Origin: Bacillus sp. F19 | Lineage (GTDB): Bacteria; Bacillota; Bacilli; Bacillales; Bacillaceae | Direction of reading: 5' to 3' | Assembly (NCBI GenBank): GCA_023823795.1 | Contig: CP085710.1 | Location: forward strand, 1,018,001-1,082,000 | Length of the DNA stretch: 64,000 nucleotides | Shown: positions 1 through 64,000 of the stretch, piece after piece | Numbering within the stretch: the first letter of the stretch is position 1 | How the letters are laid out: each line of letters opens with the position of its first letter | The notes under the pieces: model-generated | Told to the model about the DNA's origin: nothing | Databases searched by the model: none | What the model saw: the letters and a program-made list of their open reading frames with translations, nothing else | Program-made: the position numbers and the translations under genes

Positions 1-752
1 GCGCCTACGTAGAAAATGAGAATTCTCCAAAAAACAGTATCGATTGCTTTTGTTAACGTTTTTTCTGGATTCTTTACTTCTCCTGCTGTAACTCCAATGA
101 GTTCAATGCCAAGATAAGCAAACATAACCATTTGGAGTGACATCAGGACACCTTTAAAGCCGTTAGGGAAGAATCCTCCATTTTCCCATAAGTTGCTGAT
201 GCCTGTCGCGATACCGTCATTTCCGAATCCGAACAAAATCATTCCAAATCCAACAATGATCATAAAAATGATTGCGACTATTTTAATCATTGCAAACCAA
301 AATTCCAATTCACCGAAAAACTTTACAGCGAGAAAATTGACCGTTGTCATAATGACAAGAGCAGCCAGTGCCCAGATCCATCTTGGCACATCAGGATACC
401 AGAACTCCATATAGATGCCGACAGCAGTGATTTCAGCCATACATGTAATCACCCATAAGAACCAGTAGTTCCACCCGGTAATGTATCCTGCGAGCGGTCC
501 CAGATAGTTTCTTGCATATCTGCTGAATGAACCAGCTACAGGATTATGCACGGCCATCTCGCCTAGTGCTCTCATTATAAAGAACATGATCATTCCGCTA
601 AATGCATACGCAAGCAGAATTCCTGGGCCTGCCAATTGAATCGCCTTTGCAGAACCGTAAAACAGACCTACTCCGATAGCAGCTCCCAAAGACATTAGTG
701 AGATATGTCTTGGTTCAAGACCACGCTGAAGTTCTTGATTGTGTTTACTCAT
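1..752 (-). CDS. Amino-acid permease, APC family (partial, C-terminus outside window)
   Basis: Reading the minus strand from the ATG at 752 gives about 250 residues of an amino acid-polyamine-organocation permease, running off the left edge. The start follows a TAGGAGGA ribosome site. Seen: the N-terminal signature GLEPRHISLMSLGAAIGVGL of AAT-type permeases, then successive hydrophobic helices, GEMAVHNPVAGSFSRYA and the GWNYWFLW segment. Family knowledge: proton-coupled uptake of an amino acid (histidine, lysine, alanine/glycine types are close relatives). The substrate cannot be chosen from this part. A promoter and a cre-like site lie upstream, so carbon catabolite control is plausible. Confidence 0.88.
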   Translation of the reverse strand, partial: MSKHNQELQRGLEPRHISLMSLGAAIGVGLFYGSAKAIQLAGPGILLAYAFSGMIMFFIMRALGEMAVHNPVAGSFSRYARNYLGPLAGYITGWNYWFLWVITCMAEITAVGIYMEFWYPDVPRWIWALAALVIMTTVNFLAVKFFGELEFWFAMIKIVAIIFMIIVGFGMILFGFGNDGIATGISNLWENGGFFPNGFKGVLMSLQMVMFAYLGIELIGVTAGEVKNPEKTLTKAIDTVFWRILIFYVG

Positions 753-787
753 TTTTTAATCCTCCTATTGTTAAAGCTGAAGATGAG

Positions 788-801
788 TGTGAACGCTTTC
801 A
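788..801 (-). promoter_or_regulatory. cre-like CcpA site upstream of permease
   Basis: TGTGAACGCTTTCA matches the catabolite-responsive element consensus TGWAANCGNTNWCA at 13 of 14 positions. It lies downstream of the predicted promoter and about 36 bp before the permease start, a roadblock-type position that usually means repression. Confidence 0.6.
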
Positions 802-872
802 AAAGTTATTGGAAAAATAAAACATAATGGATATTGAAAAGCATTACTTCATAAAAGCTGATGATGGATAAA

Positions 873-901
873 ATCATAGCAAAAGAATCGGTGAAAATCA
901 A
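873..901 (-). promoter_or_regulatory. Sigma-A promoter for the amino-acid permease
   Basis: On the minus strand TTGATT, a 17-bp spacer and TATGAT, about 120 bp upstream of the permease ATG. The cre-like site lies downstream of it. Confidence 0.6.
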
Positions 902-957
902 ATATATTAATATAGTAAAATCTGCTTAATAAAGTCGAGTAATTCTATAGGGAAAGA

Positions 958-992
958 AAAACTGGAAAAAATCATCATGATTTTTTCCAGTT
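958..992 (-). terminator. Terminator of the neopullulanase gene
   Basis: Inverted repeat AACTGGAAAAAATCA / TGATTTTTTCCAGTT with a 3-nt loop, followed on the minus strand by a T-rich tail. It sits 6 bp beyond the stop of the amylase gene. Confidence 0.75.
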
Positions 993-997
993 ATCCA

Positions 998-2884
<1,887 letters not shown>

Positions 2885-2913
2885 TTAGAATATGTATCCA
2901 TTATAAAACATTG

Positions 2914-2927
2914 GGAAAACGTTTGCA
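2914..2927 (+). promoter_or_regulatory. LacI/CcpA-type operator, upstream copy
   Basis: GGAAAACGTTTGCA, 12 of 14 matches to the cre consensus, with the central ACGT typical of LacI-family operators. The identical 14-mer recurs at 2991-3004, on the other side of the malE promoter. Confidence 0.6.
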
Positions 2928-2945
2928 TTTATTTGTAAAAATATA

Positions 2946-2974
2946 TTGACTTTTAATTCTGGCAATCTTAAAAT
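2946..2974 (+). promoter_or_regulatory. Sigma-A promoter of the maltodextrin operon
   Basis: TTGACT, 17-bp spacer, TAAAAT. It lies about 195 bp upstream of the binding-protein start and is bracketed by two identical operator copies. Confidence 0.7.
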
Positions 2975-2990
2975 AAAAATTAGTTAGTAG

Positions 2991-3004
2991 GGAAAACGTT
3001 TGCA
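2991..3004 (+). promoter_or_regulatory. LacI/CcpA-type operator, downstream copy
   Basis: Exact second copy of GGAAAACGTTTGCA, 77 bp from the first and about 17 bp after the -10 box. Occupancy here should block transcript elongation or initiation. Confidence 0.6.
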
Positions 3005-3058
3005 CAACTGTTTGCAGGATGTGCTCACAAATCAATTTCAGTTTTTTTTGAGAATAAT

Positions 3059-3072
3059 AGGAAGCGTTTTCA
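3059..3072 (+). promoter_or_regulatory. cre-like site in the maltodextrin operon leader
   Basis: AGGAAGCGTTTTCA matches the cre consensus at 12 of 14 positions. Its core (AAGCGTTTTC) differs from the two upstream operators, so it may be the CcpA site while the others serve the local regulator. Confidence 0.5.
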
Positions 3073-3169
3073 ATAGTGGGCTATGAGACTTTGGTTTCAG
3101 TTGTGCGGACTGCCCCTGGGCACTAAGTACAATGAAATAGATTCCAACAAAATAAAAGGTGGGGAAATT

Positions 3170-4474
3170 ATGAGAAAGATTTTATCTTTATCTCTCATTG
3201 CTTTGCTGATGTTTGTTATGGTTGCATGCAGCAAGCCTAGCAGCCAAGAGCCGGCAAAAACAGAAGGCGGCGACAAAGAGGGCGGCAAAAAGACAGAAGA
3301 AAAAGTAGATTTAACACCTGAAGAAGGCGCAGAATTAGTCCTTTGGGATAACGCGGATTCAGAAGCTGAATGGGCATCTTATGTAGCAGAACAATTCACA
3401 AAGAAATACGATATCCCTGTTGAAGTACAAGAAGTAAACCACGTTGACGCTGCTGGAAAGCTTGAAGTTGACGGACCTGCTGGCCTTGGTGCTGACGTGT
3501 TCCACGCTCCTCATGACCACGTAGGAAACATGGTAAAAGCTGGTCTTATTTATGAAAACGTTTTAGCAGATGAGTACAAAGAAAGCTTCCTGCCTGCTGC
3601 AATCAGCGGTACTTCTTACACTGAAGATGGCGGCGAATCTACTCTTTACGGATTCCCGATGGCAATTGAAACTTATGCACTTTACTACAACAAAGATTTA
3701 GTAGACAAGCCTGCAGAAACTTTTGACGAAATTTTCGAGCAATCTAAAGGCTTTGCTGGAGACGGCAAATACGGCTTCATGATGGAGCCTGCAAACTTCT
3801 ACTTTGCACATGCATTCTTCGCTGGATACGGCGGATACATCTTCGGAAACGACAACACAGATGCAGCTGATCTGGGTATTAACAATGAAGGCGCTGTTGC
3901 TTCAGGTGAATTTATGCAGCGCATGAATAAAGAACTTCTTCCATTGAAAAAAGAAGATATTACTGGTGACTTAATCAGTTCTTTCTTTAACGATAATAAA
4001 TTAATGTACCGCATCTCAGGTCCATGGGATATTAAAAACCATGAAGAAGCAGGCATCAACTTCGGTATTGCCCCGCTTCCTAAATTAGACAACGGCGAAA
4101 CTCCAAAAAGTTTCTCTGGAATCAAAGCTTACTATGTAAACTCTTACTCTAAATATCCAAAAGCTGCTACTTTGTTAGCACAATTTGCAACAAGCAAAGA
4201 AATGCTTGAAAAACGCTTTGAAATGACAGGACAGCTTCCTCCTCAAACTGAGTTGATTGAAAGCGATGCGATCCAAAACAACGAAATTGCTTCAGCATTC
4301 TTAGAGCAGGCTGAATCAGCATTGCCAATGCCTAACATTCCTGAAATGCAATCTGTATGGGGTCCAATGGAGACAGCTTACACAACAATGTGGAATGATG
4401 GCACAGAACCTAAAAAGGCACTTGACGCAGCACTTCAGCAAATTGAAGATGCTATCTCTTCACAAACGAAGTAA
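3170..4474 (+). CDS. malE: Maltodextrin ABC transporter, substrate-binding lipoprotein
   Basis: 434 residues. The N-terminus is a lipoprotein signal with lipobox VMVAC (Cys20), followed by a charged Gly/Lys/Glu linker. The body is a family 1 extracellular solute-binding protein (ELVLWDNADSEAEWASYVAEQF; KLMYRISGPWDIKN; APLPKLDNGETPKSFSG), as in MalE/MdxE. It captures maltose or maltodextrins outside the membrane for the permeases encoded downstream. The start is the ATG after AAAGGTGGGG; the open frame extends in-frame back to 3083 without a ribosome site there. First gene of the operon, separated from malF by a hairpin, a repeat element and a second hairpin. Confidence 0.9.
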   Translation: MRKILSLSLIALLMFVMVACSKPSSQEPAKTEGGDKEGGKKTEEKVDLTPEEGAELVLWDNADSEAEWASYVAEQFTKKYDIPVEVQEVNHVDAAGKLEVDGPAGLGADVFHAPHDHVGNMVKAGLIYENVLADEYKESFLPAAISGTSYTEDGGESTLYGFPMAIETYALYYNKDLVDKPAETFDEIFEQSKGFAGDGKYGFMMEPANFYFAHAFFAGYGGYIFGNDNTDAADLGINNEGAVASGEFMQRMNKELLPLKKEDITGDLISSFFNDNKLMYRISGPWDIKNHEEAGINFGIAPLPKLDNGETPKSFSGIKAYYVNSYSKYPKAATLLAQFATSKEMLEKRFEMTGQLPPQTELIESDAIQNNEIASAFLEQAESALPMPNIPEMQSVWGPMETAYTTMWNDGTEPKKALDAALQQIEDAISSQTK

Positions 4475-4481
4475 TAGTCAG

Positions 4482-4512
4482 TTTGAGCCGATACCTATGG
4501 TATTGGCTCAAA
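4482..4512 (+). terminator. Stem-loop after malE (attenuating terminator or mRNA stabiliser)
   Basis: TTTGAGCCGATACC / GGTATTGGCTCAAA, 14 bp with one wobble and a 3-nt loop, followed only by ATTTTATA. The weak U-tract suggests partial termination or 3'-end protection, letting malE mRNA exceed malFG mRNA. Confidence 0.6.
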
Positions 4513-4550
4513 TTTTATACAGAAATAAGAAAATATAAAGTTTTTTGCTT

Positions 4551-4674
4551 TGATGTCTAGCTCCATCGCCCAACTCCTCGGCCAGAACGGCTCCGCCAGT
4601 AAAGGCAAAAAGCGCCTTTTCTGTCGGATCCTTATCTGTCTGCCGGAGCTAAACGGGCGCTTGCACTTTTCTTA
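4551..4674 (+). repeat. Interspersed intergenic repeat, copy 1
   Basis: Begins TGATGTCTAGCTCCATCGCC, continues with CAACTCCTCGGCCAGAACGG and CGGATCCTTATCTGTCTGCC, and ends GGGCGCTTGCACTTTTCTT. Related copies lie at 24283, 25725, 28508, 53811 and 59641. It is non-coding and internally self-complementary. Confidence 0.75.
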
Positions 4675-4687
4675 ATTATCCTTTATT

Positions 4688-4752
4688 GGCAGGCAGCAGC
4701 CTGTACCTCTATGCGGATGGGATGCATGGAAAAGAGGTGCAGGCTAACTGCC
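4688..4752 (+). other. Long hairpin between malE and malF
   Basis: GGCAG...CTGCC flanks an inner stem AGCCTGTACCTCT / AGAGGTGCAGGCT (13 bp, one G-U pair) around a 22-nt apical loop. There is no U-tract, so it is not a classical terminator; an mRNA processing or stability element is the likelier role. Confidence 0.6.
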
Positions 4753-4847
4753 CGTAAATGGGGACAGCAAAGGGACAATGGGGTAATAAACAAGATGAAT
4801 TTTCTCAAGTGACACTACTTTCAAACAACGTGAGGAGGCCTGACATA

Positions 4848-6149
4848 ATGCGCGGACCAGCTAGAATAGGTGCATTACTATCATTTTTATTAATGGGGCT
4901 TGGACAAATCTACCACCGTCAATATCTTAAAGGAATTTTATTTATTTTTTTAGAAGTTTACCTTCTGGTATTCTGGTCTTTGCCTTTCAGATATGCAATG
5001 TGGGGCTTAACAACACTTGGCGACACCCCGCAATCAAGAAATGGATTTACAGTCGTACAAGGTGATCACTCCATTTTCTTAATGATCGAAGGAATTATTT
5101 TCTTAATATCCTTTTTGCTTTTCTTATGGGTGTACTACTTAAACGTTCGTGATGCATACAAAGTAGGAAAAATGCGCGAGCGCGGCATTAAGCCAAACAC
5201 AGCAAAAGAAACCCTTACTAATGTATGGGAAAATGGATTTCCTTACCTCCTTTTAACACCATCGATTCTATTCACAATGTTTTTAACGATTCTTCCTCTG
5301 TTATTTGGAGTCATGATTGCATTCACAAACTATTCCGGTCCGAATCATTTGCCGCCAAAGGCTTTGGTGGACTGGGTAGGATTTGAAACTTTCATAAACC
5401 TTTTCCAATTAAAAACATGGAGCACAACGTTCTACGGAGTTTTTGGGTGGACGGTTGTATGGGCGATTTTATCAACAGCGACTACATTCTTCCTGGGATT
5501 GATCTTTGCAGTACTGATCAATCATAAAGGTATTAAGCTTAAGCGCTTATGGCGCAGCATCTATATTCTGCCATGGGCTATTCCTCAATTTGTCAGTATC
5601 TTAATCATGAGAAATATCTACAACGGTGAATTTGGACCGCTGAATCAATATTTAAAAGCACTTGGAATTGAAGCTATTCCGTGGCTGTCTGATCCGATGT
5701 GGGCAAAAGTAACACTTGTAACAGTTAACATGTGGTTTGGATTCCCATTCTGGATGGTTCTTATGAGCGGTGTTATGACTACGATTGATAAAGAAATGTT
5801 TGAAGCGGCAGATGTTGACGGGGCAACGCCTTGGAGCAAGTTCTGGAAGATTACAATGCCGATCGTTATGTTCTCAACAGCTCCGCTCTTAATCATGAGC
5901 TTTGCCGGGAACTTCAATAACTTCAACATTATTTACCTATTAACTCAAGGTAATCCTGTTAACGTGAATTACAGCTATGCCGGATCAACGGATATTCTTA
6001 TCAGCTGGATCTACAAAATGACGCTTGAACAAAGTCAATTTGCTACAGCTTCTGTTGTATCGATCTTGATCTTTATCGTAGTAGCAACTCTTTCTATCTG
6101 GAATTTCAGAAAAACAAAAGCATTTAAGGAAGAGGATATGATGTCATGA
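4848..6149 (+). CDS. malF: Maltodextrin ABC transporter permease MalF
   Basis: 433 residues, integral membrane. Two N-terminal hydrophobic segments plus a linker are followed by the conserved permease core. The EAA loop that docks the ATPase is visible as EAADVDGATPWSKFWKITMP. The start is the ATG after GTGAGGAGGCC; the frame opens earlier at 4758 but that stretch contains the tail of the intergenic hairpin. Overlaps malG by 4 bp (ATGA), so the two are translationally coupled. It forms the channel heterodimer with MalG. Confidence 0.92.
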   Translation: MRGPARIGALLSFLLMGLGQIYHRQYLKGILFIFLEVYLLVFWSLPFRYAMWGLTTLGDTPQSRNGFTVVQGDHSIFLMIEGIIFLISFLLFLWVYYLNVRDAYKVGKMRERGIKPNTAKETLTNVWENGFPYLLLTPSILFTMFLTILPLLFGVMIAFTNYSGPNHLPPKALVDWVGFETFINLFQLKTWSTTFYGVFGWTVVWAILSTATTFFLGLIFAVLINHKGIKLKRLWRSIYILPWAIPQFVSILIMRNIYNGEFGPLNQYLKALGIEAIPWLSDPMWAKVTLVTVNMWFGFPFWMVLMSGVMTTIDKEMFEAADVDGATPWSKFWKITMPIVMFSTAPLLIMSFAGNFNNFNIIYLLTQGNPVNVNYSYAGSTDILISWIYKMTLEQSQFATASVVSILIFIVVATLSIWNFRKTKAFKEEDMMS

Positions 6150-6985
6150 TGAATAAAAAATTAACGGATAAACTCGTCGTTGGCTTTATATACGCCATTT
6201 TAATCATAACAGCGATTCTTGTTCTGTATCCGGTCTATTTCATCCTGATCGGATCATTAAATCCAGGAGATTCATTGTTTGCAACTAAACTGATTCCTGA
6301 AGCATTAACTCTTGATCACTATCGGTATTTGTTTGAAGAAACAAAATATCTGACATGGTATAAAAATACGTTCAAAATTGCCTTTTTTAACATGCTGATT
6401 TCAACATTTCTTGTAGTAACTGCTGCATATGCGTTTTCGCGCTTCCGTTTTCCGGGCCGCAAACAGGGATTGATGGCGATGCTTGTTCTGCAAATGTTCC
6501 CGAGCTTCATGGGGATGATTGCGATTTACATTTTACTTCTGCAAATCGGATTATTAGACAATCACTGGGGTCTTATCTTAGTGTATGCAGGCGGATCGAT
6601 TCCGTTTGGAGCATGGCTTGTAAAAGGATACTTTGACGGCCTTCCAAGAAGCTTGGAAGAAGCAGCTAAAATGGACGGTGCCAGTCATACTACGATTTTC
6701 TTTAAAATCATGATGCCATTGTCAAAACCTATCTTAGTATTTATTGCTGTTAATAATTTTATCGGACCTTGGATGGACTTCATTTTTGCCCGTCTGATCC
6801 TCCGTTCAAACGAGAACAAAACACTTGCAGTTGGTCTGTTTGAATTCGTTACAGGCAGAACGAGCACTCAATTTACAACGTTCGCAGCAGGAGCGGTTTT
6901 AGTAGCTGTTCCAATTACGATCCTATTCTTGATCTTCCAAAAGTATATTGTTGAAGGATTGACAGCCGGAGCGAATAAAGGGTAA
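6146..6985 (+). CDS. malG: Maltodextrin ABC transporter permease MalG
   Basis: 279 residues with six predicted transmembrane segments. The EAA loop reads LEEAAKMDGASHTTIFFKIM. Its start overlaps the malF stop (ATGA). With MalF it forms the membrane channel of a type I sugar importer. No ATP-binding subunit gene follows; in B. subtilis a shared ATPase (MsmX) energises such importers, and the same is inferred here. Confidence 0.92.
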   Translation: MMNKKLTDKLVVGFIYAILIITAILVLYPVYFILIGSLNPGDSLFATKLIPEALTLDHYRYLFEETKYLTWYKNTFKIAFFNMLISTFLVVTAAYAFSRFRFPGRKQGLMAMLVLQMFPSFMGMIAIYILLLQIGLLDNHWGLILVYAGGSIPFGAWLVKGYFDGLPRSLEEAAKMDGASHTTIFFKIMMPLSKPILVFIAVNNFIGPWMDFIFARLILRSNENKTLAVGLFEFVTGRTSTQFTTFAAGAVLVAVPITILFLIFQKYIVEGLTAGANKG

Positions 6986-7107
6986 AATTCGGAAATCGAT
7001 TTCATATTGAAATAAAAGACATAGTTTAATAGTCTTATACGTAAAGCTGTCTGGATTCCGCCCTTATGGATACGGGGCAGCTATTACGCAGTAAGGGGGG
7101 CAGAGGG

Positions 7108-8643
7108 ATGTATAAGCGTATATTTCAAGTACTGATCATCCCTTTTTTCCTTCTCTCAGTTTTTTCAGTAAACACTGTTCGGGCACAAGAGAAGGAAGAA
7201 CGATCGTGGCAAGATGAAAGTATGTATTTTATTATGATTGACCGTTTCAACAATGGAGATACAAGCAACGATTTTGAAGCAAATCCTAAAAATCCGAAGG
7301 CATATCATGGCGGTGATCTTCAGGGAATTATCGATAAACTGGATTACATTCAGGATATGGGGTTCACATCTATTTGGCTGACTCCGGTCTTTGATAATGA
7401 AGAAGGCGGTTATCACGGATATTGGGTTCGTGATTTTAAAAACGTTGATGAAAACTTCGGAACACTTGACGATTTTAAGACGCTTGTAAAAGAAGCGCAT
7501 AAACGAGATATGAAGGTTATACTTGATTTTGTCGTCAATCATACTGGCTATAAGCATCCATGGCTGGATGATCCGGAAAAGAAAGACTGGTTCCATGAAA
7601 AAAAGGATATTGCCAACTGGCAAAATCAAGAGGAAGTAGAAAATGGCTGGCTGTTTGGATTGCCTGATTTAAACACAGAAAATCCTGAAACGAAAGCCTA
7701 TATAATGGATGTTGCCAAATGGTGGATTACGGAGACAGACATCGACGGATATCGCCTGGATACTGTTCGTCATGTACCTAAAGTCTTTTGGGAGGAATTT
7801 TCAAAAGAAGTAAAATCAGTGAAGAAAGATTTCTTTCTGATGGGCGAGGTATGGGATAAAGATCCGCGTTACGTATCGGATTATACGGAATCCGGACTTG
7901 ATTCTGTGGTTGATTATCCTTTTTATGAAGATGCTTCCAATGTGTTTTCAAAAGCAGGAGGCTCACCAGGTATGCTTGCCAACGTGTTTAAACGCAATCA
8001 AGTTCTTTATGAGGATCCTTATCTTTTAGGGAATTTTATTGATAATCATGATAATGAACGATTTACAAGGAAAGCTATTACTAATAATCAAAACCCGGTT
8101 ACCCGGCTGAAAATGGCATTGACGTACATGTATGCTGCACCTGGAATACCGATTGTGTATTATGGGACAGAGATTGCGATGGATGGCGGCAATGACCCGG
8201 ACAATCGCCGGATGATGAACTTCCATGCCAATGATGATCTCATCAAGTATGTGTCAAAGCTTGGGAAAATCCGTTCTGAATTTCCTTCTTTAAGACGCGG
8301 TGACCTGGATGTTTTATATGATGAAAAAGGAATGACCATTCTTAAAAGATCCTATAAGAACGAGGTAACCGTTATTGCCCTAAATAACTCCGCTGAAACA
8401 AGAAATGCCATTGTTCCTGCGAAAGCTCTTGTAGAAAAGAAAGAATTGCGCGGATTGCTCACAGGCGATATAACGGAAGAAAAGAACGGAGAATATGAAT
8501 TTATTCTCGACCGTGAAACCGCTGAGATCTTTGAGGTTCGGGAAAAAACGGGCCCAAACTTTCCGTTGATCAGTGTATTTGTGGCAGTTCCAGCAGTATT
8601 TGCGGTATTTTTATATATGAACAGAAGAAAGAAGCAAGCATAA
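7108..8643 (+). CDS. Secreted, membrane-anchored alpha-amylase (GH13)
   Basis: 511 residues. An N-terminal signal peptide (about residues 1-27, ending near VRA) is followed by a GH13 barrel with DFVVNHTG (I), DGYRLDTVRHVP with the nucleophile (II), LMGEVWD with the acid/base Glu (III) and FIDNHDNERF (IV). The last about 30 residues are unusual: LISVFVAVPAVFAVFLYMNR followed by RKKQA, a transmembrane helix and positive stop-transfer tail. The enzyme should therefore sit on the outer membrane face and degrade starch beside the importer. Start chosen at the ATG after GGGGGGCAGAGGG; the frame is open back to 7066. Confidence 0.88.
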   Translation: MYKRIFQVLIIPFFLLSVFSVNTVRAQEKEERSWQDESMYFIMIDRFNNGDTSNDFEANPKNPKAYHGGDLQGIIDKLDYIQDMGFTSIWLTPVFDNEEGGYHGYWVRDFKNVDENFGTLDDFKTLVKEAHKRDMKVILDFVVNHTGYKHPWLDDPEKKDWFHEKKDIANWQNQEEVENGWLFGLPDLNTENPETKAYIMDVAKWWITETDIDGYRLDTVRHVPKVFWEEFSKEVKSVKKDFFLMGEVWDKDPRYVSDYTESGLDSVVDYPFYEDASNVFSKAGGSPGMLANVFKRNQVLYEDPYLLGNFIDNHDNERFTRKAITNNQNPVTRLKMALTYMYAAPGIPIVYYGTEIAMDGGNDPDNRRMMNFHANDDLIKYVSKLGKIRSEFPSLRRGDLDVLYDEKGMTILKRSYKNEVTVIALNNSAETRNAIVPAKALVEKKELRGLLTGDITEEKNGEYEFILDRETAEIFEVREKTGPNFPLISVFVAVPAVFAVFLYMNRRKKQA

Positions 8644-8699
8644 TGCAAGTGTTCCAAAGGGAATGATCAGATTTCGCTTTGGCTATAAAGTCTTTAAAG

Positions 8700-8713
8700 T
8701 GAATGCGTTTACA
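8700..8713 (+). promoter_or_regulatory. cre/LacI-type operator upstream of the regulator gene
   Basis: TGAATGCGTTTACA matches the cre consensus at 13 of 14 positions and lies directly upstream of the -35 box of the regulator. CcpA control or autoregulation are both possible. Confidence 0.6.
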
Positions 8714-8716
8714 GAA

Positions 8717-8745
8717 TTGGTTATTTTAATAAAATATGTTAAATT
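8717..8745 (+). promoter_or_regulatory. Sigma-A promoter of the LacI-family regulator
   Basis: TTGGTT, 17-bp spacer, TAAATT; the operator at 8700-8713 ends 3 bp before the -35. Confidence 0.5.
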
Positions 8746-8809
8746 AGACTTTTCAATTTGGAGAAAAAAACGGCTCCAAACATGTTGAAAGTAAGAGAGG
8801 GATGGGATT

Positions 8810-9859
8810 GTGGCAACAATAAAAGATGTCGCAAGGTTAGCAAATGTAGCTCCATCAACCGTATCGAGAGTGATTGCTAATAACCCGCGTATAAGTGAGA
8901 AAACAAAAGAAAAAGTAAGAGAAGCGATGACTGAGCTTGGATATCATCCTAATTTCATTGCCAGAAGTCTTGCAAATCAATCGACTCAGGCAATTGGAAT
9001 TGTGATTCCGGGTTCTGCTGACAAAGCGTTTTTAAATCCCTTTTTCCCTGAAGTCATTCGCGGCATCAGTAAAGGAGCCCACCAAAAACATTATGCCATG
9101 CATATGTCCACTGGTGAAACCGATGCGGAAATTATGGAAGGTGTCGTGCAGATGGTGGAAGGGAAACGGGTCGACGGCATTGTTCTCTTATATTCACAAG
9201 TAGATGATAAGCTGACAAAATATCTTCTTATGAAAAAATTCCCGTTTGTGATCGTTGGAAAACCGTTTAAGGACGTTGAGTTAATCACACATGTAGACAA
9301 CGATAATTACCGGGCTGCAAAAGAAGTAACAGAACATCTGATAGAACTTGGACACGAACGAGTTGCATTTATTGGAGGCAATCTAAAGCTAGTGGTGACC
9401 GTTGAACGTCTTTTAGGCTATGAAAAGGCCATACGCAATGCAGGTTTGGAATACCGCGATGACTATATTGTGCATGCTCAATTTCTTAAAGAAGGCGGAC
9501 AGGCTGCGGTTCAGGAATTGTTTAAATTGAATGAGCCGCCAACTGCACTTGTCGTAGCCGATGATCTGATGGCACTCGGTGTGCTGAATATGCTTGATGA
9601 CATGGGCATCAATGTTCCTAATGATGTCTCTGTTGTATCGTTTAATAACGTGATGCTGTCAGAAGTTTCAAGACCGCCGCTTACTACTGTGGATATTAAT
9701 ATTTTTCAATTAGGCTATGAAGCGGCCAAGCATGTGATCCAGCTGGTTGAAGATCCAATGGACCCGATAAAACGGATTATCATTCCTCATAAATTGATGA
9801 AGCGTCAATCCTGTAAAGAATATCACTCAAAGAAAAATCTGCACAGGAATAATGGTTAG
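8810..9859 (+). CDS. LacI-family transcriptional regulator (MalR-like)
   Basis: 349 residues, GTG start after GAGAGGGATGGG. The N-terminal helix-turn-helix is IKDVARLANVAPSTVSRVI, with the hinge helix region PNFIARSLAN; the remainder is a periplasmic-binding-protein-like effector domain (AIGIVIPG, GKRVDGIVLL, VAFIGGN, PTALVVADDLMALGVLN, PPLTTVDIN). Location behind the amylase and transporter genes makes it the likely maltodextrin-responsive repressor of the operators at 2914, 2991 and perhaps 8700. The effector is inferred from context, not from sequence. Confidence 0.85.
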   Translation: MATIKDVARLANVAPSTVSRVIANNPRISEKTKEKVREAMTELGYHPNFIARSLANQSTQAIGIVIPGSADKAFLNPFFPEVIRGISKGAHQKHYAMHMSTGETDAEIMEGVVQMVEGKRVDGIVLLYSQVDDKLTKYLLMKKFPFVIVGKPFKDVELITHVDNDNYRAAKEVTEHLIELGHERVAFIGGNLKLVVTVERLLGYEKAIRNAGLEYRDDYIVHAQFLKEGGQAAVQELFKLNEPPTALVVADDLMALGVLNMLDDMGINVPNDVSVVSFNNVMLSEVSRPPLTTVDINIFQLGYEAAKHVIQLVEDPMDPIKRIIIPHKLMKRQSCKEYHSKKNLHRNNG

Positions 9860-9893
9860 AGGCTGCCCTGAAAATTTAAGGCGGCTTTTTTCT
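9860..9893 (+). terminator. Terminator after the LacI-family regulator
   Basis: GGCTGCC / GGCGGCT with two wobble pairs and a 12-nt loop, followed by a T-run (TTTTTTCTTTTT). Confidence 0.65.
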
Positions 9894-9925
9894 TTTTGCG
9901 GATGACGGGAACTAATTTCAATAAT

Positions 9926-9982
9926 TTAGCCGAAAGTGAATTTTTAGCCGAAATGTTGAATTATTTAGCCAAAACCGCAATT
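9926..9982 (+). repeat. Short direct repeats TTTAGCCRAAA
   Basis: Three copies of a TTTAGCC-(G)AAA motif separated by about 15-20 AT-rich bases. Non-coding; function not evident. Confidence 0.5.
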
Positions 9983-10043
9983 TTTTATCCAAGCCACATT
10001 TTCATTTTACCGAAAAAGAAGATATTTCTGCTTTTTAAACATT

Positions 10044-10391
10044 TTGTATCTTAAAATGGAACATTTAGCAGGAAATGAAGTTTTATTCGCCAACAGCTTA
10101 TTCCGTGTAACAAACTATTATTCAGATGTTTATGCTAAACTGAGACCTGGAGGGAGCGGGGCCTCTATACATGATGTGTTTACGCTTTACTATATGCTGA
10201 ATAAAGACAAGATTTATTCTGGCACTAAAGATTTAGAGGTATCTGTCTTAGAAACGGCAAGAGGACTCAGCTATGCTGATTTTCGCAATAATCAGATGCA
10301 GCCAGGTGCAAGGCAAACCATTGCCCTTAATTTTCAGTATCAGGACTTCCTGGCTGATTTTATTAAAGTTATGTCTTCACCGCTTAGGTAA
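10044..10391 (+). pseudogene. Nucleoside hydrolase, C-terminal fragment
   Basis: About 110 codons resemble the C-terminal third of inosine-uridine nucleoside hydrolases: TNYYSDVYAK, then GASIHDVFTLYYMLNKD (the conserved HDV/HDP metal-site segment) and VLETARGLSYADFR. The full protein should have about 310 residues and an N-terminal DxDxxxDD metal motif; neither is found upstream, where the DNA is non-coding and AT-rich. There is no good ribosome site at the possible TTG (10044) or ATG (10056) starts. I read it as a decayed gene. A truncated orphan protein is the alternative. Confidence 0.6.
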
Positions 10392-10407
10392 GCAAATTGG
10401 ATGATCT

Positions 10408-10443
10408 GAAAACCTGCATGTTGAAATGGGTGTGCAGGTTTTC
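10408..10443 (+). terminator. Stem-loop, weak terminator
   Basis: GAAAACCTGCA / TGCAGGTTTTC, 11-bp perfect stem with a 14-nt loop, directly before the TPR gene; the U-tract is short. Confidence 0.5.
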
Positions 10444-10532
10444 TAAGAAAAAAATGGCTTACAGACAATATAAAACAAAGTATATTTAAAGAGAAGAAGT
10501 TTATATTCTGAATAATCTGGCGAGGGGTAAAG

Positions 10533-13500
10533 ATGAATATTTCATACATAGAAGAAATGCTGAAAAAACATGACTACTCTGCTGCATTCCGTCACTTTCT
10601 AGCAGAGTACAGGGAAATCACGGAGGAGAAAAAGCTTTCACGTTTTCGCGGTTTTATCCGGTCATGCACGGATGAAAGCAAGCTAAAATATTTACTTCAA
10701 GTTTTAGATGCATCTTTAATGGACCAGCTTAGCGGAATCATCATAAGAGACAGCTACCGCAGATCAAAATCTCCCCAAACAGCACTCTGGTATTGTGAAC
10801 AGCTGATCGATGAGAACAAGCTGATTGAGGCAGAAGAACATTTAAAGGAAATAGAAGAGCAGGATCTCTCTGATGAATGGAAGGAAAAGCTTTATTTCAC
10901 CATGGCAAGTGCACTTATTGAGATGCGGCGATTAAAGGCTGCTAAAGCTTATATGAAGAAATGCGAAGCAGCTGCCAGTGATCCGATGGATACACGCTGG
11001 GCTTACTTCTATTTGCAGGCCGGAGAATGGGACAAGGCTATCACATACTTAGAAGCAGGTAAAAAAGATAAAAAAGATGGTGTGATCGCTTATTTGCTGC
11101 TTGTTAAACATTATGCCATTCAAGGGGAAGCCGAAAAGTCACAGACTCTATTGGAAGAAGGATTATTACTTTATCCAAACTATCCAAAACTGATCCTTGA
11201 AAAAATTAGACTTTGCTTTAAACAGAAGCGCTGGACGGAGATGGAGAAAGCAATCTCAGACTTAAATCAGCTGGCTCCTTTTCATGAATATAAAAGAATG
11301 GCAGAGTATTACAAGGCTGATTCCTTATATGAGCAGAAAGAATTTGAGAAGCTTGAAGCATTTTTAGCAGACCACATTGAATTCAAAAAGGAATCCCAAT
11401 TTAAGAATTTTACCGGCCGCGCAGACCAAGCTTCTAAAATGATGAACTTTAAGCCGGTCGTACAAAAATATAATTACTGCGTCCCGGCATGTGCGGAAAT
11501 GATCTTCAGTATGTACGGCGAGACATATAATCAAGATGAAATTGCAGAATCTGTCTATGCTGTTACAGGTTCAAAGCTATCCAAAATGATTGAGTATTTC
11601 AAAGAAAAAGAGTTTACATGCAGGTACTTTTTTGGCAATCCCGACGTTTTTAAAACATTGATTGACCGGGATGCGGCCATTTTGATCAATATCGATTATC
11701 CAACGACATCACATGTTCAATTGCTTGCGGGCTACGATGACAATTTGAATGTTTTCCACGTTCAGGATCCAAATCTCAGAACCACCCATGAAGTGATGTA
11801 TGAGGACCTTGAGCAGGAGTTTGGGAACAACGGAGTCTTATCTTTAGCGATTCTTCCTGAAAAAGAAGCTGTAAAATTGGATGTTTTGTCTGAAAATGAA
11901 CACGAATTAGCAGTAAAACTATTTTCAATGACCGAGATCTCGAACAAACAGCTGAGTGATGCTGATCAAGCCTTTCTAAAAGAAAATCTTTACCATATGG
12001 CTGTCTCTGCCTACATCATTAAATATCTTCCTGATTTAGTAGCAGAAGAGATTTTGGATGCAGCTGCAAAGCATGTTTTTGAGCATTCGAAGGAGTCAGA
12101 ATACCGCAGTCTCTCTGCAGCCATGGCGTATTTCAGCGTAAAAAACAATGACCGCGCAGTGGAATACTTGGAACAAATTCCTTTTAGGCATAACCTCGCA
12201 GTTTATTGGTATGCAAAAGGCAGATTAAGCTATAACAAGGATGATTATGACGGTGCTTTTACGGCATTTACTGAAGCTTTGAAATCGGAACCGGATGACC
12301 ATATTCTCTGGGGCTATCTTGCTCTGACTGAACTAAATAGAGATTGTGTAAAGGAAGCTTTGAGATATTCGCTGATTGCGATGGATATTAATGAAGAAGA
12401 TGGTTTTTCACAAATCAACCATGGAATTATTCTAATGGATATGAACGAGCATGAAAAAGCGAGAAATCTCTTCCATACTTTCTTGAAAAGAGAAAAGCAG
12501 GACGGGTATGTATGGTATCAGCGGGCGTTGTGCGATAAAGAATTAGGCAAATACCATCTTGCATGGAGAGGATTTCAGACTGCTATAGCACTGGAACCGG
12601 AAACACCGCTTGGATATAAAGAGCTTGCAGGGCTTTATGAGTTTGTTTTTGAGGAAGTTCAAAAAGCGAAAGAGATTCTTGAACTGGGGATTAAAGCTGC
12701 TTTAGATAAACAGATGCTCCTCCATGAAGCGGGAGCTTTATCTGAACGCAGCGGAGAATATGGAATAGCAAGGCAATTCTATAAAGAGGCTGCTGACCTG
12801 GACCCAAAAGATGTGTATGCACGTATTTCCCTTGCAGCACTTTATAAAGAGGAAGGTAAAACAGATCAATTTTTCAAGACAATTCACCATGATTTTGAAC
12901 AATTTCAAAAGGACAGTGAATTTCTAATCAATGCTGGAAAGCTGATGTTTGCTGCAAGTGATGAAATGGAAGAAAAGGATTCACATAGGGACCTCGCACT
13001 TTCTTATGTAGAAAAAGGAATTCTATATGCAGATTCAAATATTGAGGAAGCCATTGAGATCTATGTGGATCTCGTATCTGAAACTCCATATTCACGACGC
13101 GGACTGGAATTTTTAGGGAGATTGAGAGAAGGAAAAACAGACAAATTTCTTCTGATCAGCTATATCGGCTGTTTATATGAGTCTCAGGGACTTTTGGAAA
13201 AGGCAAAGCAGTATTTAAGACAGGCTATTGACTTAAAAAATGATGATGTTCTTCCTTTTTACCGTCTTGGAGAGATCGCCATCAAACAGGAAAATTTTGA
13301 TGAGGCAGAAAAACAGTACAAACGAGTGCTCGCGCTTGATCCTGCACATGAGCAGGCGATGCTTGACCTGGCAGGCGTTGCAAATGCAAAAGAGGACAGG
13401 GAAGCGGAAAAAGAATACCTGCTTTCGGCATTTAAACTCGATCCTTATTGCGTTTCTGTGGAAGCTCTGCTTGAAGTGCTGGAATCTGAGTCGGAAATTG

Positions 13501-14759
13501 AGGAGTTTACAAATCTTCTTATGAATGTAAAAGCCGAGAAGGCTTTCCTCTATAATGCCCTTGCCCATGTAAACGGTAAGCTTGGAAATCTCAAAGAAGA
13601 AGAAGAAAATTTGAATAAGGCATTTGAACTTGCGCCAACACAGTTCCAAATCCTTCATCATCAAGTCAAGCTCTGGATGAGGCAGGGAAAAACGAAACAA
13701 GCCAAATCCCAGCTTCACACGCTCATCATGGAAAATCAAGAGAACAAAATGCTTTACGATACTTGGATTGAACTGATGCTGAGCACGAAGTCCATGAATA
13801 AAATGGAAAGTGAAATAAAAAAAATGAAGCTTTCCAATGAAGAAAAGAGCATTGTCTTTATGAATGCAGCTGCTGCATATGAACGTCAAATGCAATCCAT
13901 GCGTGATGCATACGAAGAAATGGAAGAACAAAAAGGATGGCTGAAGCGGTTCACGAATTTTTCAAAGATGAGTCTGAAATTCGGAACGTTAATTGGACTA
14001 TATGAAGAGGCGATCAAGCATGACCGAAAGAATGTAACAGCCGTTATGTGGTACGTCGAGTTTCATTTAGATGCAGGATTAGTTGATGATGCCATTAAAA
14101 TTCTTGAACAGTCGCTCCGCCATCAGTGGGAGCCAGACATTGCATACAGACTTGCTGTTCTTTATGTAAATGAATTCGGAAGTGTTCCTGAGAAAAAAGC
14201 TGTGAAGTACTTATCGGAAGCATGCAGCCTTATCGAAACGCTGCTTGAAGAAAAAGAGGATCCCGAGTATCTCATTGTCCAGGGATTGGCTTTAATTGAA
14301 CTTGGCGAATATGAAGAATCAGAACAAGTTCTTTTGCGTGCTTTAGAGATTGAGCCAGCTGTTGAAAAAGGATATTTTCACCTTGCGAGAGTCTATGAAG
14401 CTGCAGGAAAATACAAAAAGGCAGAAGAGGCAATCAGACATGCAATCGCTGCTGATCCCGATGATCATGACAATTTTAATCAGCTTGGTCGGATCTATAG
14501 ACAACAAAATAAAGTAGAACCGGCACTTGAAGCAGTTGAGAAAGCCATTTCAATGGAGCCTGAGGATTTTATCAGTTTATATAACAGGGCCTGTTATCTG
14601 TCTATTTTGGGAAGATACAAAGAATCTGCCGTACAGCTGGAAGCTCTTTATAACCTCGATGAAGAGTTTGTCTTTACTGAGATGGCAGAAGATGACGAAG
14701 ATTTAGAGCCTTTGAAGGAAGCGGGATATTTTCCGACTAATCCGCTGATTAAGCGATGA
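10533..14759 (+). CDS. Large TPR-repeat protein with embedded C39-like peptidase domain
   Basis: 1408 residues, ATG after GCGAGGGG. Degenerate tetratricopeptide repeats fill residues about 60-290 and again from about 500 to the end, with many canonical A-x-x-YL-x-P motifs. Between them (about 300-450) is a C39-like papain-fold peptidase domain: NYCVPACAEM with Cys316, SHVQLLAGYD with His394, and HVQDPN with Asp412 form a complete candidate triad. No signal peptide or transmembrane segment is seen, so it should be cytoplasmic. The TPR arms are probably protein-binding scaffolds presenting or regulating the protease-like core. Substrate and role are unknown. It is flanked by broken genes and appears monocistronic. 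Confidence 0.85.
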   Translation: MNISYIEEMLKKHDYSAAFRHFLAEYREITEEKKLSRFRGFIRSCTDESKLKYLLQVLDASLMDQLSGIIIRDSYRRSKSPQTALWYCEQLIDENKLIEAEEHLKEIEEQDLSDEWKEKLYFTMASALIEMRRLKAAKAYMKKCEAAASDPMDTRWAYFYLQAGEWDKAITYLEAGKKDKKDGVIAYLLLVKHYAIQGEAEKSQTLLEEGLLLYPNYPKLILEKIRLCFKQKRWTEMEKAISDLNQLAPFHEYKRMAEYYKADSLYEQKEFEKLEAFLADHIEFKKESQFKNFTGRADQASKMMNFKPVVQKYNYCVPACAEMIFSMYGETYNQDEIAESVYAVTGSKLSKMIEYFKEKEFTCRYFFGNPDVFKTLIDRDAAILINIDYPTTSHVQLLAGYDDNLNVFHVQDPNLRTTHEVMYEDLEQEFGNNGVLSLAILPEKEAVKLDVLSENEHELAVKLFSMTEISNKQLSDADQAFLKENLYHMAVSAYIIKYLPDLVAEEILDAAAKHVFEHSKESEYRSLSAAMAYFSVKNNDRAVEYLEQIPFRHNLAVYWYAKGRLSYNKDDYDGAFTAFTEALKSEPDDHILWGYLALTELNRDCVKEALRYSLIAMDINEEDGFSQINHGIILMDMNEHEKARNLFHTFLKREKQDGYVWYQRALCDKELGKYHLAWRGFQTAIALEPETPLGYKELAGLYEFVFEEVQKAKEILELGIKAALDKQMLLHEAGALSERSGEYGIARQFYKEAADLDPKDVYARISLAALYKEEGKTDQFFKTIHHDFEQFQKDSEFLINAGKLMFAASDEMEEKDSHRDLALSYVEKGILYADSNIEEAIEIYVDLVSETPYSRRGLEFLGRLREGKTDKFLLISYIGCLYESQGLLEKAKQYLRQAIDLKNDDVLPFYRLGEIAIKQENFDEAEKQYKRVLALDPAHEQAMLDLAGVANAKEDREAEKEYLLSAFKLDPYCVSVEALLEVLESESEIEEFTNLLMNVKAEKAFLYNALAHVNGKLGNLKEEEENLNKAFELAPTQFQILHHQVKLWMRQGKTKQAKSQLHTLIMENQENKMLYDTWIELMLSTKSMNKMESEIKKMKLSNEEKSIVFMNAAAAYERQMQSMRDAYEEMEEQKGWLKRFTNFSKMSLKFGTLIGLYEEAIKHDRKNVTAVMWYVEFHLDAGLVDDAIKILEQSLRHQWEPDIAYRLAVLYVNEFGSVPEKKAVKYLSEACSLIETLLEEKEDPEYLIVQGLALIELGEYEESEQVLLRALEIEPAVEKGYFHLARVYEAAGKYKKAEEAIRHAIAADPDDHDNFNQLGRIYRQQNKVEPALEAVEKAISMEPEDFISLYNRACYLSILGRYKESAVQLEALYNLDEEFVFTEMAEDDEDLEPLKEAGYFPTNPLIKR

Positions 14760-14789
14760 TCGTGACAGATCTTGGATTAGAACAACCCT

Positions 14790-15204
14790 CGGGTAATAAT
14801 CGTTGAAGGATCAACAGCGATACTAGACCATTTAGCAGACCCTTCCTTCAGACAAACAGCTTTGCCACGGAGACCTTCATCCTGATAATGTTCTGATTTG
14901 TACCGGTACTCCTATAATAATTGATTGGGCGGATGCGGCTTCTGGGCATCCAATGGCTGACCTCGCGCGAACCATCCTTATTTTGAGGTTTGCAGGATTG
15001 AAGAAAGATCAAGCTTTTTTGAGATTAATTCGTAAATGGATGTGCTGGTTTTACATTAGAGAGTATAAAAAACATCGTTCATTCTCTAATGAAGAGTGCA
15101 GAAAGTGGGAGCTGCCATTAGCTGCCGCCAGACTTTCGGAATCAATTCCGCTCCATGAAAAGGAAAAGCTGCTTGTAATCATAAGGTCACACTTGAAAAA
15201 GTAA
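14790..15204 (+). pseudogene. Aminoglycoside/choline-phosphotransferase-family remnant
   Basis: One frame gives KQLCHGDLHPDNVLICTG, then IIIDWADAASGHPMADLART: the Brenner motif HGDLHPDNVL and the DFG-equivalent IDW of APH-family kinases. About 80 further residues follow to 15204. Upstream the frame hits a stop, and the preceding segment (AILDHLADPSFRQTAL) continues in a different frame, so there is at least one frameshift, and the N-terminal lobe is missing. No start or ribosome site supports expression. Confidence 0.7.
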
Positions 15205-15349
15205 GCAAAACGGTTAATAATAAGGTGTATCTTCAAATAAACTTTAAAAATTAGACAGTGAACTGCACAATTTTCTGTTAAAATAAGAAAATATACGCCC
15301 CTTGATACGGCAAAAAATCTATAGTATTTACAGCAAAGGAGTTTTTTAG

Positions 15350-16288
15350 ATGGAAAAAGTTTTAATCTTTGGTCATAAAAATCCCGATACAGATACAATT
15401 TGCTCTGCCATTGCGTATGCTGATCTTAAAACAAAGCTAGGATTAAATGCTGAACCGGTGCGCTTAGGTGAAATCAACGGTGAAACTCAATTCGCATTAA
15501 ATGCATTTGGGATCGAAACTCCCCGCCTTGTAGAAACGGTGGCAAATGAAGTAAGCGGGGTTATTTTAGTTGATCATAACGAGCGTCAGCAAAGTGTAAG
15601 TGACATTGACGATGTTCGAGTACTTGAAGTTATTGACCATCATCGCATTGCCAATTTTGAAACAAGCGATCCATTGTACTATCGTGCAGAGCCAGTTGGC
15701 TGCACTGCTACCATTTTAAACAAAATGTACAAAGAAAATGGCGTAAGCATTCCTAAAGAAATTGCTGGATTAATGCTTTCTGCCATTATTTCAGATTCTT
15801 TATTATTTAAATCTCCTACATGTACAGAGCAAGATATTGCAGCAGCCCGCGAATTAGCTGATATTGCAGGAGTTGATCCTGAGATCTACGGGCTTGATAT
15901 GCTTAAAGCAGGTGCAGACTTAAGCGACAAAACAGTAGCTGAGCTGATTTCACTTGATGCAAAGGAATTTTCTATGGGTAACTATAAAGTAGAAATTGCG
16001 CAAGTAAACGCTGTAGATCCAAACGATGTACTAATTCATAAAGAAGAAATTGAAGCATTGATTTCCGCTGTTATCGCTGAAAAAGAATTGGATTTATTCA
16101 TCTTCGTTGTAACAGACATTTTAATTAATGATTCCGTAGCATTGGCCCTTGGACGCGAAACACGTGCTGTAGAACAGGCATATGATGTAAAGCTTGTGGA
16201 TAACACAGCTGTTTTAAAAGGTGTCGTTTCCCGCAAAAAACAAATCGTGCCAGTCATTACAGACATTTTAACAAGTACACAAGTTTAA
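15350..16288 (+). CDS. ppaC: Manganese-dependent inorganic pyrophosphatase (family II)
   Basis: 312 residues, usual length for the family. DHH phosphoesterase motifs: [17 protein letters not shown] (metal ligands His/Asp), ILVDHNE and [10 protein letters not shown] (DHH), followed by the DHHA2 domain ending with SRKKQIVP, which binds substrate. Hydrolyses pyrophosphate to two phosphates in the cytoplasm, pulling biosynthetic reactions forward. The ATG follows AAAGGAG; a good terminator follows. Confidence 0.95.
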
Positions 16289-16292
16289 TATG

Positions 16293-16329
16293 AAACGCAT
16301 GGATTCTAATCAATTCATGCGTTTTTTTA
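16293..16329 (+). terminator. Terminator of ppaC
   Basis: AAACGCATGGATT / AATTCATGCGTTT stem followed by TTTTTAT. Confidence 0.85.
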
Positions 16330-16342
16330 TATAAAAAATCAG

Positions 16343-16370
16343 AAACGGCTTACCTATAAGGCAAGCCGTT
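16343..16370 (-). terminator. Terminator of the yjcZ-like gene
   Basis: AACGGCTTRCC-type inverted repeat (AACGGCTTGCC / GGTAAGCCGTT on the minus strand) followed by TCTGATTTTTT, just beyond the small gene's stop. Confidence 0.55.
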
Positions 16371-16379
16371 CATTTGTCA

Positions 16380-16559
16380 TTAGCAGTAGCCGTGGCCGTC
16401 ATATCCGTGGCCGCCATATCCGTGGCCGCCATATCCGTGGCAGCAGTAGTCAGCTCCGCCGACAAAAGAAGCACCGATGATGATTAATAAAATAAACAAT
16501 ACGATAATTAACGCGAAACTATTATTGAAGCCGCCGCCGTAATTTCCATCTTTACTCAT
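16380..16559 (-). CDS. Small YjcZ-family spore-associated membrane protein
   Basis: 59 residues. A Gly-rich N-terminus ([10 protein letters not shown]) is followed by a single hydrophobic helix [21 protein letters not shown], the signature of YjcZ/YhdX-type sporulation proteins, and an unusual C-terminal tail of tandem HGYGG units beginning and ending in cysteines (DYCCHGYGG ... HGYC). ATG preceded by TAGGAGGAA. The His/Gly/Tyr/Cys tail could bind metal; that is inference. Confidence 0.85.
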
Positions 16560-16690
16560 TAAAAATTCCTCCTAATTTTAAATCGAGATGATGAGCATTT
16601 TCATGACTCAAAGTTAAGGTATGCCAGATAAAGAATTATGTTAGCCTATTTATGGTTTTGTCAAAAGCATCAGTCAATATGTACTTTCAA

Positions 16691-16727
16691 AAAAAAAAGA
16701 CCGGCAATATAATTGCCGGCCAAAAAA
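16691..16727 (-). terminator. Bidirectional terminator
   Basis: GGCCGGCAAT / ATTGCCGGTC with a 3-nt loop, A-run on one side and T-run on the other, so usable from both directions; it ends the small membrane gene at 16733. Confidence 0.8.
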
Positions 16728-16732
16728 CATCA

Positions 16733-16918
16733 CTACTTATTAAAAAAGCTTTTAACGCCGTGAAAGATTAGAACAAAAGAAAAAACTAAAATTGCTAAAA
16801 CGCCCACGACAGTTGTGAATGGCTCAATGCTTGCCAAGAATGTACCTTCTAACGGCATTTCAACTAAAGCAAAGCCGGCAAGAATAGCAGCTAAGAATAA
16901 GAAGATTAATCGATCCAT
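16733..16918 (-). CDS. Small two-helix membrane protein, unknown function
   Basis: 61 residues with two hydrophobic segments (LIFLFLAAILAGFALVEM and VVGVLAILVFSFVLIFHGV) joined by a short loop, and a basic C-terminus KSFFNK. The ATG follows a strong GGAAGGGGGG site and a terminator follows the stop, which together support a real gene. I do not recognise a characterised family. Confidence 0.75.
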   Translation of the reverse strand: MDRLIFLFLAAILAGFALVEMPLEGTFLASIEPFTTVVGVLAILVFSFVLIFHGVKSFFNK

Positions 16919-17010
16919 GATTTTCCCCCCTTCCTAGTACATTATATGTAAACGCTCCCAAAAAAGTATTAGTCATTCACACATTTTATAAAGGGGAAAA
17001 ATAAAATTTC

Positions 17011-17047
17011 AAACAAAAAACGCCTGAATCTTCAAACTCAGGCGTCC
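17011..17047 (-). terminator. Terminator of the SDR gene
   Basis: ACGCCTGA / TCAGGCGT with a 10-nt loop, followed on the minus strand by TTTTTTG. Confidence 0.8.
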
Positions 17048-17059
17048 CTGAAACTCTGT

Positions 17060-17929
17060 TTATCCGTTAATGATTTTTCCGCCATTTACATGAATCATCT
17101 GACCCGTTATATAAGTAGAATCATTGCTGGCAAGGAAAACGTAGCTTGGAGCAAGTTCATCAGGCTGGCCGGGACGCCCCATAGGAGTGTCAGCCCCAAA
17201 TTCCGATACTTTATTTGCATCAAAGGTAGATGGAATGAGAGGTGTCCAAATTGGGCCAGGAGCAACACCGTTTACCCTTATTCCTTTTTTTACAAGGGAC
17301 ATGGAAAGGGATCTTGTAAATGTTGTAATTGCTCCTTTCGTTGATGAATAATCGATCAGCTGCTCATTGCCTGCATATGCAGTAATAGAGGACGTATTGA
17401 TTATGCTGCTTCCTTGTTTCAAATGAGGAAGTGCTGCTTTTACCATATAAAAAAAGGAGAAGATATTCGTTTTAAACGTTCGTTCGAGCTGTTCTTTTGA
17501 TATCTCTTCAATTCCTGCCTGAGGATGCTGCTCAGCGGCATTATTTACAAGGATATCGATTTTTCCAAGCTGATTGATGGTTTCGGAAATAATTTGTCCG
17601 CAAAAAGATTCTTCGCCTATATCTCCCGGCATTAAAATACATCTGCTGCCTTCTTGTTCAACAAGCCGTTTCGTTTCATTAGCATCCTCATGCTCGTCTA
17701 AGTAAGAAATGACGACATCTGCGCCTTCCTTTGCGTAATGGACTGCAACTGCCCGTCCAATTCCTGAATCTCCTCCTGTAATAATAGCCACTTTATCAAG
17801 CAGCTTCTCACTGCCTTTATATTGAAGTGCATCAAACTCAGGCAGTGGGTTCATTAAGTTCTCATGTCCAGGCTGTACATCCTGATGCTGTGCAGGCATC
17901 GTTTTTTTGCTTTGACTATCTTGACTCAT
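17060..17929 (-). CDS. Short-chain dehydrogenase/reductase (general stress protein 39-like)
   Basis: 289 residues. A 40-residue N-terminal extension (MSQDSQSKKTMPAQHQDVQPG) precedes a classical SDR Rossmann fold: GGDSGIGRAVAVHYA binds NAD(P), DILVNNAAEQHPQ, NTSSITAY with the catalytic Ser, and YSSTKGAITTFT with the YxxxK pair. The C-terminus ends ITGQMIHVNGG. This extended form matches the GSP39/YhdF/YghA subgroup, often in the general stress regulon. Substrate unknown. Stands alone with its own terminator. Confidence 0.88.
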   Translation of the reverse strand: MSQDSQSKKTMPAQHQDVQPGHENLMNPLPEFDALQYKGSEKLLDKVAIITGGDSGIGRAVAVHYAKEGADVVISYLDEHEDANETKRLVEQEGSRCILMPGDIGEESFCGQIISETINQLGKIDILVNNAAEQHPQAGIEEISKEQLERTFKTNIFSFFYMVKAALPHLKQGSSIINTSSITAYAGNEQLIDYSSTKGAITTFTRSLSMSLVKKGIRVNGVAPGPIWTPLIPSTFDANKVSEFGADTPMGRPGQPDELAPSYVFLASNDSTYITGQMIHVNGGKIING

Positions 17930-18041
17930 CCAAATCCCTCCATGGTTTAATCATGTTTAGTATGGTAAAAAGTATGATGAATATGTAGCTGTCTTTAGAA
18001 TATATTCCCTGAATGAATGAGATGAAACGTAAAAATTCCCC

Positions 18042-18074
18042 CCAAAAAAAGAACTAAAACTTAAGTTTTAGTTC
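18042..18074 (-). terminator. Terminator of the yitJ-metH operon
   Basis: GAACTAAAAC / GTTTTAGTTC with a TTAA loop and a T7 run on the minus strand. The stem includes the last codons of metH. Confidence 0.85.
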
Positions 18075-21000
18075 AATACATTGAAATATCTAGCTTCAGG
18101 ATGGGCGACAACGATTGCCGTTACTGAAGCTTCCGGCTCCATCATAAAGCCTTCCGTCAAGTTCACGCCAATATCTTCCGGAGCTATGAGGTCAAATAAT
18201 TTTGCCTGGTCATCCAGATTCGGACAGGCTGGGTATCCGAAAGAAAAACGCTGACCCTGATATTTGGCAGAAAAGCGCTGATCCATTGTGAAATCCGGAG
18301 GATCAGGGAAGCCCCATTGGTCACGGATCAGCTGGTGAGTCCGTTCTGCAAGGCCTTCGGCAAGCTCGAGTGCCAGCGCCTGTACAGCATGGCTTTTTAA
18401 ATAATCTCCCTGCTCTTTAAAACGGTTGGCAATTTCCCTTACTTTTTTTCCGGCGGTTACCGCAAAGAAGGAGACATAATCTCTTTGTTTGTTCTCATCT
18501 TTTGGGCGGATATAATCGGATATACAGCGGTGCGGCAGCTTTGATTGCCTTGGGAATTCAAATGTCTGCAATGTTTTTTCCGTTTCAGGATCCAGAATAT
18601 GCAGCATATTGCCATCCGATTCTGCAGGGAAAAATTGATAGACGGCTGCAGGCTGAAACCATTTTTCCTCGTAGCCCTGTTTAAGAAGCTCATCGATTGT
18701 TTCTTTTAAGGCAACAGCTTTTGGATCTTTATTTTTAAGCATTTCCTTTACTTTTCCTTTTAGGCCAAGATGATGGCCAATCAGCATCTGCATGTTAATG
18801 TAAGGAATCAGATGCGGCAGTTCGATATCTTTAATAATATGCCGCCTGCAATCCTCCGGTTCAAAATAAGGTGAGGGAGTGAGCGCAGCCCTTTTTTCCA
18901 GCAATTCTGTGACGGCCGGAGTTGCTTTCTTTTCAGCAGATCTTTCAGGAACGGCTTCTTTTTTCTTAAATTGTGTTGGATCTATTCTGATTCTGTTTGC
19001 AAGGGACAGTCCATCCATTGCGTCCTTTGCGTAAATTACAGGTCCGCTGTACTCCGGTGCAATTTTTCCGTCAGCAAATTTTCTGGATAAAGCAGCACCG
19101 CCAACCATGATTGGCACTGAGATTTCAGCTTCTTTTAAATCCTGTGCAGTCAAAACCATTTGCTGTGCGGATTTTACGAGAAGACCCGAGAGTCCGACGA
19201 TATCGGGATTTTCTTTTTTGACAGCCAAAATCAAGTCCTGAGGTGTCACTTTTATGCCTAAGTCTACTACCTTGTAGCCATTGTTGCTCAAGATAATATC
19301 GACTAGATTTTTACCGATATCATGAACATCTCCTTTTACCGTAGCAAGCAGAATTTTGCCTTTTCCGCTGTCATCCTTTTTTTCCATGTGAGGCTCTAAA
19401 AAGGAGACGGATGCTTTCATGACCTCTGCGCTTTGCAGCACTTCAGCAACAATCAGCTGGTTTGCATTAAACAGCTCTCCTACCTCAGCCATGCCTTTCA
19501 TAAGAGGACCGTTTATTATATCCAGCGGTGTTGTGTACTCTTTTAAGGCAATCTCAAGATCTGCAAGGAGTCCTTCTTTCGTACCTTCGACGACATATTG
19601 AGCAAGGCGTTCTTCTAAAGGAAGAGATTGAACCGGTTTTTTTGCGGTTTTCTTTTTGCCTCTGTAGTGATTTGTAAAGGCAGCTAATGTATCGTCATTC
19701 GTATTGAAAAGAAGAGTTTCTGACATTTCAATTTCGTCTTTTGGAATCGATGCAAATCGTTCAAGCTTTTCCGTATTGACAATTGCATAATCAAGTCCTG
19801 CCTGAGTGCAATGATACAAATAGACGGCGTTCAGTACTTCGCGTCCAACAGGAGGAAGGCCGAAGGATACATTGCTGACTCCAAGGATTGTCAGGCATTG
19901 CGGCAATCGTTCTTTAATTAAGCGGATGCCCTTTATCGTTTCTTCAGCAGAGCCGATATATTGCGCGTCTCCTGTTCCGACAGGGAATACGAGCGGATCA
20001 AAGATGATATCTGATGGATTTAACCCGTGTTTTTGAGTCAGCAGTTCAAATGAACGGACAGCGATATCAAGCTTTTGCTCAGCAGTCAGTGCCATTCCTT
20101 TTTCATCAATCGTTCCTACAACAACAGCTGCCCCGTATTTTTGAATGAGCGGGACGACTGCGTCAAATCTCTCTTCACCGTCTTCTAAGTTGATGGAATT
20201 GATGATCACTTTCCCTTGAGAATAGGAAAGTGCCTTTTCAATGACTAACTCATCCGTTGAATCAATGACAAGAGGTGCTTTTACTTTTTTCGTAATCTCC
20301 TTTATGAAGGCTTCCATGTCTTCTAATTCTTCGCGGTCAGGATCAGCCAGACAGATATCGATTACATGTGCGCCATTCTTGACTTGAGCTCGGGCAATTT
20401 CAGCTGCTTCTTCAAATTTCCCCTCCGCTATTAGTCGTTTAAACTTTCTGGAGCCAATCACATTTGTCCGTTCTCCGACGAATAGAGGCCGCATGGAATC
20501 ATCATAAATAAGCGGCTCGATGCCAGAAACAGTATGAGCCGGATCGCGTTCCGGAACGGAGCGGGGCTCGAGTTCGCCTACAGCATCAGCAATGGCGGTA
20601 ATATGTGCAGGTGTAGTCCCGCAGCAGCCTCCGACAATGTTCAGCCAGCCCTGTTCTGCAAATCCTTTTACTTTCTGAGCAAGAGAACGGGGAGATTCAT
20701 GATAATTTCCTTCCTCATCAGGCAGGCCGGCATTAGGATAGCAGCTGACAGCTGTATGAGCCATGCCTGATAGCGTCCGGATGTGGTCGGTCATGAATTC
20801 AGGTCCTGTAGCACAGTTTAGACCTACAGATAAAGGCTTCATGTGCTCAAGCGAAATGAAAAAGGCTTCAATATCCTGTCCGGCAAGCGTCGTTCCCATA
20901 GGTTCAATTGTCCCTGAAATCATCAGCGGAATTTCTTTGCCTGCTTGTTCAAAGGCGCGTTTAATGCCAAGAAAGCCTGCTTTTACATTTAATAAGTCCT

Positions 21001-21487
21001 GGCTTGTTTCAAGAAGAAGCAAATCAGCACCGCCTTCAAGCAGGCCGAGTGTCTGTTCCTCGTAGTTTTGAATAAGCTCCTCAAACGTTGCTCCGCCTGT
21101 AACAGACAGCGTTTTTGTCGTGGGACCCATTGAGCCTGCAACATAACGCGGCCATTCAGGAGTTGAATATTTTTCAGCTGCCTTTTTTGCGATCTCAGCC
21201 GCTTTTTTATTTAACTCAAAAGCGAGGTGGCCGAGATTATATTCATCAAGAACAATCTTAGTAGCGCCAAATGTGTTGGTTTCAATAATATCTGCTTTTG
21301 CTTCCAGGTAAGCATCATGAATGGATTCGATGACTTCTGGCGCAGTAATCGTTAAATATTCATTGCAGCCCTCGTATTCTTCTCCGCCGAAATCAGCTGC
21401 AGAAAGATTTGCATCCTGTATCATGGTGCCCATCGCTCCGTCCAGAACGAGGATTTTTTTCTCAAGCTGCTTTTTTATATCAGACAT
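18068..21487 (-). CDS. metH: Cobalamin-dependent methionine synthase
   Basis: About 1139 residues, full length. Domains in order: homocysteine-binding barrel (1-320; [10 protein letters not shown] and [11 protein letters not shown] zinc cysteines), pterin-binding barrel (about 340-600; [11 protein letters not shown]), cobalamin cap and Rossmann domain (about 640-860; [13 protein letters not shown] carries the DxHxxG cobalt ligand), and AdoMet reactivation domain (about 890-1139). Transfers methyl from methyltetrahydrofolate to homocysteine using B12. The ATG at 21487 overlaps the yitJ stop by 8 bp, so the pair is coupled; a longer frame start at 21514 is unlikely. Controlled by the SAM riboswitch upstream of yitJ. 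Confidence 0.96.
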
Positions 21488-23333
21488 GCGTAATCTTCCT
21501 TTCATTGACCCCAATTTGTTTCTTGTGAATGTAATCTGTCAGTTCAACGGTTAATTCATAGTTTAAAAACGGTGTAATTAAGTAGATTCCATTAAATAAA
21601 TCAAAGGCAGCATCAATCAGTCTTTTAGAGATGGCCAATCCTTCCTGATAGGCTTTCTCCCGATTATCGCCTGCCTGGGCCATTCTTTCACGAATACTGT
21701 CAGAAAGAGTAATGCCCGGAATTTCGTTATGGATAAATTCTGCGTTGCGGCTGCTTGTGAGCGGCATAATGCCGATATAAATCGGAACGGTTAAGTGCTT
21801 CGTTTCCTCATAAACATCAATCAGCTGTTTTTCTGAGTAAATTGGCTGTGAAATGAAATAATCTGCACCGCAGGCAATTTTCTTCTCCAGTCTTTTTACC
21901 GCTTTATCGAGATATTTAACATTGGGATTAAACGCAGCAGCAACTGAAAAATTGGTTTTTTCCCCAAGAGGTTTTCCTGAATAAGAAAGACCATCGTTAA
22001 ATTGCTTGATTAAGCTGATCAAATCAAAAGAAGAAAGATCATAAACGGAAGTAGCTCCCGGAAAATCCCCGATTTTTGATGGATCGCCCGTAATCGCAAG
22101 CACATCCGAAAGTCCCAGCGTATGAAGACCCATTAAATGAGATTGAAGGCCAATTAAGTTGCGGTCGCGGCATGTAATATGAATTAAGGACCTGAGTCCA
22201 AGTGTTTGCTGAACGATGGATCCTACAGCAACATTGCTTATTCTCGGCGAAGCAAGCGAGTTGTCTGCAAGTGTTAAGGCATCGATTCCAGCAGCTTGCA
22301 GTGCTTTTGCACCTTTTAAAAATTTGTCCAGACCAAGTTTTTTAGGAGGATCAAGTTCTACAATCAGAGAGCGGTTCTTATTGACTATTTCCTGCAGGGG
22401 AGGATACTTTCTTTCCGCTGCAGACGTGACAGAAATCTCTTTCTTCCGTATTTTTACTTTCTTTTCTGTAACTGGAGCGAGTCCTTTAAGCGCTGCTGAC
22501 ATTGCTTCAATGTGTATAGAGGTTGTGCCGCAGCAGCCTCCGATTAGTCTTGCTCCCTGATTTCTGAAGGCGAGTGCGCTTTCTGCGAAATATTTTTCTC
22601 CAGAGCCATAGACAAGTCTTCCTTCCTCAAGAGTCGGCAAGCTGCTGTTTGGATAAACAGATAAGAACGCTTTTTCAGGAAGCGGAATTTCTTCAAGAGA
22701 TGAAAGCATATGGTAAGGACCCAGTCTGCAATTCAGACCGACAACGTCAGCACCAAGTGCCTCAAGCTGAGAAAGGCCTTCATTCAGGGGTGTTCCGTCC
22801 TGCAAGACTCCGATTTCGTGAAGGGAGATGTTAGTAATAATCGGGATATTCGTTTCTTTTCTTGCGATCTCTAATACTGTTTTTATTTCTTCAAGATCAT
22901 AATAGGTTTCAAGCAGCAGACCGCTTACCTCTTCACTGAGCAAAAGGTAAAGCTGTTCTCTGAAATTGCGTTTAATGTCCTCAAGAGAATAGGCGTTTTT
23001 CTTGAAAGCACGGATGCCGCCAATCGTTCCAAGAACATAGGTGTTATTGCCGGCTGATGCTTTTTTAGCAATTTGAACAGCAGTACGGTTAATCGCTCTC
23101 ACTTCATCTTCAAGTCCATATCTTGATAGCTTAATATAGTTTGCGCCGTAAGTATTTGTCTGAATGACATCTGCACCGGCTGCAATATACGCCTTATGAA
23201 CATTTAATATTTCATCAGGCTTCGATAAATTCAATTCTTCGAAACACCTGTCAACTCCGTGCGAGTAAAGCAGTGTTCCCATTGCTCCGTCGCCAATCAA
23301 GATCTTCTTCTGTAAATCGTTTAAAAGTGTCAA
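21480..23333 (-). CDS. yitJ: Bifunctional homocysteine S-methyltransferase / methylenetetrahydrofolate reductase
   Basis: 617 residues. The N-terminal half is a homocysteine methyltransferase barrel ([38 protein letters not shown] with the zinc cysteines); the C-terminal half (about 330-600) is a MetF-type FAD barrel ([40 protein letters not shown]). It should make 5-methyl-THF and methylate homocysteine, feeding metH downstream. Start is TTG at 23333 with AAGGAGG seven bases upstream; the frame is open further back through the leader terminator. First gene of a two-gene operon. Confidence 0.93.
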
Positions 23334-23361
23334 ACTCCAAACCTCCTTAGTGCAGTAGAAA

Positions 23362-23545
23362 AAACAAAAAAAGCCTTCCAAGAAGAAGACTTTGAACGAT
23401 CAGGACTTCTTCTTATCGTTCGATGGATGCATCGCTGGAATTAGCACCTTGGATTGAAATCCCTGATGAATACAGATGATTTCATTATGCCAGGTTGCTG
23501 AAGCTTCATAGGGCCAGTCCCTCAGCTTCTCTAGATAAGAATGAT
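23362..23545 (-). ncRNA. SAM-I (S-box) riboswitch with terminator
   Basis: Minus strand carries the S-box hallmarks: CTTATC, AGAG, GAGGGACTGGCCCTATGA, CAGCAACC, AAGGTGCTAATTCC, then GATAAG. P1 pairs TTCTTATC with GATAAGAA. A terminator AAGAAGAAG / CTTCTTCTT (23380-23414) with a T-run follows, and an overlapping GAACGAT / ATCGTTC pairing can serve as part of an antiterminator. High SAM should favour P1 and termination, shutting off yitJ-metH. Confidence 0.95.
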
Positions 23546-23687
23546 GAAATATGAAATTTACAAAAAGATATTACATCTAATTTACATGTTTTTTCGGATA
23601 GATTCAATACAAAAGTAAAAGTTTTCTGAATAGACGGGGAATTTGTTGGGGGAAAATCGAAGCAGAAACTTGCGGAATACCGAAACA

Positions 23688-23715
23688 AACACTCAGCAGA
23701 GAAGAGCTGAGTGTT
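23688..23715 (-). terminator. Hairpin after yajQ
   Basis: AACACTCAGC / GCTGAGTGTT perfect 10-bp stem with an 8-nt loop; only a broken T-tract (TGTTTGTTTC) follows on the minus strand. Confidence 0.65.
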
Positions 23716-23723
23716 CGTTCACT

Positions 23724-24215
23724 TTATCTGAAATTAATAAATTGAACATCTATCGGCAAGTCGGCTCCGCGAACGGCTGCAATCACCTGCTGCAGGTCGT
23801 CCTTATTTTTGCCGGTCACACGGACCTGATCGTCCTGAACCTGAGTTTTTACTTTTAATCCGGAATTTTTTATAATGGCATTAATCTTTTTTGCATTATC
23901 CTTATCAATACCCTGAATCAGCTTAGCGCGCTGGCGAATTGTTCCGCCCGATGCACCTTCGATTTTTCCGTAATCAATATTTCGTGTCGCTACATTGCGC
24001 TTAATCAATTTAGAAATAAAAACATCCTTTAACTGATCCATTTTAAACTCATCATCTGAAACTAAAACAATCTCTTCTTTTTCAAGAGAAATGCTGCTTT
24101 TGCTCCCTTTAAAATCATAGCGGGTGCCGATTTCCTTCATCGTCATCGTAATTGCATTCGTCACCTCAGGCATATCCACCTTTGAAACAATATCAAAAGA
24201 ACTGTCCTTCGCCAT
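23724..24215 (-). CDS. yajQ: YajQ-family nucleotide-binding protein
   Basis: 163 residues, usual family length: N-terminal [29 protein letters not shown] and the C-terminal [20 protein letters not shown]. Two ferredoxin-like RNA-binding-type folds. Homologues bind cyclic-di-GMP or other nucleotides; the role in Bacillaceae is not settled. Monocistronic, ATG after GGGAGGA. Confidence 0.93.
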
Positions 24216-24282
24216 AAGAATCCTCCCAAAAGTTTATATTATCTATAGATTATAGTAGAATGAACAGGGGATAACAACATTT

Positions 24283-24398
24283 GAAGTGCGGAATCGCCTG
24301 TTTAGCTCCGACAGACAGATAAGAATTCACCCGAAAAGTCCGGTTTTGACTTTTTGGGGGAATTTGTTCTGGCCGAGGAGTTAGGCGATGGAGCCGGA
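24283..24398 (-). repeat. Interspersed intergenic repeat, copy 2 (inverted)
   Basis: On the minus strand it reads CTCCATCGCCTAACTCCTCG, GCCAGAAC, CTTATCTGTCTGTCGGAGCT and AACAGGCGATTCCGCACTTC, matching the copy at 4551. Confidence 0.7.
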
Positions 24399-24404
24399 CA
24401 ATAC

Positions 24405-24429
24405 GAAGTGCGGAATCGCCTGTTTAGCC
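24405..24429 (-). repeat. Partial terminal duplicate of the interspersed repeat
   Basis: GAAGTGCGGAATCGCCTGTT repeats exactly the right-terminal part of the copy at 24283, about 122 bp away. Confidence 0.6.
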
Positions 24430-24529
24430 TAGGGATTAGCCATTAAGCTGCACATTCATACATAAATGTCCGCTTCAATTTGAAAACTAACAGCAGATAC
24501 AATCTGCATAAGAAAGGAACGAAATACAT

Positions 24530-25387
24530 TTGATGAATCCAGGAACGTTTATGACGCTTTCAATAGATGAAAAATTAGATTATGGCTATTATTTAACAGA
24601 CGGAGAAAGCCGTGTGCTGCTCCACAAAACCGAAATCACGGAGCCGATCGATGACAAAGAAGAAGTTGAGGTTTATTTAATTGTCGATCATGAAGACCGT
24701 CTTGCCGCAACAATGAAGAAACCGAAAATTACCGAGGATCATTACGACTGGGTTGAGGTTGTAAACGTAAGAGAAGACATGGGAGCGTTTGTTGATATTG
24801 GTTTATCCAAGGATGCGCTAGTAGCAAACGATATTCTTCCAGCGTTTATCGAGGTTTGGCCTGAAGAGGGGGACATGCTTTATTGTTCTTTGAAGGTAAC
24901 GAAAAATGGCAGGTTTTTCACGAAGCTTGCAACGGAAGATGTCATGCTGGAGAAAATCGTATCAGCAGAAGGCGCAGCCAACAATCAAACTGTGACAGGC
25001 AGAGTTTACAGAATGATTATTGCCGGCTCATATATTATTACAGAAGAAGGCTACAAAGGATTTATTCACTCTTCGCAGCGTAAAAGGGAGCCTCGTTTAG
25101 GCGAGCTTGTAACAGGGCGCGTAATTGATGTAAAGGAAGATGGAACAATCAACGTATCTCTTCTTCCAAGAAAGCATGAAGCATTGGATGCGGATGCACA
25201 GCAGCTTTTTGATTATATGGAATCAAGAGGCGGAGCGATGCCATTTTTCGATAAGAGCGACCCAGAAGACATTAAAGAACGCTTTAACATGAGCAAAGGC
25301 GCGTTCAAGCGTGCAATCGGCTCATTGATGAAAGCCGGGAAAGTTTATCAGGAAGACGGCTGGACATATTTCAAAAAGGAACAGTAA
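24530..25387 (+). CDS. cvfB: CvfB/YitL-type S1 RNA-binding protein
   Basis: About 285 residues. S1/OB-fold units are visible (YGYYLTDGESRVLLHKTE; VREDMGAFVDIGLSKDALV; GRVIDVKEDGTINVSLLP), followed by a C-terminal winged-helix segment (FNMSKGAFKRAIGSLMKAGKVYQEDGWTYF). This is the architecture of conserved virulence factor B / YitL. Binds RNA; a role in post-transcriptional regulation is known for S. aureus CvfB. The start is TTG 24530 or the adjacent ATG 24533; the AAAGGAACG site is 11 and 14 bases away. Confidence 0.85.
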   Translation: MMNPGTFMTLSIDEKLDYGYYLTDGESRVLLHKTEITEPIDDKEEVEVYLIVDHEDRLAATMKKPKITEDHYDWVEVVNVREDMGAFVDIGLSKDALVANDILPAFIEVWPEEGDMLYCSLKVTKNGRFFTKLATEDVMLEKIVSAEGAANNQTVTGRVYRMIIAGSYIITEEGYKGFIHSSQRKREPRLGELVTGRVIDVKEDGTINVSLLPRKHEALDADAQQLFDYMESRGGAMPFFDKSDPEDIKERFNMSKGAFKRAIGSLMKAGKVYQEDGWTYFKKEQ

Positions 25388-25415
25388 GCGAGTTGATCGC
25401 TTGCTGTTTTTTTTT
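25380..25415 (+). terminator. Terminator of cvfB
   Basis: AACAGTAAGCGA / TCGCTTGCTGTT stem with a 5-nt loop and a run of T; the stem overlaps the stop codon. Confidence 0.85.
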
Positions 25416-25463
25416 GAGAAATTTTAGGTTTGGTTGATAAAATCTCAATATTAAATTCCCGGA

Positions 25464-25656
25464 GATAAAGAAAAAATCAGGAAATTGGCAGATATCAGTG
25501 CCGTTGTAGAAGAGACGGCAGCAGGAAGCTAGCAAATATCTGCTTCGACAACTGAACAGCTGCTCGCATTCGAAAATATGGTGGGAAAAGTGATTGAACT
25601 TTAGACAGCTGACAGATGATTTAAATCAGACATCTTCGAAGTTTAAGCTACAATAA
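25464..25656 (+). pseudogene. Methyl-accepting chemotaxis protein, C-terminal remnant
   Basis: One frame reads ADISAVVEETAAGS-stop-QISASTTEQLLAFENM, the conserved signalling-tip-distal helix of MCPs (compare ISAVVEETAAGTQEISASTEEQ). After a further stop, another frame reads QLTDDLNQTSSKFKLQ-stop, the usual MCP C-terminal end. Two stops and a frameshift in under 200 bp, with nothing of the ligand-binding or HAMP parts upstream, show a dead gene. Confidence 0.8.
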
Positions 25657-25660
25657 AACA

Positions 25661-25692
25661 AAAACAGCAGCGGAAAATCGCTGCTGTTTTTT
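25661..25692 (+). terminator. Terminator of the dead MCP gene
   Basis: AAAACAGCAGCG / CGCTGCTGTTTT with a 6-nt loop and a T-run; retained after the gene decayed. Confidence 0.85.
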
Positions 25693-25724
25693 CAAGATAT
25701 AAGAAATTATGAAACTTTGCGATT

Positions 25725-25848
25725 TATGTCTAGCTTCAGCGACTAACTCCTCGGTCAGAACGGATCCGCCGCAAAAAAGTCAAACCCGGACCAGTCCGGC
25801 GGATCCTTATCTGCCTTTCAGAGCTGACCAGTGCTTCCGCTTCTCTTA
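25725..25848 (+). repeat. Interspersed intergenic repeat, copy 3
   Basis: TATGTCTAGCTTCAGCGACT, AACTCCTCGGTCAGAACGGA, GGCGGATCCTTATCTGCCTT, GCTTCCGCTTCTCTT. Contains GGATCCGCC / GGCGGATCC inverted repeats able to pair. Confidence 0.75.
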
Positions 25849-26031
25849 TAAATGGTCGGTCTTTTTGGAATATTGTCTTTCGCCTTTTTGGCGGTTTTTC
25901 TCGCGTATCATGTTTCGTTCATGTTCTTTGGCATTATTGTCTTTTGCTTTTTTGTCGTTATCGCTTGTATGCGGCATCATAAAAACTCCCTTACTGAAAA
26001 GATACGTTTATGTTGCCCTGTAAGTATAATA

Positions 26032-26892
26032 TTATGAGATCGGTTTATTAGAAAAGAAAATGGCAATCGTGCCAGGTCCAGAATGCGCTCCAACTGAACA
26101 GCCGACTGTGTTTATATATACTTCTTTCGGATGAAATTCAGTTTCTATCATTGCTTTTATTTCCTTGGCTGAGTCCTCATCATCCCCGTGACTGATGGCG
26201 ATGGTCTGGCTTTCAAGATTAACGCCCCGCTCTTTCATCAGCTCGATGACCCTTCGGAAAACTTTTTTCCGGCCTCTAAGTTTTTCAAGCGGAATCAGCT
26301 TGCCGCCTTCAACATGAAGAAGCGGTTTGATGTTGAGAAGACCGCCTACAAATGCAGATGCTTTGCTGATTCTGCCGCCTCTTGCTAAATATTCTAATTT
26401 ATCGACGGTGAAAATGTGCTCTGTATGATCACAAAAGTCCTTTACAGAAGCTTCAATTTCATGTAGAGTGTTTCCTTTACTGGCTAGGTCAACTGCATAT
26501 TTAACGGCAAGTCCAAGGCCAAGGGAAGCACATTTGGAATCCACAATGGAAAGCTCAAAATCTGGATATTCCTCTTTGACTTCGTTTCCAATCATGACAG
26601 CAGTCTGATAGGTTCCGGAAAGCTCCGATGAAAAAGCAACATACAATGCCGGTACTTGTTTCTTTGCAAATTCAGTGAATGTCTCTTTTACATCAAGAGG
26701 AGAGATTTGAGTCGTTTTAGCTATTTTCCCTTCACGCATCGCGTCGTATACTTCTTTAGGGGAAATCGTGACTAAATCGCGATAGTCATTTTCCTCAATA
26801 TGTACACCAAGCGGGAGAAGTGTAACGCCGTGTTTCTCATAAAATTCAAGCGGCAGATCGCATGCGCTGTCTGCGACGATATGTACCGTCAT
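26032..26892 (-). CDS. yitS: DegV-family fatty-acid-binding protein (YitS-like)
   Basis: 286 residues. DegV fold: N-terminal HIVADSACDLP, TTQISPLDV and SSELSGTYQTA, DSKCASLGLG, LEYLARGGRISK, and C-terminal VGAHSGPGTIAIFF. Family members bind a fatty acid in a deep cavity; related proteins act in fatty-acid kinase (FakB) systems that activate exogenous fatty acids. Divergent from yitT as in B. subtilis. ATG after TGAGGTGTC. Confidence 0.9.
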   Translation of the reverse strand: MTVHIVADSACDLPLEFYEKHGVTLLPLGVHIEENDYRDLVTISPKEVYDAMREGKIAKTTQISPLDVKETFTEFAKKQVPALYVAFSSELSGTYQTAVMIGNEVKEEYPDFELSIVDSKCASLGLGLAVKYAVDLASKGNTLHEIEASVKDFCDHTEHIFTVDKLEYLARGGRISKASAFVGGLLNIKPLLHVEGGKLIPLEKLRGRKKVFRRVIELMKERGVNLESQTIAISHGDDEDSAKEIKAMIETEFHPKEVYINTVGCSVGAHSGPGTIAIFFSNKPIS

Positions 26893-27089
26893 TTTGACAC
26901 CTCATTTCATCTGGTTTTACCCGCAAAACGGGATAATAGCCTCATTTATAGTTCTAAATTAGCACTTAGCCAAAAAGAAGTAAAGAAAGTTACGCTGCCC
27001 TAAAACACAATATTTGTATTGATCTGCAAGAAATTGGGGTAAATCAGAAATACTAACATTATCTTATAGCCCGGGAGGATTTTCTGCAA

Positions 27090-27932
27090 ATGGTTTATGA
27101 AGAAGTAAAAAAAGCGGTTGTCGTTATTTTTGGAGCTCTGCTGAATGCTGTCGGCCTGAATTTATTCATGATTCCTGCTGATGTTTATGCGAGCGGATTT
27201 ACCGGTATCGCCCAGCTCTTATCAAGTGTAATTAAAGAATACACCCCCCTTTACATATCTACAGGGGTGCTTTTGCTCCTTCTTAACATTCCAGTAGCAA
27301 TCCTGGGATGGCAAAAAGTCGGGAAATCGTTCACTCTGTACAGTGTACTTAGTGTAGCAGCCACCACACTATTTTTATCGATTGTCCCTTTATATCCTTT
27401 GTCAGAAGATATTTTGCTTAACGCAGTATTTGGAGGCGTCATTGTTGCGATCGGCGTAGGCATTACGCTTAAATATGGTGCTTCAACAGGCGGACTGGAT
27501 ATTATAGCAATGATCCTTTCGAGAATGAAGGATAAACCGGTCGGCACTTATTTCTTTATCTTAAACGGAATTATCATTTTTACAGCGGGATTGCTTTATG
27601 GATGGGAAAAAGCGCTCTACACTCTTGTTACGCTTTATGCTTCAACAAGAGTCATTGATGCGATTCATACAAGACATGAAAAATTGACAGCCATGATCAT
27701 TACAAAAAAAGCTGATGATCTAAAAAAGGCCATTCATGCTAAAATGGTAAGAGGGATTACAATGGTTCCTGCTAAAGGAGCTTTTACAAACGAGCAAAAG
27801 GACATGCTGATGATTGTGATCACACGCTATGAGCTTTATGATTTAGAAAAAATCATTAAGGAAGTTGACCCAAAGGCATTTACAAATATCATTCAAACAA
27901 CAGGAATCTTTGGTTTCTTCCGCAAAGAATAG
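27090..27932 (+). CDS. yitT: YitT-family membrane protein (DUF161/DUF2179)
   Basis: 280 residues. Five to six transmembrane helices in the first about 190 residues (GALLNAVGLNLFMIP; GFTGIAQLL; VLLLLLNIPVAILGW; TGGLDIIAMILSR), then a soluble DUF2179 domain (TAMIITKKADDLKKAIHAKMVRGITMV). Function unknown. ATG after GGGAGGA. Followed closely by the BsuPI lipoprotein gene. Confidence 0.9.
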   Translation: MVYEEVKKAVVVIFGALLNAVGLNLFMIPADVYASGFTGIAQLLSSVIKEYTPLYISTGVLLLLLNIPVAILGWQKVGKSFTLYSVLSVAATTLFLSIVPLYPLSEDILLNAVFGGVIVAIGVGITLKYGASTGGLDIIAMILSRMKDKPVGTYFFILNGIIIFTAGLLYGWEKALYTLVTLYASTRVIDAIHTRHEKLTAMIITKKADDLKKAIHAKMVRGITMVPAKGAFTNEQKDMLMIVITRYELYDLEKIIKEVDPKAFTNIIQTTGIFGFFRKE

Positions 27933-27946
27933 GAGACGTGCACGAT

Positions 27947-28423
27947 ATGAAAAAGCTTGTATTCATTATGCTTGGCTTATTATTTCTTGTCGGCTGCGGT
28001 CAAACTGCTGAAAATAAGGATGAAGCGGAAGAGGTGTCTGGTGACGTGGAAACGAAAGAAGTTCAATTAGCTGTTGAGACGAAGGAAAGCCCTGAAAGTG
28101 TGCAAATCAATATCACCCTTAAAAACAATACAAATGAAGAAAAGAATTTCGAGTTCTCATCAGGACAGAAATATGAAATTATCATTACAGATTCAAACGG
28201 GGCGGAAGTGTACAAATATTCAAAGGGAAGAATGTTCACTCAAGCTCTGCAGTATCTAACGCTGCCTCCAGGAGAAAGTCAAACCTGGCAGGAAACATGG
28301 GACAAGAAAAGTGCAGGAAAAAAAGTTGAAGCCGGTGAATATACGGTAACGGTTTTATTAACTGGTAAAGCTGAAGGTGTAAAAGCCTTAGAAGCAAAGG
28401 CTAAGTTCAAGGTAACTGAATAA
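27947..28423 (+). CDS. BsuPI-domain lipoprotein (proteinase inhibitor-like)
   Basis: 158 residues. Lipoprotein signal MKKLVFIMLGLLFLVGCG (Cys17), an acidic linker, then a beta-sandwich resembling the B. subtilis intracellular proteinase inhibitor BsuPI (NITLKNNTNEEKNFEFSSGQ; LPPGESQTWQETWD; GEYTVTVLLTGKA). It lies in the yitS-yitT-ipi position. Unlike cytoplasmic BsuPI it has a lipobox, so it should be on the outer membrane face. Protease inhibition is inferred from the domain only. Confidence 0.85.
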   Translation: MKKLVFIMLGLLFLVGCGQTAENKDEAEEVSGDVETKEVQLAVETKESPESVQINITLKNNTNEEKNFEFSSGQKYEIIITDSNGAEVYKYSKGRMFTQALQYLTLPPGESQTWQETWDKKSAGKKVEAGEYTVTVLLTGKAEGVKALEAKAKFKVTE

Positions 28424-28426
28424 AGT

Positions 28427-28456
28427 AAAAAGCTGCGGAAAATTCCGCAGCTTTTG
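28427..28456 (+). terminator. Terminator of yitT-BsuPI operon
   Basis: AAAAGCTGCGGAA / TTCCGCAGCTTTT, 13-bp stem with a 2-nt formal loop, followed by GTTTAAT. Confidence 0.85.
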
Positions 28457-28507
28457 TTTAATATGGGCTAATCATAGGTGCACTGCTTTATGCTAAATTC
28501 ACGGTAC

Positions 28508-28580
28508 GTACGGCTCTGCTTAGTAAAACGGCTATTTCTGACTAGCCTTATCTGCCTTTCGGAGCTAACCGGCCGTCTTA
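28508..28580 (+). repeat. Interspersed intergenic repeat, copy 4 (degenerate)
   Basis: Retains TTAGTAAAACGGCT in the centre and the right half CCTTATCTGCCTTTCGGAGC followed by TAACCGGC; the left end is lost. Confidence 0.55.
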
Positions 28581-28853
28581 CTACATATTCTTCAATTCGT
28601 CTTGAAGTTCGCTTAGCTGTTTTTGTTCTGCAGGAGAAGCATTTGCAAATGCAGACATCAATGCGCCTTCTGCTTTTGCTTTGGTATCCGCATCAGCATG
28701 TGCATGCTGGCCGGAAAACTGATTTTGCTCACTGTCATCATGCTGGCTGTATTGGTTCTGCTGATGATTATGATCGTCATTCATCTTGCCGCTTAAAACC
28801 TCGCCAGCTTTTTCAACCGCTTTTCTTGCTGCCTGAAATAGTTGATTGCCCAT
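28581..28853 (-). CDS. DUF3813-type small hydrophilic protein
   Basis: 90 residues: MGNQLFQAARKAVEKAGEV helix, a His/Gln/Asp-rich linker (HNHQQNQYSQHDDSEQNQF), and an Ala-rich helix ending SELQDELKNM. Resembles the DUF3813 proteins found at this place in Bacillus genomes. Strong ribosome site TAGGAGG inside the end of the preceding small gene. Unknown function. Confidence 0.7.
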   Translation of the reverse strand: MGNQLFQAARKAVEKAGEVLSGKMNDDHNHQQNQYSQHDDSEQNQFSGQHAHADADTKAKAEGALMSAFANASPAEQKQLSELQDELKNM

Positions 28854-28854
28854 A

Positions 28855-29004
28855 TTAAAAGCCTCCTAAAGAGGATTTTTCTGCCATTTGAGCTTTGCGC
28901 TCTTCTGACTCAGCCATTGTTGTGTGATAAGGGAAACGTTCATCATGTTTCGAAACGGAATCTTTACCTTGCTGTACAAAGCGTTTAGATTTATTACTGC
29001 TCAT
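28855..29004 (-). CDS. Small hypothetical protein upstream of the DUF3813 gene
   Basis: 49 residues, charged and soluble: starts MSSNKSKRFVQQGKDSVSKH and ends MAEKSSLGGF. The ATG follows TTAGGGGGAA. Its stop lies one base before the next start, and its own last codons contain that gene's ribosome site, so the two are translationally coupled. Not recognised. Confidence 0.7.
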   Translation of the reverse strand: MSSNKSKRFVQQGKDSVSKHDERFPYHTTMAESEERKAQMAEKSSLGGF

Positions 29005-29100
29005 GCGAAATTCCCCCTAAAAGAATGTTTGCTGACGCTGCTGATGCGTCTCCTTTATTTTGTCTCAATGGGGTTTGTTCTATGGATGGTAATCTTCACT

Positions 29101-29134
29101 AAAAAAGGACGCCCTTATAGCGACAAGGCGTCCT
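29101..29134 (-). terminator. Terminator of the HAD gene
   Basis: AGGACGCC / GGCGTCCT on the minus strand with a 13-nt loop and TTTTTT; the stem starts inside the gene's last codons. Confidence 0.85.
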
Positions 29135-29927
29135 GTAAGTAAATGGCAATGCCGTCCTCTTCATTTGTTTTCGTTTCTCTGTTTGCAACCTTCTTGAGTT
29201 CAGAAATGGCATTTCCCATCGCAACACCCTGACCGGCATATTTCAGCATTTCAAGATCATTGTCTTCATCGCCGAATGCAATGATTCTTTCTGCGGGAAT
29301 GTTGTACGAATCAGCAATTTTCTTTAATCCCACAGCTTTATTCATTCCGTGCTTGATGATTTCTATGACGTGCCATGGGGCAGCCCAGCGTCTGTGATCT
29401 ACAAGCTCAGCATGAACATCTGATAAGTAGTTGCGGATATTGTCCACTTCTTCCTCAGAGGCATGGATAAGAATACTTGTTACATCATCCCCAAGATTTT
29501 TACGCAGGTCTCCAACGGTGATGTCTGAAGTATTCATTGTGAAAATATCCAGAAGCTTTTCGTCGTGATAATGGAAATACACATGATCCATTACTTCGGC
29601 AAGTATATTATTGACGTTGTGCTTTTCGCACACTTCAACGATTTGCTTTACAACATCCAAGGAAAGAGTCGTGTGAAACGCTCCCCACTGATCATCTTTT
29701 GGATGATGGACGAATGCTCCGTTAAAGTTGACGATTGGCGTATCCAGCTCAAGCTCCTCATAATACATTGAACTGGCACGATACGGCCGTCCTGTTGAAA
29801 TGCAGACAATATGTCCTGCTTCTTTTGCTTTTTTAATGATTTCTTTTGAATAAGCAGAAATCGTTTTATCATCTTTTAATAAAGTACCATCTAAATCAAG
29901 TGCAATTAAATAAGGTTTTGTCGTCAT
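29115..29927 (-). CDS. yitU: HAD-superfamily Cof-type phosphatase (YitU)
   Basis: 270 residues. Motif I LIALDLDGTLLKDD (nucleophile Asp), motif II CISTGRPYR, a C2B cap in the middle, Lys at HGMNKAVGLKK (motif III), and motif IV IAFGDEDNDLEMLKYA. Cof-type enzymes dephosphorylate sugar phosphates, FMN or pyridoxal phosphate; B. subtilis YitU has been assigned as an FMN-family phosphatase. The start is the ATG after AAAGGAGC. Confidence 0.9.
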   Translation of the reverse strand: MTTKPYLIALDLDGTLLKDDKTISAYSKEIIKKAKEAGHIVCISTGRPYRASSMYYEELELDTPIVNFNGAFVHHPKDDQWGAFHTTLSLDVVKQIVEVCEKHNVNNILAEVMDHVYFHYHDEKLLDIFTMNTSDITVGDLRKNLGDDVTSILIHASEEEVDNIRNYLSDVHAELVDHRRWAAPWHVIEIIKHGMNKAVGLKKIADSYNIPAERIIAFGDEDNDLEMLKYAGQGVAMGNAISELKKVANRETKTNEEDGIAIYLQDALSL

Positions 29928-30043
29928 AGAAGCTCCTTTATTCTTTGAATTAAAAAACAAGTCCTATTAACAGTGTATCTTTTTTCCAAGATTATTGTCT
30001 ACATGTTACACTTATGATAAAGAAAAAGAGGGAGGCATAAAAC

Positions 30044-30823
30044 ATGATCGCTGTTGAAAAAATGAATGTAGCCGGTATTCCATTACTTCATGTGGTAAAG
30101 GATTCTGCCAAAAATGAAACAACACCGTTTGTCATTTTTGTCCACGGTTTTACAAGCGCGAAGGAACATAACCTGCATTATGCCTACCTCCTTGCTGAAA
30201 AAGGAATTCGTGTTGTACTGCCGGATGCCCTGCATCACGGTGAAAGAAATGAAAATCTTTCTGGACTAGAGTTAAATATGCAATTTTGGAGCATTGTAAT
30301 AAATGAAATCAATGAATTGCAGACAATTAAGGACTATTTTGAAAAAGAAGAACTGATCGATCCCGGTCAGATCGGTGTTGCAGGAACTTCCATGGGCGGG
30401 ATTGTGACTCTTGGAGCTTTGACGCAATATGAATGGATCAAGGCAGCTGCAAGCTTAATGGGAAGTCCTTATTATGAACAGTTTTCCCGACAGCAAATAC
30501 AATATATACAAAAAATGGGCAATAAAGTTCCGCTCACTGATGAAGAGCTTGAGCAGCACTTCTTAAGTCTGCAGGCCTATGATTTAAGTATACATACTGA
30601 AAGGCTCGCAGCACGTCCATTATTATTCTGGCACGGTAAAAAGGATCAGGTCGTTCCTTTTGATCCGACCTACACATTTTTCCAGGAAATCAAATCGTCC
30701 TATGAGGAAAAGCCTGAATATCTGAAATTTATCGCGGATACTAATGCAGATCATAAAGTTTCAAGAGAAGGACTTATTGCAACCGTCGACTGGTTTGCCG
30801 ATTTTTTACTTGAAAGCAGATAA
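30044..30823 (+). CDS. yitV: Alpha/beta-hydrolase, prolyl-oligopeptidase-like esterase (YitV)
   Basis: 259 residues. Oxyanion segment FVIFVHGFTSAKEHN, nucleophile elbow GVAGTSMGGIVTLG (Ser in GTSMGG), acid in WHGKKDQVVPFDPT and His at TNADHKV. No signal peptide. Probably hydrolyses small esters; substrate unknown. ATG after GAGGGAGGC. Confidence 0.9.
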   Translation: MIAVEKMNVAGIPLLHVVKDSAKNETTPFVIFVHGFTSAKEHNLHYAYLLAEKGIRVVLPDALHHGERNENLSGLELNMQFWSIVINEINELQTIKDYFEKEELIDPGQIGVAGTSMGGIVTLGALTQYEWIKAAASLMGSPYYEQFSRQQIQYIQKMGNKVPLTDEELEQHFLSLQAYDLSIHTERLAARPLLFWHGKKDQVVPFDPTYTFFQEIKSSYEEKPEYLKFIADTNADHKVSREGLIATVDWFADFLLESR

Positions 30824-30874
30824 TTTCAGATTGCTTCATGGTTTCGATATACTTTGCTATGAGGAGTGATTGCT

Positions 30875-31183
30875 ATGGATGAAGCATTAAAAGAAAATAT
30901 ATATGGAGCGCTTGAACTTGTCGTTGACCCGGAGCTTGGTGTTGATATTGTGAATCTTGGACTTGTTTATGATGTAGATCTTGACGAGAACGGCACGGCG
31001 CTTGTCACGATGACCTTAACTTCAATGGGCTGTCCGCTTGCCGGGACAATCATTGATCAAGTAAAAACAGCCTTGCGTGAAATTCCTGAAATTAAAGAAA
31101 CAGAAGTAAATATCGTCTGGAATCCGCCTTGGACAAAAGATAGAATGAGCCGAATCGCCAAAATAGCATTAGGCGTTCAGTGA
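30875..31183 (+). CDS. yitW: MIP18-family Fe-S assembly protein (YitW, DUF59)
   Basis: 102 residues: VVDPELGVDIVNLGLVYDV, then LTSMGCPLAGTI with the conserved Cys, and WNPPWTKDRMS. Members of this family (SufT/Cia2-like) help mature iron-sulfur proteins. Start chosen at ATG 30875 after GAGGAGTG. Confidence 0.93.
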   Translation: MDEALKENIYGALELVVDPELGVDIVNLGLVYDVDLDENGTALVTMTLTSMGCPLAGTIIDQVKTALREIPEIKETEVNIVWNPPWTKDRMSRIAKIALGVQ

Positions 31184-31191
31184 GAAAAGTT

Positions 31192-31225
31192 AAATCCTGG
31201 TTCTATAAATGAACCGGGATTTTTT
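31192..31225 (+). terminator. Terminator of yitW
   Basis: AATCCTGGTTC / GAACCGGGATT with one G-U pair, 7-nt loop and a T-run. Confidence 0.85.
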
Positions 31226-31292
31226 GTCGGCAAAATGGAAGATGTACTCAAAGTGAGTGTATGAAGTCCTAAAGATATCGAAAACTTATCAT

Positions 31293-31460
31293 AAATGTAT
31301 ACCATAGAAAGCGCTCAAACCCGTCAAATCAGGTAACCATAGAGAGCGAATGACACCCCGAAGCCTCTAAAATCCATTAATCAGGTAACCATAAAAAGAT
31401 ATTCCCCCCAAAAAACCTTCTAAAATTCAAAAATCAAGTACTCAAAAGAAGCAAATCCAA
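31293..31460 (+). repeat. Degenerate short tandem repeats before argC
   Basis: Four diverged units begin at 31293, 31327, 31379 and 31432, two of them with AATCAGGTAACCATA; the later spacings are about 52-53 bp. The 515-bp gap between yitW and argC otherwise contains only the arg promoter; no coding potential seen. Confidence 0.5.
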
Positions 31461-31620
31461 CCCCTAAACAGCAAAATCCAGAAAAGTATTTCCAGCAATG
31501 CCGGCTCAGTCCCCCATCCAAACTCCCCTTTAAAATAATATGTGAAAAGACTGCCTCCATTTTCTTCCCCAAGGAAACCACAATCAATCTATAAAACTTA
31601 AAAAATATTTAAATATACAA

Positions 31621-31649
31621 TTGATTTTATTTTTATGCAGTATTATAAT
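31621..31649 (+). promoter_or_regulatory. Sigma-A promoter of the arginine operon
   Basis: TTGATT, 17-bp spacer, TATAAT, 49 bp before the argC start. Confidence 0.75.
31626..31639 (+). promoter_or_regulatory. Candidate ARG box (AhrC/ArgR operator) in the argC promoter
   Basis: TTTATTTTTATGCA matches the palindromic ARG-box consensus TGAATTTTTATTCA at 11 of 14 positions and fills the promoter spacer, where arginine repressor binding would block RNA polymerase. Confidence 0.5.
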
Positions 31650-31697
31650 GGGTACTAATTCAAACAGCAGAACGATATAAATTAAAGGGTGATACAT

Positions 31698-32735
31698 TTG
31701 AATGTAGGTATTATAGGTGCGACGGGCTATGGAGGCAATGAATTATACCGGCTTCTCACAAAACATCCGAAAGTGGAGAAATGTATTCTATATACATCTT
31801 CTGAAGAAGGAAAGCCATATAGGGAATCTTATCCTCATTTAAGCGGCATCAGTAATGAATTACTGGTCAGCATAGACTGTAACAGGATTGAGAAAGAGGT
31901 TGATACCCTTTTTATGGCCTCTCCGCCTGGAGCTGCTGCTGAGATTTTGCCTCAAATCAACCTGGATCAGGTAAAGGTAATCGATTTATCCGGAGATTTA
32001 AGATTAAAAGATTCTGCTTTATACGAGAAATGGTATAAACGCAAGGCTGCAGACCAGAGGATTGTTGATGAAGCGGTATATGGTCTTTCTGAGCTGAATA
32101 AACCATCCATTATGAACGCATCCATTCTGTCAAATCCAGGCTGCTTTCCGACAGCGTCCATCCTGGGCCTTGCGCCGGCTGTATCTAATGAGCTGATCAA
32201 TGAATCTTCCATTATTATAGATGCGAAAACAGGTGTTTCCGGTGCAGGTCGAAAAGCAGGCGCGGGTGTTCATTATTCAGAAGTAAATGAAAATCTGAAA
32301 ATCTACAAAGTGAATGGACACCAGCATATACCTGAGATTGAACAAGGGCTTCAGCGTATGAATGAAAACATTTCAGCCATTACCTTTCAAACGCATTTGG
32401 TTCCAATGACAAGGGGAATTATGGCAACCATCTACGCGAATACAAAAGGAGAAATGAGTTCAGAGGAATTACTCGAATGCTATCAAGCTTTTTACAGAAA
32501 TTCCTATTTTGTCAGAGTGAGGCCGCTTGGGGAATTTCCATCTACAAAAGAGGTATACGGCTCAAATTTTTGTGACATCGGCCTTTCTTATGATAAGCGG
32601 ACAGAAAGAATCACGATCGTTTCAGTGATTGATAACTTAATGAAGGGCGCTGCAGGCCAGGCAGTGCAAAACTTTAATATTATGAATGGATATGAAGAAA
32701 CAATGGGTCTTGAGCTCACACCGCTATATCCATAG
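31698..32735 (+). CDS. argC: N-acetyl-gamma-glutamyl-phosphate reductase
   Basis: 345 residues. NAD(P)-binding [17 protein letters not shown] at the N-terminus, catalytic Cys149 in SNPGCFPTA, and [10 protein letters not shown]. Reduces N-acetylglutamyl phosphate to the semialdehyde (third step to ornithine). TTG start ([10 protein letters not shown]) with AAAGGGTG six bases upstream; the frame opens at 31689. First gene of argCJBD-carAB-argF. Confidence 0.95.
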
Positions 32736-32746
32736 GAGGTTGAATT

Positions 32747-33973
32747 ATGATGAAAGTAAAAGAGTCAATCGGACTGCGGAAAATAGATGAAGGATCGGTT
32801 ACATCGCCGGCTGGATTTACGGCAGATGGCGTAAATACCGGATTACGATATGCTAAAAAAGATTTAGGCGTATTGATAAGCGAAGTTCCTGCTAGCTGTG
32901 CTGCAGTTTACACGCAAAGTCATTTTCAGGCAGCTCCGCTGAAAATAACACAAGAAAGCATTGAAATGGATCACAAGCTGCAGGCACTTATAGTGAACAG
33001 TGCGATTGCCAATGCATGTACAGGAGAGCAGGGATTAAAAGATGCATATGAGATGAGAGCTCTGTGCGCAAATACTTTTGCATTGAAAGAAGAGCATGTG
33101 GCTGTAGCTTCAACAGGTGTTATCGGCGAATACTTGAAAATGGACTGCATTCGGAATGGTGTGGAGGATATTTCTCCTTCAAAAGATGGGTCACCGGCTT
33201 TTCAAGAGGCGATTTTAACGACCGATACAGTGACGAAGAAAACCTGCTATGAGATGACGATTGACGGAAGAAAAATCACAATCGGCGGATGTGCAAAAGG
33301 CTCCGGGATGATCCATCCAAACATGGCGACGATGCTTGCATTTGTTACAACTGATGCTGCCGTAGAAAGCAATATTCTGCAGCAGGCCCTCGCTGAATTA
33401 ACGGATGTATCTTTCAATCAAATTACGGTCGATGGCGAAACTTCAACGAACGATATGGTGCTGGTGATGGCCAATGGCTTGGCAAATAATGAACCTTTGT
33501 CCCCTGAGCATGATGATTGGGATACTTTCAAACAAGGGCTTAAACTTGTATGCGAAGATCTTGCAAAGAGCATAGCAAGAGACGGTGAAGGTGCTACGAA
33601 GCTGATTGAAGTGACTGTAGAAGGAGCAGCAACTGATGCGGAAGCAAGAATTACAGCAAAAAAAGTGGTAGGTTCAAGCCTTGTTAAAACAGCCGTTTAT
33701 GGTTCTGATGCCAACTGGGGAAGAATTATCGGTGCAATCGGCCACAGCAGAGCAGAGGTGAATCCTGATAAAATCGGCATCTTTTTAGGTGATCAATGCC
33801 TGTATCATAATGGCCAGCCTCAGAATTTTTCAGAGGATAAGGCAAAAGAAGTGCTGGAAAAAAACACAGTGAATATCCATATTGACCTCCGAATTGGAAA
33901 CGGAGAGGGAAGAGCCTGGGGCTGTGACCTGACATACGATTATATCAAAATTAACGCCAGCTACAGAACGTAA
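32747..33973 (+). CDS. argJ: Bifunctional ornithine acetyltransferase / N-acetylglutamate synthase
   Basis: 408 residues. The self-cleavage site is in [20 protein letters not shown] (Ala-Thr, the Thr becoming the nucleophile of the beta chain); also [11 protein letters not shown] and the C-terminal ending NASYRT. Recycles acetyl from acetylornithine onto glutamate. ATG ATG after AGGAGGTTG; the second Met at 32750 is equally possible. 11 bp after argC. Confidence 0.95.
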
Positions 33974-33983
33974 GGAGAGAATC

Positions 33984-34763
33984 ATGAGCAAAGTTGTCGT
34001 GTTGAAGTGTGGAGGTAGTATTGTTGAGGAGCTGTCAGAGGCATTTTTTGGAAGCCTGCACGAGCTGAAAAAACAAGGCTATAAAGTAGTCATTGTCCAC
34101 GGCGGCGGACCTGCAATCAACAGCGTTCTAAAAAGCATGAACGTTAAGACTCAATTCATTAACGGTCAGAGAAAAACAACAAAGCAGGTCCTGGATATCG
34201 CAGAAATGGTGCTTGCAGGCCAAATCAATAAGCAGATTGTGAGAGCATTGGAACAAAATAATCTTATGTCAGCAGGAATTGCAGGGTCTGATGGCGGAAT
34301 GCTGACAGCAGAGTTTTTGAATGAAACAGAACTTGGGTACGTCGGGAAAATTTCTAACGTCCAAACTCATCTGATCAAAACGCTGATTGACGGCGACTAC
34401 GTACCTGTCATCGCCCCGATTGCAAGAACAAAAAATCATCAAATTCTTAATGTCAACGCTGATACAGCAGCTGCAGCTATAGCAAGTGCACTTGGTGCCA
34501 AAAAACTGCTGTTTGTTACAGATGTGCCAGGTATTTTGAAGGAAAAACAAGTAATTAACCATACAACTCCCGATGAAATTGAAGAAATGATAGGTGCTGG
34601 CATTATTAACGGCGGGATGATTCCTAAAGTTCAGGCTGCGATGAAGTCATTATCTCTTTCTTTAAAAGAAGTGATGATTGTCAGCGGTCAATCAATGTTT
34701 GTTGCAGAACAATCCATCTTGGGAACGAAAATTACCATGAACAAGGAGGCTGCATTAAAATGA
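33984..34763 (+). CDS. argB: Acetylglutamate kinase
   Basis: 259 residues. Amino-acid kinase fold: VVLKCGGSIVEE, VIVHGGGPAINS, LNVNADTAAAAIASAL, KLLFVTDVPGIL and INGGMIPKVQAA. Phosphorylates N-acetylglutamate. It lacks the N-terminal extension of arginine-inhibited hexameric forms. Overlaps argD by 4 bp. Confidence 0.95.
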   Translation: MSKVVVLKCGGSIVEELSEAFFGSLHELKKQGYKVVIVHGGGPAINSVLKSMNVKTQFINGQRKTTKQVLDIAEMVLAGQINKQIVRALEQNNLMSAGIAGSDGGMLTAEFLNETELGYVGKISNVQTHLIKTLIDGDYVPVIAPIARTKNHQILNVNADTAAAAIASALGAKKLLFVTDVPGILKEKQVINHTTPDEIEEMIGAGIINGGMIPKVQAAMKSLSLSLKEVMIVSGQSMFVAEQSILGTKITMNKEAALK

Positions 34764-35920
34764 GTTTTGTATTTCCAACATATGCGCGCTGGGATTTGGA
34801 GATAAAGGAAGCGAACGGCTCAGTCGCCATCGATCAAAATGGCAAAACCTATCTTGATTTTATCTCTGGAATTGCTGTTTGTAATTTAGGCCATGGAGAC
34901 AAAGACGTGAAGCAGGCTGTTCAAGATCAGCTTGATAAAGTCTGGCACGTTTCGAACCTTTTTCAGCATTCATTGCAAGAGGAAGTTGCGGAAATCCTTA
35001 CAGCAAACAGCTGCGGAGATGCCGTATTTTTTTGCAACAGCGGGGCTGAAGCGAATGAAGCTGCAATAAAGCTTGCTAGAAAGCACACAGGCAAATCAAA
35101 GATCGTTACCTTTAAGCAATCGTTTCATGGAAGAACATTTGCAACGATGTCTGCAACAGGCCAGGCCAAAATTCATGATGGCTTTGGACCATTATTGCCG
35201 GAATTTGAATACCTGCCTTTTAATGATACAGAATCTCTTCAGCAATTAGATGGAGATGGCTATGCTGCTATTATGCTTGAAGTTATTCAGGGAGAGGGCG
35301 GGGTCGTACCGGCAGAAGCTTCTTTTATAGAAGAAGTAAAAGAGACATGTGAACGTCTTTCCACCCTTCTGATTATTGACGAAGTGCAGACAGGCATTGG
35401 ACGGACGGGACTGCCGTTTGCTTATCAGCATTTTCAAATTGAGCCTGATATTATTACAGCAGCCAAAGGACTCGGCAGCGGATTTCCTGTTGGAGCCATG
35501 ATCGGGAAAAAAGAACTGATTGCATCCTTTCAGCCTGGCTCACATGGAACGACGTTTGGGGGAAATCCACTTGCTATGGCTGCAGCTAAAGCAACGCTCA
35601 CAAAAATTTTTCAGCCCCCATTCTTGGATGAAGTCGTGAAAAAATCGGAGAAAATGTCAGATTTGCTTAAAGCTGCATTGCTTCATACTCCTGCTGTAAC
35701 TGAGATTAGAGGAAAAGGCTTTATGATTGGTATTCAATTAAATCAGGAATCAGCCTCTATTATTTCTGAACTGCGAAGCAATGGTTTGTTAGCACTCCCG
35801 GCAGGTCCAGATGTAATCCGTCTGCTTCCTCCGCTTACTGTTACAGCTGATGAGATAGATGAAGCAATTGCTGTCATTGAAAAAACGATCAAGCACACAG
35901 CACTGACAGTAAGCCAGTAA
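34760..35920 (+). CDS. argD: Acetylornithine aminotransferase
   Basis: 386 residues, class III PLP aminotransferase: FFCNSGAEANEAAIKLAR, SFHGRTFATMSATGQ, LIIDEVQTGIGRTG, and the PLP-binding lysine in TAAKGLGSGFPVGA. Converts N-acetylglutamate semialdehyde to N-acetylornithine. The start overlaps the argB stop (ATGA). Confidence 0.95.
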   Translation: MSFVFPTYARWDLEIKEANGSVAIDQNGKTYLDFISGIAVCNLGHGDKDVKQAVQDQLDKVWHVSNLFQHSLQEEVAEILTANSCGDAVFFCNSGAEANEAAIKLARKHTGKSKIVTFKQSFHGRTFATMSATGQAKIHDGFGPLLPEFEYLPFNDTESLQQLDGDGYAAIMLEVIQGEGGVVPAEASFIEEVKETCERLSTLLIIDEVQTGIGRTGLPFAYQHFQIEPDIITAAKGLGSGFPVGAMIGKKELIASFQPGSHGTTFGGNPLAMAAAKATLTKIFQPPFLDEVVKKSEKMSDLLKAALLHTPAVTEIRGKGFMIGIQLNQESASIISELRSNGLLALPAGPDVIRLLPPLTVTADEIDEAIAVIEKTIKHTALTVSQ

Positions 35921-35962
35921 CATAAATTTTTTTACAACAAATTGTATAATTATGCTTTTGTA

Positions 35963-35976
35963 TAAATAAAAATTCA
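35963..35976 (+). promoter_or_regulatory. ARG box upstream of carA
   Basis: TAAATAAAAATTCA matches the consensus TGAATAAAAATTCA at 13 of 14 positions, 18 bp before carA. An arginine-repressor (AhrC) site giving carAB-argF its own control point is likely. Confidence 0.7.
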
Positions 35977-35993
35977 TTACGAGGTGGATGAAA

Positions 35994-37043
35994 ATGAGCG
36001 GTTACCTGCTTCTTGAGGATGGCACAAGCTACAAAGGAAATCTGAACGGTGGCGACAGTGAGGGCGAGATCGTATTTTACACAGGCATGACAGGCTATCA
36101 AGAGGTGCTGACAGACCCTTCCTATCAAAATCAAATCATCGTATTTACTTATCCTTTGATCGGCAATTACGGCATAAATGCAGTTGACTTTGAAAGTGAG
36201 AGACCGCAAGTAAAAGGTGCCATTTTTTATGAATGCTGTGAACATTTCTCTCATTATGAGGCCGCTTATAGTGTCAAAGAATACTTAAGCAAATGGAAGG
36301 TTCCATATATCAGTCATGTTGATACTAGATCCATCGTCAAACAGATTCGCAAAAATGGGATGATGAAAGCACTGCTCTCGGCAGATTGTTCAAAAATAAT
36401 ACAGAGTCAGCCGTTACCAAAGAAATTGCCTGAAATCGAACAGGAAATCACTGCTCTTGGAGAAGGATCCATCCACGTTGCATTAATTGATTTCGGATTC
36501 AAAAAATCAATTCTGCAATCTTTTCTGAAGAGAAACTGCAAAGTAACGATTATTCCTTATACAGAGCTGAAGGAACTGGAACATATTCAGCCTGATGCAG
36601 TTGTTCTTTCAAATGGGCCTGGAGATCCGAAGGAACTTGAAGCCTATTTGCCTGCAATAAACAAGATTGCTGACAGCTATCCAACACTCGGCATTTGTCT
36701 TGGGCATCAGCTCATTGCTCTAGCTTACGGAGGAGACACGATGAAGCTGCCGTTTGGGCATAGAGGAGCAAATCATCCTGTCATGGACCGGAAAAAAGGA
36801 AAAGTCTTTATGACATCTCAAAATCACAGCTATGTGGTGACGTCAAATCATCATAAAGAGTTCGGAGTCAGGTTTGTGAATGTGAATGATCAGTCGGTTG
36901 AGGGCATGTTTCATCAGACACTGCCGATTCTAACTGTTCAATTTCATCCAGAAGCACATCCCGGACCTGCCGAAAGTGAATATATCTTTGATGAATTTCT
37001 GGAAATGGTTCTAAACACAAGGAGAGAATTGGTATATGCCTAA
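35994..37043 (+). CDS. carA: Carbamoyl-phosphate synthase, small (glutaminase) subunit
   Basis: 349 residues. N-terminal CPSase domain (LEDGTSYKG; TGMTGYQEVLTDPSY; HVDTRSIVKQIR) and class I glutamine amidotransferase with nucleophile Cys in LGICLGHQ and HPE in QFHPEAHPGP. Delivers ammonia from glutamine to CarB. Start at the second ATG (35994), seven bases from GAGGTG; the first (35988) abuts it. Overlaps carB by 8 bp. Placement in the arg operon marks it as the arginine-specific enzyme. Confidence 0.94.
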   Translation: MSGYLLLEDGTSYKGNLNGGDSEGEIVFYTGMTGYQEVLTDPSYQNQIIVFTYPLIGNYGINAVDFESERPQVKGAIFYECCEHFSHYEAAYSVKEYLSKWKVPYISHVDTRSIVKQIRKNGMMKALLSADCSKIIQSQPLPKKLPEIEQEITALGEGSIHVALIDFGFKKSILQSFLKRNCKVTIIPYTELKELEHIQPDAVVLSNGPGDPKELEAYLPAINKIADSYPTLGICLGHQLIALAYGGDTMKLPFGHRGANHPVMDRKKGKVFMTSQNHSYVVTSNHHKEFGVRFVNVNDQSVEGMFHQTLPILTVQFHPEAHPGPAESEYIFDEFLEMVLNTRRELVYA

Positions 37044-40000
37044 ACGTCATGATATAAATAGCATCTTAGTAATCGGCTCTGGCCCAATTATCATTGGCCA
37101 GGCTGCAGAGTTTGATTATTCCGGGACTCAGGGCTGCATTGCCTTGAAAGAAGAAGGCTATAAGGTCATTCTTGTGAACAACAATCCGGCAACAATTATG
37201 ACGGATCATCAATACGCGGATGAGGTCTACTTTGAACCATTAACGGTAAAGAGTCTCACGAAAATTATTGAAAAAGAAAAACCGGATGGCCTGCTTGCAA
37301 CTCTTGGAGGTCAAACGGGACTCAATTTGGCTGTAAAGCTCCATGAAGCCCGGGTCCTGCAAAAACATAACGTGCAAGTTCTGGGTACATCCGTTCAGTC
37401 GATCCAAATGGGAGAAGACAGAGAAAAATTCAGAAAACTGATGTATGATCTGAAACAGCCTGTACCTGCGAGCGAAATTGTAACTGGTGCAGAAGATGCA
37501 TTGGCATTTGCAAAGGAAATTGGCTACCCGATCATCGTCCGCCCAGCCTACACACTTGGTGGTAAGGGAGGCGGAATTGCGGATAACGCTAAGGATTTGA
37601 TTGAATTGATGAAAAGCGGGTTAAGTGCAAGTCCAATTCATCAATGCCTAGTTGAAAAAAGCATCGCAGGATTTAAAGAGATTGAATATGAAGTCATGAG
37701 GGATGCAGTCAATACGTGTATAACTGTATGCAATATGGAAAATATCGATCCTGTCGGGATTCACACAGGGGATTCAATTGTAGTCGCACCTTCACAAACT
37801 TTGACTGATCATGAATATCAAATGCTCCGGAGTGCTTCGTTAACCATCATTTCAGCTTTGAATGTAGTTGGGGGCTGCAACATACAGTTTGCCCTTGATC
37901 CGGTAAGCAAGCAATATTACGTCATAGAGGTAAATCCGCGTGTCAGCCGTTCATCAGCTCTTGCCTCAAAAGCGACTGGCTATCCGATCGCAAAACTTGC
38001 AGCAAAACTTGCTGTTGGCTATACATTAAGCGAGCTTAAAAATCCATTGACACAGTCTACATTTGCAAGCTTTGAGCCTGCTCTTGATTATGTAGTCGTG
38101 AAATTCCCAAGATGGCCTTTTGATAAATTTAAAGACGCCGACCGCACTCTTGGTACAAAGATGAAAGCAACCGGTGAAGTGATGGCGATTGAGAGAAATC
38201 TCGAAGCGGCTATTCAAAAAGCAGTATCATCACTTGAACTCGGAAATATCGGTATATACTTTGAAGAGATATCACTGCTGTCAGATCTTCATCTTCTAAA
38301 CATCATTAAAAAGGCAACAGATCAGCGTTTCTTTGCCATTATAGAGCTGTTGAGAAGAGGTGAAAGCTTAAACGTTATTCATAAGGAAACAGGAATTGAT
38401 TATTATTTTCTAAACAGCTTTCTCTCACTTGTCACATTGGAAAAACAGCTTAAATCAGAAACATTGCATCAGTTAACAAAAGACCTCCTTTCATTTGCAA
38501 AGGAAAAAGGGTGTTCAGATGAGTACCTCGCACATTGTTTAAATGAAGATGAATCTGCTGTAAGAACTCTGAGAAAATCACACGGCATCAAAGCTAAATT
38601 TAAGCTGGTTGATACATGTGCAGCGGAATTTGAAGCAAGAACCAATTATTATTATTCAACTTATTTCGGAGAATGCGAGCTTGAAAAAACGGCAAACCCA
38701 AGAAAAAAAGCACTGGTCCTTGGATCAGGTCCTATCCGCATCGGACAAGGAGTTGAGTTCGATTACAGCGCTGTGCAAGGAATACAGGCCTTGCAGAAGC
38801 TTGGTTATGAAGCGATTATGATCAACAATAATCCTGAAACAGTCAGCACAGATTTTGAAACTGGAGACCGTCTATACTTTGAACCGCTGACAGTCGAATA
38901 CGTACTGAATGTGATTGAAGCTGAACAGATAGACGCAACGATCGTGCAATTTGGAGGGCAAACCGCCATCAATCTTGCAGCTGGACTTGAGGAAAGCGGA
39001 GCAGTTCTTCTCGGAACAGATTCAGAAACACTTGATATTCTTGAAGAACGGGAGAAATTTTATCACCTTTTAGATGAATTAGAGATCGCTCATTTGCCGG
39101 GGACAACTGCCCATAACGCAGAAGAAGCCATCATGCAAGCAGAAATAATCGGCTATCCTGTGTTAATCAGACCTTCTTACGTCATCGGGGGGAAAGGCAT
39201 GATTGTGCTTGAGAATAAAGAGCAGCTTAAGAAGCAGGTTGAAAAAGCCGGCACTCAATCATTCCCCATCTTGATTGACCGCTATGTCACAGGCCAGGAA
39301 GCAGAAATTGATCTCGTTGCAGACGGGGAAAGCATCCTCATTCCTGCGGTGATGGAACATATTGAACCAGCTGGTGTGCATTCAGGAGACAGCATGGCGA
39401 TTATCCCTTCCAAGAATATAAGTGACAAGTTGAAGCAAGACATGCATCTGTCAGCTCAGAAAATCGTGAAGCAGCTTGGCTTTAAAGGAATCATGAATAT
39501 CCAGTTCCTGATTCAAAACGAAAAGCTGTATGTCCTGGAAGTCAATCCAAGAGCGAGCCGGACGGCGCCGATTGTCAGCAAAGTAATGGATGTCCCTATG
39601 ATTGAACTTGCAGCAGGGATGCTTAATGGCGAAAAGCTGACACACCTTTATATAGAAGAAGATAGACCTTATACGGCTGTGAAATATCCTGTTTTTTCTA
39701 GTCACGCCCTTCAAAATGTGGACCTTAAGCTAAGTCCTGAAATGAGGTCTACGGGGGAAGGCATGTGCCTGGCACCTACATTGAAGGAAGCGCTCGGAAA
39801 AGTATTTGATGATGATCGTGATAAGAGGAGCATCAGTATTTTTATGGATGAAACCGATTATGCCCTGCTTCAAAAAGCAGAGGCAGCTGGACTGAAAATA
39901 GAAACAGAATCCTTTGAGGAATGGGCTGACACTGTTGAGAACGGCGTGTTTGTCAGTCTGAAAAGTGAAGAATCCAAAGATAAACGCCTGCTTGCTGCTG

Positions 40001-40119
40001 AAAAAGGAATAAAGGTGTTCTCAGATGCTTCATCCTTTATGGCTTACTTGAAAGCGGCACCTGACTATGAGGTTTATTCAATCAGAGAATTAACAAGAAC
40101 GGGAGTGAACATGAAATGA
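37036..40119 (+). CDS. carB: Carbamoyl-phosphate synthase, large subunit (arginine-specific)
   Basis: 1027 residues. Two homologous ATP-grasp halves: [20 protein letters not shown] in the first and [20 protein letters not shown] in the second (about residue 557), each with NNNPxT and LEVNPRxSRSSA/[12 protein letters not shown] motifs. The C-terminal allosteric region is short compared with the about 1070-residue pyrimidine-regulated enzymes, in line with arginine-specific CarB. Makes carbamoyl phosphate for argF. Overlaps carA (8 bp) and argF (4 bp). Confidence 0.95.
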
Positions 40120-41069
40120 GTTCTATAAAATTGGCACAAACGAAATCATCTGCACTATTGGGAAAAGATTGTTTAACTCTGCTTGATTATACGACTGAGG
40201 AAATCCTGCATCTTGTTGAAGAAGGCATACAAATGAAGAAATTTCCCATTCAATCGGTTCTGTCCGGAAAAATATTGGCCATGATTTTTGAAAAATCGTC
40301 AACTCGGACACGGGTTTCGTTTGAAGCTGGAATGCAGCAGCTAGGAGGCAGCGCGCTCTTTTTAAGCAGTCAGGATCTTCAATTGGGCCGGGGAGAAAGC
40401 ATAGCTGATACAGCAAAAGTCCTTTCAGGTTATGTAGATGCCATTATGATCCGCACGTTTGAGCATGAAAAAGTAGAGGAGCTTGCCCTGCATGCTTCGA
40501 TTCCAGTTATTAATGGACTGACAGATACCTTCCATCCATGCCAGGCCCTTGCAGATTTAATGACGATTCTGCAGCTGAAAAAATCGTTTAAAGGAACAAA
40601 GGTAGCTTACGTTGGAGATGGAAATAATGTGGCGCACTCCTTATTAATTGCATGTGCGAAGGTTGGAATGGATGCAGTCATCGCTCATCCAGAGGGTTAT
40701 GGGCCAGATCCGCAGGTGATGGGAAAAATAGCTGAGATCTGCAAACAGACAGGTGCTGTGATCACAGCCGTAACGAATCCCAAAGAGGCTGTTCACCAAG
40801 CAGATATCGTGTATTCAGATGTATGGACAAGTATGGGGCAGGAAATAGAAAATGAAATCCGCCTCACGGCTTTTAACGCCTATCAAATTAACGAAGAGCT
40901 AATGAGCTTCGCCAAAAAAGACAGTCATTTTCTTCACTGCCTGCCGGCTCATCGAGGTGAAGAAGTAACAGCGGAAATTATTGACGGAAACCAATCTGCC
41001 GTCTTTTTGCAGGCCGAAAACCGTCTGCATGTTCAAAAAGCGTTGCTAAAAGAGCTGCTGATCGGGTAA
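40116..41069 (+). CDS. argF: Ornithine carbamoyltransferase
   Basis: 317 residues. Carbamoyl-phosphate-binding [39 protein letters not shown], and ornithine-binding [11 protein letters not shown]. Converts ornithine to citrulline. Last gene of the operon; overlaps carB by 4 bp and is followed by a strong terminator. Confidence 0.96.
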
Positions 41070-41130
41070 TTACTTCTAAGCTGTCATTGACCCGTTATAG
41101 AAAAGCTCCTTGAAATAGCAGCAAGCTAAT

Positions 41131-41169
41131 AAAAAACGGATGGATCAGCGGTCTGATCCATCCGTTTTG
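41131..41169 (+). terminator. Terminator of the arginine operon
   Basis: AAAACGGATGGATCAG / CTGATCCATCCGTTTT, a perfect 16-bp stem with a 4-nt loop, then G and TCATG; strong hairpin. Confidence 0.85.
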
Positions 41170-41284
41170 TCATGCGAAAACATTACAAGCAGCCTTGCAG
41201 GGTAAATTTCTATTTCAAATTACATGTAATCATAAATGAATTGCCATACTAGTTAAAGAAGGAACCTTAAGGAGGGATCTTATT

Positions 41285-41464
41285 TTGGGGCAGCAGCATC
41301 GCTTTAGATCAGGTCAAAAAGCACCTAATAACGGCATCTACGTAGAAGTTGGAGAAACAGGCTCAATGGTCAAAAATCCACAAAAAATTAAGCTTCAGGC
41401 AGGAGATCGTTTCCCTGAAACGTCAAATGATGACCGCCACTGGACGTATCAAAGAAAACCATAA
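41285..41464 (+). CDS. yjzC: YjzC-family small protein
   Basis: 59 residues: QQHRFRSGQKAPNNGIYVEV at the N-terminus, then GETGSMVKNPQKIKLQAGD and WTYQRKP. Matches the YjzC family in length and genome position. TTG start with TAAGGAGGG eight bases upstream. Function unknown. Confidence 0.85.
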   Translation: MGQQHRFRSGQKAPNNGIYVEVGETGSMVKNPQKIKLQAGDRFPETSNDDRHWTYQRKP

Positions 41465-41480
41465 TAGTGAAACCCGAAAA

Positions 41481-41510
41481 AAAACCCTACTATCAATAGT
41501 AGGGTTTTTT
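41481..41510 (+). terminator. Terminator of yjzC
   Basis: AAAACCCTACTA / TAGTAGGGTTTT with a 4-nt loop and T-run; its A-rich left side may also serve yjzD in reverse. Confidence 0.88.
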
Positions 41511-41534
41511 GTGTGCAGAGTCGAAAATTAGGTA

Positions 41535-41720
41535 TTAATGATGTTCATCTGCAAATCGGTCCGGCACAACTTCCCCGAGGATCAGGATGAGAACGGTTGC
41601 AACAACAGCAAGAATAGAAGCAGTAACAAAGCTATATGCAACACCTGTCATTGAAGAAACGACGTAAGCCATCATTTGCATTAATAAAAACGTCCAAAAA
41701 AATGTCCAAAAATAGCGCAA
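41535..41720 (-). CDS. yjzD: YjzD-family small membrane protein (DUF2929)
   Basis: 61 residues: YFWTFFWTFLLMQMMAYVVS and a second helix SILAVVATVLILILGEVVP, then a polar tail. Start TTG 41720 (LRYFWTF) is favoured by GAGGTG five bases upstream; an ATG at 41741 lies before that ribosome site. In the B. subtilis yjzD position. Confidence 0.8.
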   Translation of the reverse strand: MRYFWTFFWTFLLMQMMAYVVSSMTGVAYSFVTASILAVVATVLILILGEVVPDRFADEHH

Positions 41721-41923
41721 TCTGTTCACCTCATTCTTCAAACAATTCTATGTCCATATTATCATACATAGATTGTGGAATAAAAGCTTTATTTATCTTT
41801 AATGTTGACTATTTCTTGAACGTTCATTTCTGAATGATTAGGTATATATCCATTCGCTTTCACATGACCGAACATATCTTATATAAAGTGCTCAGAGTAC
41901 TAATGAAAGGTGGTGGGCAAACG

Positions 41924-42655
41924 ATGGGAATTTCAAAGCGGTTTTTTCAGCTGGAATCAGAATGGAACGTCATCCATTACCCTTATAAACCAAATGGATT
42001 CGCTGTCTTTATCTTAGGCGACAAAACGCATTTCGTGGATGGAGAAACGAGCTTTTGGCTGCAGCATTACGGCAGAAATCAGCTCCTTTATATCTTGCTT
42101 GACGCAGGCTATACAGTTTTCACATCTAATCTTTACGGTGCGAATTGGGGCAGTCCAAAAGCGATGAATCTTACAATGAAGATTTATCATATAGTCATGA
42201 AAAAAGAAATTTTAAATGAGCGGGTTCATATTCTTTGTGAAGGAATGGGAGCTCTGATAGCGAAAGAATTTATGAAGCTTTCTAACGAAAAAATTCGTTC
42301 TGTCGCAATGTTTAATCCATGTTTAAATCTGCAAGCCCACCTTGAAAAAGAAAGAGAAAACATGTTTTTTTATAAGAGACTGACGAAAGAAATAGCGAAT
42401 GCATATGAAATAGACTCAAAAAAGATTAAAGACTGCAGTTTTGAATCAAGCTTTGACAGCACAAACATCCCCGTTCATATATGGCAGAGAATGAACAGCA
42501 TCACATACCCTTACCATGATCACAGCAAAATTTATGAAGACTTCAGAAGCAAGCAGGGCTCCCCGATCGACTTGACCTTTCATCTGGCTGATAACCAGTA
42601 CAGGCTAAATCATTCCGTAGTGAAATTTTTCAAAGAAAATGAAAAAAATTTATAA
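41924..42655 (+). CDS. yjaU: YjaU-like alpha/beta-hydrolase fold protein
   Basis: About 243 residues, ATG after AAAGGTGGTGGG. Central part resembles an alpha/beta-hydrolase (LLYILLDAGYTVFTSNLYGANWG; VHILCEGMGALIAKEFM, where the nucleophile elbow reads CEGMGA with no Ser/Cys in the usual central place). The catalytic residue appears lost, so it may be non-enzymatic. Position matches B. subtilis yjaU. Function unknown. Confidence 0.75.
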   Translation: MGISKRFFQLESEWNVIHYPYKPNGFAVFILGDKTHFVDGETSFWLQHYGRNQLLYILLDAGYTVFTSNLYGANWGSPKAMNLTMKIYHIVMKKEILNERVHILCEGMGALIAKEFMKLSNEKIRSVAMFNPCLNLQAHLEKERENMFFYKRLTKEIANAYEIDSKKIKDCSFESSFDSTNIPVHIWQRMNSITYPYHDHSKIYEDFRSKQGSPIDLTFHLADNQYRLNHSVVKFFKENEKNL

Positions 42656-42747
42656 ACGGATCGTTCCTGATGATAATGGGGACGATTCTTTTGTGCTGAA
42701 ATGCTGCATACGATACTATAACGCTTCCTAAAAGGAGGAAAGGGTTT

Positions 42748-43599
42748 ATGAGAAAAGCATTAATTGCAGGATTCGGGCAATTTGCAGGTTTTGCTCTATG
42801 CAGCCGTCTGCTCGAAGAGGGCATCGGGGTTGATGGATATATGAATAAGTATCAAGATGATCAAGAACAAAAAATAGCTGAAGAAAAAATGATGCTGATT
42901 GGCAGAAACGCGTTGTTTGAAAATATATCCTCAATCACAGAAGCGAAAGAAAATGATGTGATATTTTATTGCATTCAGGATCCAACAGATCGGGAGAATA
43001 GACACGATTCGAATTTATTAAAGGATTGTGCTGATCTTTCTATTAAACAAAAAATCCCATTTATTCTCATTTCATCTGCTGAAGTATTCGGCGAGATGCA
43101 AAAGGAGATTGAAAAGGACACAGTTCCCGTTCCTTCAACCGAAAATGGCAAGGCCCATTTGAAGCAGGAGTCAGAAATCAGGGCGCACTTTGGAGAATCT
43201 AAGCTATTTAAGATTGTCAGGTTTCCGGGAATTTATGGACCATGGCAGCCGCAATCAAGCTTTATTCACCAGTGCATCATTTCAGCTTTAACTGGAAAAA
43301 AATCAGCGGCTGCTGCAAACGAAGAAAAAAGAGATATTCTTTATATCGATGATGCTGTCAGCACTCTATTGGATATTGCAATTGCATATCCTTTTAAGGA
43401 ACCGGTTGTTCACCTCTCATCCATGAAAGAGGGCCTGTGGAGTGAAATAGTTGAATTATTCTCTGAAAAGGCCGATAGAAACCCTTCTTATAAGTTATCG
43501 AAGGATATCATCCACCCAGTTATAAATAGTGTTTCATTAGAAAGAGGAATACAGATACAAGCAGAATGGGTCAAGCAAAACCTGTATATTTACCAATAA
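42748..43599 (+). CDS. yjaV: NAD-dependent epimerase/dehydratase-like protein (YjaV)
   Basis: 283 residues. N-terminal Rossmann start KALIAGFGQFAGFALCSRLLEEG, then PFILISSAEVFGEMQ, IVRFPGIYGPWQP, and DILYIDDAVSTLLDI: the layout of extended SDRs, with the YxxxK pair unclear. Follows yjaU and precedes med as in B. subtilis. Function unknown. ATG after AAAGGAGGAAAGGG. Confidence 0.8.
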   Translation: MRKALIAGFGQFAGFALCSRLLEEGIGVDGYMNKYQDDQEQKIAEEKMMLIGRNALFENISSITEAKENDVIFYCIQDPTDRENRHDSNLLKDCADLSIKQKIPFILISSAEVFGEMQKEIEKDTVPVPSTENGKAHLKQESEIRAHFGESKLFKIVRFPGIYGPWQPQSSFIHQCIISALTGKKSAAAANEEKRDILYIDDAVSTLLDIAIAYPFKEPVVHLSSMKEGLWSEIVELFSEKADRNPSYKLSKDIIHPVINSVSLERGIQIQAEWVKQNLYIYQ

Positions 43600-43719
43600 T
43601 TTTAGATGAAATTCAAGTTTTTATCGTTATTGGGAAATATATCCTTGTGCGATGAATTGATTACAGTCTAAAATATAGGTGTAATCATGACTTGCACAAG
43701 CCAAAAGGAGTTGCTTGTA

Positions 43720-44670
43720 ATGCTGAAGAAAAGTATTCTTTTCGCCATATGCTTTTTTTTTCTGACAGGATGCGGACAACCAAGCCAGAATGAACTTGAA
43801 AAAGTAGGCTTGCTTGTCCCGGATACAATCAGCGATCAAGTATGGGGCACGAAGGGATACAAAGGATTATTAAAAATACAATCAAGTTATGGTATCGAAG
43901 TTTTTTATAAAGAAGGCATGAATAACCAAGAAGTAGTTAGAGAAGCGGTAAAAGAGTTTTCGGGAAAAGGCGTTAATCTCATTTTTGGTCATGGCAGTGA
44001 ATATGAAGCTTTTTTTGCAGAATTGAATGAAGAATATGATGATATTCATTTTGTCTTTTTCAATGGAGAGGCAAAAGGAGATAATATGACAAGCCTTAAC
44101 TTTGACTCAAATGCTATGGGCTTTTTCGCGGGAATGATTGCCGGTGAAATGACAAAGACAAATAAAGTCGGAATACTGGCAGCTTATGAATGGCAGCCTG
44201 AAATTGATGGTTTTTATGAGGGTGCGAACTATCAGAATCCTGATGTTCAGGTTGAAATTCAGTATGTGCAAAGCTGGGATGATGTAAAAAGCGCCCTTAA
44301 TTATACAGATGAAATGCTTGCAAAAGGCATAGATGTTGTATATCCTGCAGGCGATGGGTATAATGTACCTGTCATTGAGCGGATAAAAGAGAAAGGTCTG
44401 TATGCCATTGGTTTTGTATCCGACCAGTCAGATCTTGGAGAAACAACTGTCCTTACAAGCACGATCCAGCATGTAGACCGTTTATATGAGCTTGTTGCTG
44501 AAAAATATTTGAATGGTGAGCTTGAAAGCGGAAATTTGTATTTTGATTTTCAGGATGATGTCATTGAACTCGGCAAGTACAGTCCAAATGTGGACAAGGC
44601 CTTTCAAAATAAAATCCAAGAGCATATTGAAATATACATGCAGACAGATAAGCTGCCTAATCAATTTTGA
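43720..44670 (+). CDS. med: Med: BMP-type lipoprotein, positive regulator of comK
   Basis: 316 residues. Lipoprotein signal MLKKSILFAICFFFLTGCG (lipobox LTGC), then a basic membrane protein (BMP/PBP1-like) domain: VGLLVPDTISDQVWGTKGYKG, NLIFGHGSEY, FDSNAMGFFAGMIAGEM, VYPAGDGYNVPVIERI. B. subtilis Med promotes comK expression and competence. Start is the ATG nine bases after AAAAGGAG; the frame is open from 43687. comZ follows 14 bp downstream. Confidence 0.9.
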   Translation: MLKKSILFAICFFFLTGCGQPSQNELEKVGLLVPDTISDQVWGTKGYKGLLKIQSSYGIEVFYKEGMNNQEVVREAVKEFSGKGVNLIFGHGSEYEAFFAELNEEYDDIHFVFFNGEAKGDNMTSLNFDSNAMGFFAGMIAGEMTKTNKVGILAAYEWQPEIDGFYEGANYQNPDVQVEIQYVQSWDDVKSALNYTDEMLAKGIDVVYPAGDGYNVPVIERIKEKGLYAIGFVSDQSDLGETTVLTSTIQHVDRLYELVAEKYLNGELESGNLYFDFQDDVIELGKYSPNVDKAFQNKIQEHIEIYMQTDKLPNQF

Positions 44671-44684
44671 AAAGGAGAATCCAT

Positions 44685-44870
44685 ATGAACCACGAACCTA
44701 AAACATTAGAATTTATGCAAATTGCCATGAAATATCTTCCAGAAGCCAAAGCGAAGCTTGATGAAGCAGGCATAGAAATTACTGCTGACCATCTTCAGCC
44801 GATGATGGAACTGCTCACGAAAGTGATGAATGATGCTTACGAATTAGGGAAAAATGAAGCAGGCAAATAA
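44685..44870 (+). CDS. comZ: ComZ competence protein
   Basis: 61 residues: PKTLEFMQIAMKYLPEAKAK and DHLQPMMELLTKVMNDAYEL. Helical, soluble. In B. subtilis comZ lies behind med and lowers comG expression. ATG after AAAAGGAG; operon with med. Confidence 0.9.
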   Translation: MNHEPKTLEFMQIAMKYLPEAKAKLDEAGIEITADHLQPMMELLTKVMNDAYELGKNEAGK

Positions 44871-44876
44871 TGATTG

Positions 44877-44904
44877 AACCGCAGCAGAACATGCTGCGGT
44901 TTTA
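44877..44904 (+). terminator. Terminator of med-comZ
   Basis: AACCGCAGCA / TGCTGCGGTT with a 5-nt loop, then TTATT. Confidence 0.85.
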
Positions 44905-44910
44905 TTATGC

Positions 44911-44937
44911 AAAAAAACCGGATATGATATCCGGTTT
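44911..44937 (-). terminator. Terminator of the RsgA-type GTPase gene
   Basis: AAACCGGATAT / ATATCCGGTTT inverted repeat followed by TTTT on the minus strand, 6 bp past the gene. Confidence 0.85.
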
Positions 44938-44943
44938 CATGGA

Positions 44944-45951
44944 TTATTTCCTATTTGCTTTTTTTCGCTCTTTTTTTTCTATATAGGCAAGTTCTCTTTG
45001 CAGCTTGCGATAGCTTTGAAGTCGGGAGGCAGTTAAACGCCCTTCTTCTATTGCCTGGTTAATGGCGCATTTAGGTTCGTTCTGATGGCCGCAGTCTCTG
45101 AAAAAACAGGCTGCTGCAAGTGACTCAATGTCTTCAAAGCTATGTTGAAGTGATTCTGAATCCCAAAGCTGCAATTCTCTCATACCAGGTGTGTCAATCA
45201 GAAGTCCTTTTTGTGGAACGGCAATTAATTCGCGATATGTTGTTGTATGCCGGCCGCGGCTATCGTCTGCCCGCACTTCTCCGGTCGTCTGCCTTTCTGT
45301 TCCTATTAAGGCGTTTATCAATGTTGATTTACCTGCACCTGACGAACCAACAAAAGCAGAGGTAGTACCTTCAGTAAGATAAGTTGAAAGCTGTTCAATT
45401 CCGCTCTTTTCAAGCGCGCTTACAGGATGTACAGGGACTCCGAACGCTATGCTTTCTGCGGAACTTACAAACTCTTCCAATTCGCTGCAAAGATCTGATT
45501 TAGTTAATAAGATAACAGGGTTTGCCCCGCTTTCCCACGCCATGACAAGGTAACGCTCAAGTCTTCTTAGGTTAAAATCATGATTCAAAGCCATAACAAT
45601 AAAGAGAGTATTTATATTAGCAGCTATTAATTGCTCCGTCCCGCTTGTTCCTGCAGCTTTTCTCGATAGCTTGCTGAATCTGGGCAGCACGTGATGTATC
45701 GTAGCTTTCATTTCTTCTCTCATTGAGAGGGCAACCCAATCCCCGACTGCCGGATAATCCTCCTCCGAATAAGCTTCAAACCGTAACTTACCGGATAAAG
45801 ACGCTAAAACCTCACCATGAGCAGTCATTACTCGATATAAGTGTTTATGCTCTAATGAGATCCGCCCGAATATAAGCGGCTGATAAGAAACGCTTACTTC
45901 CTCAAAATAATCGTTCCAGCCTAAATGCTTTTTGCTATTGAATAAATTCAT
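44944..45951 (-). CDS. rsgA: RsgA/YjeQ-type circularly permuted ribosome GTPase
   Basis: About 335 residues. N-terminal OB fold (about 35-105; GDWVALS), then a circularly permuted GTPase: LTKSDLC (G4) precedes GSSGAGKSTLINAL (G1), RGRHTTTYREL (G2) and DTPGMREL (G3). The C-terminal zinc finger is CFFRDCGHQNEPKC. RsgA matures the 30S subunit and releases RbfA. The gene is inserted between comZ and yjzB, unlike B. subtilis rsgA (yloQ) in its spoVM-region cluster, so it is probably a second copy. ATG after TCAGGAGGACC; the upstream open frame runs through a terminator and is not coding. Confidence 0.9.
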   Translation of the reverse strand: MNLFNSKKHLGWNDYFEEVSVSYQPLIFGRISLEHKHLYRVMTAHGEVLASLSGKLRFEAYSEEDYPAVGDWVALSMREEMKATIHHVLPRFSKLSRKAAGTSGTEQLIAANINTLFIVMALNHDFNLRRLERYLVMAWESGANPVILLTKSDLCSELEEFVSSAESIAFGVPVHPVSALEKSGIEQLSTYLTEGTTSAFVGSSGAGKSTLINALIGTERQTTGEVRADDSRGRHTTTYRELIAVPQKGLLIDTPGMRELQLWDSESLQHSFEDIESLAAACFFRDCGHQNEPKCAINQAIEEGRLTASRLQSYRKLQRELAYIEKKERKKANRK

Positions 45952-45982
45952 TTTGGTCCTCCTGAACTGTTTCCTTGAGTAT

Positions 45983-46016
45983 GCAAAAAAACCATGAGCA
46001 GACACAGCCCATGGTT
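45983..46016 (-). terminator. Intrinsic terminator between leader ORF and RsgA-type gene
   Basis: Minus strand AACCATGGGC / GCTCATGGTT (10 bp, one G-U) with loop TGTGTCT and seven T. It lies 31 bp upstream of the GTPase start, so transcripts from the promoter at 46180 must pass it: an attenuator position. Confidence 0.85.
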
Positions 46017-46047
46017 CCTTGATAATCAATTCAGGTGAAAATGATCA

Positions 46048-46116
46048 TCATTCCGGAAGATGAACAACGGGCTGTGTATATGAAATTAACGGCATACGTT
46101 CAATTGACTTTTTCAT
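46048..46116 (-). CDS. 22-residue leader peptide of the RsgA-type gene
   Basis: Short ORF beginning MKKSIERMPLIS and ending VVHLPE, ATG eight bases after GAGGG. It lies between a sigma-A promoter and an intrinsic terminator. Codons 14-17 (ACA CAG CCC GTT) contain the 11-nt segment complementary to the terminator's 5' arm. Not a recognised protein family; a regulatory leader peptide is inferred from layout. Confidence 0.6.
   Translation of the reverse strand: MKKSIERMPLISYTQPVVHLPE
46067..46077 (-). promoter_or_regulatory. Candidate antiterminator segment within the leader ORF
   Basis: ACACAGCCCGT can pair with ATGGGCTGTGT at 46012-46002 (11 bp, one G-U). The pairing takes up six of the ten bases of the terminator's 5' arm plus most of its loop, so the two structures exclude each other. 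Confidence 0.55.
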
Positions 46117-46151
46117 AAAACATCCCTCGCTCTCTCTTGGTTAATAATTCC

Positions 46152-46180
46152 ATAATATGAAAATAATTTGGATTTGTAAA
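46152..46180 (-). promoter_or_regulatory. Sigma-A promoter of the leader/RsgA-type transcript
   Basis: TTTACA, 17-bp spacer, TATTAT on the minus strand, just past the yjzB-like stop and 36 bp before the leader ATG. Confidence 0.75.
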
Positions 46181-46183
46181 CAT

Positions 46184-46444
46184 TTATTTTAATTTTTGTT
46201 TGAAATAGTCCAAAATTGGAGAAAATTCCTTCAGCACTGGCTTTAATTCTTTTAAAGAGTCCATAATATCATCAATTTGCATAAAAAGCTGAAAATAATC
46301 AGTCCCTGACTGAGGTACCTGCTCATCTAGAGCGGGGCTTTCTTCAGCTTCCTCCTGTTTTATGCTCCGCTCTCTTTTTTCTCCAAACATTAAGGATGAG
46401 AAGAAATCTCCGGACTCTTCAGATCGTCTTTTTTCGCTCAACAT
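46184..46444 (-). CDS. YjzB-like small soluble protein
   Basis: About 86 residues: basic/acidic N-terminal half (SEKRRSEESGDFF; KQEEAEESPALDE) and a helical C-terminal half FMQIDDIMDSLKELKPVLKE ending KQKLK. In the place of yjzB between comZ and fabH. Start is ATG 46444 five bases from GAGG; GTG 46450 and TTG 46438 are close alternatives. Function unknown. Confidence 0.65.
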   Translation of the reverse strand: MLSEKRRSEESGDFFSSLMFGEKRERSIKQEEAEESPALDEQVPQSGTDYFQLFMQIDDIMDSLKELKPVLKEFSPILDYFKQKLK

Positions 46445-46524
46445 AAACACCTCGCTTATTATTGCTTATTAATACTGTATGTTCTGTTTAATAACTTGTA
46501 CGGGGCAGGTGCACAGATTTTTGA

Positions 46525-46553
46525 TTGAAATTTTAAAAAAGATAGGATAAAAT
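46525..46553 (+). promoter_or_regulatory. Sigma-A promoter of fabH-fabF
   Basis: TTGAAA, 17-bp spacer, TAAAAT, with the FapR operator starting at the end of the -10 box. Confidence 0.7.
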
Positions 46554-46569
46554 TAGTACCAGGTAATAA
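46553..46569 (+). promoter_or_regulatory. FapR operator of fabH-fabF
   Basis: TTAGTACCAGGTAATAA differs at one of 17 positions from the palindrome TTAGTACCAGGTACTAA known for FapR. FapR represses fatty-acid genes and is released by malonyl-CoA. Overlap with the -10 region fits repression. Confidence 0.85.
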
Positions 46570-46607
46570 TAATTGATTCTAAATACAAGATAAAAGGAGC
46601 TGCGTAT

Positions 46608-47540
46608 ATGAGTGCAGGGATAATTGGAATCGGACGGTATAATCCAGAACGCGTTGTAACTAATGCGGATTTGGAGAAAATAATGGATACGTCAGATGAA
46701 TGGATACGCACACGGACTGGTATTGAAGAGCGAAGACTTGCAAATGATGAAACAGATACTTCTGATATGGCCTATTATGCCGCAAAAAAAGCAATTGAGA
46801 ATGCGGGAATAACAGCTGAAGATATAGATATGATTTTGGTGGCTACTGTCACACCTGATCAGCCCTTCCCATCTGTAGCATGTATGCTTCAGGAAAAATT
46901 GGGAGCGAAAAAAGTGGCTGCGATGGATTTGAGCGCAGCATGCGCGGGCTTTATGTACGGATTAATTACGGCCCAGCAATTTATTGAAACAGGTACATAT
47001 CAAAATGTACTTGTAGTAGGAGTAGAAAAACTTTCAAAAATCACAGACTGGAATGACCGGAATACAGCTGTTCTTTTTGGAGATGGCGCGGGAGCGGCAA
47101 TCGTCAGTACCGTTACACCGGGCAAAGGTTTCCTTGCATTTGAGCTCGGATCAGACGGCTCTGGCGGAAAGCATCTTTATCAGGATGAAAAGCTTATTAT
47201 GAATGGACGCGAGGTGTTTAAATTTGCGGTCAGACAAATGGGTGAATCCTGCGTAAATGTTATTGAAAAGGCAGGCCTTAAAAAGGAAGATGTAGATTAC
47301 TTTATTCCGCATCAGGCAAACATCCGAATTATGGAAGCTGCCAGAGAACGTTTAGAACTGCCTGTGGAAAAAATGTCAAAAACGATTCACAAGTATGGGA
47401 ATACTTCTGCAGCATCTATTCCGATTTCCCTTGTTGAAGAACTGGAAGCAGGAACGATAAAAGACGGAGACGTCCTTGTTATGGTTGGTTTTGGCGGAGG
47501 TTTAACATGGGGAGCCATTGCCATGAGATGGGGCAAATAA
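46608..47540 (+). CDS. fabH: Beta-ketoacyl-ACP synthase III
   Basis: 310 residues. Active-site Cys112 in [12 protein letters not shown], His in [10 protein letters not shown], Asn in [11 protein letters not shown]; start [14 protein letters not shown]. Condenses acyl-CoA (branched primers in Bacillus) with malonyl-ACP to begin fatty-acid synthesis. 37 bp before fabF; both under the FapR site. Confidence 0.95.
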
Positions 47541-47577
47541 TAAATATTACAGCTAGAGAAAGGTATGGTGTTTTTAT

Positions 47578-48819
47578 ATGAGTAAGAGGCGAGTTGTCAT
47601 TACGGGTATGGGAGCAATTACTCCGATTGGAAATGATGTTGCATCAACATGGGAAAGCGCGGTAAATGGAAAGTCAGGCGTCGGTCCGCTTACCCGCATT
47701 GATTCAAATGACTATCCGGCTAAGGTAGCTGCGGAAATAAAAGATTTTGATGTTGAGAAATTTATCGATAAGAAGGAAGCCAGAAAAATGGACCGCTTCA
47801 CTCAGTATGCGGTCGCAGCATCTTTCATGGCCGTACGTGATGCCAATCTTGAAATTACAGAAGAAATCGCTCCGCGCGTTGGCGTTTGGATCGGTTCTGG
47901 AATCGGCGGAATGGAAACCTTTGAAAATCAGTTTGAAACACTTCTTACTAAAGGCGCTAGACGCGTAAGTCCATTTTTCGTTCCAATGATGATTCCGGAT
48001 ATGGCAGCAGGACAGGTTTCAATTGCTTTAGGTGCAAAAGGCTTTAATTCATGTACAGTGACAGCATGTGCTACTGGCACAAACTCCATTGGCGATGCTT
48101 TTAAAGTTATTGAACGGGGAGATGCTGATGTCATGATTTCCGGAGGAACGGAGGCGCCAATTACCAGAATGGCATTTGCAGGCTTCTGTGCAAGCAAAGC
48201 TCTTTCAACAAATCCGGATCCTGCAACAGCAAGCAGACCATTCGATGCAAATCGCGATGGATTTGTCATGGGTGAAGGAGCAGGGATTTTAGTCCTGGAA
48301 GAACTTGAACACGCCCTTGCCCGCGGAGCAGAAATTTATGCAGAAATCGTCGGCTATGGCGCAACAGGAGATGCCCACCACATTACAGCTCCTGCTCCGG
48401 GCGGGGAAGGCGGCGTCCGTGCAATGAGAATGGCCATAGAAAACGGCGGACTTTCACCTGAAGACGTTGATTATGTGAATGCTCATGGAACAAGCACATC
48501 CTACAATGACAAGTTTGAGACGCTTGCCATTAAAGAGGTTTTTGGAGAGCATGCTTATAAGCTTGCTGTTTCATCAACTAAATCAATGACAGGCCACTTG
48601 CTTGGAGCGGCAGGCGGAGTTGAAGCGATTCTTTCTATTCTTGCAATCAAAGAAGGCATCATCCCTCCCACTATAAATTACAGTGAAAATGATCCTGAGT
48701 GCGACCTGGATTATGTGCCGAATGAAGCGAGAAAAGCACAAGTGAATGTGGCTCTCAGCAATTCACTTGGATTTGGCGGACATAACGCAACGATTATTTT
48801 CAAAAAATACGAGCAGTAA
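47578..48819 (+). CDS. fabF: Beta-ketoacyl-ACP synthase II
   Basis: 413 residues. Thiolase fold with Cys164 in [15 protein letters not shown], His in [11 protein letters not shown] and in [14 protein letters not shown], and C-terminal [13 protein letters not shown]. Elongates acyl-ACP chains with malonyl-ACP. ATG after GAGAAAGG. Terminator follows. Confidence 0.96.
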
Positions 48820-48831
48820 AACGGAAAAGTC

Positions 48832-48852
48832 AGCTTAGCTGGCTTTTTTTGT
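48832..48852 (+). terminator. Terminator of fabH-fabF
   Basis: AAGTCAGC / GCTGGCTT with a 3-nt loop and T7. Confidence 0.75.
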
Positions 48853-48946
48853 TTTGACGGAATGATAGATCGTAAAGGGGGCCGCTCGTCCATTCACTTC
48901 CTCAAACACACCTTCATAAGATACGGCAGGAGGGAGTGGGGGTTCC

Positions 48947-49732
48947 ATGACGGTCATCAAAACTGACGAATGGCTCGAACAATCTGCAGATCATATGAAA
49001 ATTTGCGAGAGGCTGAAACCGTACTTTCATAAAAATAATCCTGAGGTCATCAGCAAATATCTTCATGCATTTGGAATGTTCAGAGGAGAGCAGACGGGTC
49101 AAAGCTTGTATTCAGATTTAAAAAAGAACAAAGTTTGGGAGTTTGTAAAATCAGATGAATCTGCTTTGAAAAAAGAGTGGGGCGGCCCAGATGTGCCGAT
49201 TTTTATTTTGCCAGCAGATGCAGGAAACCGGAAGATGAGAAATGAATATGGAGGGAAATCAGGCCTGGCTTTTCATGATAAGCTTTTTTTATTTTTATCC
49301 GATAACAGCAAAAAAGAGATCCAGTCCATCCTCACGCATGAGTACCATCATGTATGCAGACTTGCAAAGGACCCTAAAAAAGAAAAGGACTATACGCTGA
49401 TTGATGCTGTCATTCTTGAAGGTCTCGCTGAGAATGCTGTGCGGGAGAGATTGGGGGAAGAGTTTACCGGGTCATGGACAAAACGTTATTCAAAAGAGCA
49501 AATCTCTCAATTCTATCAAACAATCATTGAACCTAATCAGGATTTAAAAAGAGACTCGCGCAAGTTCTCTCAATTGATGTTTGGAACTGGCTTTTATCCA
49601 AAAATGCTTGGGTATGCAGCAGGTTATCATATCGTCAAATGTTACATGGAGATGACAAAAACGAATATTAAAGATTTATTCGCCATTTCTTCAGATGAAA
49701 TAGTGAAAAAGTCATTGATAAAACCCAATTAA
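48947..49732 (+). CDS. yjaZ: YjaZ-like zinc-protease-fold protein (DUF2268)
   Basis: 261 residues. HExxH zinc motif H131-E-Y-H-H135 in LTHEYHHVCR, with a downstream Glu in LEGLAENAVRERLG as third-ligand candidate; C-terminal YAAGYHIVKCYMEMTK. No signal peptide. Belongs to the DUF2268 putative Zn-dependent protease group found behind fabF in Bacillus. Substrate unknown. ATG after GGAGGGAG. Confidence 0.85.
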   Translation: MTVIKTDEWLEQSADHMKICERLKPYFHKNNPEVISKYLHAFGMFRGEQTGQSLYSDLKKNKVWEFVKSDESALKKEWGGPDVPIFILPADAGNRKMRNEYGGKSGLAFHDKLFLFLSDNSKKEIQSILTHEYHHVCRLAKDPKKEKDYTLIDAVILEGLAENAVRERLGEEFTGSWTKRYSKEQISQFYQTIIEPNQDLKRDSRKFSQLMFGTGFYPKMLGYAAGYHIVKCYMEMTKTNIKDLFAISSDEIVKKSLIKPN

Positions 49733-49743
49733 GGGTTTTTTTT
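49719..49743 (+). terminator. Terminator of yjaZ
   Basis: AAAACCC / GGGTTTT with a 6-nt loop and a long T-run; overlaps the end of the gene. Confidence 0.75.
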
Positions 49744-49808
49744 ATTGGTATTTTTTCCTAGTAACGAACGTATTTTTAATTTAAAGTTACATTATTTTAA
49801 AAATTAGC

Positions 49809-49837
49809 TTGATTTTGTAAAACTTTTGTAATATTAT
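49809..49837 (+). promoter_or_regulatory. Sigma-A promoter of the app operon
   Basis: TTGATT, 17-bp spacer, TATTAT, 108 bp before appD in an AT-rich leader. Confidence 0.6.
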
Positions 49838-49945
49838 ACAAATATATATTTTCTGACTATTCTATTTATACAAAAAGTTGTGATGATTTATAAAATTGAG
49901 CATTTAAGGCGGTTTATCTTTTACATCATAGGGCGGTGAAGGGTA

Positions 49946-50932
49946 TTGTCAGTACTGTTGGAAGTTAAAAATCTAAAAACATATTTCTACAAAAAGAAAC
50001 AAGCAGTCCCGGCTGTGGACGGAGTTGACTTAAAGATACATAAAGGCGAGACGGTTGCACTAGTAGGAGAATCTGGTTCAGGTAAAAGTATCACTTCTTT
50101 ATCGATTATGGGACTTGTTCCAAGTCCGGGCGGCAAAATTGTTGATGGAGAGATCTTATTAAATGGCAAAGACTTGGTGAAGTTACCTGAAAAAGATTTG
50201 TGTAAAGTCCGCGGGAATGATATATCGATGATCTTTCAGGAGCCGATGACATCTTTGAATCCGGTGCTTACAATCGGAGATCAGATTACAGAAGTTCTTA
50301 TGTATCATCAAAAGCTTCCAAAAAATCAAGCTGTTAAAAAATCAATTGAGTTACTTAGATTAGTAGGTTTCTCTCGTGCGGATGAAATCATCAATGATTA
50401 TCCCCACAGATTATCAGGAGGTATGCGCCAGCGTGTCATGATCGCCATTGCCATGAGCTGCAATCCAAAGCTGCTTATAGCAGATGAGCCAACAACAGCA
50501 CTCGATGTAACCATTCAGGCGCAAATTCTTGATTTGATGAAGGACGTCAGTCAAAAATTTGATACTAGTATTCTATTAATTACTCATGACCTGGGGGTTG
50601 TATCTGAAATTGCAGAGCGGGTGGTTGTTATGTATTGCGGTCAGGTGGTAGAAGAAGCTTCTGTGGATGACTTGTTCAATGAGCCGCTCCATCCGTATAC
50701 ACAAGGATTAATGGAGTCCATTCCTTCCATCGATGGAGATATAGAAAAGCTTAATTCGATTCCGGGAAACGTTCCGACTCCCGATAATCTGCCAGCGGGC
50801 TGCAGATTTGCTCCAAGATGCCCGAAAGCATTTGACAAATGCTTCAGTGCACTTCCCGCGTTAACGGAAAAATCAGCTCATCGCTCTGTCCGCTGCTTTT
50901 TATACGATGATGAGGAGGCCGCTGTTCAATGA
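49946..50932 (+). CDS. appD: Oligopeptide ABC transporter ATPase AppD
   Basis: 328 residues. Walker [10 protein letters not shown]-loop [10 protein letters not shown], signature LSGGMRQR, Walker B LLIADEPT, plus the C-terminal oligopeptide/dipeptide ATPase extension with a Cys cluster ([14 protein letters not shown]) that may hold an Fe-S cluster in this family. TTG start after GGTGAAGGG. Overlaps appF by 4 bp. Confidence 0.93.
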
Positions 50933-51945
50933 TAGTAGTAGACGCAGAAAGAAAATCACCACTTCTGAAACCGGATAAAACCATCCTTCAGCTGATAGAT
51001 GTTCAAAAGCACTTTCCGATCAAAGCAGGGATTCTCCAGAGGACAGCAGGACATGTAAAAGCTGTTGACGGCATTAATTTAACAGTAAAAAAAGGTGAAA
51101 CAATTGGAATTGTAGGAGAATCAGGCTGCGGAAAGTCTACAGCAGGACGCACAATTATCCGCCTGTATGAACCGACAGGCGGCAAAATTATTTTTGACGG
51201 CCAGGATATTTCACATTTACCCGAAAGTGAACTGCGCAAAACCGTCCGCAAAAATATTCAAATGGTGTTTCAGGATCCATTCGCATCATTGAATCCAAGA
51301 AAAACACTCGGTTCAATCATTAAAGAACCAATGGATACACATGGTTTATATAAAGGAAGAGAGCGATTAGAGAGAGTGGAAGAGCTGCTTGAAAAAGTAG
51401 GATTAAACGCCTCTTTCATTAACCGCTATCCGCATGAATTTTCCGGAGGACAGCGGCAGAGAATTGGCATTGCAAGAGCCATCGCCCTGAATCCGCAAAT
51501 GATTATTGCCGATGAAGCAGTTTCAGCGCTTGATGTTTCCATTCAGGCTCAAATTATTAACCTGCTTGAAGATCTTCAGGATGAGTTTAACTTAACATAT
51601 ATGTTCATCTCGCATGATTTAAGTGTAGTCCGCCATATCAGTGACCGTGTGGGCGTTATGTACCTTGGTAAAATGATGGAGCTTGCAGACAAGCACAGTC
51701 TCTATTCAGAGCCTCTGCATCCTTATACTCAAGCCCTTTTGTCCGCTGTGCCAGTTCCGAGAAAAGCAGGTCAGGCCAGACGTGAGCGCATCGTTTTAAA
51801 AGGAGAGCTGCCAAGCCCGGCCAATCCGCCGCAGGGCTGTGTTTTCCATACAAGATGTCCTGCTGCTACAAGCGCATGCCGCGAAGCGGTTCCTCAATTT
51901 AAAGAAGTAAAGAAAAATCATTTTGTTGCCTGCCACCTATACTGA
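50929..51945 (+). CDS. appF: Oligopeptide ABC transporter ATPase AppF
   Basis: 338 residues. Walker A GESGCGKST, Q-loop FQDPFASLNPRKT, signature FSGGQRQRIGIARA, Walker B MIIADEAVSALDVS, and C-terminal GCVFHTRCPAATSAC. Partner of AppD. Start ATG overlaps the appD stop. Confidence 0.93.
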   Translation: MIVVDAERKSPLLKPDKTILQLIDVQKHFPIKAGILQRTAGHVKAVDGINLTVKKGETIGIVGESGCGKSTAGRTIIRLYEPTGGKIIFDGQDISHLPESELRKTVRKNIQMVFQDPFASLNPRKTLGSIIKEPMDTHGLYKGRERLERVEELLEKVGLNASFINRYPHEFSGGQRQRIGIARAIALNPQMIIADEAVSALDVSIQAQIINLLEDLQDEFNLTYMFISHDLSVVRHISDRVGVMYLGKMMELADKHSLYSEPLHPYTQALLSAVPVPRKAGQARRERIVLKGELPSPANPPQGCVFHTRCPAATSACREAVPQFKEVKKNHFVACHLY

Positions 51946-52051
51946 TGGCAGGATCAGCATATAATCACCTTCTTGAAGGGAGGAGATGGACCAACAATAA
52001 TATGCATGTTAAGAAAACTAAAAATTCGAATTTTTGAGGGGGAAATACGAA

Positions 52052-53707
52052 GTGAAACAACGTAAAAGTTTATTAACATTACTCAGCTTATTGTTAGTTT
52101 TCTCTTTGTTCTTAGCTGCTTGTAATAGCGGCGCAGGCGAAAAAACACCTGCTTCAGGGTCAGGCGGAAAAGAAGATAAACCGGCTGAAGATGCAGGCGA
52201 ACCGCAAATGGGCGGAGATTTAGTTGTTGGTACAATTGGCGGACCAACATTGTTTAACCCTATGTATTCTACAGATGCGTCAAGCTCTGATATCGAAGGT
52301 TTCATTTTTGACGGTCTTGTAAGCTCAGACACTGAGTTTAACCCGACTTTGAACTTGGCAGAAAAAATTGATACGTCTGAGGATGGCTTAACGTACACAG
52401 TTAAAATTAAAGAAGGCGTGAAATTCCACGATGGAGAAGAATTTACTGCTGATGACGTAGTATTTACATACGGCATCCCTAAAAGCCCTGACTATGTTGG
52501 TGAGCGCGGTTCTGCTTTTGAATCTTTAGAGTCTGTAACAAAAAAAGGCGACTATGAAGTAGAGTTTAAGCTTTCTAAGAAAGATGCTTCATTCTACCCT
52601 GTAGCTCTTAGCTACGGAATCCTTCCTGAGCACATCCTTGGAAAAGTTCCAGTTGGTGAGCTTGGCGAAAACGAATTCAATACAAAAAAACCAATCGGTA
52701 CTGGACCATTCAAATTCGTTGAGTGGAAAGACGGAGAATATGTAAAAGTTGAGAAAAACCCTGATTATTTCTTGGGTGAGCCTTACTTAGATTCAATCAC
52801 TTATAAAATTGTTCCTGACCAGGATGCTTTATTGGCTCAGCTTCAAGCTGGCGATGTTGATTTCACTGAAGTTCCAGGCACTGATATTGAAACCGTTAAA
52901 AGCACGTTCAGCGGCGTGAAAGTTGAGTCTGGCCTTGGCCTTTCTTACACTTACATCGGCTGGAATCAAAAGAACGACTTATTCAAAGACGTGAAAGTGC
53001 GTCAAGCTTTAACAATGGCACTTGACAGAGAATCAATGGTTTCTTCTGTTATGAACGGTGACGGAGAAGTTGCACACGTTCCTGAAAGCCCGCTTTCTTT
53101 TGCTTACAGCGACGATGTATCAAAATTCTCTTTTGACCAGGAGAAAGCTAAATCTATATTAAAAGAAGCTGGCTGGGAAGATACGGACGGCGACAAAATC
53201 TTAGACAAAGACGGCAAAAAATTCTCATTCACTTTAAAAACGAACCAAGGCAACAAAATCCGTGAAGACATCGCTGTAGTTGTTCAGCAGCAATTAAAAG
53301 AAATCGGCATCGAAGTAAAGCCTGAGATCATTGAATTCTCTGCTTTCATCGAGCAGGTTTCCGCACCAAACTGGGATTTTGATGCAATGATCTTAGGATG
53401 GAGCTTGTCAACATTCCCTGATCAATATGACATTTTCCACTCAAGCCAAATTGCTGAAGGCTTAAACATGATTGATTACAAAAACGAAGAAGCAGATAAG
53501 TTAATGGAAGAAGCGAAACAAATTCTTGATCAAGATGAGTATGCTGCAAAACATGCTGACATCTACAAAATTCTTGCTGAAGATCAGCCATACACATTCT
53601 TGTACTATCCTAACGTTCACCGCGTAATGCCTGAGAACTTACAAGGCTATGAGTTCAACGCTAAGAGCGAATACTACAACATCCACAAATGGTGGTTAAA
53701 ACAGTAA
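52052..53707 (+). CDS. appA: Oligopeptide-binding lipoprotein AppA
   Basis: 551 residues. Lipoprotein signal with lipobox LAAC, then a family 5 solute-binding protein (IGGPTLFNPMYS; IKEGVKFHDGEEFTADDVVFT; LTMALDRESMVS; LGWSLSTFPDQYDIFHS). Captures oligopeptides outside the membrane. GTG start after TGAGGGGG; the open frame begins at a TTG within that ribosome site. High use of preferred codons suggests strong expression. A strong hairpin separates it from appB. Confidence 0.92.
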   Translation: MKQRKSLLTLLSLLLVFSLFLAACNSGAGEKTPASGSGGKEDKPAEDAGEPQMGGDLVVGTIGGPTLFNPMYSTDASSSDIEGFIFDGLVSSDTEFNPTLNLAEKIDTSEDGLTYTVKIKEGVKFHDGEEFTADDVVFTYGIPKSPDYVGERGSAFESLESVTKKGDYEVEFKLSKKDASFYPVALSYGILPEHILGKVPVGELGENEFNTKKPIGTGPFKFVEWKDGEYVKVEKNPDYFLGEPYLDSITYKIVPDQDALLAQLQAGDVDFTEVPGTDIETVKSTFSGVKVESGLGLSYTYIGWNQKNDLFKDVKVRQALTMALDRESMVSSVMNGDGEVAHVPESPLSFAYSDDVSKFSFDQEKAKSILKEAGWEDTDGDKILDKDGKKFSFTLKTNQGNKIREDIAVVVQQQLKEIGIEVKPEIIEFSAFIEQVSAPNWDFDAMILGWSLSTFPDQYDIFHSSQIAEGLNMIDYKNEEADKLMEEAKQILDQDEYAAKHADIYKILAEDQPYTFLYYPNVHRVMPENLQGYEFNAKSEYYNIHKWWLKQ

Positions 53708-53745
53708 TCATTCATTGATTGCTGCAACACTTCAAGGAACGTGCA

Positions 53746-53777
53746 GAGGGAAGGGAATACTCCCTTCCCTCGTTTTT
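53746..53777 (+). terminator. Stem-loop between appA and appB
   Basis: GAGGGAAGGGA / TCCCTTCCCTC, perfect 11-bp GC-rich stem, 4-nt loop, then GTTTTTAG. Likely partial terminator or 3'-end stabiliser that makes appA mRNA more abundant than appBC. Confidence 0.8.
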
Positions 53778-53810
53778 AGTTAAAGCGCGTATAAATTGTA
53801 TTTCGCATTA

Positions 53811-53924
53811 AGCTCGACTGCCTAACTCCTAGGTCAGAACGGCTTCGCCAAGAAAGTCAAAATCGCTTTTTGAGCGGATCCTTATCTGCCTTTCAGAGCT
53901 GATCAAGGCAATAGCGCTTTTCTA
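53811..53924 (+). repeat. Interspersed intergenic repeat, copy 5
   Basis: AAGCTCGACTGCCTAACTCC, TAGGTCAGAACGGCTTCGCC, GCGGATCCTTATCTGCCTTT, CAGAGCTGATCAAGGC, AGCGCTTTTCTAA. Inserted inside the app operon between appA and appB. Confidence 0.75.
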
Positions 53925-54013
53925 ATTGAATTTGAAAATTGAACGGGTCTGCTAAGTATTTTGGACATAGTTTTTATTTATAGAAAAATGAGAAGGAAAG
54001 GGGAGAACTAGCT

Positions 54014-54964
54014 GTGCTTACTTATATCATCCGCCGTACATTAATGGCTATTCCCTTATTATTAGGCATCACCATTATCTCTTTTGCGATCATACGCCTA
54101 GCTCCAGGAGATCCTACAACCTTATTAATGGATCCATCAATAAGTCCTGCTGATAAAGCGAAATTTATGGAGAAGTATGGACTAAATGATCCCGTGCACA
54201 TCCAATATTTAAAATGGCTTGGAAGCATGGTGCAGGGGGATTTTGGCACTTCATTGATCCGTAAAGGTGTACCTGTAAGTGAAATGATTATGAACCGTTT
54301 GCCAAATACTTTGCTGTTAATGGTTGTATCTACAGTACTGGCATTAGTGATTGCCATCCCGTTTGGAATCATTTCAGCAGCAAGACCATACACAAAAGTT
54401 GATTATACTGTTTCTGTCACTTCCTTTTTGGGACTTGCCACACCGAATTTCTGGCTCGGTTTAATCTTGATTATGGTATTTTCCGTTCAGCTTAATTGGT
54501 TCCCGACAGGAGGGACCTCCACCTTGAATGCCGAATTCAGCGTGTGGGACAGAATCCACCATCTCATGCTGCCTGCATTTGTATTAGCCTCCGCCGATAT
54601 GGCTGGACTAACCAGGTATTCAAGGTCAAGTATGTTTGATGTCCTTAAGCAGGATTACATGAGAACCGCACGTGCAAAGGGCTTTAAAGAATCAAAGGTC
54701 ATCATCAAGCATGGTGTCCGCAACGGGTTAATTCCGATTATCACGATTTTTGGATTAATGATCCCTTCTTTCATCGGGGGAGCTGTAGTCGTTGAGAAAA
54801 TTTTCTCATGGCCTGGCATTGGTCTATTATTCATTGATTCAGCTTTCCAGCGTGATTATCCTGTCATTATGGCTTTAACTGTTATCTCTGCTGTATTTGT
54901 AGTCATCGGAAACTTAATTGCGGATATTCTTTACGCAATCTTTGATCCGAGAATTGAGTATTAG
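54014..54964 (+). CDS. appB: Oligopeptide ABC transporter permease AppB
   Basis: 316 residues, six transmembrane segments. N-terminus [23 protein letters not shown]-type loop [30 protein letters not shown] start after AAGGAAAGGGG. Forms the channel with AppC. Confidence 0.92.
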
Positions 54965-54978
54965 AAAGGGGGAGCAAA

Positions 54979-55899
54979 ATGGCACAAACAAACCTAACAC
55001 CGGAAACTTCTAATCAGCTGGCGGTTCATGGGAATATAAAAGCGAATCCTGATACGTTAACGAAAATATTTTTCAGGAAATTCTGCAAAAACAAATTGGC
55101 TATAGCTGGCGCCGTTTTTCTTATCTTCATTATATCCGCAGCGATCTTAGCGCCTGTCATTGCGCCATATGCTTACGATACTCAGGACCTGACTAAAAAA
55201 CTGGTTCCTCCTGGAGGCAGTGAACACATTCTCGGAACGGACCGTTTTGGCCGGGATTTGCTTACACGCTTGCTGTATGGAGCACAAGTCTCACTGCTGG
55301 TTGGATTTGCCTCTGTGCTCGGTTCCATTACAATTGGTACAGTAATAGGAGCTATCGCTGGTTACTTTGGAGGCATCATTGATGCTATTTTAATGAGATT
55401 TGTTGATATTGTTCTTTCCATTCCACAAATCTTTCTTCTTATTACACTTGTAACAATTTTTAAACCAGGTGTAGACAAGCTGATAATTATTTTTGCGGTA
55501 CTGGGCTGGACAACAACCGCACGTCTTGTCCGCGGTGAGTTTTTATCGCTGCGGACACGCGAATTTGTCCTTGCATCCAAAACTATTGGGACGAAAAGCT
55601 TTAAAATAATCTTCTCACATATCCTTCCTAATGCTATTGGACCGATCATCGTATCTGCCACGCTTTCTGTAGGGGGGGTTATCCTTGCTGAATCAACGCT
55701 GAGCTACCTGGGTCTTGGGATTCAGCCTCCAACGGCGAGCTGGGGCAACATGCTTCAGGACGCGCAGAACTTTACTATTCTTTTGAATTCACCATGGTAT
55801 CCGTTATTACCGGGTATGCTGATCCTCTTGACCGTTCTTGCCTTTAACTTTGTTGGTGACGGGCTCCGGGATGCACTCGATCCAAAAGTGAATGAATAG
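54979..55899 (+). CDS. appC: Oligopeptide ABC transporter permease AppC
   Basis: 306 residues. OppC-type: cytoplasmic N-terminal 45 residues, first helix [43 protein letters not shown] loop [21 protein letters not shown]-terminal [14 protein letters not shown] after GAAAGGGGG, 15 bp after appB. Terminator follows. Confidence 0.93.
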
Positions 55900-55906
55900 G
55901 ACAATG

Positions 55907-55936
55907 TAGTCAAGAATTAATTCTTGACTATTTTTT
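55907..55936 (+). terminator. Terminator of the app operon
   Basis: TAGTCAAGAA / TTCTTGACTA with a TTAA loop and T6. Confidence 0.88.
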
Positions 55937-56109
55937 ATGATTTGGTTCAGCTCAAAGTATTTAGCGATCTAGCTTCACGGATAATTAGATAGAAATGCAT
56001 GTTACTGAACAGAATAAAAGATCGATTCAAAGAATACTCTGGGAGAATTTTATTAGAATAGGGCATGGAAAAACTACTAATTATGTGGATGTAAGTTTAG
56101 TTTATTTTT

Positions 56110-56712
56110 CTCTTGTAAAATTGACGCACTTTCTCCTGGAGAGAGAGCCTTTTTTGTGCTGCAAACTCCAGTTTGACGCACTTCCTTCAGGTGAGGGATC
56201 ATTCATTGTGCTGCAAATTCCGATTTGACGCACTTCCTTCGTACGAGAGAGCCTTTTTTGTGCTGGAAACTCCTGTTTGACGCACTTCCTTCGGATGAGG
56301 ATCCTTCTTTGTGCTGCAAACTCCGATTTGACGCACTTCCTTCCAGTCGGGGAGCCTTTTTTGCGCTGCATACTCCGATTTGACGCACTTCATTCCGTCG
56401 GGAATCCTTTTTTGTGCTGGAAACTCCGATTTGACGCACTTCCTTCGGGAGAGAGAGCTTTTTTTGTGCTGGAAACTCCGATTTGACGCACTTTATTCGG
56501 GTGAGGGATCCTTCTTTGTGCTGCAAACTCCGATTTGACACACTTCCTTCGGGTGAGAGAGCCTTTTTTGTGCTGCAAACTCCGATTTGACGCACTTTCT
56601 TTGGGTGAGGGATCCTTCTTTGTGCTGCAAACTCCGATTTGACACACTTCCTTCGGGTGAGGGATCCTTTTTTGCGCTGCATACTCCGATTTGACGCACT
56701 TCCTTCCACGAA
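56110..56712 (+). repeat. Tandem array, 12 units of 51-52 bp, hairpin-forming
   Basis: The anchor TTTGACRCACTT occurs with its GAC at 56123, 56175, 56227, 56279, 56330, 56382, 56433, 56485, 56537, 56589, 56641 and 56693. Each full unit reads anchor, a variable about 20-nt stretch (YCGGGTGAGGGATCC-like), TTTTTTG, then GTGCTGCAAACTCCGA. GTGCTGCAAA and TTTGACGCAC pair (8 of 10) around loop CTCCGA, giving one hairpin per unit. No coding function is supported. Confidence 0.9.
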
Positions 56713-56937
56713 TTTTCGATTAGGATGATAGAACATAAATTTCCGCTGATCCAATTTCATTTTTTATTTATAAAACGCAAAATATATTGATGGGCAACGT
56801 CTAATAGTAATGGACAATTAACAGGACTTGCTCAAAAATTGTCGAAAGAAAACATCCATAAAATGAATGGAATGGAATATATTTTCTTCTCTCTGCCTAT
56901 ACTGAAAGACAAAAGCATCGGAAGTGAGGGGTAATAA

Positions 56938-57684
56938 ATGTTGTTTCTTCATGATGTATGGGTGAACTGGTTTGAAGGAGAAGAAAACGGGTACAATGTG
57001 TGCCATTTCCATGAATGGAGAAAAGATGACAGTGTTGAGCTTCTGGACCAGGTTCCTCTATTTAAAGTAAACTCGGTCTTATACCATTATATTGAGAATG
57101 ATTTGTCTGAGCTGCCGCAGGGACTGTTAAAAGATGCCTTTCAAAAAGCGTATATTCGCAAAAATCATGAGCGCATTCAGCTGGATTACTGTTTCGTCGT
57201 AACTGACGGACAGGGGATACTTGCAGTCGATACGATCGGCTACAGCATACCAGTCCGCAAAAGCCGGTTAATTCCGCGCCAGGAACAGCTTGTCTATGAA
57301 ATGATTAAAGATGTTGAGGCAGAGGAGTATTTGTTTGAGACAGAAACGATGGAAAAGGAATTTCATATCCTGTCGCCAAGTCCGTCACATATGAGCGGTT
57401 TAACTAGAAAAGAACGCCAGTTAAAACAGCTGCTGTTTATGGCCCTTGATCAGCTGCAGTCAACAAAAAATGCTGCTGAGGTTAAATACTGGTACACAGA
57501 GTGGAATCCGACAATGTATGAAACGATTCAAGACCTGAGCTTTGAGGACGTATGGAGAATGCTTTACGATGAAACGTTAAGCGGCTGGAGTCCTAAGCAT
57601 ATGACGCTATGTGAACATCTGATAAAAGGACAGCCTTTCTTTGAGAAGCTGTGGGAAATGGAACATGAATCAAAGGTGAATTAG
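56938..57684 (+). CDS. yjbA: YjbA-family protein (DUF3603)
   Basis: 248 residues, soluble: [79 protein letters not shown]. Recognised by sequence and by its place between the app operon and trpS. Function unknown. Start ATG after GAAGTGAGGGG. Confidence 0.88.
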
Positions 57685-57697
57685 GACAAGCTTTAAA

Positions 57698-57740
57698 GAA
57701 AGAAACCAATTCTATATTACAGAATATGGTTTCTTTTTTT
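57698..57740 (+). terminator. Terminator of yjbA
   Basis: GAAACCA...TGGTTTC stem extended by ATTCT/AGAAT, then T7. Confidence 0.75.
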
Positions 57741-57820
57741 ATGTGAAAAACCGGTATGAACCGAAAAGGAATGGTAAAATAAACAGTATGCAATTATTAA
57801 CGATTAGCGAGGGTTCATAT

Positions 57821-59600
<1,780 letters not shown>

Positions 59601-59640
59601 AAGATTTTATTAAGAAAGGAAAGTTTAAAGTTTTGCAAAT

Positions 59641-59724
59641 TGATGTCTAGCTAAAGCGCCTAACTCCCCGGTCAGAACTGATCCGCCTTTCGGAACTCTC
59701 CAAAGCGCCTCCGCTTTTCTTATT
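59641..59724 (+). repeat. Interspersed intergenic repeat, copy 6 (internally deleted)
   Basis: TGATGTCTAGCTAAAGCGCC, TAACTCCCCGGTCAGAACTG, ATCCGCCTTTCGGAACTC, AGCGCCTCCGCTTTTCTTAT. Lacks the central about 40 bp of the longer copies. Confidence 0.75.
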
Positions 59725-59755
59725 ATAAAAGCTTACAACAAGATAATCAACTGCA

Positions 59756-60115
59756 TTAGAGGTAATAGAACACCAATCCTGTAAACATAGTGGCGGCAAG
59801 AAGAAGTCCTGCTAATAGGAAGGGCATATATTCAACGCTGAGCAGCTCAGAAAACAGCCTCATTTCCTCTACTTCTTCCTTTTCTAAATCTCTGCCTTTC
59901 GATTGAAAGGTTCTTCTGAAGCCTAGGGTAATTCCGTCAAAAAATCCACCCTCAGCTACAAGCAGGAACATCGAAATGAAGAGCAGGATTCCAGATAGAT
60001 AAAAAGAAATATTGATATAGTGAAGAAGCGTAATTTCTCCATGTAATAGAAGGGATAGCATAAAGACTAGAACAAACGACACGGAAAACGTTGATAAAAA
60101 TAAATTTCTTTTCAT
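59756..60115 (-). CDS. DUF3899 membrane protein
   Basis: 119 residues with three transmembrane segments (LFLSTFSVSFVLVFMLSLL; INISFYLSGILLFISMFLLV; PFLLAGLLLAATMFTGLVFY) and a cytoplasmic loop FDGITLGFRRTFQSKGRDLE. This pattern fits DUF3899. Function unknown. ATG after AAAAAGAGGG. Confidence 0.8.
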   Translation of the reverse strand: MKRNLFLSTFSVSFVLVFMLSLLLHGEITLLHYINISFYLSGILLFISMFLLVAEGGFFDGITLGFRRTFQSKGRDLEKEEVEEMRLFSELLSVEYMPFLLAGLLLAATMFTGLVFYYL

Positions 60116-60124
60116 AAATACCCT

Positions 60125-60455
60125 CTTTTTTTAACTAATTATACTAAAGTGAAACACGTTCAAATAGTAACTTTGTATAGAAATATACGAAAAATATTAT
60201 AGCGAGAAAAGTAAAAATAGTCAGAATCTTTCCAGTATGCCCGCAAAATAGTTTATTAGCTATTGTTGTATATTGTATACATTTTATATTTTACACACTA
60301 TTTAAATTCTTTACAAAGATTAAGCATTTGGTATTTACTGCGTCATTCAAATGAAATATCAGGACCAATTCCGACACTTTATATAGGTGTAAAGAACTAT
60401 TTTACATTCGAAATAGTCTTAATTTTATTGCATTTGTGTAAATTTTATTAAAAAA
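60125..60455 (+). other. AT-rich intergenic region before oppA
   Basis: About 330 bp between the divergent DUF3899 gene and the oppA promoter. Strongly AT-rich with no credible ORF, RNA gene or repeat that I can support. Confidence 0.5.
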
Positions 60456-60457
60456 AT

Positions 60458-60488
60458 GAATGTACAAACATTCGAAAGCTTGTATAAT
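60458..60488 (+). promoter_or_regulatory. oppA promoter with an inverted-repeat operator candidate
   Basis: TATAAT at 60483-60488; the -35 (TGTACA, 16 bp upstream) is weak and lies inside the inverted repeat GAATGT-ACAA-ACATTC (60458-60473). A regulator binding there would cover the -35. Confidence 0.5.
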
Positions 60489-60531
60489 AGTCTTTGTAAG
60501 AATTTTTTAAAAATAAAAGGGAGGGTTATTA

Positions 60532-62229
60532 ATGAAAAAGTCAAAATTTTCATTGCTTTTAGTTCTTTCGCTTGTTTTAAGCGTTTTCTTAACGGCTTGC
60601 TACGGCGGAGGCAATCAAGGTTCTTCTGACGGAGGAGACAAAGATAAAGACTCTAAAGAAGAAACTAATGTACCACAGGAGCTTAAAGTACTAGAATCAT
60701 CTGAGATACCATCAATGGACTCGGTACTAGCAGAAGATACAATCAGTTTATCTCAATTAAACAATACGAATGAAGGTTTATACCGTATTGATGAAAACCA
60801 AGAGCCAGTGCCTGGTATGGCTGACGGCGAGCCTGAAGCTAATGAAGACGGCACAGAATATACAATTAAATTAAGAGAAGATGCTAAATGGTCTAACGGA
60901 GAACCTGTTACAGCAAACGACTTCGTTTTTGCTTGGCAGCGTGCCCTTAATCCTGAAACAGGATCTGCATATGGTCCATACATGATGATGGGTAAAATTA
61001 AAAATGCAGAAGCATTATATAATGGAAAAGCGAAACCAGAAGATTTAGGCGTTAAAGCTAAAGATGAAAAAACATTGGTGGTTACTCTTGAAAAACCAAT
61101 TCCTTTCTTTAAATCATTAATGGCTTTCCCGACATTCTATCCTCAAAACCAAAAGTATGTTGAAGAACAGGCTGCAAACTTCGGTAAAAAATCAGAAAAT
61201 TTAGTGTTCAACGGACCTTTCACGATCCAAGGATGGGAAGGCCCTGCTGATACTGAGTGGACTTTAGAGAAAAATGCTGAATACTGGGATGCAAAAAATG
61301 TAAGCCTTGAGAAAATTCAATTCAACGTTTCAAAGGATCCTCAAGCTGCAGCAAACGCATTTGAAGCTGGAGAAGCAGATGTGACTCCTAAACTTTCAAC
61401 ACCAGCAGTTATCGCACAATATGAAGGTGATGACCGTCTGTTAAGATGGTTAGAGCCTACAATTTTCTGGCTTAAATTAAATCAAAAGAACGAAGCTCTT
61501 GCTAACGTTAACATCCGTAAAGCCATTGCAATGGCTTTCAATAAAGAAGACTTAACAAATGAAATCTTAAACAATGGTTCTATTCCAGCAAACTATGCTG
61601 TACCAAAAGAATTCGTTACACACCCGGAGAGCGGTAAAGACTTCCGTGAAGGTAATGGAGACTTACTTACTTATAACCCAGAAGAAGCTAAAAAACTATG
61701 GGCAAAAGGCTTAGAAGAGATTGGCCAAAAAGAAGTGAAATTAGTCTACCTTGGCGGAGATACTGAAACGTCTAAAACTGTTGACTCTTACATGAAAGAT
61801 CAGCTTCAAAACACACTTGAAGGATTAACGATTGATGTACAAAGTGTTCCTTTCAGTGTTCGTTTAGATCGTGACAAAACAATGGATTATGATATCCAGG
61901 CTGCAGGCTGGGGTCCTGACTATCTAGATCCGATTTCATTCTCAGATCTATGGATAACTGATGGCGGAAATAACAGAATGGCTTACTCTAACGAAAAGTA
62001 TGACAAATTATTAAAAGATGCTCAAACAACTTTAGCTAACGATCCAGCTAAACGTTTCGAAGCACTTCAAGAAGCTGAAAAAATTGTATTAGAAGAAGAT
62101 GCAGGTATCGCTCCAATGTATCAGCGTGCTTCTAACCTTCTTATCAACAAAAACGTTGAAGGTTTCACTTACCACCTTGTAGGACCTGAATACAGCTACA
62201 AGTGGATTAAAATCACTGACGCTGAGTAA
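60532..62229 (+). CDS. oppA: Oligopeptide-binding lipoprotein OppA
   Basis: 565 residues. Lipoprotein signal ending LTAC, Gly/Asp-rich linker, then family 5 solute-binding protein (IPSMDSVLAEDTISLSQLNN; YTIKLREDAKWSNGEPVTAN; DFVFAWQRALNPETGS; AGWGPDYLDPISFSDLWITD; IAPMYQRASNLLIN). Binds oligopeptides, including signalling peptides in B. subtilis. ATG after AAAGGGAGGG. Separated from oppB by a stem-loop. Confidence 0.94.
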   Translation: MKKSKFSLLLVLSLVLSVFLTACYGGGNQGSSDGGDKDKDSKEETNVPQELKVLESSEIPSMDSVLAEDTISLSQLNNTNEGLYRIDENQEPVPGMADGEPEANEDGTEYTIKLREDAKWSNGEPVTANDFVFAWQRALNPETGSAYGPYMMMGKIKNAEALYNGKAKPEDLGVKAKDEKTLVVTLEKPIPFFKSLMAFPTFYPQNQKYVEEQAANFGKKSENLVFNGPFTIQGWEGPADTEWTLEKNAEYWDAKNVSLEKIQFNVSKDPQAAANAFEAGEADVTPKLSTPAVIAQYEGDDRLLRWLEPTIFWLKLNQKNEALANVNIRKAIAMAFNKEDLTNEILNNGSIPANYAVPKEFVTHPESGKDFREGNGDLLTYNPEEAKKLWAKGLEEIGQKEVKLVYLGGDTETSKTVDSYMKDQLQNTLEGLTIDVQSVPFSVRLDRDKTMDYDIQAAGWGPDYLDPISFSDLWITDGGNNRMAYSNEKYDKLLKDAQTTLANDPAKRFEALQEAEKIVLEEDAGIAPMYQRASNLLINKNVEGFTYHLVGPEYSYKWIKITDAE

Positions 62230-62275
62230 TAGTTATTTACGAAATTAAGGGCGAATGATTCTAATCAAAAAGAAT

Positions 62276-62309
62276 AAAAAGAGAGTATATGCTATATACT
62301 CTCTTTTTA
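62276..62309 (+). terminator. Stem-loop terminator between oppA and oppB
   Basis: AGAGAGTATAT / ATATACTCTCT with a 3-nt loop and T5. Probable partial termination giving excess oppA mRNA. Confidence 0.85.
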
Positions 62310-62376
62310 CCTGCTATAGAATTGTCGAATTATGTAGATGATTCTGAATTTTCATATAGTTCTAGGAGGTGCACAC

Positions 62377-63303
62377 ATGGTTAAATATTTGGGCCAACGT
62401 ATGATTTATATGCTTATCACTCTTATATTAATTGCTTCATTTACATTTTTCCTTATGAAACTGATCCCCGGTACTCCATTTAATAACGGTAAGTTGTCAG
62501 ATGCACAGGTGGAAATCATGAAAGACAAGTATGGGCTCGATCAGCCTGTACCCGTGCAGTATTTTACTTACATGACAAACTTGGCTAAAGGTGATCTTGG
62601 AGTATCATTCCAATTTGACAACACTCCGGTTTCAGAGCTGCTTGCTGCTCGCATAGCCCCATCTGCTATCCTCGGATTTCAGGCAATGTTTGTAGGAACG
62701 TTATTCGGAATATTTCTTGGTATTGTCGGAGCACTGCGCCAAAACACTTGGGTAGATTATGGTGCAACATTCTTTGCTGTTATCGGTAAATCCATCCCCT
62801 CATTTGTTTTTGCCGGTTTATTGCAATATTACGTCGGAGTAAAATTAGGGTGGCTGCCTGTTGCATTCTGGCGCGGACCTGAATACAGCATTTTGCCTAC
62901 AATAGCTCTTGCTATGTTCCCAATTGCGATTGCTGCACGTTTTATGAGAACGGAAATGATCGATGTATTAAATTCTGATTATATTACACTTGCAAAAGCA
63001 AAAGGTGCAAGCTACTTTGAAATTGCTTTTAAACATGCCCTTCGAAATGCATTAATTCCAGTTGTAACGGTTTTAGGACCGCTGGCAGTAGGACTCATGA
63101 CAGGATCACTTGTTATTGAGAAAATTTTCTCCGTACCTGGACTTGGAGAACAGTTCGTTAAGTCAATTACAGTGAACGATTACCCTGTCATTATGGGTAC
63201 AACCCTTTTATTTGCTTTCCTATTTGTCTTAATTATTCTTGTTGTCGATATTTTATACGGCATCATTGACCCACGAATTCGTTTAGCGGGAGGTAAAAAA
63301 TAA
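62377..63303 (+). CDS. oppB: Oligopeptide ABC transporter permease OppB
   Basis: 308 residues, six transmembrane segments: KYLGQRMIYMLITLILIASF, ADIAPS-like periplasmic loop region, EAA loop YITLAKAKGASYFEIAFKHA, and C-terminal DILYGIIDPRIRL. ATG after TAGGAGGTG. Its stop overlaps the oppC start by one base (TAATG). Confidence 0.93.
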   Translation: MVKYLGQRMIYMLITLILIASFTFFLMKLIPGTPFNNGKLSDAQVEIMKDKYGLDQPVPVQYFTYMTNLAKGDLGVSFQFDNTPVSELLAARIAPSAILGFQAMFVGTLFGIFLGIVGALRQNTWVDYGATFFAVIGKSIPSFVFAGLLQYYVGVKLGWLPVAFWRGPEYSILPTIALAMFPIAIAARFMRTEMIDVLNSDYITLAKAKGASYFEIAFKHALRNALIPVVTVLGPLAVGLMTGSLVIEKIFSVPGLGEQFVKSITVNDYPVIMGTTLLFAFLFVLIILVVDILYGIIDPRIRLAGGKK

Positions 63304-64000
63304 TGGCACAAAAAGAACTCAGCAAAGAATTATTTCAACCCGCTAAAATTGATTCTTCAAAGAGTGAAGAAATAAATAAGCCGAGTCTCAATTATTGGCA
63401 GGATGCATGGCTTCGAGTAAGAAAGAATAAAGCTGCCGTTTTCAGTTTAATTGTAATTGTTCTCTTAACTCTTTTAGCATTTATCGGGCCTGCTGTCAGC
63501 GGATACGACTCAGCCCGTCAAAAAGCAACACATGCTAATTTGCCTCCTCGTATTCAAGGTCTTGAAAACATCAGCTGGCTGCCTTTTGATGGAACAAGAA
63601 CTCTTAATAATGGTGAGGAAATAAATATTTATGAACAGAAACAAATTAAAGAATATTACTGGCTTGGAACAGATAACCTGGGCCGTGATCAGTTTACCCG
63701 CATCTGGAAAGGGACACAAATCTCTCTATATATTGCCTTTTTAGCTGCATTTATCGATATGATCATCGGTGTAGCTTACGGTGCAATCTCCGGTTACTTT
63801 GGAGGACGTATTGATAACGTCATGCAGCGTATCATCGAAGTTCTGATGGGGATACCGAACCTTGTTGTCGTTATACTCATGATTTTAATTTTAAAACCTG
63901 GTATTATCTCCATCACAGTTGCATTAACCATAACTGGCTGGGTTGGAATGGCCAGGGTCGTTCGTGCACAAGTTCTTAAACTTAAGAATCAGGAATTCGT
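63303..64000 (+). CDS. oppC: Oligopeptide ABC transporter permease OppC (partial, runs off right edge)
   Basis: About 232 residues visible: cytoplasmic N-terminus, first helix VFSLIVIVLLTLLAFIGPAV, a periplasmic loop including PRIQGLENISWLPFDGTRT, WLGTDNLGRDQFTRIWKG, ISGYFGGRIDNVMQRIIEV and GWVGMARVVRAQVLKLKNQE near the EAA loop. Start ATG overlaps the oppB stop. OppD/OppF ATPase genes are expected beyond the window. Confidence 0.93.
   Translation, partial: MAQKELSKELFQPAKIDSSKSEEINKPSLNYWQDAWLRVRKNKAAVFSLIVIVLLTLLAFIGPAVSGYDSARQKATHANLPPRIQGLENISWLPFDGTRTLNNGEEINIYEQKQIKEYYWLGTDNLGRDQFTRIWKGTQISLYIAFLAAFIDMIIGVAYGAISGYFGGRIDNVMQRIIEVLMGIPNLVVVILMILILKPGIISITVALTITGWVGMARVVRAQVLKLKNQEF

Follow-up and report, generated by a model that had tools for sequence, protein, structure and literature searches.

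Leader-ORF attenuators of the vmlR/hflXr type mark genes that are switched on when ribosomes are blocked. At vmlR of Bacillus subtilis, ribosomes arrested at initiation on an upstream ORF (uORF) are described, in the accessible part of the report, as preventing formation of an anti-antiterminator, so that an antiterminator can form and transcription escapes intrinsic termination; mutation of the uORF Shine-Dalgarno (SD) sequence or start codon virtually eliminated expression (PMC9226507). For bmrCD of the same species, the available text of PMC4191407 reports that transcription no longer terminates in the bmrB leader under lincomycin, erythromycin or chloramphenicol, that neither kanamycin nor gentamicin acts as an inducer, and that blocking bmrB translation lowers bmrCD expression and abolishes induction by lincomycin. 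In Listeria monocytogenes, a leader-ORF attenuator controls a second HflX, which makes the cells resistant to lincomycin and erythromycin; the other HflX paralog is not involved in resistance (PMC6310831, accessible portion). A uORF that senses several classes of ribosome drugs is described in an excerpt of PMC12121999. As for RsgA proteins, the accessible passages of PMC12445079 assign them a role in 30S assembly and state that B. subtilis cpgA mutants are more sensitive to ribosome-targeting antibiotics; a table row in the available part of PMC9290621 places rsgA among the protein-synthesis genes of antibiotic producers, and PMC7927858 makes no mention of RsgA or CpgA.

Here we describe a leader of this design upstream of an RsgA paralog, rsgA2, on the minus strand of a 64,000-nucleotide stretch of Bacillus sp. 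F19 DNA (the window, to which all plain coordinates refer). Judging from its sequence conservation, we have very high confidence that the attenuator is real and conserved. Our overall reading, which we consider quite probable, is that of a ribosome-mediated attenuator with an anti-antiterminator, turned on by ribosomes arrested early on the leader, with antibiotics or stress as the signal and RsgA2 helping the cell to cope.

Anatomy of the rsgA2 leader

The initial annotation of this DNA had listed a promoter, a GAGGG ribosome site, a 22-codon ORF, an intrinsic terminator, an AGGAGG and the ATG of a GTPase, and all of them are present on the minus strand. The leader transcript would begin from a promoter-like site, TTTACA-17-TATTAT (46152..46180), with 10/12 consensus matches. 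Such sites turned up in our scan at about the chance rate (4 vs 3.5 in shuffles); across the 91 fetched rsgA2 leaders, a promoter-like site with at least 9/12 matches lies no more than 90 nt upstream in 80, against 20.1 expected from shuffles. The ribosome site GAGGG (46128-46124) precedes the leader ORF (46048..46116), whose 22 codons specify MKKSIERMPLISYTQPVVHLPE. The terminator, AACCATGGGC-TGTGTCT-GCTCATGGTT followed by a T run, occupies 45985..46016, with the hairpin at 46016-45990 and the T run reaching 45985; a simple terminator scan did not list this hairpin, which is visible by direct reading, in folding and in the alignments. The rsgA2 SD, AGGAGG (45963-45958), stands ahead of the GTPase ATG at 45951.

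The conserved attenuator consists of four segments that form an anti-antiterminator (1:2), an antiterminator (2:3) and the terminator (3:4). Segment 1, GAGGGATGTTTTATG (46114..46128), is the leader SD with the start codon and provides the 5' arm of the anti-antiterminator; it had been missed, and the anatomy as listed was to that extent incomplete. Segment 2, TTCATATACACAGCCC (46069..46084), is the partner of either segment 1 or segment 3. Segment 3, GGGCTGTG (46003..46010), is the 3' arm of the antiterminator and overlaps the 5' arm and loop of the terminator, whose 3' arm is segment 4 (45999-45990). With -10.5 kcal/mol, the 1:2 duplex of the window is at the weak end among 25 leaders.

The leader/terminator complementarity joins 46077-46067 to 46012-46002 over 11 bp, including one G-U pair and 9 unbroken Watson-Crick pairs. 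Among 2000 dinucleotide shuffles of the leader, 18 reached the 11-nt match with its G-U pair and none reached 9 consecutive Watson-Crick pairs, so that in one sequence alone the complementarity is suggestive. The doubt was removed by the conservation of ACACAGCCC/GGGCTGTGT in three orthologs from the same genus (L002, L003 and L004) and by pairing that is kept with compensatory changes in 97 leaders, and the earlier proposal that terminator and antiterminator are mutually exclusive gains from the same evidence. A search of window positions 40000-52000 against Rfam at gathering score gave only a chance-level match elsewhere (RefA9, 41481-41552), and no Rfam family matched any of 15 rsgA2 loci or of 5 loci with an exporter or ABC-F gene.

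The controlled gene is a second RsgA paralog

The rsgA2 gene (44944..45951, minus strand) encodes an RsgA-family GTPase of 335 aa, which matches PF03193 (188.1 bits, cut-off 30), TIGR00157 (177.3 bits, cut-off 100) and the PDB chains of E. coli RsgA, and scores under the cut-offs of both equivalog models, PRK12288 and PRK12289. What we take to be the GTPase motifs and zinc-finger residues of the family are present in its alignment to E. coli RsgA chain 2ykr_W.

Another RsgA is encoded in the same genome at C1:2046306, close behind a frame that resembles PASTA repeats, presumably those of a PrkC-type kinase. This housekeeping RsgA (CpgA in B. subtilis) has the RsgA GTPase domain in common with RsgA2 and differs from it in sequence (~34% identity), in its position on the opposite side of the protein tree, and in its leader region: the covariance model R1 described below matches none of 21 housekeeping rsgA loci at E <= 1. 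The tree comprises 21 housekeeping and 37 paralog proteins (38 were chosen, one locus being without a protein; one sequence is mostly gaps), and places the two kinds on either side of one branch with support of 100/100 in a bootstrap that had not settled. By its sequence, the GTPase behind the attenuator is therefore a second paralog, in a clade separate from housekeeping rsgA. The earlier assignment to an RsgA-type GTPase is right as to the family, and the ortholog of B. subtilis CpgA, being on the other side of the 100/100 branch, is out as the controlled gene. At E <= 1e-60, an rsgA2 match was found in 220 of the 397 genomes drawn from the order.

Covariation of three mutually exclusive helices

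Among 110 rsgA2 loci, which include duplicates such as L004/L031, we identified 25 distinct ones with the motif pair CAGCCC/GGGCTG, or CAACCC/GGGTTG, upstream of the gene with a spacing of 55-76 nt (45-85 nt were permitted), and in these the ATG of a small ORF lies about 40-49 nt ahead of the first motif. A MAFFT alignment of 23 leaders (A2, from which L002 and L075 were omitted as near-copies) has islands of conservation at the leader SD and start, at CACAGCCC and at the terminator. The stretch that ends in CACAGCCC can base-pair with the leader SD and AUG, and this is the 1:2 helix.

Exchange of arms between the 25 leaders supports both upstream helices, with permutations that ignore shared ancestry and a set that includes L076 with a misplaced start (offset -53): the native 1:2 duplexes have a mean energy of -14.78 against -12.36 when swapped, the native 2:3 duplexes -18.2 against -17.36, and in neither case were any of 5000 permutations as good. 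The control pairing 1:3 gave no signal in the same leaders (3014/5000 permutations as good). The 1:2 duplex of L020 runs to 14 unbroken pairs, and matching changes in 1:2 can be seen by eye in L012, L021, L025, L033 and L087. Within A2, helices 1:2 and 3:4 together have 20 two-sided cells vs 5.9 in shuffles; helix 2:3 taken alone is weaker, with shuffles reaching its covariation score in 1/500, its number of two-sided pairs in 63/500 and its cells in 35/500.

The covariance model R1 was built on helices 1:2 and 3:4, leaving 2:3 outside the model. The larger alignment A3 holds 97 R1 matches (E <= 1e-5; 100 chosen sources) in 96 distinct rows, many of which were model sources. Helix 2:3 has 72 two-sided cells in A3 vs 22.2 in shuffles, and 87.1% of its cells are paired against 60.3% in the best slid register. 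Since the R1 sources were chosen for CAGCCC/GGGCTG, the counts for the other two helices lean toward the model: 67 two-sided cells vs 29.5 for 1:2 (76.5% paired, with one of 13 positions mispaired in most rows, 83 of them not paired) and 53 vs 11.3 for 3:4 (91.9% paired). The covariation score was reached by 0/500 shuffles for each of the three helices, and the number of two-sided pairs by 3/500 for 2:3, 0/500 for 1:2 and 91/500 for 3:4; these figures are not probabilities, given the kinship of the rows and the bias of 1:2 and 3:4 toward the model. Slid registers fall below the native one on all five measures for each helix. The initial annotation had proposed to look for covariation in both alternative stems, and it is found in these 97 leaders for both 2:3 and 3:4.

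The leader ORF and conservation of its RNA

The aligned start is ATG in 94 of the 97 A3 rows, and in all 94 the leader frame is open to segment 2, compared with 0 and 16 rows for the other two frames; closure of the +1 frame is partly trivial, since ATG followed by A makes TGA. The stop codon lies beyond segment 2 in 95/96 readable rows (the exception is L216) and ahead of segment 3 in 95/96 (the exception is L195). Over the 96 rows, the leader has a median length of 23 codons, with a range of 16-27 except in L216, and a median of 15 nt separates its stop codon from the end of segment 2. A terminator retained after loss of the ORF or of the complementarity, which had been named as the observation that would speak against the attenuator, was looked for and did not occur in the matched leaders.

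The position of CACAGCCC relative to the leader start is distributed over the three reading frames as 70/20/6 across 96 leaders. These differing frames indicate that the RNA, and not the peptide, is conserved; the open frame in 94/94 rows suggests that translation through segment 2 is selected, and that the peptide is not, between genera. Codons 14-17 of the window leader, to which attention had been drawn earlier, thus appear to matter as paired RNA and not as a stall peptide. Peptide endings of the F-I-A-Q-P type follow from the paired RNA TTCATAGCACAGCCC when it is read in that frame. Within the genus, MPLISYTQPxVHLPE is kept in three orthologs (four leaders with that of the window), and an early L-I-V-like run can be seen by eye in many leaders. 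The motif RLR or RYR is absent from the window peptide and from 97/97 aligned leader peptides.

Distribution of the leader and the genes behind it

In the order, R1 has matches (E <= 0.01) in 111 of the 397 genomes and 39 of the 135 genera. In a sample of 299 genomes drawn from the class it matches 12 (E <= 0.001), 5 of them already in the order set. Downstream genes were assessed for 106 fetched loci among the 124 listed R1 matches. An rsgA2 homolog (46-100% identity) lies behind 91 of the 106, a multidrug ABC exporter of the SmdA type behind five (L188, L194, L196, L208 and L214) and an ABC-F gene behind three (L209, L210 and L215). The remaining matches comprise one antisense to an rsgA2 leader (L203) and six that are unassigned or spurious (L193, L204, L205, L206, L207 and L212). 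In the class sample, the downstream gene was read in four of the 7 further genomes (leaving L222, G623 and G694): L219 and L225 lie ahead of rsgA2, and L220 and L221 ahead of an SmdA-type exporter. At L225, CACAGCCC is located just beyond the matched stretch.

We take the SmdA-type exporters at these leaders to be those also known as BmrC-like. Family models were applied to the exporters of L188, L214 and L220, which score best with PRK10789, under its cut-off of 845, and to the ABC-F protein of L215, a partial sequence with 320.4 bits against a cut-off of 380. Weak matches (E 0.002-0.009 per genome) include two of those at exporters and all three at ABC-F genes; for two of the latter there is an alignment, which runs mainly through the terminator. 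Both the 1:2 and the 2:3 pairing are possible in 5/5 exporter leaders tested, as a count of pairing capacity alone, taken without a null.

rsgA2 loci outside the model

R1 matches 34 of the 110 rsgA2 loci, leaving 76 without a match; in one set of 24 of the 110, the single positive is L031, the second copy of L004. A candidate leader ORF was found in 53 of the 76 unmatched loci and was not found in 23. For 39 non-redundant unmatched leaders, the native 1:2 pairing beats swapped pairs, with 0/20000 permutations as good; taken singly, only 11 of the 39 do so clearly, with no more than 2 of 38 swaps as good. By eye, the same logic in other sequences can be discerned at unmatched loci, for example L023, L032, L016 and L105.

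Two groups of unmatched loci look like translational attenuators in which a predicted hairpin would hide the rsgA2 SD instead of terminating transcription. The first comprises L008, L009, L010, L013 and L028, to which L018, L039 and L044 were added by eye. Folding backs this reading weakly for both groups. With an early ribosome, the SD of L039 and L044 became clearly more exposed; the rise was smaller in L009, L010, L013 and L018 and absent in L008 and L028. In the second group (L042, L051, L053, L065 and L073), folding raised SD exposure in L065 (codons 1-2) and L073 (codons 7-11) and did not raise it in L042, L051 or L053.

Predicted switch

The following counts come from an equilibrium folding model, with co-transcriptional timing outside it. 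Of 94 naked leaders, 73 fold into the terminator, 17 into the antiterminator and 4 otherwise, and 80 form at least 6 pairs of helix 1:2. Masking the footprint of a ribosome with codon 1, 2 or 3 in the P site shifts 71, 70 and 64 of the 94 to the antiterminator; 22 remain in the terminator state with the ribosome at codon 1. Outcomes are mixed for codons 4-11. The antiterminator then falls to 6 leaders at codon 12 and to 0 at codons 13-21, with 2 at codon 22 and 4 at codon 23, and a ribosome at the stop codon leaves 86/94 in the terminator and 5/94 in the antiterminator. The naked window leader folds into 1:2 plus the terminator, and a ribosome at its start codon converts it to the antiterminator.

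From this pattern, the ON state is predicted only when a ribosome is held up at leader initiation or soon afterwards. The initial annotation had suggested that either stalling or absence of the ribosome would free the antiterminator. Folding agrees with the part concerning a ribosome held early; absence should instead favour the terminator, since the antiterminator arm is a pairing partner of the leader's own SD and AUG.

We propose the following sequence of events. On a leader devoid of ribosomes, 1:2 would form, the 3:4 terminator would follow and transcription would stop. During normal translation, the ribosome would soon cover segment 2 and end just beyond it, and the terminator would form again. 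A ribosome that is slow in the initiation region or on the first few codons would mask segment 1 and leave segment 2 free; the latter could then pair with segment 3, abolishing the terminator and letting RNA polymerase enter rsgA2. That the leader would read ribosomes held early on it is well supported by its anatomy and by precedent. The natural signal would most likely be antibiotics or another stress that arrests ribosomes at or just after initiation, antibiotics being the likely case. RsgA2 would most likely help the cell to cope, probably by acting on small subunits, and a protective role of this putative kind is plausible.

Alternative explanations

In the simplest alternative, the hairpin is an ordinary terminator that ends upstream transcription, and both the ORF and the complementarity are products of chance. 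Terminators behind small genes are common and, as noted, 18/2000 shuffles reach the 11-nt match with its G-U pair; against this, the promoter-like site, the ORF and three helices that covary are seen again in many genera. Conservation, covariation and the open leader frame in relatives rule out this coincidence to the point that we give it next to no credence. A defined motif in MKKSIERMPLISYTQPVVHLPE might alternatively stall the ribosome when one particular drug or metabolite is present, as the MPLISYTQPxVHLPE kept in four leaders of the genus and the early L-I-V-like run of many leaders would allow. However, the peptide varies across leaders, its underlying motif shifts frame (70/20/6), the F-I-A-Q-P-like endings are explained by the paired RNA, and neither RLR nor RYR occurs in the 97 aligned peptides. 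The frame changes and the absence of RLR/RYR disfavour a peptide-specific stall motif as the conserved signal, and we judge this explanation decidedly improbable.

More serious is the view that the attenuator is real and senses general slowing of translation, caused by shortage of amino acids, GTP or initiation factors, by cold or by immature 30S subunits, so that it would provide a homeostatic supply of a 30S-assembly factor and not an antibiotic response. Because the predicted sensor is initiation and early elongation, and the leader peptide shows little conservation from one genus to another, the switch could be triggered by whatever arrests ribosomes early; a function of RsgA proteins in 30S assembly, as stated in the accessible passages of PMC12445079, also fits. 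Yet the element is missing at 21/21 housekeeping rsgA loci, related leaders stand ahead of drug exporters and of an ABC-F gene, and the same design answers antibiotics in vmlR and bmrCD, according to the available text on both. We consider general slowing unlikely as the principal signal. RsgA2 might further be a dedicated, drug-induced GTPase that rescues or protects the small subunit, equivalent on the 30S side to HflXr, and be widespread in Bacilli. Its leader would sense stalls at the step from initiation to elongation, a logic that lineages would have retained as the segment sequences were exchanged and even as termination gave way to SD sequestration; this broader proposal is possible, and we put it forward tentatively.

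Under the preferred reading, a leader that responds to early-arrested ribosomes under antibiotics or stress, the design of antibiotic-induced genes and its recurrence in many Bacillus relatives make RsgA2 a candidate antibiotic-response factor. An attenuated RsgA paralog in many genera may thus represent an overlooked intrinsic antibiotic-response factor of the ribosome-assembly GTPase type. The rsgA2 leader could serve as a reporter for which drugs are sensed, and a sensor located at leader initiation makes it testable whether cells monitor the step from initiation to elongation itself.

Comparison with known systems

The initial annotation knew of no described attenuator for RsgA, and none was found in the literature searched, from which subscription papers were mostly absent. 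Among the closest known systems is vmlR, an ARE-ABCF gene at which a ribosome arrested at initiation on a uORF blocks an anti-antiterminator, as proposed for rsgA2; the accessible part of the report describes for vmlR a uORF of three codons, a pause hairpin and, in addition, a hairpin that sequesters the SD (PMC9226507), whereas the rsgA2 leader has 16-27 codons in 95/96 rows, an antiterminator arm inside the ORF and an RsgA-paralog gene behind it. The bmrB leader resembles that of rsgA2 in having a leader ORF and a predicted anti-antiterminator, antiterminator and terminator. It differs in the site of its terminator, which is part of the bmrB coding sequence, and in the available text the authors do not commit themselves to a role for the anti-antiterminator (PMC4191407). 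It also controls a multidrug ABC exporter, bmrCD, and not an RsgA paralog; the likeness is drawn from the accessible description, not from alignment.

The rli80/hflXr system shares with rsgA2 the regulation of a second paralog of a ribosome-associated factor by leader-ORF transcription attenuation, and is distinguished by encoding a homolog of a ribosome-splitting factor and by a 14-aa leader ORF with an RLR motif (PMC6310831, accessible portion). Induction and resistance were measured for hflXr, according to the same portion of that paper (PMC6310831); the case for rsgA2 is drawn from sequence. As far as the literature searched can tell, the proposed mechanism is thus of a known kind, and the controlled gene, an RsgA paralog, and the breadth of its distribution are new.

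Variants and genomic context of the rsgA2 leader

Judged from sequence, the leaders of eight loci from related genomes (L008, L009, L010, L013, L028, L018, L039 and L044) and those of a second group (L042, L051, L053, L065 and L073) are apparent translational versions of the attenuator that precedes the RsgA-family GTPase paralog rsgA2. They contain a leader ORF and a complementary segment downstream, and sequestration of the rsgA2 Shine-Dalgarno sequence would replace the terminator hairpin; folding lends these leaders weak support.

Among the 91 fetched rsgA2 leaders that match the covariance model R1 (within L111-L216), 23 possess an additional GACCG..CGGTC hairpin between the attenuator and rsgA2, located about 150-330 nt past the element start. 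Similar hairpins are found upstream of rsgA2 in Sporolactobacillus loci that lack an R1 match. Two plasmid-borne rsgA2 loci, on Lysinibacillus fusiformis plasmid pMGMM7 (L230), where fosM lies directly 3' of rsgA2 (both within 1480-3002), and on a Brevibacillus marinus plasmid (L228), were searched with R1 and neither matched.

Immediately 5' of the leader promoter is an 88-aa ORF (46184-46450, minus strand), which has no family match in Pfam or NCBIfam and whose C-terminal portion is conserved upstream of the leader in two related genomes (G006 and G003).

Many rsgA2 leader peptides carry QLNNxxQP, and its QLNN part is also present in the leader peptides of ABC exporters (L194 and L196); this shared stretch hints at a common ancestry of the exporter and rsgA2 leaders.
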